Assembly (NCBI GenBank): GCA_948433885.1
Contig: CAOJEC010000008.1
Location: 1-40,433, forward strand
DNA from: an uncultured bacterium
GTDB taxonomy: Bacteria; Bacillota_I; Bacilli_A; RF39; UBA660
Length of the DNA: 40,433 nt
Direction of reading: 5' to 3'
Shown: piece after piece, positions 1 to 40,433 of the stretch
How the letters are laid out: each line of letters opens with the position of its first letter
Position numbering within the stretch: the first letter of the stretch is position 1
Position numbers and translations under genes: made by a program
The notes under the pieces: model-generated
Told to the model about the DNA's origin: nothing
What the model saw: the letters and a program-made list of their open reading frames with translations, nothing else
Databases searched by the model: none

Positions 1-38
1 TCCCTTTAATTACTGACTTCGATCAAAAGTGTCCGGTT
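1..38 (-). repeat. Conserved 3' flank shared with the paralogue at 21 kb
   Basis: The 38 bases directly after the stop codon of the surface-protein gene match the 38 bases after the paralogue's stop codon (21129-21166) at 34 positions with no gaps. Conservation past the stop codon means the duplication unit, or the selected element, includes the 3' untranslated region. No terminator hairpin is visible before the window edge. Confidence 0.7.
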
Positions 39-1559
39 CTAAGCTTGATAAGGATTTTCCATAGTACCGTCACCAATTAAATAACTAGCGAATTCGGCAC
101 TTAAGTTAATGACTGGTGCAATGCGCCCTTCGTCGTAAACACGCGCATAAGTTAGTCTGCCATTACTTACTACAAAAGTATAACTTCCTGCTGAGGCGAG
201 TTCCAAAGGCGAGAGCGACCAGTACCAATAATTTGGCCCTCGGTTTAAATAATATGTCGTATTGTATGTTAAACCATACTTTCCTGAGCCTGCGCTTAAA
301 ACTTCATCTGCGGTTATCAGTCCTACAGGATAAGTCAATGCTCCATTTCCTTTACTAGTGTCATTTACTGTAAATGCATCGTTCTTTTGTATGCATTTGA
401 ATGTTGGTGCACTTGCCAGTTTATTATAAACGCTTGTTCTTGCAAATGCTCCATAGGCTGTATACTGTGTTCCATATCCTAATCCTGTGTCATGGCTCCA
501 ATCTGTTGCTTCTTTTCCTGGCGTACTTCTATCATTACAAAATAGTGTATCCGAAACTGCATTTCCATATCCTGCATCTTCTATATTCGTCTTGTACCAT
601 GCATCTACTACTCCTTTTATATCAGAGTCTGCTGTATTCGTCTGAGCTTGTTCTTTACTCGTACTTGCTGTCGTACCCGCCGGTCCGTACATCCATCCTA
701 CGTATTTATTGTCATTGTAATTTGTGTTGTAGGCTTGTCCTGTCTTGATGAATCTATCTGCATTGTTCGTTTCATTCGCATGTGCCTGTGTTCCATCATA
801 TATGATTCGGAGTGATCCATCTCCATTGACTCGGATGATTCTCCAATAGAATCCTGCAAACTTGACGTAGTTATTTGTAACTGCTCCTCGATAGTAATAA
901 CTCTTCCCGTAGTCGTCTTCCATCTCGAACACGCCTTCATCGGTCGTCGCTGGTTCATCGAATTCTGTTCTTACACCTTGAGAACTAGCTATAATTTCTT
1001 CAACTACATTTCTTGAATTTATATCTTCTACTTTGAATTTCGTATTGAATGTAGCATTTATATCTTCGTCTTGATTAAAATCATTCAAATAATTTAAAGT
1101 GATTTCCAATTCATAGTAATATGTTTTACCTACTGGTATCGTCAAACTGTTTGCTAAGATTTTTTTAGAAGCGTTTTTAGATTTTGGGACATTTGTTTTA
1201 TTTATTACTTCAGTATAAGGTCCATCTTCAGTCTCACTATAAGAAAGTGTGTATGTTAGACTTCCTTCAGTGTATGTATTGATCATTCGATCGAAGTACA
1301 TTTTAACTTTTGCATCTGCTGTACCAGTATTCTCAATTGTGAATTTCTTTGTAACTGATTCTCCAAAGTTTAACACAGCATTTAATCCTAAATCGTTATC
1401 ACTGAACTTAACACTTACAGTCGCCGTATTGAGAGTAGCATCCAGCGGAGTAACTTCTCCCATCGCGGTGAAGTATGCATAAGATACACTTCCTACGATC
1501 GTCAAGACTGACGCGATCGCGACTATCAGGCATAACATTCTCTTGGTTTTCAAGTTCAT
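39..1559 (-). CDS. Secreted surface protein: TasA/SipW-type N-terminus plus lectin-like C-terminal domain (paralogue A)
   Basis: Probably an exported cell-surface protein of 506 aa. Residues 9-31 form a hydrophobic signal segment ending in SYAYFTA, the pattern of signal peptides in SipW-processed TasA/camelysin proteins. Residues about 35-180 form a beta-rich domain of that type. From about residue 190 a second domain begins that contains YYYRGAV, FYWRIIRVNGDGSLRIIYDGT and, near the end, YWYWSLSP and IAPVINLSAE. It resembles the C-type-lectin/FGE-like domains common in gut Firmicute surface proteins, a family I recognise only by style. The paralogue at 21167-22705 is identical over about 65 residues after the signal segment and differs most between YWYWSLSP and IAPVINLS. 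Promoter, dyad operator and 3' flank are shared with it. Ligand unknown. Confidence 0.75.
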   Translation of the reverse strand: MNLKTKRMLCLIVAIASVLTIVGSVSYAYFTAMGEVTPLDATLNTATVSVKFSDNDLGLNAVLNFGESVTKKFTIENTGTADAKVKMYFDRMINTYTEGSLTYTLSYSETEDGPYTEVINKTNVPKSKNASKKILANSLTIPVGKTYYYELEITLNYLNDFNQDEDINATFNTKFKVEDINSRNVVEEIIASSQGVRTEFDEPATTDEGVFEMEDDYGKSYYYRGAVTNNYVKFAGFYWRIIRVNGDGSLRIIYDGTQAHANETNNADRFIKTGQAYNTNYNDNKYVGWMYGPAGTTASTSKEQAQTNTADSDIKGVVDAWYKTNIEDAGYGNAVSDTLFCNDRSTPGKEATDWSHDTGLGYGTQYTAYGAFARTSVYNKLASAPTFKCIQKNDAFTVNDTSKGNGALTYPVGLITADEVLSAGSGKYGLTYNTTYYLNRGPNYWYWSLSPLELASAGSYTFVVSNGRLTYARVYDEGRIAPVINLSAEFASYLIGDGTMENPYQA

Positions 1560-1650
1560 AATGGGCCTCGTCTCCTCTATAGTAGATTAGCATAAGCAAG
1601 AAAGAAATCTTGTTGTTTTATGATTACTATATTATATCTATCTTGGTTAC

Positions 1651-1679
1651 ATTATACAAAATATCTGCTGTATAATCAA
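1651..1679 (-). promoter_or_regulatory. Promoter with dyad operator for surface protein A
   Basis: On the minus strand, TTGATT (1674-1679) and TATAAT (1651-1656) are separated by 17 bp. Bases 1652-1675 form a 24-bp imperfect dyad (9 of 12 pairs) with arms TTATACA and TGTATAA, which covers the space between the two boxes. The same dyad in perfect form sits in the promoter of the paralogue (22838-22861). A dimeric repressor would block polymerase here. Confidence 0.7.
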
Positions 1680-1703
1680 GACTACACTAATCAAAAAAAG
1701 TCT

Positions 1704-2408
1704 CTAATGAGCTTTTCTTATCATTGAAATTTCCTTAGCTTTTTCTTCTACTCGAGGAATAGTATCGATGAGTTCTTGAACAACTCTACTGTTAGAAAGG
1801 TGATGTTTAAGTATTTTTAAGACTCGAATATCACTTTCTTCAGTTAATGCTTCCGTCAGGGTCAGTCCTTCCAAGTCTTTTTGGTAATCTCCATCGAGAA
1901 GATACGGTTCGAACGATAGAATAAATTCGATCAAAGGCAATAATTTTGTAAATTCTCTTTTTTCGATACATGCTGTTCTAGTAAGAATATCTTCTATGTA
2001 TTGCAGTTCTTCAGAATGTTCTAAATGAGACGGATGGCCTATGCTTTTTAAATTTTGAGCCATTGCTCTAGGATTGAACCTATGTAGGGATGTATAGCAA
2101 TAGATTGCATGTGAGAGTTCTTTTGAAAGAAACTGTCTACTGTAAGATCTATGTCTAGAAATTATTCCATAAATAGAAGGTAGATGATTATCAGCTATAA
2201 AAAATGCGTTTTCTTTGTCCCATGGTAAATCATCAGCACCTGTTACGTAAACTCTTTCTGTATCGTATAAAACATCACTATTAAAGCTATCGCATTTGAC
2301 GATCTTTGCTTTTGCAAGACTGTCTCTTGTTAGCAAATCATTGGCCGACGCGAGACGATATGCCGTAACGATAGTTTTGTTGTCATTCATTGTGAACATT
2401 GTTTTCAT
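1704..2408 (-). CDS. Unknown protein coupled to a glycosyltransferase operon
   Basis: 234-aa protein with no family I recognise. It has no signal peptide or clear membrane segment, so it is probably cytosolic. The N-terminal half (roughly residues 1-100) is mixed alpha/beta with acidic turns such as ADDLPWDKENAFF. The C-terminal half is helical and charged (TEALTEESDIRVLKILKHHL). The start codon overlaps the stop of the upstream glycosyltransferase gene by 4 nt (ATGA), so translation is coupled and the product probably acts with that enzyme. It is the last of three coupled genes. A weak hairpin with a run of seven T follows near 1694-1710. No function is assigned. Confidence 0.6.
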   Translation of the reverse strand: MKTMFTMNDNKTIVTAYRLASANDLLTRDSLAKAKIVKCDSFNSDVLYDTERVYVTGADDLPWDKENAFFIADNHLPSIYGIISRHRSYSRQFLSKELSHAIYCYTSLHRFNPRAMAQNLKSIGHPSHLEHSEELQYIEDILTRTACIEKREFTKLLPLIEFILSFEPYLLDGDYQKDLEGLTLTEALTEESDIRVLKILKHHLSNSRVVQELIDTIPRVEEKAKEISMIRKAH

Positions 2409-3574
2409 TTTGTAAGTCCTTTCTTAGACCCCTTTTCAATTGCTTTTTTATATATTTTTTTAGCCGATGCCACGACATTCTCTTCACTGAAGGAATCGGC
2501 CATTTTTTCCAAATCTTCTTTTCGATAAGATTCGTAATTTTCTTTCATTTGTTTTATGGCATTCTTTATGCCTACTGAGTCGCCGATTTGACAAAGAAAA
2601 CCCGTTTTATCATTGACAAAATCGCGTGGTCCTAGGCAGTCTGTCGAAATGACCGGCAACCCTGAGGCCATCGCTTCGATTCCGGGAATAGCAAAACTTT
2701 CTATGTCACTAGATATCAATAGTGCGTGTGCTTTTTCTAAATAGGCCGGCAATTCATTTTTTTCTTTGCGTCCATGAAAAGTTACCATGTCTTCGACATC
2801 TTTTTCTTTTGCCGAACGCTTGAAAGTTTCTTCATAGAAGCCATCTCCTATTATATCTAAATGCACATCGAAATGTTCTTCTTTGAGCATCTTGAGGGAA
2901 TCGAATGCGACGTCTAGTCTCTTGCCTTCGCGAAGAGCACACACCATTATGAGATTTAAAGTGCCGTCTATATGTCTTTCGAGATCGTTTTTGAACAATT
3001 TCGTATTTACTTGATTTGGTAAAACTGTACAATCATCCGTGTACTTGAGAGCTATGTCTTTCATATAATGGCTGACTGTCGTATAAGTAGAATGTTCGAG
3101 TACATAAAGGCCATATTTTTTGAAAGGTTCATCTTTGAAAAAACGTTCGAGTAGACCTCCATGTTCGGTGACGACGACTGGAATGTCGTATTTCTCACCC
3201 AACTTGACAGCAGCATATCCGGCAGGAACTGTGACCTGAGCATGTAAGACGTCTGGACGAAGGTGATCTTTTAAATACATTTTGAATGCTTTGTCGAGAG
3301 CTTTTACGTAGTGTTTCATTTGAAGATCGAACCCTAATAATGGTCTCAAATTCAAGATGTTGTGAATATAAGTCGTATAGTTCTCTTCCTCGACGACTTG
3401 TCTTTTGGGCATTTTCAAATATTTAAACGGATCTTTCAATCTTTGTCTATCTATGAAAAGAATATCTGCGGGGATGCCATTTTTATTGAGAGCACTCGTA
3501 AATTCTTTGTGGTAGATGCCCATCAACTTGTCTTCTCCACTCGGATACCAAGTCGGTATAACTAAAACTCTCAT
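2405..3574 (-). CDS. Family 4 glycosyltransferase (GT-B fold)
   Basis: 389 aa, the usual length for GT4. The N-terminus MRVLVIPTWYPS is the typical first strand and loop of the acceptor Rossmann domain. The HAQVTVPAG region (about 111-119) and the VVTEHGG motif (134-140) fit the family. The C-terminal domain carries the EX7E donor-site motif, E292 and E300, within ESFAIPGIE, followed by AMASGLPVIST. It should transfer a sugar from a nucleotide-sugar donor in the cytosol; acceptor and sugar cannot be read from the sequence. It overlaps the ATP-grasp gene before it and the unknown gene after it by 4 nt each (ATGA), so the three proteins are made together, probably for a surface glycopolymer. 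Confidence 0.88.
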   Translation of the reverse strand: MRVLVIPTWYPSGEDKLMGIYHKEFTSALNKNGIPADILFIDRQRLKDPFKYLKMPKRQVVEEENYTTYIHNILNLRPLLGFDLQMKHYVKALDKAFKMYLKDHLRPDVLHAQVTVPAGYAAVKLGEKYDIPVVVTEHGGLLERFFKDEPFKKYGLYVLEHSTYTTVSHYMKDIALKYTDDCTVLPNQVNTKLFKNDLERHIDGTLNLIMVCALREGKRLDVAFDSLKMLKEEHFDVHLDIIGDGFYEETFKRSAKEKDVEDMVTFHGRKEKNELPAYLEKAHALLISSDIESFAIPGIEAMASGLPVISTDCLGPRDFVNDKTGFLCQIGDSVGIKNAIKQMKENYESYRKEDLEKMADSFSEENVVASAKKIYKKAIEKGSKKGLTK

Positions 3575-4596
3575 ATCCTATAATTCGTCCCATCTACTTC
3601 GTTCATAATATCTAAACAGTGTCTCATTATATCTTTTCTGCCTCGGTTCGACAATACTTGTACGAGGTCGTAACCTGGCCGTCTATTTCCTTCGATAAAA
3701 GTTGCACCTTCTTCGGTTACGGCCACGTCCCAACCGACACAGTGGATGTGTTCATTTACTAAAGCAGCTTCTAAGACGATTTCTTTAACTTTTTCCCAAT
3801 TCGGAATTTGAAAGCCGTCGAATTTTATTTTTGATTTAGGATGAGAATCGAAGCGGTCCAAATTTTTATTGAAAGCACGACCAGTCAATTTTCCTGTCTC
3901 GAGGTCTACTAAAACACTCATTCCACCTTGATGGAAGTTGTCGACGGCACCTTCTCCATTTCCGAATCTCATCGCGGCAAAGAGGATTTCGCTTTTACCA
4001 TCGTAGGCAAATGTCATTACTCTTATAGTATTTACGCTTGCATCGCATATTTTTGATATGTCCGCGTGTTGAACGACATATTCTTCGAGAAATGATTTAT
4101 CTTCTTTCAATTTTTGAAAAAAAGCTTCTCTGTCTTCGATATCTTTCGAATATACCTTTTCAACGCCGTGTCCTCCTAGACCATCGTACGGTTTCATCAT
4201 GAAGCATTCGTGAGCATCTAAAAATTTTTCGAGTTCTTCAAAAGACCCTTCGGCAAAAAAATCGCGAGTTACATATTTTTGAAAATTTTTCAAAAAGTTC
4301 GGTTTGATCGTGAAGGCCGTCTTGTATTTCGAGGGACTGACAATTTCATAAAATCTGTCTTGATCTTTGATAGTAACATATTCCAACAATTCTTTTTTCG
4401 TCTTGTTATAAAGTTCGTAGTTGAGAAAGTCACTATACCCACTTCCAAGTAACCTAAAACAATTTAAAAATTTCCAACGAAGACTCCACATGCTCAATCC
4501 CGTTTCCTTACTGACTTTCTTCAAATTTTCATCGAATTTTTTAAAATTGCCTTTCAATGCATAACTTACTATACTCATCATATCACTCACTTTCAT
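3571..4596 (-). CDS. ATP-grasp enzyme of the sugar-transfer-associated type
   Basis: 341 aa. The central and C-terminal parts have ATP-grasp features: a lysine-binding strand MMKPYDGLGGHGVEKV (about 142-157), EEYVVQHADI, SVNTIRVMTF, and the metal-binding end FIEGNRRPGYDLVQ. This matches the ATP-grasp family found beside glycosyltransferases in polysaccharide clusters (Pfam ATPgrasp_ST type), expected to activate a carboxylate with ATP and join it to an amine. The true substrate is unknown. First gene of a three-gene coupled operon. An internal ATG at codon 6-7 preceded by AAAGTGAG could be an alternative start. A promoter is visible at 4632-4661. Confidence 0.75.
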   Translation of the reverse strand: MKVSDMMSIVSYALKGNFKKFDENLKKVSKETGLSMWSLRWKFLNCFRLLGSGYSDFLNYELYNKTKKELLEYVTIKDQDRFYEIVSPSKYKTAFTIKPNFLKNFQKYVTRDFFAEGSFEELEKFLDAHECFMMKPYDGLGGHGVEKVYSKDIEDREAFFQKLKEDKSFLEEYVVQHADISKICDASVNTIRVMTFAYDGKSEILFAAMRFGNGEGAVDNFHQGGMSVLVDLETGKLTGRAFNKNLDRFDSHPKSKIKFDGFQIPNWEKVKEIVLEAALVNEHIHCVGWDVAVTEEGATFIEGNRRPGYDLVQVLSNRGRKDIMRHCLDIMNEVDGTNYRI

Positions 4597-4631
4597 AATG
4601 ATTTTATCAAATAGTAGAAATGATGTCCATA

Positions 4632-4661
4632 TTTATAATTTTTCGAAGTACGATTTGACAA
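4632..4661 (-). promoter_or_regulatory. Promoter for the ATP-grasp/glycosyltransferase operon
   Basis: Minus strand TTGTCA (4656-4661), 18-bp spacer, TATAAA (4632-4637), giving a short leader of about 30 nt before the start at 4596. A weaker overlapping alternative is TGGACA-N17-TAAAAT (4601-4629). Confidence 0.45.
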
Positions 4662-4662
4662 A

Positions 4663-4685
4663 GAAAAAACGTCGAAATTCGGCGT
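4663..4685 (-). terminator. Intrinsic terminator of htpG
   Basis: Dyad acgtcgaa/ttcggcgt (4669-4685) with one mismatch, followed on the minus strand by six T (4663-4668). It lies 11 nt past the htpG stop codon and just upstream of the next operon's promoter. Confidence 0.65.
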
Positions 4686-4696
4686 ATTCTTTATGA

Positions 4697-6580
4697 TCAT
4701 TTCGATAGAAGCTCACAAATTAGGTTCGAAATCTCAGTAGGATTGTCGAGTGGCAAACCTTCGATGAGTCTCGCTTCCGAATAAAGTACTTTGGCATATT
4801 TCTTTAATTCGTCTTTGTCAGTTTCGTACAAATTTTTAAGTTTTTGGGCAATCGTATGATCTTTGTTTATTTCTAGAACAGTCTCAGCTTTGATGTGTTC
4901 GTCGGTAGGCATCGCATTGATGACTTTTTCCATCTCGACTGATAGATTTCCTTGACTTGTCAAACATACAGGATGATTTTTGAGTTTGTTTGTAAACTTT
5001 ACATCCTTGACATAATCGGATAGAACTTCTTTCATTATGTCGAGCATATCTTTATTATTATCGTTCTCTTCTTCGATAATTTTTTTATCTTCTTCGCTGC
5101 CTAAGTTGACATCTTCGTTGGAAATATTTGTAAACTCTTTTCCTTCGTATTCTCTCAACATGCGAATGGCGAATTCGTCGATGTAGTCTTTTAAGTAGAG
5201 GACATCGTAGTCTTTGTCTTTAAAACTTTCGACTTGAGGCATGAGATCTATTTTGTCGTACGTTTCACCACACGCATAGTAGATCTTCTCTTGTCCATCG
5301 GCAAGGGCGTCTACGTATTCTTTTAAAGAAATCATCTTCTTGTTTTTAGATGAATAGAAAAGCAATAGGTCTTTCAAGTCATCTTTGTGCATTCCATAAT
5401 CGTTGTAGACACCAAATTTTAGTTGAAGTCCGAAGTTTTCGAAGAATTTTTCGTACTCTTCTCGATTGTCTTTCATCATTGTCTCGAGTTCTTTTTTGAT
5501 TTTGGTTTCGAGCGACTTGGCAATCAAAGAAACTTCTTTATCTTCTTGTAAAATCTCTCTCGAGATGTTCAGTGAAACATCGGGACTGTCGACGAGTCCT
5601 CTTATGAAACCGAAGTATTCGGGAATCAATTTAGGACATTTGTCCATGACCATGACTCCATTAGAATAAAGGGACACACCTCTTTCGAAGTTTTTGCCAT
5701 AGAAATCGTACGGCGTGTGCTTTGGAATGAATAGTAGAGACGTATAAGTACACTTTCCTTCGACATTGTTTCTGAATACGCGAGCAGGACTTTCATAGTC
5801 GTAGTAAGTGTCCGTATAAAATTCGTCGTATTCTTCTTTAGAAACTTCCGACTCACTCTTTTTCCAAATAGGAGTCATACTGTTGATAGTTTCATCTTTT
5901 TCGACATCTTCGTACTCGTCTTTGCTTCCTTCTTTTAAAATGTGGTCCATCTTTTTCATGATGATCGGATAAGTTATGTAGTTCGAATACTTTTTGATTA
6001 TATCTTCTAAAACATAGGTGTCCAAGTACTTACTGTATTCATAAGAATCATCGTCACTTTTTAAATAGATGGTTATATCGGTTCCGTAAGTTTCTTTTTT
6101 ACTTTTTTCTATAGTGTAACCTTCTACGCCATCCGATTTCCAAAGGTATGCGTCTTCCGTTCCGAAGTGTTTAGATAACACTTCTATTTTCGATGCGACC
6201 ATGAAGGCCGAATAGAATCCTACACCGAATTGTCCTATGACATCGATGTTCTCACGATTCTCATTTTCTTTTTTGAAGAGAAGGGATCCACTTTCGCATA
6301 TAGTACCCAAATTGTGGTCGAGTTCAGCTTCCGTCATTCCTATTCCATTGTCACTGATCGTGATAATTCTTTTATCTTTGTCGAAAGATACTCTTATTTT
6401 GAAGTCGTCACGATCGACGTTTACTGAGTCATCGGTGAGAGATGCATAATGTAGTTTGTCAATCGCGTCCGACGCGTTCGAGATGATCTCTCTTAGAAAG
6501 ATGTCCTTATTGGTGTATATGGAGTTGATCATCAAGTCCAAAAGTCTTTTCGATTCTGCTTTAAATTCTTGTTTTTTCAT
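4697..6580 (-). CDS. htpG: Hsp90-family chaperone HtpG
   Basis: 627 aa, full length for bacterial Hsp90. This cytosolic ATP-dependent homodimeric chaperone remodels client proteins. The N-terminal GHKL ATPase motifs are clear: REIISNASDAIDKL (about 30-43, with the Mg-binding Asn and catalytic Glu), DNGIGMT, and GQFGVGFYSAFMV. The middle domain has the LYSNGVMVMD and NISREILQ signatures, and the C-terminal dimerisation region ends the protein. The start MKKQEFKAESKRLLDLM aligns with family members. The AGGA ribosome site lies unusually far (about 13 nt) from the ATG. Monocistronic, with its own promoter and terminator. The promoter carries a CIRCE element, so HrcA control is predicted. Confidence 0.98.
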   Translation of the reverse strand: MKKQEFKAESKRLLDLMINSIYTNKDIFLREIISNASDAIDKLHYASLTDDSVNVDRDDFKIRVSFDKDKRIITISDNGIGMTEAELDHNLGTICESGSLLFKKENENRENIDVIGQFGVGFYSAFMVASKIEVLSKHFGTEDAYLWKSDGVEGYTIEKSKKETYGTDITIYLKSDDDSYEYSKYLDTYVLEDIIKKYSNYITYPIIMKKMDHILKEGSKDEYEDVEKDETINSMTPIWKKSESEVSKEEYDEFYTDTYYDYESPARVFRNNVEGKCTYTSLLFIPKHTPYDFYGKNFERGVSLYSNGVMVMDKCPKLIPEYFGFIRGLVDSPDVSLNISREILQEDKEVSLIAKSLETKIKKELETMMKDNREEYEKFFENFGLQLKFGVYNDYGMHKDDLKDLLLFYSSKNKKMISLKEYVDALADGQEKIYYACGETYDKIDLMPQVESFKDKDYDVLYLKDYIDEFAIRMLREYEGKEFTNISNEDVNLGSEEDKKIIEEENDNNKDMLDIMKEVLSDYVKDVKFTNKLKNHPVCLTSQGNLSVEMEKVINAMPTDEHIKAETVLEINKDHTIAQKLKNLYETDKDELKKYAKVLYSEARLIEGLPLDNPTEISNLICELLSK

Positions 6581-6607
6581 TTATATTTTTCAGTCCTTTC
6601 GTATATA

Positions 6608-6636
6608 AATTTACCACCATATTTGGCACTTGTCAA
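6608..6636 (-). promoter_or_regulatory. htpG sigma-A-type promoter
   Basis: Minus strand TTGACA (6631-6636, perfect consensus), 17-bp spacer, TAAATT (6608-6613). The -35 box lies inside the CIRCE dyad, so a bound repressor would block it directly. Confidence 0.8.
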
Positions 6637-6649
6637 CATCAAGTGCTAA
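6623..6649. promoter_or_regulatory. CIRCE element (HrcA operator)
   Basis: TTGGCACTT (6623-6631), nine-base spacer, AAGTGCTAA (6641-6649). This has the geometry of the CIRCE consensus TTAGCACTC-N9-GAGTGCTAA. The two arms are perfect inverted repeats except for one pair (the A-to-G at arm position 3). It overlaps the -35 box of htpG. Confidence 0.88.
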
Positions 6650-6687
6650 ACATTTGTTTTTCTTTTTGGCCGAGCTGAATGGAAAAG

Positions 6688-6717
6688 TTGTACAAATTCA
6701 TTTTTTTTTGTTAAAAT
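6688..6717 (+). promoter_or_regulatory. Promoter of tmcAL
   Basis: TTGTAC (6688-6693), 18-bp spacer, TAAAAT (6712-6717). The predicted transcription start (about 6724) falls at or within 10 nt of the possible start codons, leaving no room for a Shine-Dalgarno sequence. Confidence 0.5.
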
Positions 6718-6733
6718 CGAGTTAGTGATGTTT

Positions 6734-7828
6734 ATGAAAGCAATCGGTATAATTTGTGAATACAATCCTTTTCATAATGGACACTTGTATCATCTCGAAC
6801 AATGCAAGAAAATGTACGACGACGCGGTTATCGTTTTGGTAATCGGTGGTTACTTTTTGGAACGTGGTGAAGTTTCGGTCATGAGTAAGTGGAACAAGAC
6901 GGCTTTAGCTTTGAAGTATGGTGTCGATTTAGTCGTCGAATTGCCAGTTTTATATGGGACGAATGCAGGCGATTACTTCGCCTATTATGCAGTGAAAATT
7001 TTGAACGAATGTGGAGTCGACTGTATAGTTTTTGGAAGCGAATGTGACGACGTGGAACTCCTCAAGAGTATCGCAGTTTCTCAAAGTGACGAGCATTTCA
7101 ACGAAAAGGTAAAAGAGCAACTCAAAAAGGGTATCAACTATCCGACTAGTTTGGCGGGCGTTTTGGAGGTCAAATTGGAAAGCAACGATCTGCTCGGCGT
7201 TTCCTATATAAAGGCGATCAATTCGATAAACGACAAAATCGAGCCTGTCACCATAAAGAGAACGAACGGATTCAACGATTTAGATAACGAAGATGATATC
7301 GTCAGTGCTCAAAATATACGTAGGAGAATTGTAGATGGTCAGGAAATAGAAAAATTCATACCCGATTATGACATTTCTTTGATAAATACTGTAGATTACG
7401 AAAAATTGTTCTCCCTATTGAGATTTAGAATTTTGACGGATAAAAACTTGGAAAAGTATTTGGGAGTCGACGAAGGACTCGAGAATAAACTCAAAAGTGT
7501 CATTCGCGAGGTATCTTCTTACGATGAACTTTTGGAAGGAATAAAGTCGAAGAGGTATACTACTTCACGGTTACGTAGGATGCTGATACATATCTTGTTG
7601 GGTATCTTGAAGGATGATATGAAGGAAGATTTCGAAGAATACAAAGTGTTGGGATTCAATTCGACAGGAAAAGAATATCTACGAAATTTACAGTCAAAAA
7701 AATTGGTATATAAAAGCGATGGTCGTGTACGTGAGATCGAGAATGTCGCGGCGACTATTTACGAAGATTTGACCAAAGATGCAAGTGTACAACTAGATTT
7801 CATGAATAAGCCCATAATAAAAGATTGA
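6734..7828 (+). CDS. tmcAL: tRNA(Met) cytidine acetate ligase
   Basis: TmcAL (YlbM family) activates acetate with ATP and attaches it to N4 of the wobble cytidine of elongator tRNA-Met in Firmicutes. The nucleotidyltransferase signature GIICEYNPFHNGH (residues 4-16, including HNGH) opens the protein. It is followed by GGYFLERGEVSVMSKWNKTALAL and VDLVVELP, and the C-terminus carries the FNSTGKEYL motif. I place the start at the ATG giving MKAIGII, the usual family start. GTG at 6725 and ATG at 6728 are in frame but add only three or two residues. No ribosome site is visible before any of them. The gene stands alone on the plus strand between htpG and the yugP cluster. Confidence 0.93.
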   Translation: MKAIGIICEYNPFHNGHLYHLEQCKKMYDDAVIVLVIGGYFLERGEVSVMSKWNKTALALKYGVDLVVELPVLYGTNAGDYFAYYAVKILNECGVDCIVFGSECDDVELLKSIAVSQSDEHFNEKVKEQLKKGINYPTSLAGVLEVKLESNDLLGVSYIKAINSINDKIEPVTIKRTNGFNDLDNEDDIVSAQNIRRRIVDGQEIEKFIPDYDISLINTVDYEKLFSLLRFRILTDKNLEKYLGVDEGLENKLKSVIREVSSYDELLEGIKSKRYTTSRLRRMLIHILLGILKDDMKEDFEEYKVLGFNSTGKEYLRNLQSKKLVYKSDGRVREIENVAATIYEDLTKDASVQLDFMNKPIIKD

Positions 7829-7847
7829 CCGAACGATCAATCTTTTT
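7819..7847. terminator. Bidirectional terminator between tmcAL and the yugP-like gene
   Basis: Perfect 10-bp stem aaaagattga / tcaatctttt (7819-7828 and 7837-7846) with an 8-nt loop. It includes the tmcAL stop codon. T-rich on both strands, so it can also serve the minus-strand gene ending at 7861. Confidence 0.8.
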
Positions 7848-7860
7848 ATGTGTCAGATAA

Positions 7861-8544
7861 TTAGTTGTCTCTTTTTCCATAGATCAAAATCAATCTCAGA
7901 AGTTCCAATAAGGCTGTCGCGACACTCGCTACATAAGTCATTGCTGCCGAGATGAGAACCATCTTGCCGTTTTGCAGTTCTTCCGAATTCAAAGTACCCA
8001 TACTTTCGAGTTCTTTCAATGCTCTTTTAGAAGCATCTATCTCTACTGGTAGTGTGACAAGTTGGAAAAGTAAGATGACCACTTCGAACATTATACCGAG
8101 CCATATCAAATTGGTTACTCCGGCGATTACTCCTATGACAATGGCAATATAACCGGCGTACGACGAAAAGTTTACGAATGGCACTAGAGCTGCACGAACC
8201 CTCATGAATGTGTAGTTATCTTTGTCTTGGATGGCGTGTCCACATTCGTGAGCAGCGACAGCGACTGAAGAGATAGATTCTTTATGATAGACGTCGGTGG
8301 ATAATCTGACGACTTTTCTTCGAGGATCGTAGTGATCGGTCAAGTTTCCTTTTGTCTCGACTACATAGATGTCTTGTAGACCATTTTTATCGAGTATTTC
8401 TCTCGCCACTTCGGCTCCACTTTTTCCTTTGGCGTTTTGGACTTTTTTGTATTTGCTGTACATCGCATTTATGAATATTTGTGCTCCTACAGTGATGATG
8501 AGTGCTATGAATGTCAATCCATAGTATATAGTATAATCGTTCAT
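7861..8544 (-). CDS. YugP-type membrane zinc metallopeptidase
   Basis: 227 aa, the usual size of the YugP family. A membrane segment at about residues 6-26 is followed by a soluble part, then the zinc-binding HECGH motif in VAVAAHECGHAIQD, and a hydrophobic C-terminal half (about 130-220) with two or more membrane segments. Predicted membrane-bound zinc protease; substrate unknown for the family. Its start is 3 nt after the stop of the upstream RDD gene, so the two form an operon. Assignment is firm by motif and layout. Confidence 0.9.
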   Translation of the reverse strand: MNDYTIYYGLTFIALIITVGAQIFINAMYSKYKKVQNAKGKSGAEVAREILDKNGLQDIYVVETKGNLTDHYDPRRKVVRLSTDVYHKESISSVAVAAHECGHAIQDKDNYTFMRVRAALVPFVNFSSYAGYIAIVIGVIAGVTNLIWLGIMFEVVILLFQLVTLPVEIDASKRALKELESMGTLNSEELQNGKMVLISAAMTYVASVATALLELLRLILIYGKRDN

Positions 8545-8547
8545 TTC

Positions 8548-9216
8548 TTACTCCTTTTCCTTTTTATTGTCTTCGATGACTTTTGTCTTGGTTATAAAAT
8601 CGTGCAAGCCTCTTCTATCATCGTTCGTGAAAGATGAGAATATTAGGATGAGGGTGAATACTACAGTCAAGTAGTACAACAAGACATTGGCAATATAAAA
8701 ACTTTCTTTTGGGATAGTAAACGCGAAGATCGAGGCGAGAACGGAAAATGGTATTCCGTATGTAATTGTTGTCCTCAAAGTCATCCTTTTTAAACTAGGT
8801 TTATCTTCTTCGACTGTCACTATTTTCAATTTCATCAATCTCTTTCCTACTGTTTGTCCATCGAAGTAATATGCGAAGAGTGCAAAGTATAAGAACGTAC
8901 AAGCGATGGAGATCATTTGACTGTAGATCGATTTTCTAGAAGCTTCGTAAGTATAATTTATTGTGTTTTCTTTGTACTCTTCGAACAAGTCGACAAGTTT
9001 ATCCTCGTCTTCCTCGTCGATTCCTTCTACTTCTTCTAGATATTGGTTTGTCAGTTCTTCGAATTCTGTTTGCAATTCGTAAGTCTTCTCATAATGAGGA
9101 TTCAGTGGACTCACCGAAAGACTACCAGAGATGAGTGCAATGGCTGTGACATCGATGATGACTGCCAAGGATCTCTTTATATTGAACAGCATTTTCTTTT
9201 TAAAAGTTTCAAGCAT
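8548..9216 (-). CDS. RDD-family membrane protein
   Basis: 222 aa with four hydrophobic segments (near 15-35, 95-115, 150-170, 178-200). The RDD core is recognisable: YYFDGQTVGKRLMKLKIV, with the Asp, Gly-Lys and Arg positions typical of the family, and DDRRGLHDFITKTKVI after the last helix. A highly acidic loop (about 45-80, ELTNQYLEEVEGIDEEDEDK) follows the first helix, unusual for RDD proteins. RDD proteins are thought to be transport-related but no substrate can be given. Transcribed with the YugP-like protease; TATAAT at 9247-9252 is the likely -10 box. Confidence 0.8.
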   Translation of the reverse strand: MLETFKKKMLFNIKRSLAVIIDVTAIALISGSLSVSPLNPHYEKTYELQTEFEELTNQYLEEVEGIDEEDEDKLVDLFEEYKENTINYTYEASRKSIYSQMISIACTFLYFALFAYYFDGQTVGKRLMKLKIVTVEEDKPSLKRMTLRTTITYGIPFSVLASIFAFTIPKESFYIANVLLYYLTVVFTLILIFSSFTNDDRRGLHDFITKTKVIEDNKKEKE

Positions 9217-9294
9217 CTTTTTAGTTTCACCTTTTTCTATATAGATATTATATCACAAACGAGCAATTTATACATCTTGCGACATTTCATCTTT

Positions 9295-11484
9295 TCATTT
9301 GTCTTTTCTTTCCAATTCAGGAAGATGTATGAAAAGTAACCCCAAGTCATCTAATATTTTTCCTAAATCGTCTTTTTCGATATTTTCTAAATAATTAGGT
9401 ATGTCGAATTCGATCTTCTCGAGTGATTTATAAAAGTTTCTATCCAATTTAATTGCATATATGTATGCGAGTGCTTCTTCAAAATAGTCGGAGTCTTGTA
9501 TTTTCTTTTCTATATTTTGACTTTTTCCCTTTGTGAAAAATGATTTGAAGCCGAGAATGCTTTCGGTTAGTTCATTTCCTTTTGCTGTTCGCTTTGGCAT
9601 GGCTTTTTTGATAAGGTGGTTTACAAAAACACACGTGAGGCCCCAAATTAAACTGTAAACGTATATCTTCTCATAAAGACATGTTTCCCATATCGGGGTT
9701 GCTCTACTGACCAAAAGCGAAGTAAAGATGATTATCAAAGAGATGATGCGAAGTTTTATATTGCGACAATTGAAGAGCCCTTCTTTTATTACGATGGCGA
9801 TTATAAAGAGTGCGCATATTATGATAAGTACGTCTTCCCAACTTCCGTATTTGATCGTCGGCATAATGAACATGGAAAGTAAAATGATGTAGCCGAAACT
9901 CCATACGGTTTTTCCTAAAATGGTGGCCGATTTTTCAAATATCGTATCCAAAAATTTGTTTTCGGCAAGTTCGTTTATCTCTTCGGCCGTGACCGCTAGA
10001 GATCCTGTCATATTTTCAGTGTCGATGACGACTGAACGTATATCTTTCAATTTCTTCGAGGCTTTACCTTTGTCGTAATTCGTCTTCAAAATATTTTCAT
10101 TTATTTGGGCAACTTCGTCTTTGAATAAGTCATCGAAGAGTCTCTTCTCCATTTCATTTTGTCCATGATATTCACAGAGCTTTATTATTTCATAACGATT
10201 TTGTCCTCGTTTAGAATTTTTATCAACTTTTTTGATTTTCAAATAACCTTCTTTGGCAAGTGATATTATCAAAAGAGCGACATCTTCGTTTTCGAGTGAA
10301 CCATTTAGGGCGAGCCTAATTTCTAGAAGATCTCCCTTTGGCAATTTGGACGTTTTACCGATTTTCAACTTGTCGTCTCGTCCGAAGAAGAACCAAATGA
10401 CGAAGGAGAAGGCGACCAAAGTGGTCGGCAAAGCGAATGCAGCTATGATGGTCCAATCGATCTTTTGTTCATCGAAGTAGTTGTCGTCTAAAAATAAAGT
10501 AATGTGTATGTCTTCATTTTTTAGAATATCATCTACTTGCCCAACGATGGTATTTTCATGTCTATTGACAGTCACATGTGAACTTTTATCTTTTCCTTCG
10601 CCGTCGGTGAATTGCAATTTCGATAGATCGAAGTCTTTGGGCATTTCTATAGAAAATTCTACATTTTTGAGGCACGAATTCCAATGATCGTAAGATATGT
10701 GCAAATCTACAAAGTCCATTGGTGGTTGCCTGTTCGTTTGGTAACTGTATGTGAGAGTATGTTTTGCGACTTCATCGATATCGTCAAAAGTGAAAACTTT
10801 GCCTTCCATGTTGAAACGTACTGATAGATCGTTTTGTTTTTGAAAACTCAATATTTTTGTACTATACCGAGATTGCGAACCATCCCTGTTTTTGATGACT
10901 GTCTCGATCGGTACTGTCCTTTTTGTCGTACGATCTTCTTCATTGTAATGAGCTTTGAACGTTTCTGTCACTTCATTAGTATTGTTTTCCTTTACGATCA
11001 CAGTATACTTATAGTCTTCGATGATATAATCTTCGTTCGTACATTTGTCATCGGTCACTCCTTCACTTTTTCCTAAGGTGCCATTTTTAGTTTCGAAATC
11101 GACACTGTAAAAGACTATTTTATTGGAATCGTAATCGGGATTGGCTTTTTTGTCGAGCATGGCAAACAATGCGTTGTTTTTTTCTTTATCGATTGCGTAT
11201 TCTTTTATGCTCGAATACAATAATACTTTCTTTTCGTCGTAATAGCTGATTTTAGCTCTCAAGATAAGATCTTCTTTGGTCGGATTCAATATTTCGGCAA
11301 TCAAACCAAAATTGTTCACGGTCATCTTAGTGTTGTCGACAAAGTGTAACGATTTGATTTTTATTTTATCTACCGTCATGCTGACGCTGTCTTCGATTGG
11401 AACGTACTCTTTCGAAGATGCCATGACGACTGGTGTAAATGTAAATACGGCTAATATGATCACAGTCAAAATTTTATTTTTCAT
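9295..11484 (-). CDS. DUF2207-family membrane protein
   Basis: 729 aa. Residues 1-22 are a signal peptide (ILTVIILAVFTFTPVVMA). Residues about 25-335 form an extracytoplasmic beta-rich domain. A membrane segment at about 345-367 is followed by GRDDK, and the RLALNGSLENEDVALLIISLAKEGYLKI winged-helix-like stretch typical of DUF2207 proteins. Three or four further membrane segments (about 510-615) and a cytoplasmic tail follow. Function unknown in the family. It overlaps by 4 nt (ATGA) the upstream LemA-like gene. LemA and DUF2207 genes are frequent partners, which supports both calls and suggests one envelope complex. Confidence 0.82.
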   Translation of the reverse strand: MKNKILTVIILAVFTFTPVVMASSKEYVPIEDSVSMTVDKIKIKSLHFVDNTKMTVNNFGLIAEILNPTKEDLILRAKISYYDEKKVLLYSSIKEYAIDKEKNNALFAMLDKKANPDYDSNKIVFYSVDFETKNGTLGKSEGVTDDKCTNEDYIIEDYKYTVIVKENNTNEVTETFKAHYNEEDRTTKRTVPIETVIKNRDGSQSRYSTKILSFQKQNDLSVRFNMEGKVFTFDDIDEVAKHTLTYSYQTNRQPPMDFVDLHISYDHWNSCLKNVEFSIEMPKDFDLSKLQFTDGEGKDKSSHVTVNRHENTIVGQVDDILKNEDIHITLFLDDNYFDEQKIDWTIIAAFALPTTLVAFSFVIWFFFGRDDKLKIGKTSKLPKGDLLEIRLALNGSLENEDVALLIISLAKEGYLKIKKVDKNSKRGQNRYEIIKLCEYHGQNEMEKRLFDDLFKDEVAQINENILKTNYDKGKASKKLKDIRSVVIDTENMTGSLAVTAEEINELAENKFLDTIFEKSATILGKTVWSFGYIILLSMFIMPTIKYGSWEDVLIIICALFIIAIVIKEGLFNCRNIKLRIISLIIIFTSLLVSRATPIWETCLYEKIYVYSLIWGLTCVFVNHLIKKAMPKRTAKGNELTESILGFKSFFTKGKSQNIEKKIQDSDYFEEALAYIYAIKLDRNFYKSLEKIEFDIPNYLENIEKDDLGKILDDLGLLFIHLPELERKDK

Positions 11485-12005
11485 CGATTTTCCTTTCTTT
11501 GTTTGATATATTGGTCTTCTTTAGCGTTCTGTTTTGTATCCGATTTGGTTATTTTCAATAAGGCACGAGTCATTTTTTTTGAAAGTATTCTTTCATATTC
11601 TTGTTTGGCCTTTTCATATTCTTTTGTCGATTGCTCGATTTCTATGCGAATACTATTTGCTTTTTCTAAGAGTCTCGATTCGATATCTTCTTCAGCGAAG
11701 AGCTCTTCGATGAGATCGTCTAATTTTCGATCGGTCGAACGTTTTTTTTCGAATGACATATTGTCGTAAGTCGTATTTCTCAGTAGTATCAAACTTTCGA
11801 CGATTCTTTTTTTATGAGGTATTTGTTTTTTTCCTTTTTCGATGATACTCGGGATCGAAGCCCATCTTTTTTTGATTTTCATATTCAGTTCTATGGAACT
11901 ATCTACAAATCTTTTTTTAGTAGTATTTATTCTTAAAAAATTGTAGATCAAATATGAGACTACGATGATTGTGAGGGCCAAAGTAATCAAAATCGTTCGG
12001 TCCAT
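11481..12005 (-). CDS. LemA-like membrane-anchored coiled-coil protein
   Basis: 174 aa from the chosen start. An N-terminal membrane anchor (ILITLALTIIVVSYLIYNFL) is followed by a helical cytoplasmic or surface domain. MKIKKRWASIPSIIEKGKK resembles the LemA repeat of positively charged and IP-containing helix, and the C-terminal YEKAKQEYERIL matches the LemA YNEAVRDYN-type helix. It is divergent from canonical LemA. The ATG at 12017 overlaps the GGAGGT ribosome site, so the ATG at 12005 (MDRTILITL), 5 nt after that site, is the better start. Operon with the DUF2207 gene, ATGA overlap. Confidence 0.65.
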   Translation of the reverse strand: MDRTILITLALTIIVVSYLIYNFLRINTTKKRFVDSSIELNMKIKKRWASIPSIIEKGKKQIPHKKRIVESLILLRNTTYDNMSFEKKRSTDRKLDDLIEELFAEEDIESRLLEKANSIRIEIEQSTKEYEKAKQEYERILSKKMTRALLKITKSDTKQNAKEDQYIKQRKENR

Positions 12006-12029
12006 AAATACCTCCATTTTTCTAAGTAC

Positions 12030-12059
12030 ATTATATCACAGCAAGCTCGAATTGTACAA
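12030..12059 (-). promoter_or_regulatory. Promoter of the LemA-DUF2207 operon
   Basis: Minus strand TTGTAC (12054-12059), 18-bp spacer, TATAAT (12030-12035), followed by GGAGGT and the start at 12005. Confidence 0.7.
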
Positions 12060-12105
12060 GAAAAGAGACGATTGTGAGGATACGTGTCGATTCCTTAATC
12101 GTCTC
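12058..12105 (-). terminator. Terminator of the acyltransferase gene
   Basis: Nine-bp perfect stem gagacgatt / aatcgtctc (12065-12073 and 12097-12105) with a long loop containing a further AGGA/TCCT pairing, then TTTTCTT on the minus strand. The stop codon lies in the stem. It abuts the LemA promoter. Confidence 0.7.
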
Positions 12106-14320
12106 ATTTTAAGTATTTTTCTAAGAATTTGGCAAGTGCCTTATTTCCTTCTTCGGACAAATGTATGTGATCTGCCATCAAGTATTCGGAATGTTTTTCT
12201 ATTTCTTTATAAAAATCAATTTTGGTAATTTTTGAATTTTCATTTGAAGATATTTTTATTTCGTCTTCGATTGCGACCAAGTATACTTCTAAATTTTTGT
12301 ATTTATTTGCAATCTTTTCTATTTGTTCTTTGTTCAATTCCATGGAGCGGTCGAAAACTAAAATTAATCGTCCAAAAGAATCTTTTTTTAAATCTTTCCC
12401 GATGTCGGATACGAGAGTGTCGTAAGTGTAGTCTTTGTCGGTTTCGTATTTGGCATCCGGGAATTTCTTTTCTAATTGGATATAACTGTTTATCAGTAGT
12501 TCGTTTCCATAAAATATGATTTTTTTCTTTTGTTCTTCATCATGATCTTTTATTATTTGATCTTTTTTAGCACGATACTCTTCTAAATATACTCGGTATA
12601 TATTTTCGTATATGACGTTTGTATAAGCTTTTTGCCCTGTTGGATTCAAGTGAATTCCGTCTGCATAGAAGTATTCTTTATGGTCCTTCGATTCTTCGGC
12701 CCAATCGATGATATAAAGATTATCGTACAAGGTTTCTAAATCTGCAAGTTTTTCATTGATGTGAACATCTTTATCGTTAGTCACATTTATCCAAAACACT
12801 TTTCTATTTTCGCATTCTTCTATTATGGCTTTCTTGCAGCTTTCACTGCAGTCTCCATTGGCGCCTAGATTTATGACTACGGTGTCTCCCAATAAAGATT
12901 TCGATTTCAATTCGGCGAGTATTTCTTTTGCGGCCCATATACTTCTCGAGACTTCGGCATCGAAATAACTGTTAGGAAATTTTTTATAAAGTGCATCTAC
13001 TGCGCCTAACAAGACCGAATCACCAACTCCTGTGATATGCAAAGAAGTGACTACATTTTCTATTTCTTTCTCTTCGAGATCGAGTTTATCCAATATAGCA
13101 GCCCAATTTTCTTCATCTTTTTGGAATTTATCTTTATAATCCTTTTGTTTTTCTGCCATTTTCTTTTCATTTTCGGCAAGTTTTGCTTCGAGAGCCTTCA
13201 TTTCTTCAGTGTGATCTACGGCTAAGTAAAGATATAAGCCTCCGATCGATGACAAATAAATCGTAAACAAAAGAGTCAAATAGAAGAAAGGTTTACTTCT
13301 TTTTTTACTTTTGAAAGTGAGTGATCCATTCAATATGCAACTCAAGATCAAAGTTGTCAAAATGATGAGTACGATATTCCAAGAATTATCGGGATACAAT
13401 GTTTGAAAGAAAAAGATGACTGGATACTGTATCAGATATATTTCGTAACATACATTTCCAAACTTTTCGAATAACTTGTTTTCTTTTTGGGTAGAAAATA
13501 CTGTCCCGTAGTCTATTAGTCTACAAGTTATCAAAGTCGATGCGACCAATGCGAGTGTAAAATGAGATGAACTAGCATCCACTAAAACGAACAATGCAAG
13601 TAAGCAAGTCATGTACGCATAGAATATTATCCGATTAGGAATTTTTCTTTTAAACGGTTTAAAAATGGGTGGCTTGTAATAGCCATGTAAGAAGCCTAAA
13701 AACAGTCCAAATAACAATGAAAAAATACGTGTGAATGTCGAATAATATGTGAACATAGTATTCGAGTTAAGACTGCTTTGATAAAAATAGATACACCCTC
13801 CGATGGCAAGCATTCCAGTCAAAATGCATGGAATACTTTTGTGAAGTTTGTCCCCTATCTTTTTGAGGATTAAAAATAATATTGGAAAGACGAGTTCGAA
13901 TTGCATCAGTATCGAAACGTACCATAAGTGCATGAACGGTGAATCGATGTGTCTAGAAAAATAATCCAAGTTGGCTCCCAATTGCCAAAAGTTGTTGTAA
14001 CCTAAAAGTGCCGACGTAGATTCCGGTTTCATATTGAGCCAACTGACTTGTGGCAAAACGGATGCGACAAAGACAGTGCATAAAATGACGATCACCAAAG
14101 GAATATATATTTTTTTTAACCGATTCAAATAATACGATTTTAAAGAGAACTTTTCTTTTTTAAAAGCACTTATAGATGAAAGAAAACCACTCATCACAAA
14201 GAACGTACAAACCGCCAAATATCCACCTTTTAAGATTCCTAAATGGTACAAAAGAATCGCCAAACACGAAACGATTCTGATAAAATTTATGTCTTTGTAA
14301 AAAATCTTTTTATTCTTCAT
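12104..14320 (-). CDS. OatA-like acyltransferase with tandem SGNH modules
   Basis: 738 aa. Residues 8-365 are an acyltransferase-3 membrane domain (about ten helices, with NFIRIVSCLAILLYHLG and FFVMSGFLSS at the start). A coiled-coil linker (372-405) leads to an SGNH hydrolase domain with GDS at 433-435, GAN at 486-488 and DGIH at 554-557, so the Ser435-Asp554-His557 triad is complete. This is the plan of OatA, which carries acetyl groups across the membrane to peptidoglycan MurNAc or another surface polymer. A second SGNH-like module (600-738) follows: GNE replaces GDS (605-607) but DHIH (717-720) is kept. Typical OatA proteins are about 600 aa, so the extra module is unusual and probably non-catalytic. 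Confidence 0.85.
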   Translation of the reverse strand: MKNKKIFYKDINFIRIVSCLAILLYHLGILKGGYLAVCTFFVMSGFLSSISAFKKEKFSLKSYYLNRLKKIYIPLVIVILCTVFVASVLPQVSWLNMKPESTSALLGYNNFWQLGANLDYFSRHIDSPFMHLWYVSILMQFELVFPILFLILKKIGDKLHKSIPCILTGMLAIGGCIYFYQSSLNSNTMFTYYSTFTRIFSLLFGLFLGFLHGYYKPPIFKPFKRKIPNRIIFYAYMTCLLALFVLVDASSSHFTLALVASTLITCRLIDYGTVFSTQKENKLFEKFGNVCYEIYLIQYPVIFFFQTLYPDNSWNIVLIILTTLILSCILNGSLTFKSKKRSKPFFYLTLLFTIYLSSIGGLYLYLAVDHTEEMKALEAKLAENEKKMAEKQKDYKDKFQKDEENWAAILDKLDLEEKEIENVVTSLHITGVGDSVLLGAVDALYKKFPNSYFDAEVSRSIWAAKEILAELKSKSLLGDTVVINLGANGDCSESCKKAIIEECENRKVFWINVTNDKDVHINEKLADLETLYDNLYIIDWAEESKDHKEYFYADGIHLNPTGQKAYTNVIYENIYRVYLEEYRAKKDQIIKDHDEEQKKKIIFYGNELLINSYIQLEKKFPDAKYETDKDYTYDTLVSDIGKDLKKDSFGRLILVFDRSMELNKEQIEKIANKYKNLEVYLVAIEDEIKISSNENSKITKIDFYKEIEKHSEYLMADHIHLSEEGNKALAKFLEKYLK

Positions 14321-14351
14321 ACTTCATAACTACCTCTACTGTTGTGATTAT

Positions 14352-14380
14352 ATTATATATAAATTTTGTCATCTTGTAAA
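14352..14380 (-). promoter_or_regulatory. Promoter of the acyltransferase gene
   Basis: Minus strand TTTACA (14375-14380), 17-bp spacer, TATAAT (14352-14357). Confidence 0.65.
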
Positions 14381-14424
14381 GATGTGCCCATTTTAATTTG
14401 ATCAGATAACAATAAATTATGTCG

Positions 14425-14727
14425 TCATGTAATACTATTCTCTTTTTTTAATTCACTTTTTCTCAAATATAAAACTGTCAATAAAATGCCACCTACACTC
14501 ATCATCAAGGAAACTTTGAATCCTTTTGGACTGTATTCGAAAGTTATTTTATGAAATCCCTTTTCGAGTTTTAATCCCACGAAGGTGTTGTATATTTTTA
14601 CAGTTTTTTCCTTTTTTCCGTCGACATATATAGTCCATCCATCGTCATAAGGAATCGTCGTAAAGACGACTTGTTCTTCATCTAGTTCGATTTCTGCTTC
14701 TATGTGGTCACTTTTAGAAAAATCCAT
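14425..14727 (-). pseudogene. Stub resembling the C-terminus of a YfhO-type membrane protein
   Basis: 100-aa reading frame. It reads like the last soluble domain and final membrane helix of YfhO-family proteins: IPYDDGWTIYVDGKKEKT, LKLEKGFHKITFEYSPKGFK, then the helix VSLMMSVGGILLTVLYLR. YfhO proteins are multi-spanning glycosyltransferase-like proteins of about 800 aa, so more than 85 percent is missing. Upstream (14728-14922) there is only non-coding sequence and the divergent collagen-like gene. Most likely a remnant left by deletion. It could be expressed as a small membrane protein, but no good ribosome site is visible. Confidence 0.6.
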
Positions 14728-14922
14728 GATATCATTGTATCAATTTTCACTATAAAAGTCATCCCTCGTGAACAAATAATATTAAAATAGTTTTAAAAAA
14801 AATGAATTGTAATATAAACTGATTATCGTAAAATAAATACGCAAAGCATGGGAATTTTGGGTATTTGGACTTTATTTGAAAAGAGCTTTTTACATATTAT
14901 ATATCAGAAAGGAGAATTATTT

Positions 14923-15609
14923 ATGAATAATGGATTTTGTCCCAATCACATGGCGAATGTCAAAGTATTCAAATGTTTAGGTGCGACTGGCCCTACTGGC
15001 CCTACTGGACCTCAAGGAATAGCCGGTGCTGTCGGAGCCACAGGATCAACTGGCCCTACTGGACCGACGGGACCTCAAGGAATAGCCGGTGCTGTCGGAG
15101 CCACAGGATCAACTGGCCCTACTGGACCGACGGGACCTCAAGGAATAGCCGGTGCTGTCGGAGCCACAGGATCAACTGGCCCTACTGGGCCAACGGGGCC
15201 TCAAGGAATAGCTGGTGCTGTCGGAGCCACAGGATCAACTGGCCCTACTGGACCGACGGGACCTCAAGGAATAGCCGGTGCTGTCGGAGCCACAGGATCA
15301 ACTGGCCCTACTGGACCGACGGGACCTCAAGGAATAGCCGGTGCTGTCGGAGCCACAGGATCAACTGGCCCTACTGGGCCAACGGGACCTCAAGGAATTG
15401 CTGGTGCTATCGGAACCACAGGATCAACTGGTCCTACTGGACCGACAGGTCCGACTGGAAGTACACCAAATGTTACTATGACCATAGGTACAGTAACTAC
15501 GGGGGCACCAGGTTCTACTGCAACTGCAACTATCACAGGAACAGCACCAAATTTTGTTTTGAATTTGACTATACCTCAAGGTCCAACCGGTCCAGCAGGA
15601 ACTATATAG
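14923..15609 (+). CDS. Collagen-like Gly-X-Thr repeat surface protein
   Basis: 228 aa from an ATG 8 nt after AAAGGAG. An upstream in-frame ATG at 14848 would add 25 residues but has no such site. A short cysteine-bearing N-terminus ([18 protein letters not shown]) precedes about 160 residues of Gly-X-Y triplets dominated by GPT, GST and GAT, as in BclA-like filaments of Bacillus and Clostridioides spores. The C-terminal part ([20 protein letters not shown], then [13 protein letters not shown]) is a beta-type segment often attached to such repeats. The Thr-rich triplets are good O-glycosylation sites, and the next gene, 9 nt downstream, is a glycosyltransferase. No signal peptide is visible, as in BclA-type proteins. 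A surface or spore-coat filament is inferred. Confidence 0.85.
14980..15459 (+). repeat. 63-bp tandem repeat coding for collagen triplets
   Basis: Units of exactly 63 bp (21 residues, seven triplets) begin at 15034, 15097, 15160, 15223, 15286, 15349 and 15412, after a shortened first unit. Several are identical in DNA. The copies around 15180 and 15370 share the same synonymous variant (gggccaac), a sign of recent unequal exchange. Copy number should vary between strains, and assemblies may collapse it. Confidence 0.95.
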
Positions 15610-15618
15610 GGAGATATT

Positions 15619-16707
15619 ATGAGAAAAAATAAATTCAAAGTGGTCGTATATGCTATTACAAAAAATGAGGAGAAATTCGTCGACAGATGGGTAGATTCTA
15701 TGCAAGAAGCAGATGAAATTGTCGTTTTAGATACTGGTTCGGATGATGAAACAGTATCCAAGTTACAGGCTCGAGGAGTCAAAGTGACAGTGCAAAAAAT
15801 CGAACCATGGAGATTCGATGTGGCGAGGAATAAATCACTAGAAGCTGTTCCTGATGATGCTGACATATGTGTGTGTACTGATTTGGATGAAGTTTTCGTA
15901 CCAGGTTGGCGTACCACTTTAGAAAACCTTTGGCAGGAAGAAACTACTAGATTGAGATACAACTACAATTGGTCTTTAGACGAAGATGATAAACCACTAG
16001 TCAATTTTTATATCGAAAAAATACATATCAAAAAGGGGTATCGTTGGACTCACCCTGTACATGAAGTACTATCATACGATGGCATCGAAAATTTTTTGAC
16101 AACCGATGATATTACTGTAAATCACTATCCCGATAAAGAAAAATCTCGCACCAGTTATTTACCTCTTTTAGAATTGTCCGTCGAAGAAAGTCCAAAAGAT
16201 GATAGAAATGTTCATTACCTAGGTAGAGAGTACATGTACTACGGCAAATGGAATGAGGCTATCGATACGCTGATTTATCATTTAACATTGCCGACAGCAA
16301 CTTGGAAAGATGAACGTTGTGCATCCATGCGCTTTATCTCTAGGTGTTATAAGAATCTAAAAAGATACGATGAAGCAAAACTATGGCTCGATAAAGCTAT
16401 GGTAGAAGCGCCTTACCTCAGAGATCCTTTTGTAGAAAGAGAACTTTTGGCTTACTCTTTGAACGAATGGTACGACGTGATAAAATATGGAAAAAGAGCA
16501 TTAAGCATAGTCGAACATCCTAAAAGCTATATTAATGAAATATTCAGTTTCGATGGGACACCTTACGACCTTATGTCTTTAGCATATTACTATATTGGCG
16601 AAAAGAATTTGGCTTTAGAATACGTAAAAAAGGCTTTAATCTATTCACCAAATGATGAACGATTATTAAATAACAAAAAAATATTCGAAGATGCATTAAA
16701 AAATTGA
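15619..16707 (+). CDS. Family 2 glycosyltransferase with C-terminal TPR repeats
   Basis: 362 aa. The N-terminal GT-A domain (about 1-220) starts KVVVYAITKNEEKFVDRWVDSM, with VVLDTGSDDETV and the metal-binding TDLDE motif, then RWTHPVHEVL. The C-terminal half (about 195-355) has TPR-like helices (YYGKWNEAIDTLIYHL, LKRYDEAKLWLDKAM, YIGEKNLALEYVKKAL). This arrangement of GT2 plus TPR occurs beside collagen-like glycoproteins. It starts 9 nt after the collagen-like stop with GGGAG before it, so the two are one operon. Inference: it puts the first sugar on threonines of the Gly-X-Thr repeats. Cytosolic. Confidence 0.88.
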   Translation: MRKNKFKVVVYAITKNEEKFVDRWVDSMQEADEIVVLDTGSDDETVSKLQARGVKVTVQKIEPWRFDVARNKSLEAVPDDADICVCTDLDEVFVPGWRTTLENLWQEETTRLRYNYNWSLDEDDKPLVNFYIEKIHIKKGYRWTHPVHEVLSYDGIENFLTTDDITVNHYPDKEKSRTSYLPLLELSVEESPKDDRNVHYLGREYMYYGKWNEAIDTLIYHLTLPTATWKDERCASMRFISRCYKNLKRYDEAKLWLDKAMVEAPYLRDPFVERELLAYSLNEWYDVIKYGKRALSIVEHPKSYINEIFSFDGTPYDLMSLAYYYIGEKNLALEYVKKALIYSPNDERLLNNKKIFEDALKN

Positions 16708-16730
16708 GAGCGCGATCTCTCAATTTTTTT
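16698..16730. terminator. Bidirectional terminator
   Basis: Perfect stem aaaaaattgagag / ctctcaattttttt with a 6-nt loop (16711-16716). It ends the collagen/glycosyltransferase operon and, on the other strand, the convergent gene ending at 16729. Confidence 0.9.
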
Positions 16731-17535
16731 ACTGTACAGGTAAATGAACAATCTTCGTCAGGTAATAGTTTTCTCCTCTCAATTCGAAGTAGAAATCGTA
16801 GTCATCAATTGGATGTGTCTCTGAGATCAGTTCAATTTTTTCTTTCAATTGACTAGAAGGTATTTTAAACAACTCTTCATCCGAATTGTAGTTGTGTATC
16901 GCATAGTGATCTTCTTTTTCTTTTTTGCTCTTTTTTTTGTAGGATGCATAGAAAGATTTAACTCTCAAAATGATATAGTTTCCTTCTTTCTTGGCACTCT
17001 TCAATTCGGTTCTAGAAATCTCCAATTTCGGATCGCACTTTTTAAAGGTGAATTCGTAGTCGGTTCCTGTGTATAAGTACCCTACTATTCCACATGAGGA
17101 TGCGGGTTGAAAGTTGATACTTTTAGCATCTATAGAGTCTCCTTTGAATAGATTTCTCGCTTGATCTATAACTCTATCGGCATTGATCTTCGTCTTTTCT
17201 TTTTTATCATCGATCTTCTCTATATCGAATAGACCATTTTCGTACATGTATTCGATAGTTATATAGAGCTTTTCTTCTATACTGAGCTCTTTTTCATTAT
17301 CGTCCATTTTGAAATACGCATGTTTATAGTTATCACTAGATAACGAATCATTAAACAATGTCAATTTCGAATAAATTTTTTGAACAAGTTCTGAGTTCGT
17401 CTCTAGTACGCGGCTAGTCAAATTGCTTCCACCAGATGGTTCTTTCGAAAATGTGACATTGGCTTTTATCAAGAGAACCAAGGCGATCATCACTGCCATA
17501 CATATTGCAATTCTCAATAATTTATCTTTTTTCAT
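16729..17535 (-). CDS. Unknown membrane-anchored extracytoplasmic protein
   Basis: 268 aa. An N-terminal anchor or uncleaved signal (LLRIAICMAVMIALVLLIKA, 6-25) is followed by a soluble domain of about 240 residues, rich in Lys, Asp and aromatic residues, with two cysteines (SSCGIVGY and FKKCDPK) that could form a disulfide outside the cell. I do not recognise the family. It is monocistronic. A perfect 6-bp hairpin (17545-17560) upstream of the start contains the AAGG ribosome site in its 3' arm and could limit translation. Confidence 0.6.
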   Translation of the reverse strand: MKKDKLLRIAICMAVMIALVLLIKANVTFSKEPSGGSNLTSRVLETNSELVQKIYSKLTLFNDSLSSDNYKHAYFKMDDNEKELSIEEKLYITIEYMYENGLFDIEKIDDKKEKTKINADRVIDQARNLFKGDSIDAKSINFQPASSCGIVGYLYTGTDYEFTFKKCDPKLEISRTELKSAKKEGNYIILRVKSFYASYKKKSKKEKEDHYAIHNYNSDEELFKIPSSQLKEKIELISETHPIDDYDFYFELRGENYYLTKIVHLPVQ

Positions 17536-17627
17536 AATTTTTTTCCTTATCTAAATAAGGATATCATACTAGGTTAATGGTTGTCAAATCGACCCATTCG
17601 GTTTACTTTTTTAATAGAAAACTTTAC

Positions 17628-17651
17628 AAAAAAAGAGTAGTAAAACTACTC
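17628..17651 (-). terminator. Terminator of ftsZ
   Basis: gagtag (17635-17640), loop taaaa, ctactc (17646-17651). On the minus strand it is followed by a run of seven T. The ftsZ stop codon lies in the stem. Confidence 0.8.
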
Positions 17652-18701
17652 AAAATCTCTATCTCTCAAAAATGGCGGAAGATCGTAATCTTCAGGTTCA
17701 CTTTGTGGTTTTCTTTCCTCTTTAGGGACATATTCGCCTTCTCTATTTATTGCATCATCATCGAATCCCGTAGCAATTACTGTGACGATTACCTCGTCGT
17801 TTAGATTTTCGTTTATGACAGCACCGAATATAGTGTTGATATCGGTACTTGCTGCTTCTCTTACGACTTCAGCGGCATCTTCAGCTTCGAAGAGTGTCAA
17901 CGATTTACCACCAGTAATGTTGATGATGGCATCTGTAGCACCTTGTATGCTCGTTTCCAAAAGTGGACTAGAGACGGCATGTTTAGCTGCTTCGATAGCT
18001 CTATTTTCACCTACTCCGATACCTATACCGATAAGGGCATTTCCGCGTTTTTCCATGACTGCTTTGACATCGGCGAAGTCGAGGTTTACGAGTCCTGTTA
18101 TAGCGATCAAGTCACTTATAGATTGTACTCCACGGTGAAGTATGTTGTCTACTTCTTTGAAGGCATCCGAAATAGGTGTAGATTTGTCTATTATATCTCT
18201 CAATCTATCGTTAGGAATTACAATCAATGTATCTACATTTTTCTTAAGTTCATCGACCCCTTTGAGGGCTTGCTCCATTCTTCTTTTTCCTTCGAAACGG
18301 AATGGCTTAGTGACTATTCCGACAGTCAATGCACCCAAGCTTTGAGCTATTTCGGCGATGACAGGAGCACCTCCTGTACCTGTTCCTCCGCCCATTCCGC
18401 ATGTTACGAAGACCATGTCGGCTCCCTTGAGGGCTTCTTCTATTTCACTTTTCGATTCTAGTGCCGCTTCTTTTCCTACTTCAGGTTTAGCACCGGCTCC
18501 CAAACCGTTCGTTATTGTAGAACCGATTTGTAGTTTTATAGGGGCTTTACTATTATTCAAAACCTGTAAGTCCGTATTTGCAACTATGAAATCTACACCT
18601 CTTACACCGGACTCGATCATTCTATTGACGGCGTTGCATCCACCTCCACCGACACCGATTACTTTGATTTTTGCTATTTGGTCCATTTCTAATCCGTTCA
18701 T
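17646..18701 (-). CDS. ftsZ: Cell division protein FtsZ
   Basis: Tubulin-like GTPase that polymerises into the division ring. 351 aa. The nucleotide pocket ([15 protein letters not shown], 14-28), the tubulin signature GGGTGTG (104-110) and the T7 catalytic loop NLDFADVK (206-213) are all intact. A short linker (about 318-338) leads to the conserved C-terminal peptide LPPFLRDR, which binds FtsA and other membrane anchors. AGGAGATG stands 6 nt before the ATG. It follows ftsA with a 15-nt gap, the usual ftsA-ftsZ order. No other division or cell-wall gene lies next to the pair. Confidence 0.98.
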
Positions 18702-18716
18702 AATTTCATCTCCTAA

Positions 18717-19961
18717 CTAATTATCAAAGAAATATCCGAATACCTTACCGAGTAAGGAATTGTTATTAGTATTCGTCTCTTTATCGCCTAGTTTCATATC
18801 TTCGAGTTCTTCATTAGAAAATATGGACAAGGCTTTGCCTTTCGTTTCTAAGCGTTCGTCGTAAAGTTTTATTGCTCCGACGGCACTCGTATACGAATTA
18901 TCTCTCGCTCCTATTAGATTCAACTTTCCGATAGTAGCTCTTTTTCCAAACTCAGAATCGACTACATAGTTGAAATCGCGAAGTTCCGTGAGACCTCCTG
19001 AAACAATTATATAACTAATTTCGCTTTTTGTTAAGATATTTATTTGTTTTTTTACTAAATTTAATATATCTACTATTCTACTCGTTGCGATTTCACTCAT
19101 ATCGTATTGATTCAATTTAACTTCTTCACCATCGTAGTTGGTGACTAGCCTGTATTCATTGGGGTTGGCTAATTTACTGGAAGCGAGTGTTATATCATTG
19201 TAAATGGCTTTGGCATCCGATTCATCAATCTTGCATACGAAACTGATATCATTTACGATGTTTTTGCCACCGTTTCTGAAAGTCGAAACTTCCGTGATCA
19301 TACCTTGATCGAAGATGGATACTGTACCAATTTCTGCTCCTAGATTTACTATTACTCCGTATGTGACATCGGTAGAAGCGTTTTTAAAAGCATAATAATC
19401 GCATACTGCAGTCGGAACGACATCCAATACCTTTAGGCCGGCTTTGTTGACTATGTCGAGCATTTCACTTACATAATCTTTATGTGAAGAAACGACTAAG
19501 GCTTTTAGTCCCAAGTTTTCACTCACTTGACCAACAGGATGAGAAGTTACGACATCTCCATCGATAGTAAATTCGACTGGCAAAACGCTCACCAAGGCAT
19601 AGTCCTCAGGAATCTTTCCATCGACACATTTCGATATGACATTTTGGACATCTGACCCACTTATCGTCTTAGTCGCGTCTTTTATTTTTATAGCACTTGC
19701 CGATTTGCTGATTCTAGTTCCCACCATGTTCAAGCATAAAACACACTTTTCTACCGTTACACCGAGCATCTTTGAAGACTCATCTACTGCTTCTTTGATA
19801 GAAGCGATGACTGCATTTTCATCGACTATCTTACCACGTTCGATACCTTTAGTTTCGGTTTTAGAAGCACTCAAAATGTGAAGACGATTATCAAAGAATT
19901 CGCCGACGACCAATTTTGTACTGTCACTACCGATATCGATGCTTGCTATTATTTTCCTCAC
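18717..19961 (-). CDS. ftsA: Cell division protein FtsA
   Basis: Actin-like ATPase that tethers FtsZ to the membrane. The start region [18 protein letters not shown] is the first phosphate loop. [16 protein letters not shown] (phosphate 2) and [12 protein letters not shown] (adenosine motif) follow in order. The C-terminus [12 protein letters not shown] is an amphipathic membrane-targeting helix. Two in-frame GTG starts exist. The one at 19961 ([12 protein letters not shown]) lies 8 nt after GGAG and is preferred; the one at 19970 overlaps that site. Co-transcribed with ftsZ. Confidence 0.95.
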
Positions 19962-19990
19962 ATTGAACACTCCATTTTTTTACACAATCA

Positions 19991-20020
19991 ATTATACTAT
20001 AAATAGTTGTTAAAGTAAAA
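19991..20020 (-). promoter_or_regulatory. Promoter of ftsA-ftsZ
   Basis: Minus strand TATAAT (19991-19996) is perfect. TTTTAC (20015-20020) is a weak -35 at 18 bp. Confidence 0.5.
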
Positions 20021-20050
20021 TCTTTTTTGGCTCTTTGAGATGTCCTGTGT

Positions 20051-20935
20051 TTAGTCATTTAATTCATCATTTTTCCAAGGTTTTACATGAATTAATGTAA
20101 GACGTATTTCGGGAACGGATGAAAGAATGAAGTTTTTGATCCGATCTGCTATTTCGTAGCTTGCGATTGTAGAAAGTTTGCCTTCTACATAGATAGTCAT
20201 AGATATTTGATATTGATATCCTATGGGAGAAGACGCAAAGTGATCTACACTTTTTACCTCTTCAAATGAATTTACGATGTCGATGATGTGTTCTTCGATT
20301 TTTGTATCGATCGCTTTATCCATCAAAACGTCGTAACTTTTTTTGAATATTTGGAATGAGGATGCGAATATCCAAACTGCTATAAAGAGTCCTACTAAAC
20401 TGTCGAGAGTGAATATGCCTTTTGAAGCAAGAAGTACGGATATTAAATTTAGAGTGGTGAGTACACAGTCATTACGGTGATCTATCGCATTCGAAGAAAT
20501 GAGTAAATTATCGTATTTCCGAGCAATTTTAGCAGTGTAAATGTACAGCAATAATTTTAATATTATCGTCAAAAGGCACACGATGATAAGCCATGGAGAA
20601 TAAGTGTATTCTTTGGGAATTACGAGATTTTTTAACGAAGAGTATATGAGATTTGTTGTTAGTAAGAACATTACGATCGAAATTATGAGAGAATAAATAT
20701 ATTCTGCTTTTCCGTGACCATAATTATGGTCGGCGTCTCTTGGTTTTGAGGATATGTGATTTCCTAAGAAAGTTATAGCCGACGTGATGACATCTGAGAT
20801 GCTGTTGAAGGCATCGATCGTCATCGCTTGTGAATTGGTCAATAGTCCTATGGAAGATTTTATGAGAAATAGAAATAAGTTTCCTATCATGCCGTAGATA
20901 CTGGCCACTTTTATTTTTTTGAACTTAGTATTCAT
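20051..20935 (-). CDS. Cation diffusion facilitator with manganese-type metal site
   Basis: 294 aa, six membrane helices and a C-terminal metallochaperone-like domain (about 205-290). The transport-site motifs are NSISD in helix 2 (N44-D48) and DHRND in helix 5 (D152-D156). That is NxxxD/DxxxD, as in Mn-exporting CDF proteins such as MntE, whereas zinc exporters have HxxxD in helix 2 or 5. Manganese efflux at the cytoplasmic membrane is therefore the best prediction. The ATG at 20935 is preferred over TTG at 20938 because AAAGGTGA lies about 6 nt before it. Single gene. Confidence 0.87.
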   Translation of the reverse strand: MNTKFKKIKVASIYGMIGNLFLFLIKSSIGLLTNSQAMTIDAFNSISDVITSAITFLGNHISSKPRDADHNYGHGKAEYIYSLIISIVMFLLTTNLIYSSLKNLVIPKEYTYSPWLIIVCLLTIILKLLLYIYTAKIARKYDNLLISSNAIDHRNDCVLTTLNLISVLLASKGIFTLDSLVGLFIAVWIFASSFQIFKKSYDVLMDKAIDTKIEEHIIDIVNSFEEVKSVDHFASSPIGYQYQISMTIYVEGKLSTIASYEIADRIKNFILSSVPEIRLTLIHVKPWKNDELND

Positions 20936-21047
20936 CAAAAATCACCTTTATATATTTTATGAAAAAAGGTGTTCTATTGTTTATAAGGATATGTTTTATA
21001 ATGTCTACAATTTAAAAAATGAGCCCTTAAATGGGTATTTTTGCATA

Positions 21048-21075
21048 TAAAAATGAGAGCAAAACTCCCATTTTA
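21048..21075 (-). terminator. Probable terminator of surface protein B
   Basis: Imperfect stem (taaaaatgagag with ctcccatttta, one mismatch) followed by a T-rich stretch on the minus strand, about 90 nt after the stop codon at 21167. Confidence 0.5.
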
Positions 21076-21128
21076 TCTAGCTTTCAGCCCCATAGTCATC
21101 AACTGGAACCACACTTTTTTTCTATTTT

Positions 21129-21166
21129 TCCCTTTAAATACTGACTTAGATTAAAACTGTCCGGTT
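21129..21166 (-). repeat. Conserved 3' flank of surface protein B
   Basis: 38 bases after the stop codon, 34 identical to window positions 1-38 after the paralogue's stop, without gaps. Confidence 0.7.
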
Positions 21167-22705
21167 CTAAGCTTGGTATGGATCTGTTGTTGTTCCCGTT
21201 CCTCTCAAGGTTTTTACGTATTCTGCACTTAGGTTTATGACCGGTGCTATGGCACCACTGTAGTATACATAATTGTAGTACATGCCGCTGTTAAGGTGCA
21301 CGATGAACACACTAGCATAGCCGTTATAATAGTAAGGCGAGAGCGACCAGTACCAATAACTTCCGCCTCGGTTTAAGTAATACCTTGTATTTGATGTATT
21401 ATACTTTCCTGAACCTGCGGCTACTATTTCATCCGCGGTTATCAAGCCTACTGGATATGTTAGTGCTCCGTTTCCTTTACTCGTGTCATTCACTGTAAAT
21501 GCATCATTCTTTTGTGCACATCTGAAAGTTGGAGTTGCTCCTGTATATCCGCCGAAACATGCTCTCATTCTCGCGAATGCTCCATAGGCTGTATAATTAC
21601 TTCCATAACCTAATCCTGTGTCCTCAAACCATCCTGTTTCTGCCTTTCCTGGTGTGCTCCTATCATTACAAAACAGTGTATCCGATACTGCGCTTCCATA
21701 TCCTTTATCTGCTATATTCGTCTTGTACCATGCATCTACTACTTCCTTGATTGTTGAATCGGCTGTGTTCGTCTGAGCCTGTGCCTTGCTTGTACTTGCC
21801 GTTGTCCCTGACGGTCCATACATCCATCCTACATATTTGTTGTCATTATAACTACTATTGTACGCTTGTCCTGTCTTGATGAATCTGTTTGAACTGTTTG
21901 CTCCATTCGCATGTGCCTGTGTTCCATCATATATGATTCGGAGTGATCCATCTCCATTGACTCGGATTATTCTCCAATAGAAGCCTGCGAATTTGACATA
22001 GTTGTTTGTTACTGCTCCTCGATAGTAATAACTTGTCCCATAATCATCTTCCATCTCGAAGACTCCTTCATCAGTTGTCGCTGGATCGTCGAACCCACTC
22101 TTTGTTCCTTGCGATGTCACATTTAGATGTTTTAATGTTTCTAATCCATAGTTTATTTCATAATTTATGTCTTCTACTTTGAACTTCGTATTGAATATGG
22201 CATTTATATCTGCATCTTGATTGACATCACTCAAGTAATTCAAAGTTATTTCTAAATTGTAATAATATGTTTTACCTACTGGTATAATTAAACTGTTTGC
22301 TAAGATTTTCTTTGAAGCATTCTTGGACTGTGGTACATTGGTTTTACTTACTACTTCAGTATATGTTCCATTTTCAGTTTCACTGTAAGAAAGTGTATAA
22401 GTTAAACTACCTTCATTGTATGTATTGACCATCTCATCGAAGAACATCTTGACTTTCGCGTCCGCTGTTCCAGTATTCTCAATCGTGAATTTCTTGGTGA
22501 CCGATTCTCCAAAGTTTAACACGGCATTTAAACCTAAATCGTTATCACTGAACTTAACACTTACAGTTGCCGTATTGAGAGTAGCATCCAGCGGAGTAAC
22601 TTCTCCCATCGCGGTGAAGTATGCATAAGATACACTTCCTACGATCGTCAAGACTGACGCGATTGCGACTAACAAACATATCATTCTCTTCGTTCTCAAA
22701 TTCAT
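21167..22705 (-). CDS. Secreted surface protein, TasA/SipW-type N-terminus plus lectin-like C-terminal domain (paralogue B)
   Basis: 512 aa; same architecture as the protein encoded at 39-1559. The signal segment ends VSYAYFTA. The following TasA-like domain is identical to paralogue A for about 65 residues, then diverges modestly. A seven-residue net length difference lies around residue 185 (EINYGLETLKHLNV). The C-terminal domain keeps YYYRGAVTNNYVKFAGFYW, GWMYGP, DTLFCNDRSTPGK and ITADE. Between YWYWSLSP and IAPVINLSAE a 28-residue window differs at most positions from paralogue A yet has equal length. In this copy the window is rich in Tyr, Ser, Asn and Gly, and nearly all codons end in C or T. 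Exported and probably ligand-binding; ligand unknown. Confidence 0.75.
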   Translation of the reverse strand: MNLRTKRMICLLVAIASVLTIVGSVSYAYFTAMGEVTPLDATLNTATVSVKFSDNDLGLNAVLNFGESVTKKFTIENTGTADAKVKMFFDEMVNTYNEGSLTYTLSYSETENGTYTEVVSKTNVPQSKNASKKILANSLIIPVGKTYYYNLEITLNYLSDVNQDADINAIFNTKFKVEDINYEINYGLETLKHLNVTSQGTKSGFDDPATTDEGVFEMEDDYGTSYYYRGAVTNNYVKFAGFYWRIIRVNGDGSLRIIYDGTQAHANGANSSNRFIKTGQAYNSSYNDNKYVGWMYGPSGTTASTSKAQAQTNTADSTIKEVVDAWYKTNIADKGYGSAVSDTLFCNDRSTPGKAETGWFEDTGLGYGSNYTAYGAFARMRACFGGYTGATPTFRCAQKNDAFTVNDTSKGNGALTYPVGLITADEIVAAGSGKYNTSNTRYYLNRGGSYWYWSLSPYYYNGYASVFIVHLNSGMYYNYVYYSGAIAPVINLSAEYVKTLRGTGTTTDPYQA

Positions 22706-22836
22706 AATAAAAGCCTCTTCTCTTCTATATTAGATTAGCATGAATTATCCAAAAAATTTGTCTAATCGAGTCATAAAAAATTTGTAGCAAAATTATCACT
22801 ATAATTAGATATTCATCTAATCTCTACTATGATCAC

Positions 22837-22865
22837 ATTATACAAAATATATTTTGTATAAGCAA
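22837..22865 (-). promoter_or_regulatory. Promoter with perfect 24-bp palindrome for surface protein B
   Basis: Minus strand TTGCTT (22860-22865), 17-bp spacer, TATAAT (22837-22842). Bases 22838-22861 are a perfect 24-bp palindrome with arms TTATACAAAATA. It spans the whole spacer and touches both boxes, which is the expected place for a repressor. The promoter of paralogue A has the degenerate form. Confidence 0.75.
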
Positions 22866-22888
22866 GTGTTAAGATAGGTTTTAAATAT

Positions 22889-22923
22889 AAAAAAGAAGAT
22901 CAACTCTTTTTCATTGATTCTTC
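22889..22923 (-). terminator. Terminator of the zinc-ribbon/CFI-box gene
   Basis: gaagatcaa (22895-22903) pairs with ttgattcttc (22914-22923) with one mismatch, followed on the minus strand by six T. The stem overlaps the stop codon. Confidence 0.65.
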
Positions 22924-23540
22924 TTTTTAATAGTAAAAGCTCCATGTCCTCCGGACTTTTGATCATAATTCTTTTGGGCTTCATCACCAATACAATATTT
23001 GACATCGTATTTGTTCATCAAAGCTTCGGTCATATCTCTATATAGTTGGATAGCTTCATCGAAACAGTCTAAAGCAATAAATTTAGTCGCCTTTTTTAAA
23101 TACACAAATATATCTTCGGCTACTGATCGACGATTCTCGTCGGCTTTAATAGCTTTTGCCAATACAGGTCCAACTACATCATACAACATCAACAAATCCC
23201 TATATTCAGGATTATCTTGCATATGATTTCCTCGCATGAATCGGAGACTTTCCAAGATCGGTGAATCATCTTTCATGCCTAAGATTTCGACGACTGCTGT
23301 AGTGATAAAACATCCTACTGAAGTGTAGCCTTTATTTGCTGCTCTATATTCTTGTGCATTCTTAATCGCACGGGAAGCTTTGTATACGTCATATCTTCTT
23401 TCAGTAAAATCTCTACATACATCTCCCAAAAAATCGTCTGCGGGCAAGTATTTACAACTTTTTTCGCACATAGAAATCCCTGTAGTTTCATCGACATTGT
23501 CTATTTGAAAATGTCTACAATTTCCACACACATTTCCCAT
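22911..23540 (-). CDS. Unknown protein with N-terminal cysteine cluster and CFI-box region
   Basis: 209 aa, cytosolic by lack of signal peptide. The N-terminus has cysteines at 5, 8, 25, 29 and 42 (CGNC, CEKSC, VC), which suggests a zinc ribbon. Residues 76-130 (GCFITTAVVEILGMKDDSP, LESLRFMRGN, LYDVVGPVLAKAI) match the CFI-box domain found at the C-terminus of many bacterial proteins, including those with a zinc ribbon. The remaining C-terminal part is helical and ends in a Lys-rich tail. No function is known. Single gene with its own terminator. Confidence 0.6.
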   Translation of the reverse strand: MGNVCGNCRHFQIDNVDETTGISMCEKSCKYLPADDFLGDVCRDFTERRYDVYKASRAIKNAQEYRAANKGYTSVGCFITTAVVEILGMKDDSPILESLRFMRGNHMQDNPEYRDLLMLYDVVGPVLAKAIKADENRRSVAEDIFVYLKKATKFIALDCFDEAIQLYRDMTEALMNKYDVKYCIGDEAQKNYDQKSGGHGAFTIKKKNQ

Positions 23541-23587
23541 TTTATATTCTCCCCCCTTCTAGGTGAGAAGTATTATAGCACAAAACT

Positions 23588-23610
23588 AAAAAAGAAGCAA
23601 ATATGCTTCT
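23588..23610 (-). terminator. Terminator of the TasA-like gene
   Basis: Perfect stem gaagca / tgcttc (23594-23599, 23604-23609) with a 4-nt loop and six T on the minus strand. Confidence 0.85.
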
Positions 23611-23624
23611 ATGTGATCTCAAAA

Positions 23625-24248
23625 TTATTTTACACTAACTGGGTTAGTAAGATCGATATGAGCTCTGAAACTTTTTCCTTGGTTGTTATCTTGAGTTTTA
23701 TCCTCAAAATTGACGAAGTTTAGAGTCATTTGGTATTCGTCAGTTTGACCGATAGCAATTCTCTTGTCGTCGACAAATTGGTACTTTTTAGGAACATTGG
23801 CTCCATCAGTCAAATCCCATTGAAGTCCATTAGTGATTTCTGTCACATTAGTCGCGTCACCGATTTTTTTGACTGTACCAGTGGTTGTAGATGTGATGCT
23901 CAAAAGCAATTGTCCATCTCCATCGATGTTGTTAAGAGTATTTTCATCGATAACTAGTTCGAGGTCATATTGTTGGTCAACAGTACTTGTGCTAGGATTA
24001 GTAACTGTAAATCTTCCTTGCTCTTCTGAATTAGTCGTTCCAGGAATGATGTTAGCCAATTCGAATTGTTGTCCAAGATATTGAAGTCCAACTGGTGCAG
24101 CAGTCGAGATACTCATGCTTTGGTTAGATTCGTTATTGACTTGTGTAGAGAAGTACGCGAATGTAGCACCTACTAATGCTACTAACAATGTCGCAACTCC
24201 GATAACTGTCAATAAAATTGTATTTCCGTCTCCCTTTTCTCTGTCCAT
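23625..24248 (-). CDS. TasA/camelysin-like SipW-dependent secreted protein
   Basis: 207 aa. The N-terminus DREKGDGNTILLTVIGVATL is followed by LVGATFAYFSTQ, the signal pattern recognised by SipW-type signal peptidase. The mature part is all-beta (PGTTNSEEQGRFTVTNPST, YDLELVIDENTL, YQMTLNFVNFED), as in TasA biofilm fibre and camelysin proteins. A fibre or matrix role is the family expectation. It shares only the signal type with the two large surface paralogues. It lies directly downstream of a two-component system with no clear terminator between (24249-24351), so co-regulation is possible. No SipW peptidase gene is in the window. Confidence 0.78.
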   Translation of the reverse strand: MDREKGDGNTILLTVIGVATLLVALVGATFAYFSTQVNNESNQSMSISTAAPVGLQYLGQQFELANIIPGTTNSEEQGRFTVTNPSTSTVDQQYDLELVIDENTLNNIDGDGQLLLSITSTTTGTVKKIGDATNVTEITNGLQWDLTDGANVPKKYQFVDDKRIAIGQTDEYQMTLNFVNFEDKTQDNNQGKSFRAHIDLTNPVSVK

Positions 24249-24351
24249 TTTATATTCCTCCTTTACTATAACAAGTTTAGCAAAGTTAAATTAAAAAAGC
24301 AACAAAAAAGTAGAGATTTTTAAAAATTATACAATCATAATATGTCGATTA

Positions 24352-25734
24352 TCATTTTTTGGCGATAAAGTAAAAATTTGTTCCTTTTCCTACTGTACTT
24401 TTTACTCCGTATATGAAATCGTGAGCTTCGAGTATTTCTCGCACTATGGATAATCCTAGTCCTGTGCCTACTTTGTTGCGTTTGTGTTTCTTTTCAGTTT
24501 TGTAATAGCGGTCCCAAACGTGTGCTATTGTCTTTTCGTCGATGCCAGCTCCTGTGTCTATGATTTCTACTTGGTAACCTGTTTTGACTTTGGTCAAATT
24601 TATGTAAACTGTAGAATCAACGCCGGTGTAATTGATGGCATTGTTTATCAAGTTGTATATGACTTGATTCATTTTTCCTTTGTCTGCGAAAATCATAGCA
24701 GATTCGGGGCCCGTATAGACGAAGTTGTAATTTTCGGTCAGTTCGAGTATTTCGAATTTTTGAATGATGTTTTTAATTTCTGATACTAGATCGTATTTTT
24801 CTTTGGTCAATTTTTCGGCATTGGCTTCGAGTTTGGAAAGAGAGATTATATCATTGACTAATTCATTTAAGCGATCCGACTCGTTTATGATGACATTCAA
24901 ATGTTCTTTTCTCTTAGCGGGATCTTTATATGTGATGTCGCGAACCATTTCGGCATAAGATTTTATGAGTGTCAAAGGGGTTTTCAAATCGTGACCGACG
25001 TTTGCCATCAAATCACGTCGATAATCGTCAGTTTTGATCATTTCACTCATCGCGTAGTTTAATGTTTCCGATAGTTCATCAATTTCCGAAATGTTCGAAG
25101 GTTCAAATTTTACTTGCAGGTCCCCTTTACCCATCTTTTTAGCCTTCTTCGTAATTTCGAAAATCGGTTTGGTGATCGAGTGTGAAACAAAGTATGCAAT
25201 GACTATAGATAAGATGATGACTACTATCAAAAGATATATCAATTGTTCTTTCAGCACTTTGTTTGTAGCATCTAAGCTTTCCAATTGACTGTTTATGAAA
25301 ACGTAATTATCCCCGATTCGCATGCCAAAGAGAAAACTTTTCGTATTGTAAAGGGGATTCGTTATTTTGTAAAACATACTTTCCTCTTCACCTGTGTACA
25401 TACGATCCATCAAGTTGGCGGTTTTATTACTAGGAGACTTGAGCAAGCACCCTTTCATGTTTTCGTTATAAAGATATTTACTTGTTCTCGTCACGTATTC
25501 GATACAAACGTCTTGTTCATTGCTTATCGATAAGAAAAAACTACCCAGGTCATCGATTCCATTTTGCAATTTTTGAGCGATGCTTTCCACTTGATCTATT
25601 TTGTACACTTCGTAGTAGTAATTTAGATATAGTGTTTGAAAAAAATACAAAATCATCAGGATGAAGATGCTGAAGAGAGTTATCGTAAAAGTCGTCTTCA
25701 AACTGAAGGAGTATTTTCTATTCTTTATGTTCAA
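24352..25734 (-). CDS. Sensor histidine kinase (HAMP-HisKA-HATPase)
   Basis: 460 aa. First membrane helix about 13-34, extracellular sensor about 35-165, second helix about 166-187 (YLLIVVIILSIVIAYFVSH), HAMP linker to about 240, and HisKA with the phospho-acceptor in NVGHDLKTPLTLIKSYAEM (about 246-264). The ATPase domain has NLINNAINYTG (N box), DTGAGID (G1) and GTGLGLSIV (G2), so it should be active. It overlaps its response-regulator gene by 17 nt. The ligand is unknown; two of the extracellular cysteines (in QDVCIEY and MKGCLLK) may be paired. Confidence 0.93.
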   Translation of the reverse strand: MNIKNRKYSFSLKTTFTITLFSIFILMILYFFQTLYLNYYYEVYKIDQVESIAQKLQNGIDDLGSFFLSISNEQDVCIEYVTRTSKYLYNENMKGCLLKSPSNKTANLMDRMYTGEEESMFYKITNPLYNTKSFLFGMRIGDNYVFINSQLESLDATNKVLKEQLIYLLIVVIILSIVIAYFVSHSITKPIFEITKKAKKMGKGDLQVKFEPSNISEIDELSETLNYAMSEMIKTDDYRRDLMANVGHDLKTPLTLIKSYAEMVRDITYKDPAKRKEHLNVIINESDRLNELVNDIISLSKLEANAEKLTKEKYDLVSEIKNIIQKFEILELTENYNFVYTGPESAMIFADKGKMNQVIYNLINNAINYTGVDSTVYINLTKVKTGYQVEIIDTGAGIDEKTIAHVWDRYYKTEKKHKRNKVGTGLGLSIVREILEAHDFIYGVKSTVGKGTNFYFIAKK

Positions 25735-26380
25735 ATTTGTAACCTACCCCTCTAAGTGTGACTATGTTATCTTTATACTTTCCAATTTTGCTTCTCAGTG
25801 TTTTGATGTGCGTGTCTACCGTACGATCGTCTCCATAAAAGTCGTAGCCCCATATGTTCGTGAGCAGTTGTTCTCTCGATACGGCGATATTTTCGTTTTC
25901 GATGAGATACTTCAAGAGTTCGTATTCTTTCAAAGTCAAGATGGCCTTTTCATTGTCTACGTATACTTCACGAGCTCCATCATCGATGACGAGAGTGTCT
26001 ATAGTATATTTCTTTGTTACTTTATTCACTCTTTTCAAGATTGCTTTTATTCTAGCCATAAGTTCCTTTGGACTAAAAGGTTTTTGAACATAGTCATCTA
26101 TTCCCAAATCGAAGCCTAAGAGTTTATCGTATTCTTCTCCACGTGCACTGAGCATCAATATGGGTGTATTCTTTTCTTTTTGTATTTCCTTGACTGCTTG
26201 ATAACCGTCTAGTTTAGGCATCATTATATCCATAATGATGAGATCGTATGAATTTTCTTTACATTTGTCGATCGCTTCTAAACCGTTGGACGCTTCGTCT
26301 ATTTCGTATCCTTCGATCTCGGCGTATTCTTTGATTACCGTTCTAATAAGTTCTTCATCATCTACTATCAATATTCTCAT
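25718..26380 (-). CDS. OmpR-family response regulator
   Basis: 220 aa. Receiver domain 1-115 with acidic pocket VDDEE (8-12), the phospho-acceptor in LIIMDIMMPKLDG (about D51) and the conserved Lys in VQKPFSPKEL. The C-terminal winged-helix domain (about 125-218) has LTLKEYELLKYLIEN and RTVDTHIKTLRSKIG, the OmpR DNA-recognition region. Partner of the overlapping histidine-kinase gene. Targets are not evident; the TasA-like gene downstream is the nearest candidate. Confidence 0.95.
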   Translation of the reverse strand: MRILIVDDEELIRTVIKEYAEIEGYEIDEASNGLEAIDKCKENSYDLIIMDIMMPKLDGYQAVKEIQKEKNTPILMLSARGEEYDKLLGFDLGIDDYVQKPFSPKELMARIKAILKRVNKVTKKYTIDTLVIDDGAREVYVDNEKAILTLKEYELLKYLIENENIAVSREQLLTNIWGYDFYGDDRTVDTHIKTLRSKIGKYKDNIVTLRGVGYKFEHKE

Positions 26381-26406
26381 AAAGTGCTCACTTCCTCACA
26401 AGAGAT

Positions 26407-26436
26407 ATTATAGCATATTTGTGAAGTTTGTATGAA
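26407..26436 (-). promoter_or_regulatory. Promoter of the two-component system
   Basis: Minus strand TATAAT (26407-26412) with TTCATA (26431-26436) at 18 bp. Confidence 0.45.
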
Positions 26437-26521
26437 TAAGGGCATACAATATACTAAAAATTTTTAAAATGCACACTTTTAAAAGTCTTTACACTTGTAT
26501 GTAAAGTTGACGTTGAACGTG

Positions 26522-26550
26522 TTGTGCATTGAAAGTTGGTGTGTTAATAT
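26522..26550 (+). promoter_or_regulatory. Promoter of the 200-aa unknown gene
   Basis: TTGTGC (26522-26527), 17-bp spacer ending in an extended-type TGT, TAATAT (26545-26550). Followed by AAGGAGA and the ATG at 26575. Confidence 0.55.
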
Positions 26551-26574
26551 AAGCAACCAAAAGGAGAGATTATT

Positions 26575-27177
26575 ATGGCAAATGAAGAAACACAAGGATT
26601 TATACAATTGATCGACATAGATATGCTTCGATCTTTGCACTTGCCAACTCATGTTTTGAAAGAATTAATGAAGGGTGATTTATATAAAATGGAAGCGCAC
26701 GGAATTTTGAAATTGAGTTCTGGAGTAAGGAGCAGAGGAGAACATATCTATCTCGACATTACAGGTTTTGGGGAAGAAACGAATTCTGCTGTGTTTTCTA
26801 TAATTAAAGATAAACTCAGACCACTTGTTTTGGAACATCCGTCTAGTCAAATAGTTAGTGAATTTCATCCACATGGACAATCGGTCGAATTGTTTCTAGT
26901 AGATGATTATTATGCTAATTTACCGGCTTCCGATAAAGAAAAGTTGGGAAAGGAATTTGTATCCGTCGTCGCGACTGATGGAGGTTTTACTATCAAAGAT
27001 TTGCTGTCCAAAAGAGATATTCAGGGTGATACATTTTTAAAAGTACCTGTCGATTTGGATGAACAGACCGCTGAAAAAATAAAGGGTAGAATTGTTGGCT
27101 ACAGACAAACTGAAGAAAAGGGAGTTTACATCCCTAGTGATATAGAACACGAAATGAATAAGAATGCTCAATTGTGA
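26575..27177 (+). CDS. Unknown 200-aa cytosolic protein
   Basis: The start is firm: AAGGAGA lies 7 nt before the ATG. No signal peptide or membrane helix. The sequence has an N-terminal helical part (LIDIDMLRSLHLPTHVLKEL), a mixed middle with alternating hydrophobic strands (GEHIYLDITGFG, SVELFLVDDYY), and a C-terminal part with KVPVDLDEQTAEKIKGRIVG. I recognise no family and no catalytic motif. Strong promoter and a very strong terminator mark it as a single, probably well-expressed gene. Confidence 0.6.
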   Translation: MANEETQGFIQLIDIDMLRSLHLPTHVLKELMKGDLYKMEAHGILKLSSGVRSRGEHIYLDITGFGEETNSAVFSIIKDKLRPLVLEHPSSQIVSEFHPHGQSVELFLVDDYYANLPASDKEKLGKEFVSVVATDGGFTIKDLLSKRDIQGDTFLKVPVDLDEQTAEKIKGRIVGYRQTEEKGVYIPSDIEHEMNKNAQL

Positions 27178-27194
27178 GTCATTCTTATTTTTTT
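27157..27194 (+). terminator. Strong intrinsic terminator
   Basis: aataagaatg (27157-27166) pairs with cattcttatt (27180-27189), with a nested CTCA/TGAG stem and a four-base loop between, followed by a T run. It includes the stop codon at 27175-27177. Confidence 0.9.
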
Positions 27195-27260
27195 GTTAAC
27201 ATATGAAAAAGTTTATCTTCATGTTTTTCGATCAATTTATCGAATAAATAGTAAAAAGTC

Positions 27261-27289
27261 TTGCAAATTATCATAAAATATTATATACT
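27261..27289 (+). promoter_or_regulatory. Promoter of the tRNA pair
   Basis: TTGCAA (27261-27266), 17-bp spacer, TATACT (27284-27289), about 30 bp before the first tRNA. Confidence 0.7.
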
Positions 27290-27320
27290 CTTTTTGTCTT
27301 ATTGATTAAGACAGTGCCTT

Positions 27321-27409
27321 GCCCATGTGGCGGAATAGGTAGACGCACAGGACTTAAAATCCTGCGAGCATTAAAACTCATGCCGGTTCAAGTCCGGCCG
27401 TGGGCACCA
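27321..27409 (+). tRNA. tRNA-Leu (anticodon UAA)
   Basis: Acceptor stem gcccatg / cgtgggc, anticodon stem cagga / tcctg with loop cttaaaa giving anticodon TAA, long class II variable arm, T arm with ggttcaagtcc, and an encoded CCA end (27407-27409). All stems pair. Confidence 0.97.
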
Positions 27410-27424
27410 TTTGATTTATTATCC

Positions 27425-27501
27425 CGGGAAGTAGCACAGCTTGGTAGTGCACCTGGTTTGGGACCAGGGGGTCGCAGGTTCGAATCCTGTCTTCCCGACC
27501 A
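27425..27501 (+). tRNA. tRNA-Pro (anticodon UGG)
   Basis: Acceptor stem cgggaag / cttcccg, anticodon stem cctgg / ccagg with loop tttggga giving anticodon TGG, T arm ggttcgaatcc, encoded CCA (27499-27501). 15 nt after tRNA-Leu, same transcript. Confidence 0.97.
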
Positions 27502-27512
27502 CTTTGATTATC

Positions 27513-27537
27513 ACCTCTCTCTAATGAGAGGTTTTTA
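27513..27537 (+). terminator. Terminator of the tRNA operon
   Basis: Stem cctctc / gagagg (27514-27519 and 27526-27531), 6-nt loop, then five T. Confidence 0.85.
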
Positions 27538-27550
27538 ATTAGTTTTTTAT

Positions 27551-27579
27551 TTGAAAAGATGTGAGCGATATGGTATCAT
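27551..27579 (+). promoter_or_regulatory. Promoter of the 192-aa unknown gene
   Basis: TTGAAA (27551-27556), 17-bp spacer, TATCAT (27574-27579). A 29-codon reading frame starting at ATG 27586 lies at the expected transcript start and ends inside the next gene. It could be a leader, but is unsupported. Confidence 0.55.
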
Positions 27580-27637
27580 TCTTTTATGGATTGGATGAGA
27601 TTTCTCGAATACAATTCTAGTTTGAAGGTGACGTTCG

Positions 27638-28216
27638 ATGAAAGTTTATACAGGAAGTATTCAAAACTGCAATAACGAGAATAGTATCTCCGTTTATAAA
27701 TTGATAGACTCTTGTGGAAATACGACAATTCCAAGTCAGGACATGATGAACTCAGAAGATTATTTAGAAATTGTACGTTCTTTTGTCGGACAATATTACA
27801 ATTCCGTATTAAGGGCGATAAATCCAAGTGAAGTATTCATTCAACTTTCGGAAGGTTCGATATTGGTCTCGCCTGAAGAACCAGAAGAATTTTCTTGTAG
27901 ACAGTTGATCGCGGCATGGTTAGAATTGTATTATGGGCTCGAAATCTGTGAAGTGACAATTTTGGAAAATGGAAAAATGAAAACTTTACCACGTAATGTA
28001 TACTATCAAATGTGTAAAAGTATATTAGAAGCGATGATAAAAGAAGATATAGATATGTACGGGTATACTTCTATCGCTGCCGCTTATGCATATGAACGAG
28101 CAAAGAAGGTATCTCAAAACGATGCTTTGAACGAAATGGGTATTTCCGAAATCGTCTACGTTAGATTGGCGGAGGCTTTGGAGAAGAAATTGGGAAGCGG
28201 AAGACAAAAAAAATGA
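27638..28216 (+). CDS. Unknown 192-aa cytosolic protein
   Basis: ATG is preceded by AAGGTG at 7 nt. No signal peptide or membrane helix. The protein is mostly helical after residue 40 (SEDYLEIVRSFVGQYYNSVL, CRQLIAAWLELYYGLEICEV, YYQMCKSILEAMIKEDIDMY, SIAAAYAYERAKK) and ends in a basic tail. I recognise no family. It is a single gene between the tRNA terminator and a strong bidirectional terminator. Confidence 0.6.
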   Translation: MKVYTGSIQNCNNENSISVYKLIDSCGNTTIPSQDMMNSEDYLEIVRSFVGQYYNSVLRAINPSEVFIQLSEGSILVSPEEPEEFSCRQLIAAWLELYYGLEICEVTILENGKMKTLPRNVYYQMCKSILEAMIKEDIDMYGYTSIAAAYAYERAKKVSQNDALNEMGISEIVYVRLAEALEKKLGSGRQKK

Positions 28217-28239
28217 CCGAAGAAAAATCTTCGGTTTTA
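28215..28239. terminator. Bidirectional terminator
   Basis: Perfect 8-bp stem accgaaga / tcttcggt with four-A loop and TTT after it. It separates the convergent genes ending at 28216 and 28248. Confidence 0.85.
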
Positions 28240-28247
28240 GAATATCG

Positions 28248-31175
28248 TCATTTTTGAGGTATTTCTCCCCTACCCATGATATAATTTTTAATCTTTACGT
28301 AGTCTGTTGCATAGATGTTGCCATCGTTGTCTATATCGGCAGCTAGGTAATATGCTCCTTGCAAGGTAGGTCGACCCATGATTTGATTTTTGATTTTGAC
28401 ATAGTCTGTCGCGTAGATGAGGCCGTCGCCGTTCGCATCTCCTTTGATGACTACTGTATAGTCGTATACAACATTGTCTATCTCTAGAGCAAATTTCATG
28501 CCTGTCGCGATGATACCCGAAGTTATCTCGGTTCCTGTCGCGTCTTGAAATTTTTGTAATGTGACTCCGTCGAAACTTGTGAGCATGTTTTTGACATTTT
28601 GAACGGAATCTCCTAAAGTGAAGCCTACCAAATATCCTTCTTTTTTAGTCAACCCAAGATAATTGAGTACTTCTTCTTCGGTTATTTGAACAGTCTCGTC
28701 GCGAACCGTCAAAGTAGTCGATAATCGCATGATGTTAGTTCCGACATGGATGTTTGTATATATTGTGGTAGAACCTTTAGCAAGTCCTCGTATGACATTG
28801 TTGGAAACTGATGCGATGAGGGTGTCCTCTACCGACAAATCATAAGAAAGAGTCGTAGATGGATAGGTTGTTGGTTCCAATCTTTTTGTCTCGTTTATGG
28901 AGATGATCATTTTATCTTGAGTAGATATACCTACGAGTCCTATTCCCAAATTGGAAGGATCCAAAGCACTCGTGTTGTGTAATTGATTCGCATACGTACC
29001 TACTGATGGGATCGACGTATTTGTTATATAGTAAGCGTTTTTTGGAATCTTATACGAACTATCGGTTATATACTGTTGAGCAATGAAACTTCCGACATAG
29101 AGATCTCCTTTGACTGATCCTGTTGTGAAACAGTTTTCTATGAGAGAGTTGCTGTTGAGCCCGATGAATCCTCCAACACTCCGAGGAGCTTCTACTGATA
29201 GTGCAGAAGAACAATTTCTTATCGTCGTGTCACTCGAAGCATTTCCTACAAATCCTCCAGTCGAAGCGAGCGAATTGTCTAACAAGTCTTTAGCATTTTT
29301 GACAGATCCACTAGTAAGATGAACGTTTTCTATTGTGACATTCGCTGTAGTAGATGCAAATCCTCCCAAGTAACTACCCTTAGTCGATTGAACAGTGATA
29401 TTTTCGATGTAAATATTTTCTATTTTCGAATGTGTACTGTAATCACCTAAATCGTCGAAGACGCCTGTAGATGAGACGATGTTTTTGAGTTTCTTCCCAT
29501 TACCATCGAGATTACCTTTGAAATTTATCGAAGGGTACGTCATGTTTGCAAAATCCAAATCGGACGTCAACTTGTAATATTTTCCACTCGTATCTAGTTT
29601 CATAAAGTATACGAAATCGTCGGGAGTTTTGATTAGATATGGATCTTGTTTTGTACCCGATCCGGCAAGTGATGGTAAAGTCACATTGAACGTTATAGAA
29701 TCTGCCGTTTCGGCGATGACTTCGATGATCACGCCCGAATTAGTGCCATTGGAATAATAGATGCTCGTGTTGTCGAAGGTCGTTACCGATGGATCGAGAG
29801 CTTTTCCTAGTGTTTTCCTATTCATATTCAAAGTTGCACGACTCAAGTTACCTTTACCTGCTCCCAAGAACGGTTCGTCAGGTCTATAGATGAAGATATG
29901 ATCGAGTTCTCCGTGGTCGCCTCCCTCTTTGTCGCCTTGGTACTTGTTGTTGTCGTTGACACGATAGACGATCAATCCACTTTCGTCAGCAGAATAAGAA
30001 CTGTACGTGTTCTTTTTTTCGTGATATTCTACGATGAAAAATTCTTTGGATGATTTGTCTGGTTGAATTTTGATGGCTCTTTGTTCACTGTCATCCAAGT
30101 ATTTTGGTTTTTGAACGGTGATGTTCGTAGTCGTCTTATCGATTATTGGTAGAGGGTCATGCCAAGCGAGCATGCTACTATATTCAGTAGTAAAATAAGT
30201 CAGGAGATCCGAAGGATTCGAGCCACTAGATTGTCCCATCAAATCGTAGAAACCCACTGGTGTACTTCCCGAGTGGTCAAAACGATAGAGATCGAAAAGC
30301 CCCAAAGTATGACCGTATTCATGCATGATGGTGCCATATGTTCCACGGTTTAGTGAAAATAGCCCTGCTGCTTCGGTGTAGTCGTATGTGTACAATAGAT
30401 TGTATGAAATAACTTGTTTTCCCAATATTTTAGAAGATAGTCCGTAATTGTCCAACTTATGGGACCAAAGAAGGTCGCCCCAACTTATACTAGCACTTAG
30501 TACGTCTTGTCCTTCGATGAAAAATGAGATGGCATCTATTATACCATTGGAGTCGGTGTCAACTTCCGACTCGGCGATTCCAGCTGCGTCTATTTCATTC
30601 GAAACGAATGCGATGGCCGAATTGACAAGTTCAGTTTCTCTATTCATCGATTCAGTTTTATCTTTGTATCCTATTTGGTTGGAATCGCTGTATGGCATGT
30701 AGTAACCGACAGGGTGTGAATCTCTATAGGAAACTACTTCGCCATTGACGCGTGGAAATATTTCGGTCGTTATTGACAGTTTTCCATAGCTTTGCATTTC
30801 GTAGTATTTTTTGAACGATGGGACTTCAATTTTTCCGTTTATGGTGTCCATTTCAAAAAAGTCGGGACTATTGAACAGTTTTTTTGCATTCTCGACACTT
30901 TGTTTGTCGTCGAGGTGATTGTTAGTCATCGTATCACTATCCGAAAATTCTATGAACACGGCCAAGTACTTAAGTATTCGATTTTGTGACTTGGTATCGG
31001 AAGAGATCGGTTTACTAGTTTGTCTAGATTCGATACCATATAGTTCATTGTAATCTGCTAACAATTCGTATTGATTCGATAGTTCCCTATCTTGAGTCAC
31101 TGGTGCAAATTTCAACGAAGATGAAAGGAAAGAACACAGTAGCAATATAGTCAATATTTTGCTAAATTTTTTCAT
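28248..31175 (-). CDS. Secreted M6-type metalloprotease with C-terminal dockerin
   Basis: 975 aa. Signal peptide 1-20. The catalytic domain (about 65-480) has the metzincin-like zinc site HEYGHTLGLFDLY (H285, E286, H289) typical of M6 immune-inhibitor-A proteases. Residues about 500-700 have repeated DGNGKKLKNI, GGFASTTANVTIENV, GGFVGNASSDTTIRNC, GGFIGLNSNSLIENC units resembling GLUG or beta-helix repeats. A bacterial Ig-like stretch follows (about 745-830). Residues 912-975 are a type I dockerin with two calcium loops (GDANGDGLIYATDYVKIKN, ADIDNDGNIYATDYVKIKN). It should be secreted, cleave host or dietary proteins, and dock to a cohesin-bearing partner. It overlaps by 14 nt with the upstream gene. 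Confidence 0.9.
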   Translation of the reverse strand: MKKFSKILTILLLCSFLSSSLKFAPVTQDRELSNQYELLADYNELYGIESRQTSKPISSDTKSQNRILKYLAVFIEFSDSDTMTNNHLDDKQSVENAKKLFNSPDFFEMDTINGKIEVPSFKKYYEMQSYGKLSITTEIFPRVNGEVVSYRDSHPVGYYMPYSDSNQIGYKDKTESMNRETELVNSAIAFVSNEIDAAGIAESEVDTDSNGIIDAISFFIEGQDVLSASISWGDLLWSHKLDNYGLSSKILGKQVISYNLLYTYDYTEAAGLFSLNRGTYGTIMHEYGHTLGLFDLYRFDHSGSTPVGFYDLMGQSSGSNPSDLLTYFTTEYSSMLAWHDPLPIIDKTTTNITVQKPKYLDDSEQRAIKIQPDKSSKEFFIVEYHEKKNTYSSYSADESGLIVYRVNDNNKYQGDKEGGDHGELDHIFIYRPDEPFLGAGKGNLSRATLNMNRKTLGKALDPSVTTFDNTSIYYSNGTNSGVIIEVIAETADSITFNVTLPSLAGSGTKQDPYLIKTPDDFVYFMKLDTSGKYYKLTSDLDFANMTYPSINFKGNLDGNGKKLKNIVSSTGVFDDLGDYSTHSKIENIYIENITVQSTKGSYLGGFASTTANVTIENVHLTSGSVKNAKDLLDNSLASTGGFVGNASSDTTIRNCSSALSVEAPRSVGGFIGLNSNSLIENCFTTGSVKGDLYVGSFIAQQYITDSSYKIPKNAYYITNTSIPSVGTYANQLHNTSALDPSNLGIGLVGISTQDKMIISINETKRLEPTTYPSTTLSYDLSVEDTLIASVSNNVIRGLAKGSTTIYTNIHVGTNIMRLSTTLTVRDETVQITEEEVLNYLGLTKKEGYLVGFTLGDSVQNVKNMLTSFDGVTLQKFQDATGTEITSGIIATGMKFALEIDNVVYDYTVVIKGDANGDGLIYATDYVKIKNQIMGRPTLQGAYYLAADIDNDGNIYATDYVKIKNYIMGRGEIPQK

Positions 31176-32412
31176 GTGTTTTTCCTCTTTTGTTTTTACT
31201 ATGTATATAAATAGATAACCCTATGAAGAACAACAAAGCGATGCTTTCGGCAATCAAGATGGCTTTAGTAGTACTTTCAGTTTCGGTATCGCACTTCGAA
31301 GAATATAAGTTTTCGTTGTATAATCCCAAAGTCTTCTCTTCAGTTTCGTAAACGAATTCTACTACGTTGCCTTCGGTGTCGATCGTTTTCAAAAGATAAT
31401 AATCGTCTACGGTCATTTTGGTTACTTCTATTTCTTTGTCGTCGATGATGATCACTTCGGCATCTTCCATGCCATCTATTGCGTACAATACTTTGTTACC
31501 TATAGTAATAGGTATGAGTTTGTTTTCGATGGATTTACTTTCGGTATCGAATATGTAGAAGTTTTTGTGTCCGTCTTCATCGATTCCATATATAAGGTTC
31601 AATTCCCCATTTTGGAAAAGTACAGTTTTTTCTTCTTCGATGATGTATTCTTTTGTTTCAAATTTCTCGATACTTATACCTTCGAGGTTTCTCACTATGC
31701 CTATTTTTTTATCTTTGTAAGTCAAATAAACTTTAGGAGATTCGTCTAAATATGCAGTGACGGTATAATTCTTTTTGCTTCCATTTTCTGCTGTCACTGT
31801 AATGGTGATGATGTTTTTACCTGGCTTCAAAGATATTTTACCAGCTCCTGAGACTTTCGCTTTGGAATCGGCAGATTTGGCCGTCAAAATAATTTCCGTC
31901 GTCTCTTTGGAAAGGTTGATAGTATATTCGGTGATGGATGGATCGAAGGTTGGCGATAATATACCAACTGAGGTTTCTAATGATGCAAGCGAGTTGTTTT
32001 TCGATTTGTTGTCGCTCGGTTTTGTAGGGGTGGTCGGCGTCGTTGGAGGTGTTGTACTAGGTGTGTTTATTTTAACTGTGACACTCCGTGGACCTGGATT
32101 GTAGATGTTCGCGTCCGAATCCGAAAATCCAGTCACTGGTGTGGCAGTAACTGTCACTACTCCACTCGATCCGGCAGTTACTGTGACCGACTGATAGTTT
32201 TGTTCTACCCATACACTCGTAGTAGATAGGGTTCCATTGGTGATTGAAAGGTTGACTCTTCCGATCGAATCTCCTCCTACTGATACGGTGAATGTTCCGT
32301 TTGGTTTGACGGAGTTTGTAGAAGCACTTGCTCCAAAAGAGGCGGCTTCGACAGTCGTCGTCAAAAATAAAGTTGCTATGATGGCGATCAATAGGTTGTA
32401 AACTTTTTTCAT
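31162..32412 (-). CDS. Membrane-anchored surface protein with cadherin-like beta-sandwich domain
   Basis: 416 aa. Signal peptide 1-24 (ending VEAASF). Residues about 25-115 form an Ig-like beta domain (NSVKPNGTFTVSVGG). A Thr/Pro-rich linker (116-134) precedes a cadherin-like beta-sandwich domain (about 141-223: LASLETSVGILSPTFDPSIT, then KNIITITVTAENGSKKNYTV). A further extracellular region follows, then a C-terminal membrane helix (about 384-405) and basic tail (HSKNKRGK). Thus it is held at the cell surface with all domains outside. It precedes, and overlaps by 14 nt, the dockerin protease, so both are made together. The N-terminal Ig-like domain could be the dockerin's partner, but it is shorter than known cohesins. 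Confidence 0.78.
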   Translation of the reverse strand: MKKVYNLLIAIIATLFLTTTVEAASFGASASTNSVKPNGTFTVSVGGDSIGRVNLSITNGTLSTTSVWVEQNYQSVTVTAGSSGVVTVTATPVTGFSDSDANIYNPGPRSVTVKINTPSTTPPTTPTTPTKPSDNKSKNNSLASLETSVGILSPTFDPSITEYTINLSKETTEIILTAKSADSKAKVSGAGKISLKPGKNIITITVTAENGSKKNYTVTAYLDESPKVYLTYKDKKIGIVRNLEGISIEKFETKEYIIEEEKTVLFQNGELNLIYGIDEDGHKNFYIFDTESKSIENKLIPITIGNKVLYAIDGMEDAEVIIIDDKEIEVTKMTVDDYYLLKTIDTEGNVVEFVYETEEKTLGLYNENLYSSKCDTETESTTKAILIAESIALLFFIGLSIYIHSKNKRGKTHEKI

Positions 32413-32482
32413 AATATATTCTCCTCTTGTGGGGAGTATAACATATTTGCAAGAGTTTTACTATGGGTAATAGGTGCCAATT

Positions 32483-32522
32483 GAAAAAAAATATGGCAAA
32501 TTTTATAAACTCATTTGCCATA
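32483..32522 (-). terminator. Terminator of the ABC/two-component/GNAT operon
   Basis: Perfect 10-bp stem tatggcaaat / atttgccata (32492-32501 and 32513-32522) followed by eight T on the minus strand. The GNAT stop codon lies in the loop. Confidence 0.9.
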
Positions 32523-33003
32523 AATTGTAATTATAAGTTCCATTTGGATATATCTCTAAACCGTTTTTAATGTACGAAAATCCCATCTTAAGATAATAGT
32601 TGTTCAAAAAGTCACTGTCTTCATAGCAGTCGAGCCTCAAATACTTCTTTCCATCTTTGCGACCTTGTTCTTTGGCGAATTCCAAAAGTTTTTGACCGAC
32701 TCCTTTGATTTTAGTATCGGTCGCGAGGTGATGAATATAATAAGATGGTTCCGTATCACTCCAAAAATCTTCTTCTTCGACATTTTTTAAAAGCATCACA
32801 CCACATATCTTTTCATCTACCTTGGCAACGTAAAGTTTGTTCTTTTTCATTTGCTTTAGAAAATAATCTACACCAAAGTCATCGAGGTACTTTTTGTTCC
32901 AACCTATTAAATCATTTTCGACAAACCAAAGACAACGAGAATATATCAAGTCTCTTATGGCTTCAATTTCATCTTCCCTTGCTGGAATTATCTTTATATT
33001 CAC
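32503..33003 (-). CDS. GNAT-family N-acetyltransferase
   Basis: 166 aa. The acetyl-CoA site reads HLATDTKIKGVGQKLLEFAKEQGRK (motif A, with the G-x-G pyrophosphate loop). YLRLDCYEDSDFLNNYYLKMGF is the motif B region that ends GNAT folds. The substrate is not readable. It is the last gene of the ABC transporter/two-component operon (48 nt after the kinase gene), so it may acetylate the same antimicrobial that the transporter handles; this is inference. Confidence 0.87.
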   Translation of the reverse strand: MNIKIIPAREDEIEAIRDLIYSRCLWFVENDLIGWNKKYLDDFGVDYFLKQMKKNKLYVAKVDEKICGVMLLKNVEEEDFWSDTEPSYYIHHLATDTKIKGVGQKLLEFAKEQGRKDGKKYLRLDCYEDSDFLNNYYLKMGFSYIKNGLEIYPNGTYNYNLWQMSL

Positions 33004-33051
33004 ATTACCACTCTTTTCTCTTCGGAAATTATATCACAATATTTTTTAATA

Positions 33052-33942
33052 TCAAAATTTTATCGATATGAGAAGACGTCCATTTTCAATTTTTGCGTCG
33101 ATCGAGCCTTCGCACATATCTACTAATTGTTTGGCAATAGATAATCCTATGCCATTAGATTTTTTGGCACTTCTAAGTGTGTAGTATCTATCGAATATCT
33201 TCTCTAAGTCGACATGTTCTAGTTCGGTCGATGTGTTTGAAAATTCGATAATTCCATCGCTTGACATTTTCACTGTAAATTCTTTTTCGCTGTATTTGAT
33301 GGCATTCGATATGATATTTTCGAAAATTCTCTTTAGCATGGTTTCATTCGAAAGTCTTTCTACTTTCTTCTTACATATTTCTACGTTTGGCTCGATGTCG
33401 TATTTTTTGAAAATTCCATAAAAACTGGCGATTGTGTCTTCCAAGATGTCGTTTATACAAACCATTTCTTTCTTAACTTCTTGAGGAATGTCCAAACTTT
33501 TTGAAAAATCGAAAAGTTGTTCAGTCAAATCGGTTAATTCTAAGACTTTATCTTCGATCGTTTTTAAATATTTGCCTTGCTCCGTCGATAGTTTGCCATC
33601 TTCCATCAAATCGAGATAACCTCTTATCGCTGTAAGAGGTGTTCTCAGGTCGTGGGATATGTCGGTAATCGACGATTTGAGTTCCCGATTTCCATTTTTA
33701 TATTCCAATTCTAGTTTTCGAAGTTTTTTTAAATTTTCATTCAAAGTATTCGCTAATTTCTTTATTGTTCTATCGTTCGAATCTATGGTGATCGTGTTGT
33801 TCGTGTCCGTATTTAAAATTTTTGGCAAAGTCTTGCATATGCGGTTTATTTCTCTTTTCATCATGAAAATTTTTATGACCAAAAGTGTAGAAATGACTAG
33901 CACTATCAAAAACAAGTAAAACCATGTATTCATAATGTTCAC
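33052..33942 (-). CDS. Histidine kinase with no extracellular sensor
   Basis: 296 aa. A single N-terminal membrane helix (WFYLFLIVLVISTLLVIKIF, about 6-26) leads directly to a coiled-coil linker, HisKA with DISHDLRTPLTAIRGYLDLM (acceptor His about 97) and an ATPase domain with NIISNAIKYS and NGIGLSIAKQL. The absence of a sensing domain is typical of kinases that read the state of a partner ABC transporter. It is adjacent to the permease (4-nt gap). Partner regulator at 35758-36414. Confidence 0.9.
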   Translation of the reverse strand: MNIMNTWFYLFLIVLVISTLLVIKIFMMKREINRICKTLPKILNTDTNNTITIDSNDRTIKKLANTLNENLKKLRKLELEYKNGNRELKSSITDISHDLRTPLTAIRGYLDLMEDGKLSTEQGKYLKTIEDKVLELTDLTEQLFDFSKSLDIPQEVKKEMVCINDILEDTIASFYGIFKKYDIEPNVEICKKKVERLSNETMLKRIFENIISNAIKYSEKEFTVKMSSDGIIEFSNTSTELEHVDLEKIFDRYYTLRSAKKSNGIGLSIAKQLVDMCEGSIDAKIENGRLLISIKF

Positions 33943-33946
33943 CTTT

Positions 33947-34771
33947 CTATTTGAGACTTTTTTTCTTGAATAAAATCAAACCTACTCCTGTGAATACGAC
34001 CAAGATCCCCGATGAGTACAGAGGCAATAGATACATATTTTGGTTGAACTCTCTCGTCAGTTGGAGCATTTGGCCTGTCGGATTGATGTCGAGAAAAAAT
34101 TGATATAATTTTCTTTTGCCTTCGCTTGGATATTTTGGGTTTGGGACAGCTTTAGACTCGATTTTTCCGTTTATGATGGATGTTTCCAAAATGTTTTCGG
34201 GTGCTTCTAATATGCTAGTACAAGTAAGCGCGAACATCAACATCACGAATGCCGACAAGATCGAGACGATCGCGGTCGTCGTTTTATTCGAGATGATCAT
34301 TGCCAAAAAGGTGAATATACTTGCATAGGCAATCACGGCGACGAATATGCAGCCTAGTATCGAAGCCAATAAGGATAATTCCATGTTTATTTGTCCTAAC
34401 AAAGGGATTCCTACCAAGGCAGCGACTGCGATAAACAATAGATACAAAAATAGACTTACGACGATTATGATCGTCAAGTTGGATAAATAGATGCTCGATC
34501 TTTTATGACCTATGCTTACTTTGTTCCTGATTGCGCCATCTGAATATTCGGAGCCCAGGAACAAACTTGTGAAAACGGCAATCAATATTCCTGCGACTAT
34601 CGAATAGTTGAGCATAAGTTGTTCTACTTCTACGATGGAATTGTATTTTTTAATATCGTTGAATCCCATGAAGACCATGCCCAATGCTAAAATGACACTG
34701 AAGGCGGACGAGATCCAAAAAATCTTATTTTTACGTAGCCTTGTAAATCCGGCGTCCAACAATCTAATCAT
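33947..34771 (-). CDS. ABC-2-type transporter permease
   Basis: 274 aa, six membrane helices (about 15-35, 58-78, 98-120, 135-165, 172-192, 243-263) and one larger extracellular loop (about 195-240). It matches the permease subunits of BcrAB/lantibiotic-immunity exporters. I place the start at the ATG (MIRLLDAG) that follows GGTGG inside the end of the ATPase gene (8-nt overlap). An upstream GTG would lengthen the overlap to 20 nt. Confidence 0.85.
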   Translation of the reverse strand: MIRLLDAGFTRLRKNKIFWISSAFSVILALGMVFMGFNDIKKYNSIVEVEQLMLNYSIVAGILIAVFTSLFLGSEYSDGAIRNKVSIGHKRSSIYLSNLTIIIVVSLFLYLLFIAVAALVGIPLLGQINMELSLLASILGCIFVAVIAYASIFTFLAMIISNKTTTAIVSILSAFVMLMFALTCTSILEAPENILETSIINGKIESKAVPNPKYPSEGKRKLYQFFLDINPTGQMLQLTREFNQNMYLLPLYSSGILVVFTGVGLILFKKKSLK

Positions 34772-35681
34772 TTTTTCCACCACCTATCAAGTTCATGTAA
34801 TAGTTTTCTAATGATTCATCTACTTCGTGAATTTCATCTATCGCCAAATTTTTCTTGGCTAGTTCACCGACGAGACTCGACAGATTGTATTTGCCATAGA
34901 CGTTTATCGTTTTATCATTTAAGACTTCATAAGTTATTCCCTTCTTTTCGAAGTACATGACGAATGCTTTTGGATCACTTACTCGCATTTCGATTTTGTG
35001 TTCCATGTGTTTGGCAAGTTCTTCGCTGCTTATTTCTTCGACGATGGTTCCTCTATCCAAAAAACCGTAATGAGTCGCGATTTTAGATAACTCATCTAGA
35101 TAATGGCTAGATATCAATATAGTGATTCTTCTTTCTTTGTTGAGTTTTAAGATCAGCTCTCTAATTTCTATTATGCCCTGTGGATCGAGTCCATTGATAG
35201 GCTCATCCAGAATTAAGAAATCGGGATTTCCGGCAAGGGACAAAGCGATGCCAAGTCTTTGCTTCATACCCAAAGAAAAGTGCTTTGTCTTTTTCTTGCC
35301 CGTATTTTCTAATCCGACTAATTTTAGAAGTTCGTCTATTCCTTCGATATTCGGAATTCCTGCAAGTTTGTATTGTTCGATCATATTGTCTTTTGCTGTC
35401 ATGTCCCCATAAATCGACGGTTTTTCTATGATCGCTCCCATTCTCTTACGAACTTCACTCATATCCTTTTTATTGTTTACACCATAAATAGTATAACTTC
35501 CACTTGTCGGTTCTTGCAGGCCACATATTATTCTAAAAAGTGTCGTCTTTCCGGTCCCATTTTTACCGATGAGTCCGTATATCGATCCTTTTTCGATGTG
35601 TATGTCGACACCATTAAGCACTGCAAAGTCACCATATTTTTTTTCGAGTTTTTCAGTTTTTAAAATTGTTTCCATGATCAC
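34764..35681 (-). CDS. ABC transporter ATP-binding protein (BcrA/lantibiotic-immunity type)
   Basis: 305 aa. Walker A GLIGKNGTGKTT (about 36-47), Q-loop region IEKPSIYG, signature SLGMKQRLGIALSLAG (about 137-152), Walker B FLILDEPINGLDPQG (about 156-170) and the switch His in ISSHYLDEL. The C-terminal 85 residues form the accessory domain usual in BcrA-like ATPases. With the neighbouring permease it should export or remove a membrane-active compound. Its promoter region carries four direct repeats that look like response-regulator sites. Confidence 0.93.
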   Translation of the reverse strand: MIMETILKTEKLEKKYGDFAVLNGVDIHIEKGSIYGLIGKNGTGKTTLFRIICGLQEPTSGSYTIYGVNNKKDMSEVRKRMGAIIEKPSIYGDMTAKDNMIEQYKLAGIPNIEGIDELLKLVGLENTGKKKTKHFSLGMKQRLGIALSLAGNPDFLILDEPINGLDPQGIIEIRELILKLNKERRITILISSHYLDELSKIATHYGFLDRGTIVEEISSEELAKHMEHKIEMRVSDPKAFVMYFEKKGITYEVLNDKTINVYGKYNLSSLVGELAKKNLAIDEIHEVDESLENYYMNLIGGGKND

Positions 35682-35715
35682 TCTTCCTTTCTCGTATCCA
35701 TTTTAATAAATAAGT

Positions 35716-35755
35716 GTTAAGAAAATGGTTAAGGAATTGTTAAGATTTTGTTAAG
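35716..35755 (-). promoter_or_regulatory. Four direct repeats, probable response-regulator operator
   Basis: GTTAAG on the plus strand (CTTAAC on the coding strand) begins at 35716, 35728, 35739 and 35750, spaced 12, 11 and 11 bp, so all face one side of the helix. The array lies between the regulator gene and the ABC ATPase. A TAAAAT -10-like box (35700-35705) is downstream, and no good -35 is seen, as in activator-dependent promoters. Confidence 0.7.
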
Positions 35756-35757
35756 AT

Positions 35758-36414
35758 TCATTCTTTCAATTTGAAACCTATTCCCCAAATGGATTCTATG
35801 TAGTCGTCGCTCGTATGTTCTTTTATTTTCTTTCTAATATTGCTAATGTGCACTCTCAAAGAGTTTTCATCTCCATCTTCGGTGTCGATGCTCATCAAGT
35901 CTAGAAGTTTATTTTTCGTGATAACGCGGGAAGGGTTCAAAAGAAGTTGTTTTAATATTGCATATTCCGTTTTGGTCAAATTCACTTTTGTGTCTGATAT
36001 CAAAAGTGTATGAGCATCATCCAATAATTCCAATTCCTTGTATTTCATTCTTTTAGGTTGATCTACTTTAGATCTCAGTTGGACTTCGATTCTAGCTAAC
36101 AGTTCCTTACTGTCGAATGGTTTGGTTACATAGTCATTAGCACCCGACAAGAGACAATCGACTTTATCTTCACTCGATGCCTTGGCTGAGAGTACGATTA
36201 CAGGGGTATCTCCCCTCTTTTTTAATAATTCTTCGCCAGTCATACCGGGTAACATCAAATCTAATAAAATCAAATCGTAATCATCTTTCTCTAGTAAAAG
36301 AGCCGCCTCGCTTCCCGAGTAAGCATCGTATGTGAGATACCCTTCTTTTTTCAACAGTTCCCCTAAAAGATCGTGAATGCTTATGTCGTCTTCGACTATC
36401 AAGATTTTTTTCAT
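35758..36414 (-). CDS. OmpR-family response regulator
   Basis: 218 aa from the chosen start MKKILIVEDD, which has AGAGGTGA about 5 nt before it; longer in-frame readings lack support. Receiver domain with acidic pair (VEDD), phospho-acceptor in LILLDLMLPG, and TKPFDSKELLAR. The winged helix has LTKTEYAILKQLLLNPS and SLRVHISNIRKKI. It is the first gene of an operon with the ABC transporter, histidine kinase and GNAT enzyme, and most likely activates it through the four CTTAAC repeats between itself and the ATPase gene. A TATAAT box lies about 30 nt upstream of the start. Confidence 0.94.
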   Translation of the reverse strand: MKKILIVEDDISIHDLLGELLKKEGYLTYDAYSGSEAALLLEKDDYDLILLDLMLPGMTGEELLKKRGDTPVIVLSAKASSEDKVDCLLSGANDYVTKPFDSKELLARIEVQLRSKVDQPKRMKYKELELLDDAHTLLISDTKVNLTKTEYAILKQLLLNPSRVITKNKLLDLMSIDTEDGDENSLRVHISNIRKKIKEHTSDDYIESIWGIGFKLKE

Positions 36415-36530
36415 GTCATCACCTCTTAACGATATTTTAATTATACCAAAAAACGAACAAATCATAAATATGCTCGTCAAATAGGTAAGTACTCAATTCG
36501 GTAAAGTTAAGTACCCCTTTCTAAAATTTA

Positions 36531-36542
36531 AACTTGTAATTT
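36531..36542 (-). repeat. AAATTACAA motif, copy 7 (short form)
   Basis: Coding-strand AAATTACAAGTT, 21 nt after the stop of the 36-aa gene. It is the copy farthest from a stop codon. Confidence 0.5.
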
Positions 36543-36563
36543 TAATAATAACTTGTGTGAAAA

Positions 36564-36674
36564 TTATTGCTTTTTAGAATTTTCTTCTTTTTTCTTTTTA
36601 CTCCACCAAGTACCAGTAAGTGAACAGCCTCCGCCAATAAATATAAATAATATCATGAATATCCAAAATTCCAT
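36564..36674 (-). CDS. Small single-helix membrane protein (36 aa)
   Basis: Too short for most gene finders but has a perfect ribosome site: GAGGAGGT about 6 nt before the ATG. The product is MEFWIFMILFIFIGGGCSL followed by TGTWWSKKKKEENSKKQ: one membrane helix (2-18), a cysteine, and a strongly basic cytosolic tail. Function unknown. It follows the XRE regulator with a 29-nt gap and is probably co-transcribed. Confidence 0.7.
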   Translation of the reverse strand: MEFWIFMILFIFIGGGCSLTGTWWSKKKKEENSKKQ

Positions 36675-36703
36675 AATCTACCTCCTCGTATAAATTTTTT
36701 AAA

Positions 36704-37285
36704 CTATAATTTTTTAATTATAAATATTTCGATTATAAAAATAATAAATGTTATCAACCCTGTCAAAATTGCTAAAAAAATCTTTTGATAATTTCTTTTT
36801 CCTATTTCTTGTTGTACTTCTTCATAAGATAATGGTTTATTTTCTATAAAAGCAATAATTTCTTTATAAGTTTGAATGTCATTATTTTTTTTAAACTTCT
36901 CAATGTTTGTCGCTGTTAAAATTGTTATTACAAAAAACAATACCCAAATAATAGCGCCAATATATCCATCTATTTTAAATAACGGATATGCACTAAACAT
37001 TAAAATTAACATTTCTGCTAAGAAAATATAACTCATTATGTTAAACTTTTCTATTTTATCTTTACTAACTATCTTCTTCATCTCCTCTATATCTTCTTTT
37101 ATAAAATCATCTAGAGTTACATGAAAGATGTTAGATAACATGGTTAAACTTTTTATATCTGGGTAACTTTTACTTGTTTCCCAATTTGAAATCGTTTGTC
37201 TTGAAACAAATATTTTTAATGCTAGTTCCTCTTGTGAAATATTTTGTTTTTCCCTATATTTTTTAATTTTTTCTCCAACATTCAT
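36704..37285 (-). CDS. XRE-family regulator with membrane C-terminus
   Basis: 193 aa from MNVGEKIKKYREKQ, preceded by GGAGGT; upstream in-frame extension is unsupported. The helix-turn-helix spans about 3-58 (ISQEELALKIFVSRQTISNWETSKSYPD). Residues about 80-125 hold two membrane helices and 168-190 a third. Such regulators are thought to sense from the membrane and often govern neighbouring small operons. The downstream 36-aa membrane peptide is the natural target or partner. Base composition differs from genes left of 36.4 kb (few CG), consistent with acquisition. Confidence 0.85.
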   Translation of the reverse strand: MNVGEKIKKYREKQNISQEELALKIFVSRQTISNWETSKSYPDIKSLTMLSNIFHVTLDDFIKEDIEEMKKIVSKDKIEKFNIMSYIFLAEMLILMFSAYPLFKIDGYIGAIIWVLFFVITILTATNIEKFKKNNDIQTYKEIIAFIENKPLSYEEVQQEIGKRNYQKIFLAILTGLITFIIFIIEIFIIKKL

Positions 37286-37500
37286 TTTGCACCTCCAGTT
37301 ACATTTTATAAAAAAATGATATTTTTGTCTGCCAAAAGTCTTTGACATCAAGTTGTTAGTAATGAATTGTGGTAAATTATTCTTCATAATTATAATAAAA
37401 TAATTATTAATTGGTTAAATAAAATAATATAAAATATTATAAAATCATTTTCTCTAATTTAAACAAATTAAAGGACTGTTTGGATAATAAAATTGATATT

Positions 37501-37653
37501 ATGATAGAAGATTCTGTTTCAAATAAAGAGCAACTAAAAGATCACATGGAAATACTATGCTTTGATGCAAAGTACAATCAATCATATGACAATAGTCAAA
37601 TATATAGAGTATATAATTGGAACGATGTGTATGATATTCTTAGTAAGATTTAA
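37501..37653 (+). pseudogene. C-terminal fragment resembling a HAD/5'-nucleotidase-type protein
   Basis: Open frame on the plus strand from about 37431 with ATG at 37501 (50 aa, stop 37651-37653). The text IDIMIEDSVSNKEQL, ILCFDAKYNQ and IYRVYNWNDVYDIL reads like the last third of HAD-fold nucleotidases (NT5C type), where IMIEDs is the loop with the catalytic Asp pair. The N-terminal catalytic part is absent. It overlaps the 3' end of the convergent Nudix gene by 14 nt. Likely a remnant left when neighbouring sequence was inserted or deleted. Recognition is by pattern only. Confidence 0.45.
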
Positions 37654-38170
37654 TTATATTTTCTAAGGCACTAATAATTTTATTAGTATTTTCATTATTT
37701 TTAAACATCATGTCAGGATAATTATTATAAATCATATCTCTAAACTTTTTAAAAGAAAACCATTTCACTTCGGACAATTCTTCTTCTTGAATACTAAAAT
37801 CTTCAACACTCAAATTGCATACAGAATAATATGCGGTTGTAAATTGTCTATTTGGTAGTTTATCCCTTTTTAATTCAACCAGTAATTCAATTTGGTCTTT
37901 AGATAAAATAATTCCTAACTCTTCTTTGGTTTCTCTAATGATTGCATCTATACTTGTCTCTCCGGCAATAACGTGGCCTCCATGCCAAGCCCATTTATTT
38001 GGTTCAATTTCTTTCGTAGAGACTCTTTTTTGTAAAAGGATTTCACCTTTATCATTTAATATTATTAGTGCAACTTCTTTATGGTATTTCCCTTCTCTAT
38101 GAATTATATTTTTATCTAATATCTCCCCCGTTGGTTCTCCATTCTCATTTAAAACTTCTAACAATTCCAT
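37640..38170 (-). CDS. Nudix hydrolase
   Basis: 176 aa. The Nudix box GHVIAGETSIDAIIRETKEELGI fits G-x5-E-x7-RE-x2-EE-x-G. The N-terminus (MELLEVLNENGEPTGEILDK, then HKEVALIILND) and the KWAWHGGHV stretch resemble the isopentenyl-diphosphate-isomerase/YfcD-like branch of Nudix proteins, but the specific substrate cannot be told. Expected to cleave a nucleoside-diphosphate-linked compound in the cytosol. It has its own consensus promoter with an inverted repeat. Confidence 0.88.
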   Translation of the reverse strand: MELLEVLNENGEPTGEILDKNIIHREGKYHKEVALIILNDKGEILLQKRVSTKEIEPNKWAWHGGHVIAGETSIDAIIRETKEELGIILSKDQIELLVELKRDKLPNRQFTTAYYSVCNLSVEDFSIQEEELSEVKWFSFKKFRDMIYNNYPDMMFKNNENTNKIISALENIIKSY

Positions 38171-38195
38171 ATATACTATTTCCCTTCCTAATTAG

Positions 38196-38216
38196 TATAA
38201 TGATTATGTCATTATA
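38196..38216. promoter_or_regulatory. Dyad operator at the Nudix promoter
   Basis: Perfect 8-bp inverted repeat tataatga / tcattata with a 5-nt spacer. One arm is the -10 box itself and the other lies just downstream of the predicted start, a repressor position. Confidence 0.55.
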
Positions 38217-38240
38217 CAAGTGCGTTTACTAAATTGACAA
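38211..38240 (-). promoter_or_regulatory. Nudix gene promoter
   Basis: Minus strand TTGTCA (38235-38240), 18-bp spacer, TATAAT (38211-38216). Confidence 0.7.
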
Positions 38241-38478
38241 TATTAATTTATTTACAAGATATTATATCAAAATTTATAGCATATTAAAACTCGAACTCTT
38301 ATAATTTACTAAACGTTCGAGTATCAATCAAATCTGGTGCGAGTAAGAAAGTTATTTCAAACTTTTTTCGCTAAAGTAGGTAACCAATACAATATTTGTA
38401 TCAATTTCTAATACCATTTTAACAATTTATCATTTTTTAAGCAATATCATTTTGATTAATTTTAACAACTTGTTGCAG

Positions 38479-38490
38479 AAATTGTAATTT
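38479..38490 (-). repeat. AAATTACAA motif, copy 6 (short form)
   Basis: Coding-strand AAATTACAATTT, 2 nt after the TAG stop of the 47-aa gene. Confidence 0.6.
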
Positions 38491-38492
38491 TT

Positions 38493-38636
38493 CTATTTAG
38501 CAATAAATCTATAAATTGCATAAGCAACCCATATAAGCCAAGAGAATGCCCATATATCAAATATAAAACTTACTGATAGATACAAAATTGCAACTATAAT
38601 GGCAATTATCCAATTCATTAGTTTTTTATTTTTCAC
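38493..38636 (-). CDS. Small two-helix membrane protein (47 aa)
   Basis: GTG start giving MKNKKLMNWIIAIIVAILYL and then SVSFIFDIWAFSWLIWVAYAIYRFIAK. An internal ATG (codon 7) is the alternative start. Two membrane helices with a short turn (FDIW) and basic ends. Unknown function. The start follows a 25-bp repeat (38644-38668) by 7 nt, and a short copy of the motif follows the stop. It is one unit of the cassette-like series. Confidence 0.6.
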   Translation of the reverse strand: MKNKKLMNWIIAIIVAILYLSVSFIFDIWAFSWLIWVAYAIYRFIAK

Positions 38637-38643
38637 AATATTT

Positions 38644-38668
38644 CATCTCACTTTCAAATTGTAATTTA
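38644..38668 (-). repeat. 25-bp post-stop repeat, copy 5 (full form)
   Basis: Identical over all 25 bp to the copy at 38839-38863. The coding strand starts TAAATTACAATTTG and continues AAAGTGAGATG. Its first three bases are the stop codon of the 55-aa gene, and its end is 7 nt before the next start codon. The GAAAGTGAG part may act as a ribosome site. Confidence 0.8.
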
Positions 38669-38833
38669 ATCTTCGATTTTCATAATAATATCGTATGCAA
38701 CAAAACATTCTTCTTTTGATAGTTTTGTTTCATTAACAAGATATTCTATTGCTTCATCTTTAGTAGAAAAATCTTTTAATATATTCTTTACTTCTTTAAA
38801 TTTCTCAATAACTTTTTTAATTTCATTATTCAT
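38666..38833 (-). CDS. Small acidic/basic helical protein (55 aa)
   Basis: MNNEIKKVIEKFKEVKNILK followed by DFSTKDEAIEYLVNETKLSK and EECFVAYDIIMKIED. Soluble, all helical, highly charged; no family recognised. Full-length frame with ATG 5 nt after one 25-bp repeat and its stop codon inside the next. The size and position between identical repeats argue that it is a real cassette gene. Confidence 0.6.
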   Translation of the reverse strand: MNNEIKKVIEKFKEVKNILKDFSTKDEAIEYLVNETKLSKEECFVAYDIIMKIED

Positions 38834-38838
38834 ATTCT

Positions 38839-38863
38839 CATCTCACTTTCAAATTGTAATTTA
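38839..38863 (-). repeat. 25-bp post-stop repeat, copy 4 (full form)
   Basis: Lies 3 nt after the stop codon of the MGMT-like gene (38867-38869) and 5 nt before the ATG of the 55-aa gene. Identical to the copy at 38644-38668, so the two copies flank exactly one gene. Confidence 0.8.
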
Positions 38864-38866
38864 TGT

Positions 38867-39343
38867 TTATAATTCAAACATACTTTTCTCATAATCTTTT
38901 ACATAGTATCTTATATTAGTTCTTCCTTTTTGAATAATAGTATGTCCTTCTTTTTCTAGCAACTTCTTTTGAAGTTCTATTCCTTCTGGATATTTTGGAT
39001 TTAGTTCGCCATCTGCTTTTAATGTTCTCCAATAAGGTGTTTCATCTTCTTTTCTTTGATAACTAGCCCAAGCAACAATAGATGTGAATATTCCTGCTGT
39101 TATTGGATCTGTAAAATCTGCAGTATTCTTTTTTGCAAAGTAATCTCTAATTTCTCCAACTGTTATTACTTTTCCATAAGGTATTTTCTTCATAACCTCA
39201 TCATAAGCCATTGGTGGTGCAAAATACATATTATCTCCACCATATTTTTTAATACTTGCCTCATCTGTAATTTTTACATATTTAGGCATATCTTTGCTAT
39301 CTTTTAGCATAGCATTAAAATCTTTTTTACTTTCATTTGCCAT
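38867..39343 (-). CDS. MGMT-family alkyltransferase-like protein lacking the acceptor cysteine
   Basis: 158 aa. The C-terminal two thirds match the DNA-binding domain of O6-alkylguanine-DNA alkyltransferases: IPYGKVITVGEIRDYF (about 54-69), the segment ending in TPYWRTLKADGELNPKYPEG, and LQKKLLEKEG. In active enzymes the pocket reads PCHRV; here it is PYWRT, so there is no acceptor Cys. This is the mark of alkyltransferase-like proteins that bind lesions and recruit repair. An N-terminal extension (1-50) is unassigned. AAGGAGG precedes the ATG. A 21-bp perfect AT palindrome (39369-39389) overlaps its likely promoter (TTGCAT-N16-TATAAT). Confidence 0.78.
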   Translation of the reverse strand: MANESKKDFNAMLKDSKDMPKYVKITDEASIKKYGGDNMYFAPPMAYDEVMKKIPYGKVITVGEIRDYFAKKNTADFTDPITAGIFTSIVAWASYQRKEDETPYWRTLKADGELNPKYPEGIELQKKLLEKEGHTIIQKGRTNIRYYVKDYEKSMFEL

Positions 39344-39433
39344 AAAAAATTCCTCCTTCTACCTAAATTATATAAAATTATTTTATATATGCAATGAGGC
39401 AGTTTTATTTTTTACAAATATTTTTATAAAGAT

Positions 39434-39445
39434 AACTTGTAATTT
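39434..39445 (-). repeat. AAATTACAA motif, copy 3 (short form)
   Basis: Coding-strand AAATTACAAGTT, 3 nt after the TAA stop of the 212-aa membrane protein gene. Confidence 0.6.
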
Positions 39446-39448
39446 GTA

Positions 39449-40087
39449 TTATACTAAAATTCTAAATACAAAAGCTAATAATAATGCTATTAGTAAATTA
39501 TAAACACTATTTTTAGGACTTACATATAGCACTAATATTGCTCCTATAAATAAAATTGTATCAATTATACTTTTAAAATAAAAATACCACATACCTATAC
39601 TAAAAGATAATATAAACATTACTGCCAGTATCAAACTACTAATCATAAGTGATATTTTATTTTTACTTTTTGCATACCAACAAATAAATGCAAGTATAGG
39701 AGATATTGATGTTATCGTGTACCAAATCATCATATAACTTTTTGGATTAAAACCACTAACACATATTGTATATAAATGATAACTTACTGTCATTCCGATA
39801 AATAATAAGAATACATTTAAACTTGCTCTTAACGGTGTCTTACTAAATACAGAAATTGTAATAGCAATAAATATCCATATTCCCAATTCAGAGAATACAT
39901 TTCCTAAATCTAAAACGCCTAATATGTGTTGCCACCATACTGTATCATCAATACTTAAATTATCTAGCCATTTAGAAAATATCCCCAATATTATTCCTAA
40001 TAAAAATATTAAACTTGTATTTATAATCTTCCTACTTAATTTTAGATTCTTATCAGGTATTCTAATTTTTTCTAAAACTTCTTTCAT
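39449..40087 (-). CDS. Six-helix integral membrane protein of unknown function
   Basis: 212 aa with a short basic N-terminus (IRIPDKNLKLSRKI) and six to seven hydrophobic helices, the first at about 24-40 (TSLIFLLGIILGIFSKW). WWQHILGVLDLGNVFSELGIW and SGFNPKSYMMIWYTITSISP are the most distinctive stretches. I do not recognise the family with confidence. ATG follows GGAG by about 5 nt. It belongs to the motif-spaced series at the right end. Confidence 0.65.
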   Translation of the reverse strand: MKEVLEKIRIPDKNLKLSRKIINTSLIFLLGIILGIFSKWLDNLSIDDTVWWQHILGVLDLGNVFSELGIWIFIAITISVFSKTPLRASLNVFLLFIGMTVSYHLYTICVSGFNPKSYMMIWYTITSISPILAFICWYAKSKNKISLMISSLILAVMFILSFSIGMWYFYFKSIIDTILFIGAILVLYVSPKNSVYNLLIALLLAFVFRILV

Positions 40088-40103
40088 TTTTTCTCCATTC
40101 TAA

Positions 40104-40115
40104 AAATTGTAATTT
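40104..40115 (-). repeat. AAATTACAA motif, copy 2 (short form)
   Basis: Coding-strand AAATTACAATTT, 5 nt after the stop of the PNPOx-like fragment and upstream of the GGAG site of the 212-aa gene. Confidence 0.6.
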
Positions 40116-40120
40116 TGCAA

Positions 40121-40356
40121 TTACTTAATATCAAAATTTTCTGTTTTCAAATCACAATAATATCTACCACTTGTTGCAGTAAATTTTAAAACACAATAAT
40201 CTGGATCAGTTACACCTTTTTTATAAAAAATTGTATCTCTCTTTTTCCAAATCATATTTTTGGTTTCTTGGTCTGTTAAAATTTCCATTTTTTCTTTTAT
40301 CATAACACCGACATATTTAATTAGTCCTTAAATTTCTCAATTTTCTTTAAATCCAT
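40121..40356 (-). pseudogene. Eroded pyridoxamine-5'-phosphate-oxidase-like (FMN-binding split-barrel) gene
   Basis: The C-terminal half is clear: MEILTDQETKNMIW, KGVTDPDYCVLKFTATSGRY and a final DLKTENFDIK match general-stress-protein-26/PNPOx-like proteins of gut Firmicutes, which are about 130-150 aa. The frame starting at 40303 gives only 60 aa. Upstream in another frame, MDLKKIEKFKD (start 40356) reads like the N-terminus of the same family and then hits a stop. Most of the FMN-binding N-terminal barrel is deleted. Probably inactive. Confidence 0.6.
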
Positions 40357-40363
40357 AATACTT

Positions 40364-40388
40364 AATCTCACTTTCAACTTGTAATTTA
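40364..40388 (-). repeat. 25-bp post-stop repeat, copy 1 (variant)
   Basis: Matches copies 4 and 5 at 23 of 25 positions. Its first three coding-strand bases are the stop codon of the gene at the window edge, and its end lies 7 nt before the ATG at 40356. Confidence 0.75.
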
Positions 40389-40433
40389 GCGAACTAATCT
40401 CTTTATTCTCTCAACATAATCATCTGCATGATT
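40386..40433 (-). CDS. 3' end of a gene cut by the window edge
   Basis: Fifteen codons ending NHADDYVERIKRLVR and then TAA, which is part of the 25-bp repeat. Too short to identify. Listed because its stop codon has the same relation to the repeat as the other genes in the series. Confidence 0.4.
   Translation of the reverse strand, partial: NHADDYVERIKRLVR

Follow-up and report, generated by a model that had tools for sequence, protein, structure and literature searches.

Integrons are the textbook system for the shuffling of gene cassettes, and the locus described here, which lies at one end of a 40,433-nucleotide stretch of DNA from an uncultured bacterium (referred to below, at its full length, as the window), resembles them, CALIN arrays included, in several respects. 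In both, single and mostly promoterless genes stand head to tail in arrays; a recombination half-site is found right behind each stop codon, and the first site lies behind a promoter; there is one crossover point, with conserved bases on its 3' side; and the cassettes enter, leave and are exchanged one at a time, their contents being rich in genes for resistance, for immunity and of unknown function. The promoter of the platforms that receive cassettes would also seem, from its position, to be placed so as to drive cassette expression. The locus differs from integrons in that no IntI is linked or recognisable and no tyrosine recombinase lies beside the platforms or arrays; in that the core is only 12 bp long; in that many short platforms are dispersed, some of them in phages, in place of one long array; and in its host, which belongs to the Bacilli, where integrons are nearly absent. 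An alignment of the core at 138 sites contains no RYYYAAC or GTTRRRY boxes; for GTTRRRY the initial annotation had remarked as much from the window alone. The 57–141-nt attC hairpin is also missing: that annotation had proposed to look for such a fold, and DNA folds of four sites, taken on both strands, gave z values of −1.3 to +0.8, no better than shuffles, with no attC-like hairpin. A true but degenerate integron, with an IntI-type integrase elsewhere in the genome and shortened attC sites, would account for the attI-like start with its promoter, for the head-to-tail single-gene cassettes and for their content of resistance, immunity and unknown genes; but the boxes and folds are absent, and the tyrosine recombinases of G009 and G129, both of which bear arrays or platforms, are an Xer pair with housekeeping genes as neighbours. 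Integrons are, furthermore, extremely rare in Firmicutes (IntegronFinder 2.0, PMC9024848), and we regard this explanation as highly improbable.

Other described systems share fewer of these features. The pdif modules, or IMEX, are likewise gene modules placed between short dispersed sites, have no recombinase of their own and are probably served by a host enzyme, but they lie between inverted 28-bp sites, whereas the present cassettes stand head to tail behind a promoter. Phage morons and the cargo of integrative mobilisable elements (IMEs) also occupy a fixed place in phages or mobile elements and consist of non-essential genes that have a promoter and a terminator, but they do not have the 12-bp core, nor the single genes, common to chromosomes and IMEs, that are exchanged here with base precision. 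SCC elements are 20–60 kb in length, carry their own ccr genes and insert into one gene (rlmH). They have in common with the present system a short insertion site at a gene end, serine recombinases and Gram-positive hosts, and differ from it by description, since the cassettes here are of about 0.2–1.4 kb and encode no recombinase. A transposon is a poor match: there is no transposase among the 46 cassette families, and each junction has one core and no target duplication. It appears probable that the window carries an array of cassettes served by an integron-like, site-specific recombination system that belongs to one family of uncultured gut Bacilli.

On the minus strand of the window, the motif AAATTACAA(T/G)TT occurs directly behind all six gene ends between the contig edge and 38.49 kb (Table 1), in agreement with the initial annotation. 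At these six sites, in the order of the table, the spacing between the end of the stop codon and the core is +2 (an overlap), −5, −3, −4, +2 and −2 nt. A seventh copy, which that annotation did not contain, closes the gene for an XRE-family regulator. The three copies that had been described as extending to 25 bp were found as reported: those at 38643–38667 and 38838–38862 are identical and flank the 55-aa gene, and the third (40363–40387) differs at two positions. What had been called a PNPOx-like fragment does belong to the PNPOx family, and can now be recognised as a decayed cassette. Contig C8 and the window stop at the same position, and the start of the array therefore lies outside the assembly. 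An Rfam scan of the window returned tRNAs only.

Table 1. Core sites and cassette genes in the window (positions are counted from its first nucleotide)
Feature	Position	Strand	Remarks
Core site 1 (AAATTACAAGTT)	40376..40387	-	3' end of the edge-gene cassette, whose alpha/beta hydrolase gene is intact in L077
Edge gene, 3' end	40386..40433	-	Matches the last part of the L077 cassette for a 246-aa alpha/beta hydrolase at 100% identity (Pfam of the L077 copy)
Decayed PNPOx-family cassette	40104..40375	-	~183 bp deleted relative to the intact L077 copy
Core site 2 (AAATTACAATTT)	40104..40115	-	
212-aa membrane protein cassette	39449..40087	-	Same cassette beside other genes in L022, L099, L102, L105
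Core site 3 (AAATTACAAGTT)	39434..39445	-	
158-aa MGMT-like (PF01035) cassette gene	38867..39343	-	Relatives in L064, L093, L092
Core site 4 (AAATTACAATTT)	38851..38862	-	25-bp version extends to 38838
55-aa cassette gene	38666..38833	-	195-bp cassette; 99–100% identity in L108, L133; precisely missing from L077
Core site 5 (AAATTACAATTT)	38656..38667	-	25-bp version extends to 38643
47-aa membrane peptide cassette gene, GTG start	38493..38636	-	Preceded by six or more different genes at other loci
Core site 6 (AAATTACAATTT)	38479..38490	-	Last of the run; sequence downstream is non-cassette
XRE-family regulator gene (HTH_3)	36704..37387	-	Recurrent cassette with its own upstream region; 87–92% DNA identity in L105, L093, L189
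Core site 7 (AAATTACAAGTT)	36531..36542	-	3' end of XRE cassette

The motif is not scattered through the genome irrespective of stop codons. Pattern searches located the 12-mer core 12 times in the 1.41-Mb genome, with seven of the 12 copies inside these 4 kb; a control search of that genome with the letters of the core in backward order found nothing. The seven copies in the window compare with a mean of 0.07 per window (maximum 4) for permuted words of the same letters. An exact scan of some 85,000 species genomes with the extended motif AAATTACAATTTGRAAGTGRG gave matches in 62 stretches, nearly all of them from metagenome-assembled genomes named as uncultured Bacilli, Tenericutes, Clostridium or similar; three matches from other phyla stand in no stop-codon context and look like chance. 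Among the sampled genomes only the window's own family has the motif, which is present in three of about 53 genomes of that family and in none of about 342 from other families of the class. The relation to stop codons, which the initial annotation had proposed to tabulate, holds far beyond the window: in a set of 46 scan matches picked irrespective of genes and stop codons, 35 lie directly behind the stop of an open reading frame (−13 to +3 nt); permuted control words do so in 19% of cases (Fisher p ~2e-15). The only match in a plasmid reference collection was to Enterococcus plasmids, which carry a diverged MGMT gene; a phage reference collection gave no match.

Evidence for recombination at the core comes from comparison of junctions at 243 distinct sites, with two sites taken to share a flank if 70 nt were at least 85% identical. 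In 91 site pairs the downstream 70 nt is common and the upstream sequence unrelated, and in 60 pairs the reverse is true; every one of these switches falls at the 12-bp core and none drifts into the flanks. Three bases of the core, AGT or TAC (core bases 5–7), travel with the upstream side, while the alternative T or G at core base 10 (position 9 counting from 0) travels with the downstream side, as judged from eight left-shared pairs that differ there. Seven right-shared pairs also differ at the T/G position; these are diverged copies of a cassette, and the differences are read as point mutation. The crossover is thus confined to about 3 bp: AGT or TAC is followed by AA and then by K, so that AA and its borders remain.

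Individual loci illustrate the same precision, and near-identical cassettes are found behind different neighbours. The array in contig L077 (CAOJDP010000012.1), which comes from another species, is 99% identical to that of the window, but in it the MGMT cassette is joined straight to the 47-aa cassette, so that the two arrays differ by exactly the 195-bp cassette of the 55-aa gene; that cassette recurs, at 99–100% identity and with other neighbours, in L133 and L108. A prophage (L184, in G092) can be aligned with two phage contigs from IMG/VR (L226 and L227) on both sides of a pair of cores. On the left the match runs for 5,661 bp at 98.9% identity and stops with the last base of the left core; on the right it starts with the first base of the right core and runs for 4,053 bp at 98.7%. 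Between the cores one of the two phages has an ABC-F ATPase and a 157-aa gene and the other has two unrelated small genes. These comparisons demonstrate precise gain, loss and swapping of cassettes at the core, and mobility of cassettes between species and phages. Gene order between copies of the motif is accordingly not conserved; insertions, losses and swaps break at the motif.

An alternative, raised in outline in the initial annotation, is that the core is a selected junction element, in which AAATTACAATTTGAAAGTGAG would serve as a joint of stop codon, processing site and ribosome site, and RecA or phage annealing proteins would recombine at short homology. The start codon does lie at a fixed 26–31 nt from the start of the core in most cassettes, GAAAGTGAG resembles a ribosome site, and inspection of sequence suggests that the phages encode ERF-like annealing proteins. 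A further point against a site-specific system is that the core is just 12 bp, with a right half, AATTT, that offers little for a recombinase to read. However, most junctions share only these 12 or so bp. Such a length is below those usual for RecA recombination. The breakpoints also stay out of the flanks, and the core has the same reading behind promoters and before terminators, where a joint between genes is needless. We consider the junction element unlikely. The other suggestion of that annotation, a recombination-based cassette system distinct from integrons, is a much better fit than homologous recombination, because so little sequence is shared at most junctions.

The beginning and end of arrays can be recognised by their sequence. 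At the start, a TATAAT-type box, a putative promoter, is placed 8–26 nt before AAATAGTAATTT (AYAAATAGT|AATTT); within arrays the cassettes are joined as AAATTAC|AATTTG, the alignment of 138 sites giving AAATTAC|AATTT; and the last junction of an array is AAATTAC|AATTTA, behind which many arrays have a terminator-like hairpin with a T run. Such platforms were found on chromosomes, IMEs, ICE-like contigs and phages, in some cases behind housekeeping genes, such as rpsI in L051. A near-identical IME present in three genera (L186, L187 and L188) encodes a 644-aa large serine recombinase (LSR) and a Mob_Pre relaxase (Pfam) and has its platform at the end, behind which L188 bears an Erm-like gene. 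In the ICE-like contig L175 (6344–6400) there is a promoter and AAATAGTAATTT, on which a terminator follows immediately, and this platform is, to judge by its sequence, apparently empty; L176 has a promoter identical to it, with a cassette behind. About 25 extra nt are present ahead of the terminator in L023 and L176. Related phages (L225, L226, L227, L229, L231 and L232 from IMG/VR, together with the prophage L184) have a promoter-plus-core platform at one fixed spot, between the regulator region and the HNH/terminase genes, which is filled with differing small genes. The arrays in L112, L114, L120, L088 and L097 sit in a common conjugative or mobilisable backbone, with the same neighbouring open reading frames in the five genomes. 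L102, which also contains an array, comes from the record of the isolate 'bacterium c-19'. Contigs often break off shortly behind a platform, those of G061, G057, G048, G086 and G006 within 200 bp of it, as might be expected if the sampled population is mixed in array content.

Altogether 73 distinct single-gene cassettes in 46 families were collected, from 176 to 1406 bp in length (median 529 bp). Pfam matches among them include GNAT, metallo-beta-lactamase fold, flavodoxin, PNPOx, nitroreductase, DUF3781 and alpha/beta hydrolase families, and the immunity proteins Imm5 and Imm11. Similarity to genes for lincosamide, macrolide and ribosome-protection resistance is seen in several genes located in platforms or behind them: one is closest to Lnu(AN2), one encodes an Erm-like methyltransferase and one an ABC-F protein. 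All three fall below curated NCBIfam cut-offs, and their role in resistance is putative. A TetM-type protein, which is above its cut-off, is encoded between two arrays in L023 and is not itself a simple cassette.

No recombinase was found linked to the arrays, and this includes the tyrosine recombinase or other integrase that the initial annotation had looked to at the end of the array. Like G009 and G129, the platform- or array-bearing genome G112 (99% complete) encodes two tyrosine recombinases, of Xer type only. It might be proposed that host XerC/XerD act on the core, as in the pdif modules of Acinetobacter: the Xer pair is near-universal in the family, it is the sole set of tyrosine recombinases in several array-bearing genomes, and a host enzyme would suit dispersed platforms that have no recombinase of their own. 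Against this, the dif site of the family is of the canonical Bacillota type (e.g. ACTTACTATAATCTATATTATGTTAACT) and unrelated to the core, which has neither XerC arm nor XerD arm; and Xer is universal in bacteria, while the cassettes occur in one family only. An Xer-dependent system is therefore improbable in our estimation.

Much the same degree of doubt attaches to the proposal that the LSRs of the carrying elements move the cassettes and that the AA invariant in the core serves as their 2-bp crossover overlap. The crossover interval does hold exactly one conserved dinucleotide, and LSR genes adjoin platforms in L077 and in the IME of L186–L188. Serine recombinases were present in all ten of the array-bearing genomes examined. 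However, no ortholog is common to these ten, the core stays constant where the LSRs vary between elements, there is no LSR in the vicinity of many platforms, and a serine recombinase search gave no match in 24 of 145 family genomes; a serine recombinase as the common linked gene was rejected on these grounds. Serine-type symmetry with AC/GT as central dinucleotide was also rejected, because genes would then insert backwards, and cutting after TTAC in the manner of IS200/IS605 misfits the AAATAGT found at platforms. In the window's own genome, L195 (4764–6554, C44) and L196 (6204–7451, C10) are copies of a large serine recombinase, 97% identical and one of them broken; their downstream genes are similar, and we read them as a recently duplicated mobile element.

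Since the platforms have no recombinase in common, the enzyme is probably the product of a single host gene and works in trans. That the sites are constant on carriers unrelated to each other, and within one bacterial family only, also suggests this. The integron-like system that we favour would then work as follows. The mobile unit would normally comprise a single gene that lacks a promoter but includes its ribosome site, with AATTT(G/A) as its 5' boundary and AYAAATTAC, at the stop codon, as its 3' boundary. The receiving platform would have AYAAATAGT|AATTT downstream of a promoter and, in many instances, a terminator-like hairpin after that. Exchange would be limited to some 3 bp, the AA in the core and its borders, and entry and exit would therefore be precise and in an orientation that permits expression. 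The intermediate may be circular or single-stranded, and the one host-encoded recombinase would probably serve all platforms.

A literature search that covered neither preprints nor most subscription journals found no description of such a system. To judge from the sites, which seem to fit no known family, the cassettes probably belong to a system of their own, allowing that it may have been described earlier in literature beyond so limited a search; it looks like a gene-shuffling system undescribed so far, which also carries antibiotic-resistance-like genes. On balance we lean towards a separate class of cassette exchange, without IntI or folded attC, served in trans by a host recombinase of one family of gut Bacilli and shuffling single genes, Lnu-, Erm- and ABC-F-like genes among them, between chromosomes, IMEs, conjugative elements and phages. 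A second system of the same logic, with other sites and apparently another enzyme, would mean that cassette exchange has evolved more than once. It would explain the exchange of accessory genes among gut bacteria with very small genomes, and it reveals phages and IMEs as carriers of cassettes. Should the enzyme prove to be an integron-type or Xer recombinase, the system would be less novel, and because the sites are short and well defined the question is directly testable.

Elsewhere in the window, the minus strand at 28248–31175 encodes a 975-aa protein that combines an M6 peptidase domain (immune inhibitor A) with GLUG and type I dockerin domains and adjoins a cadherin-like surface protein.
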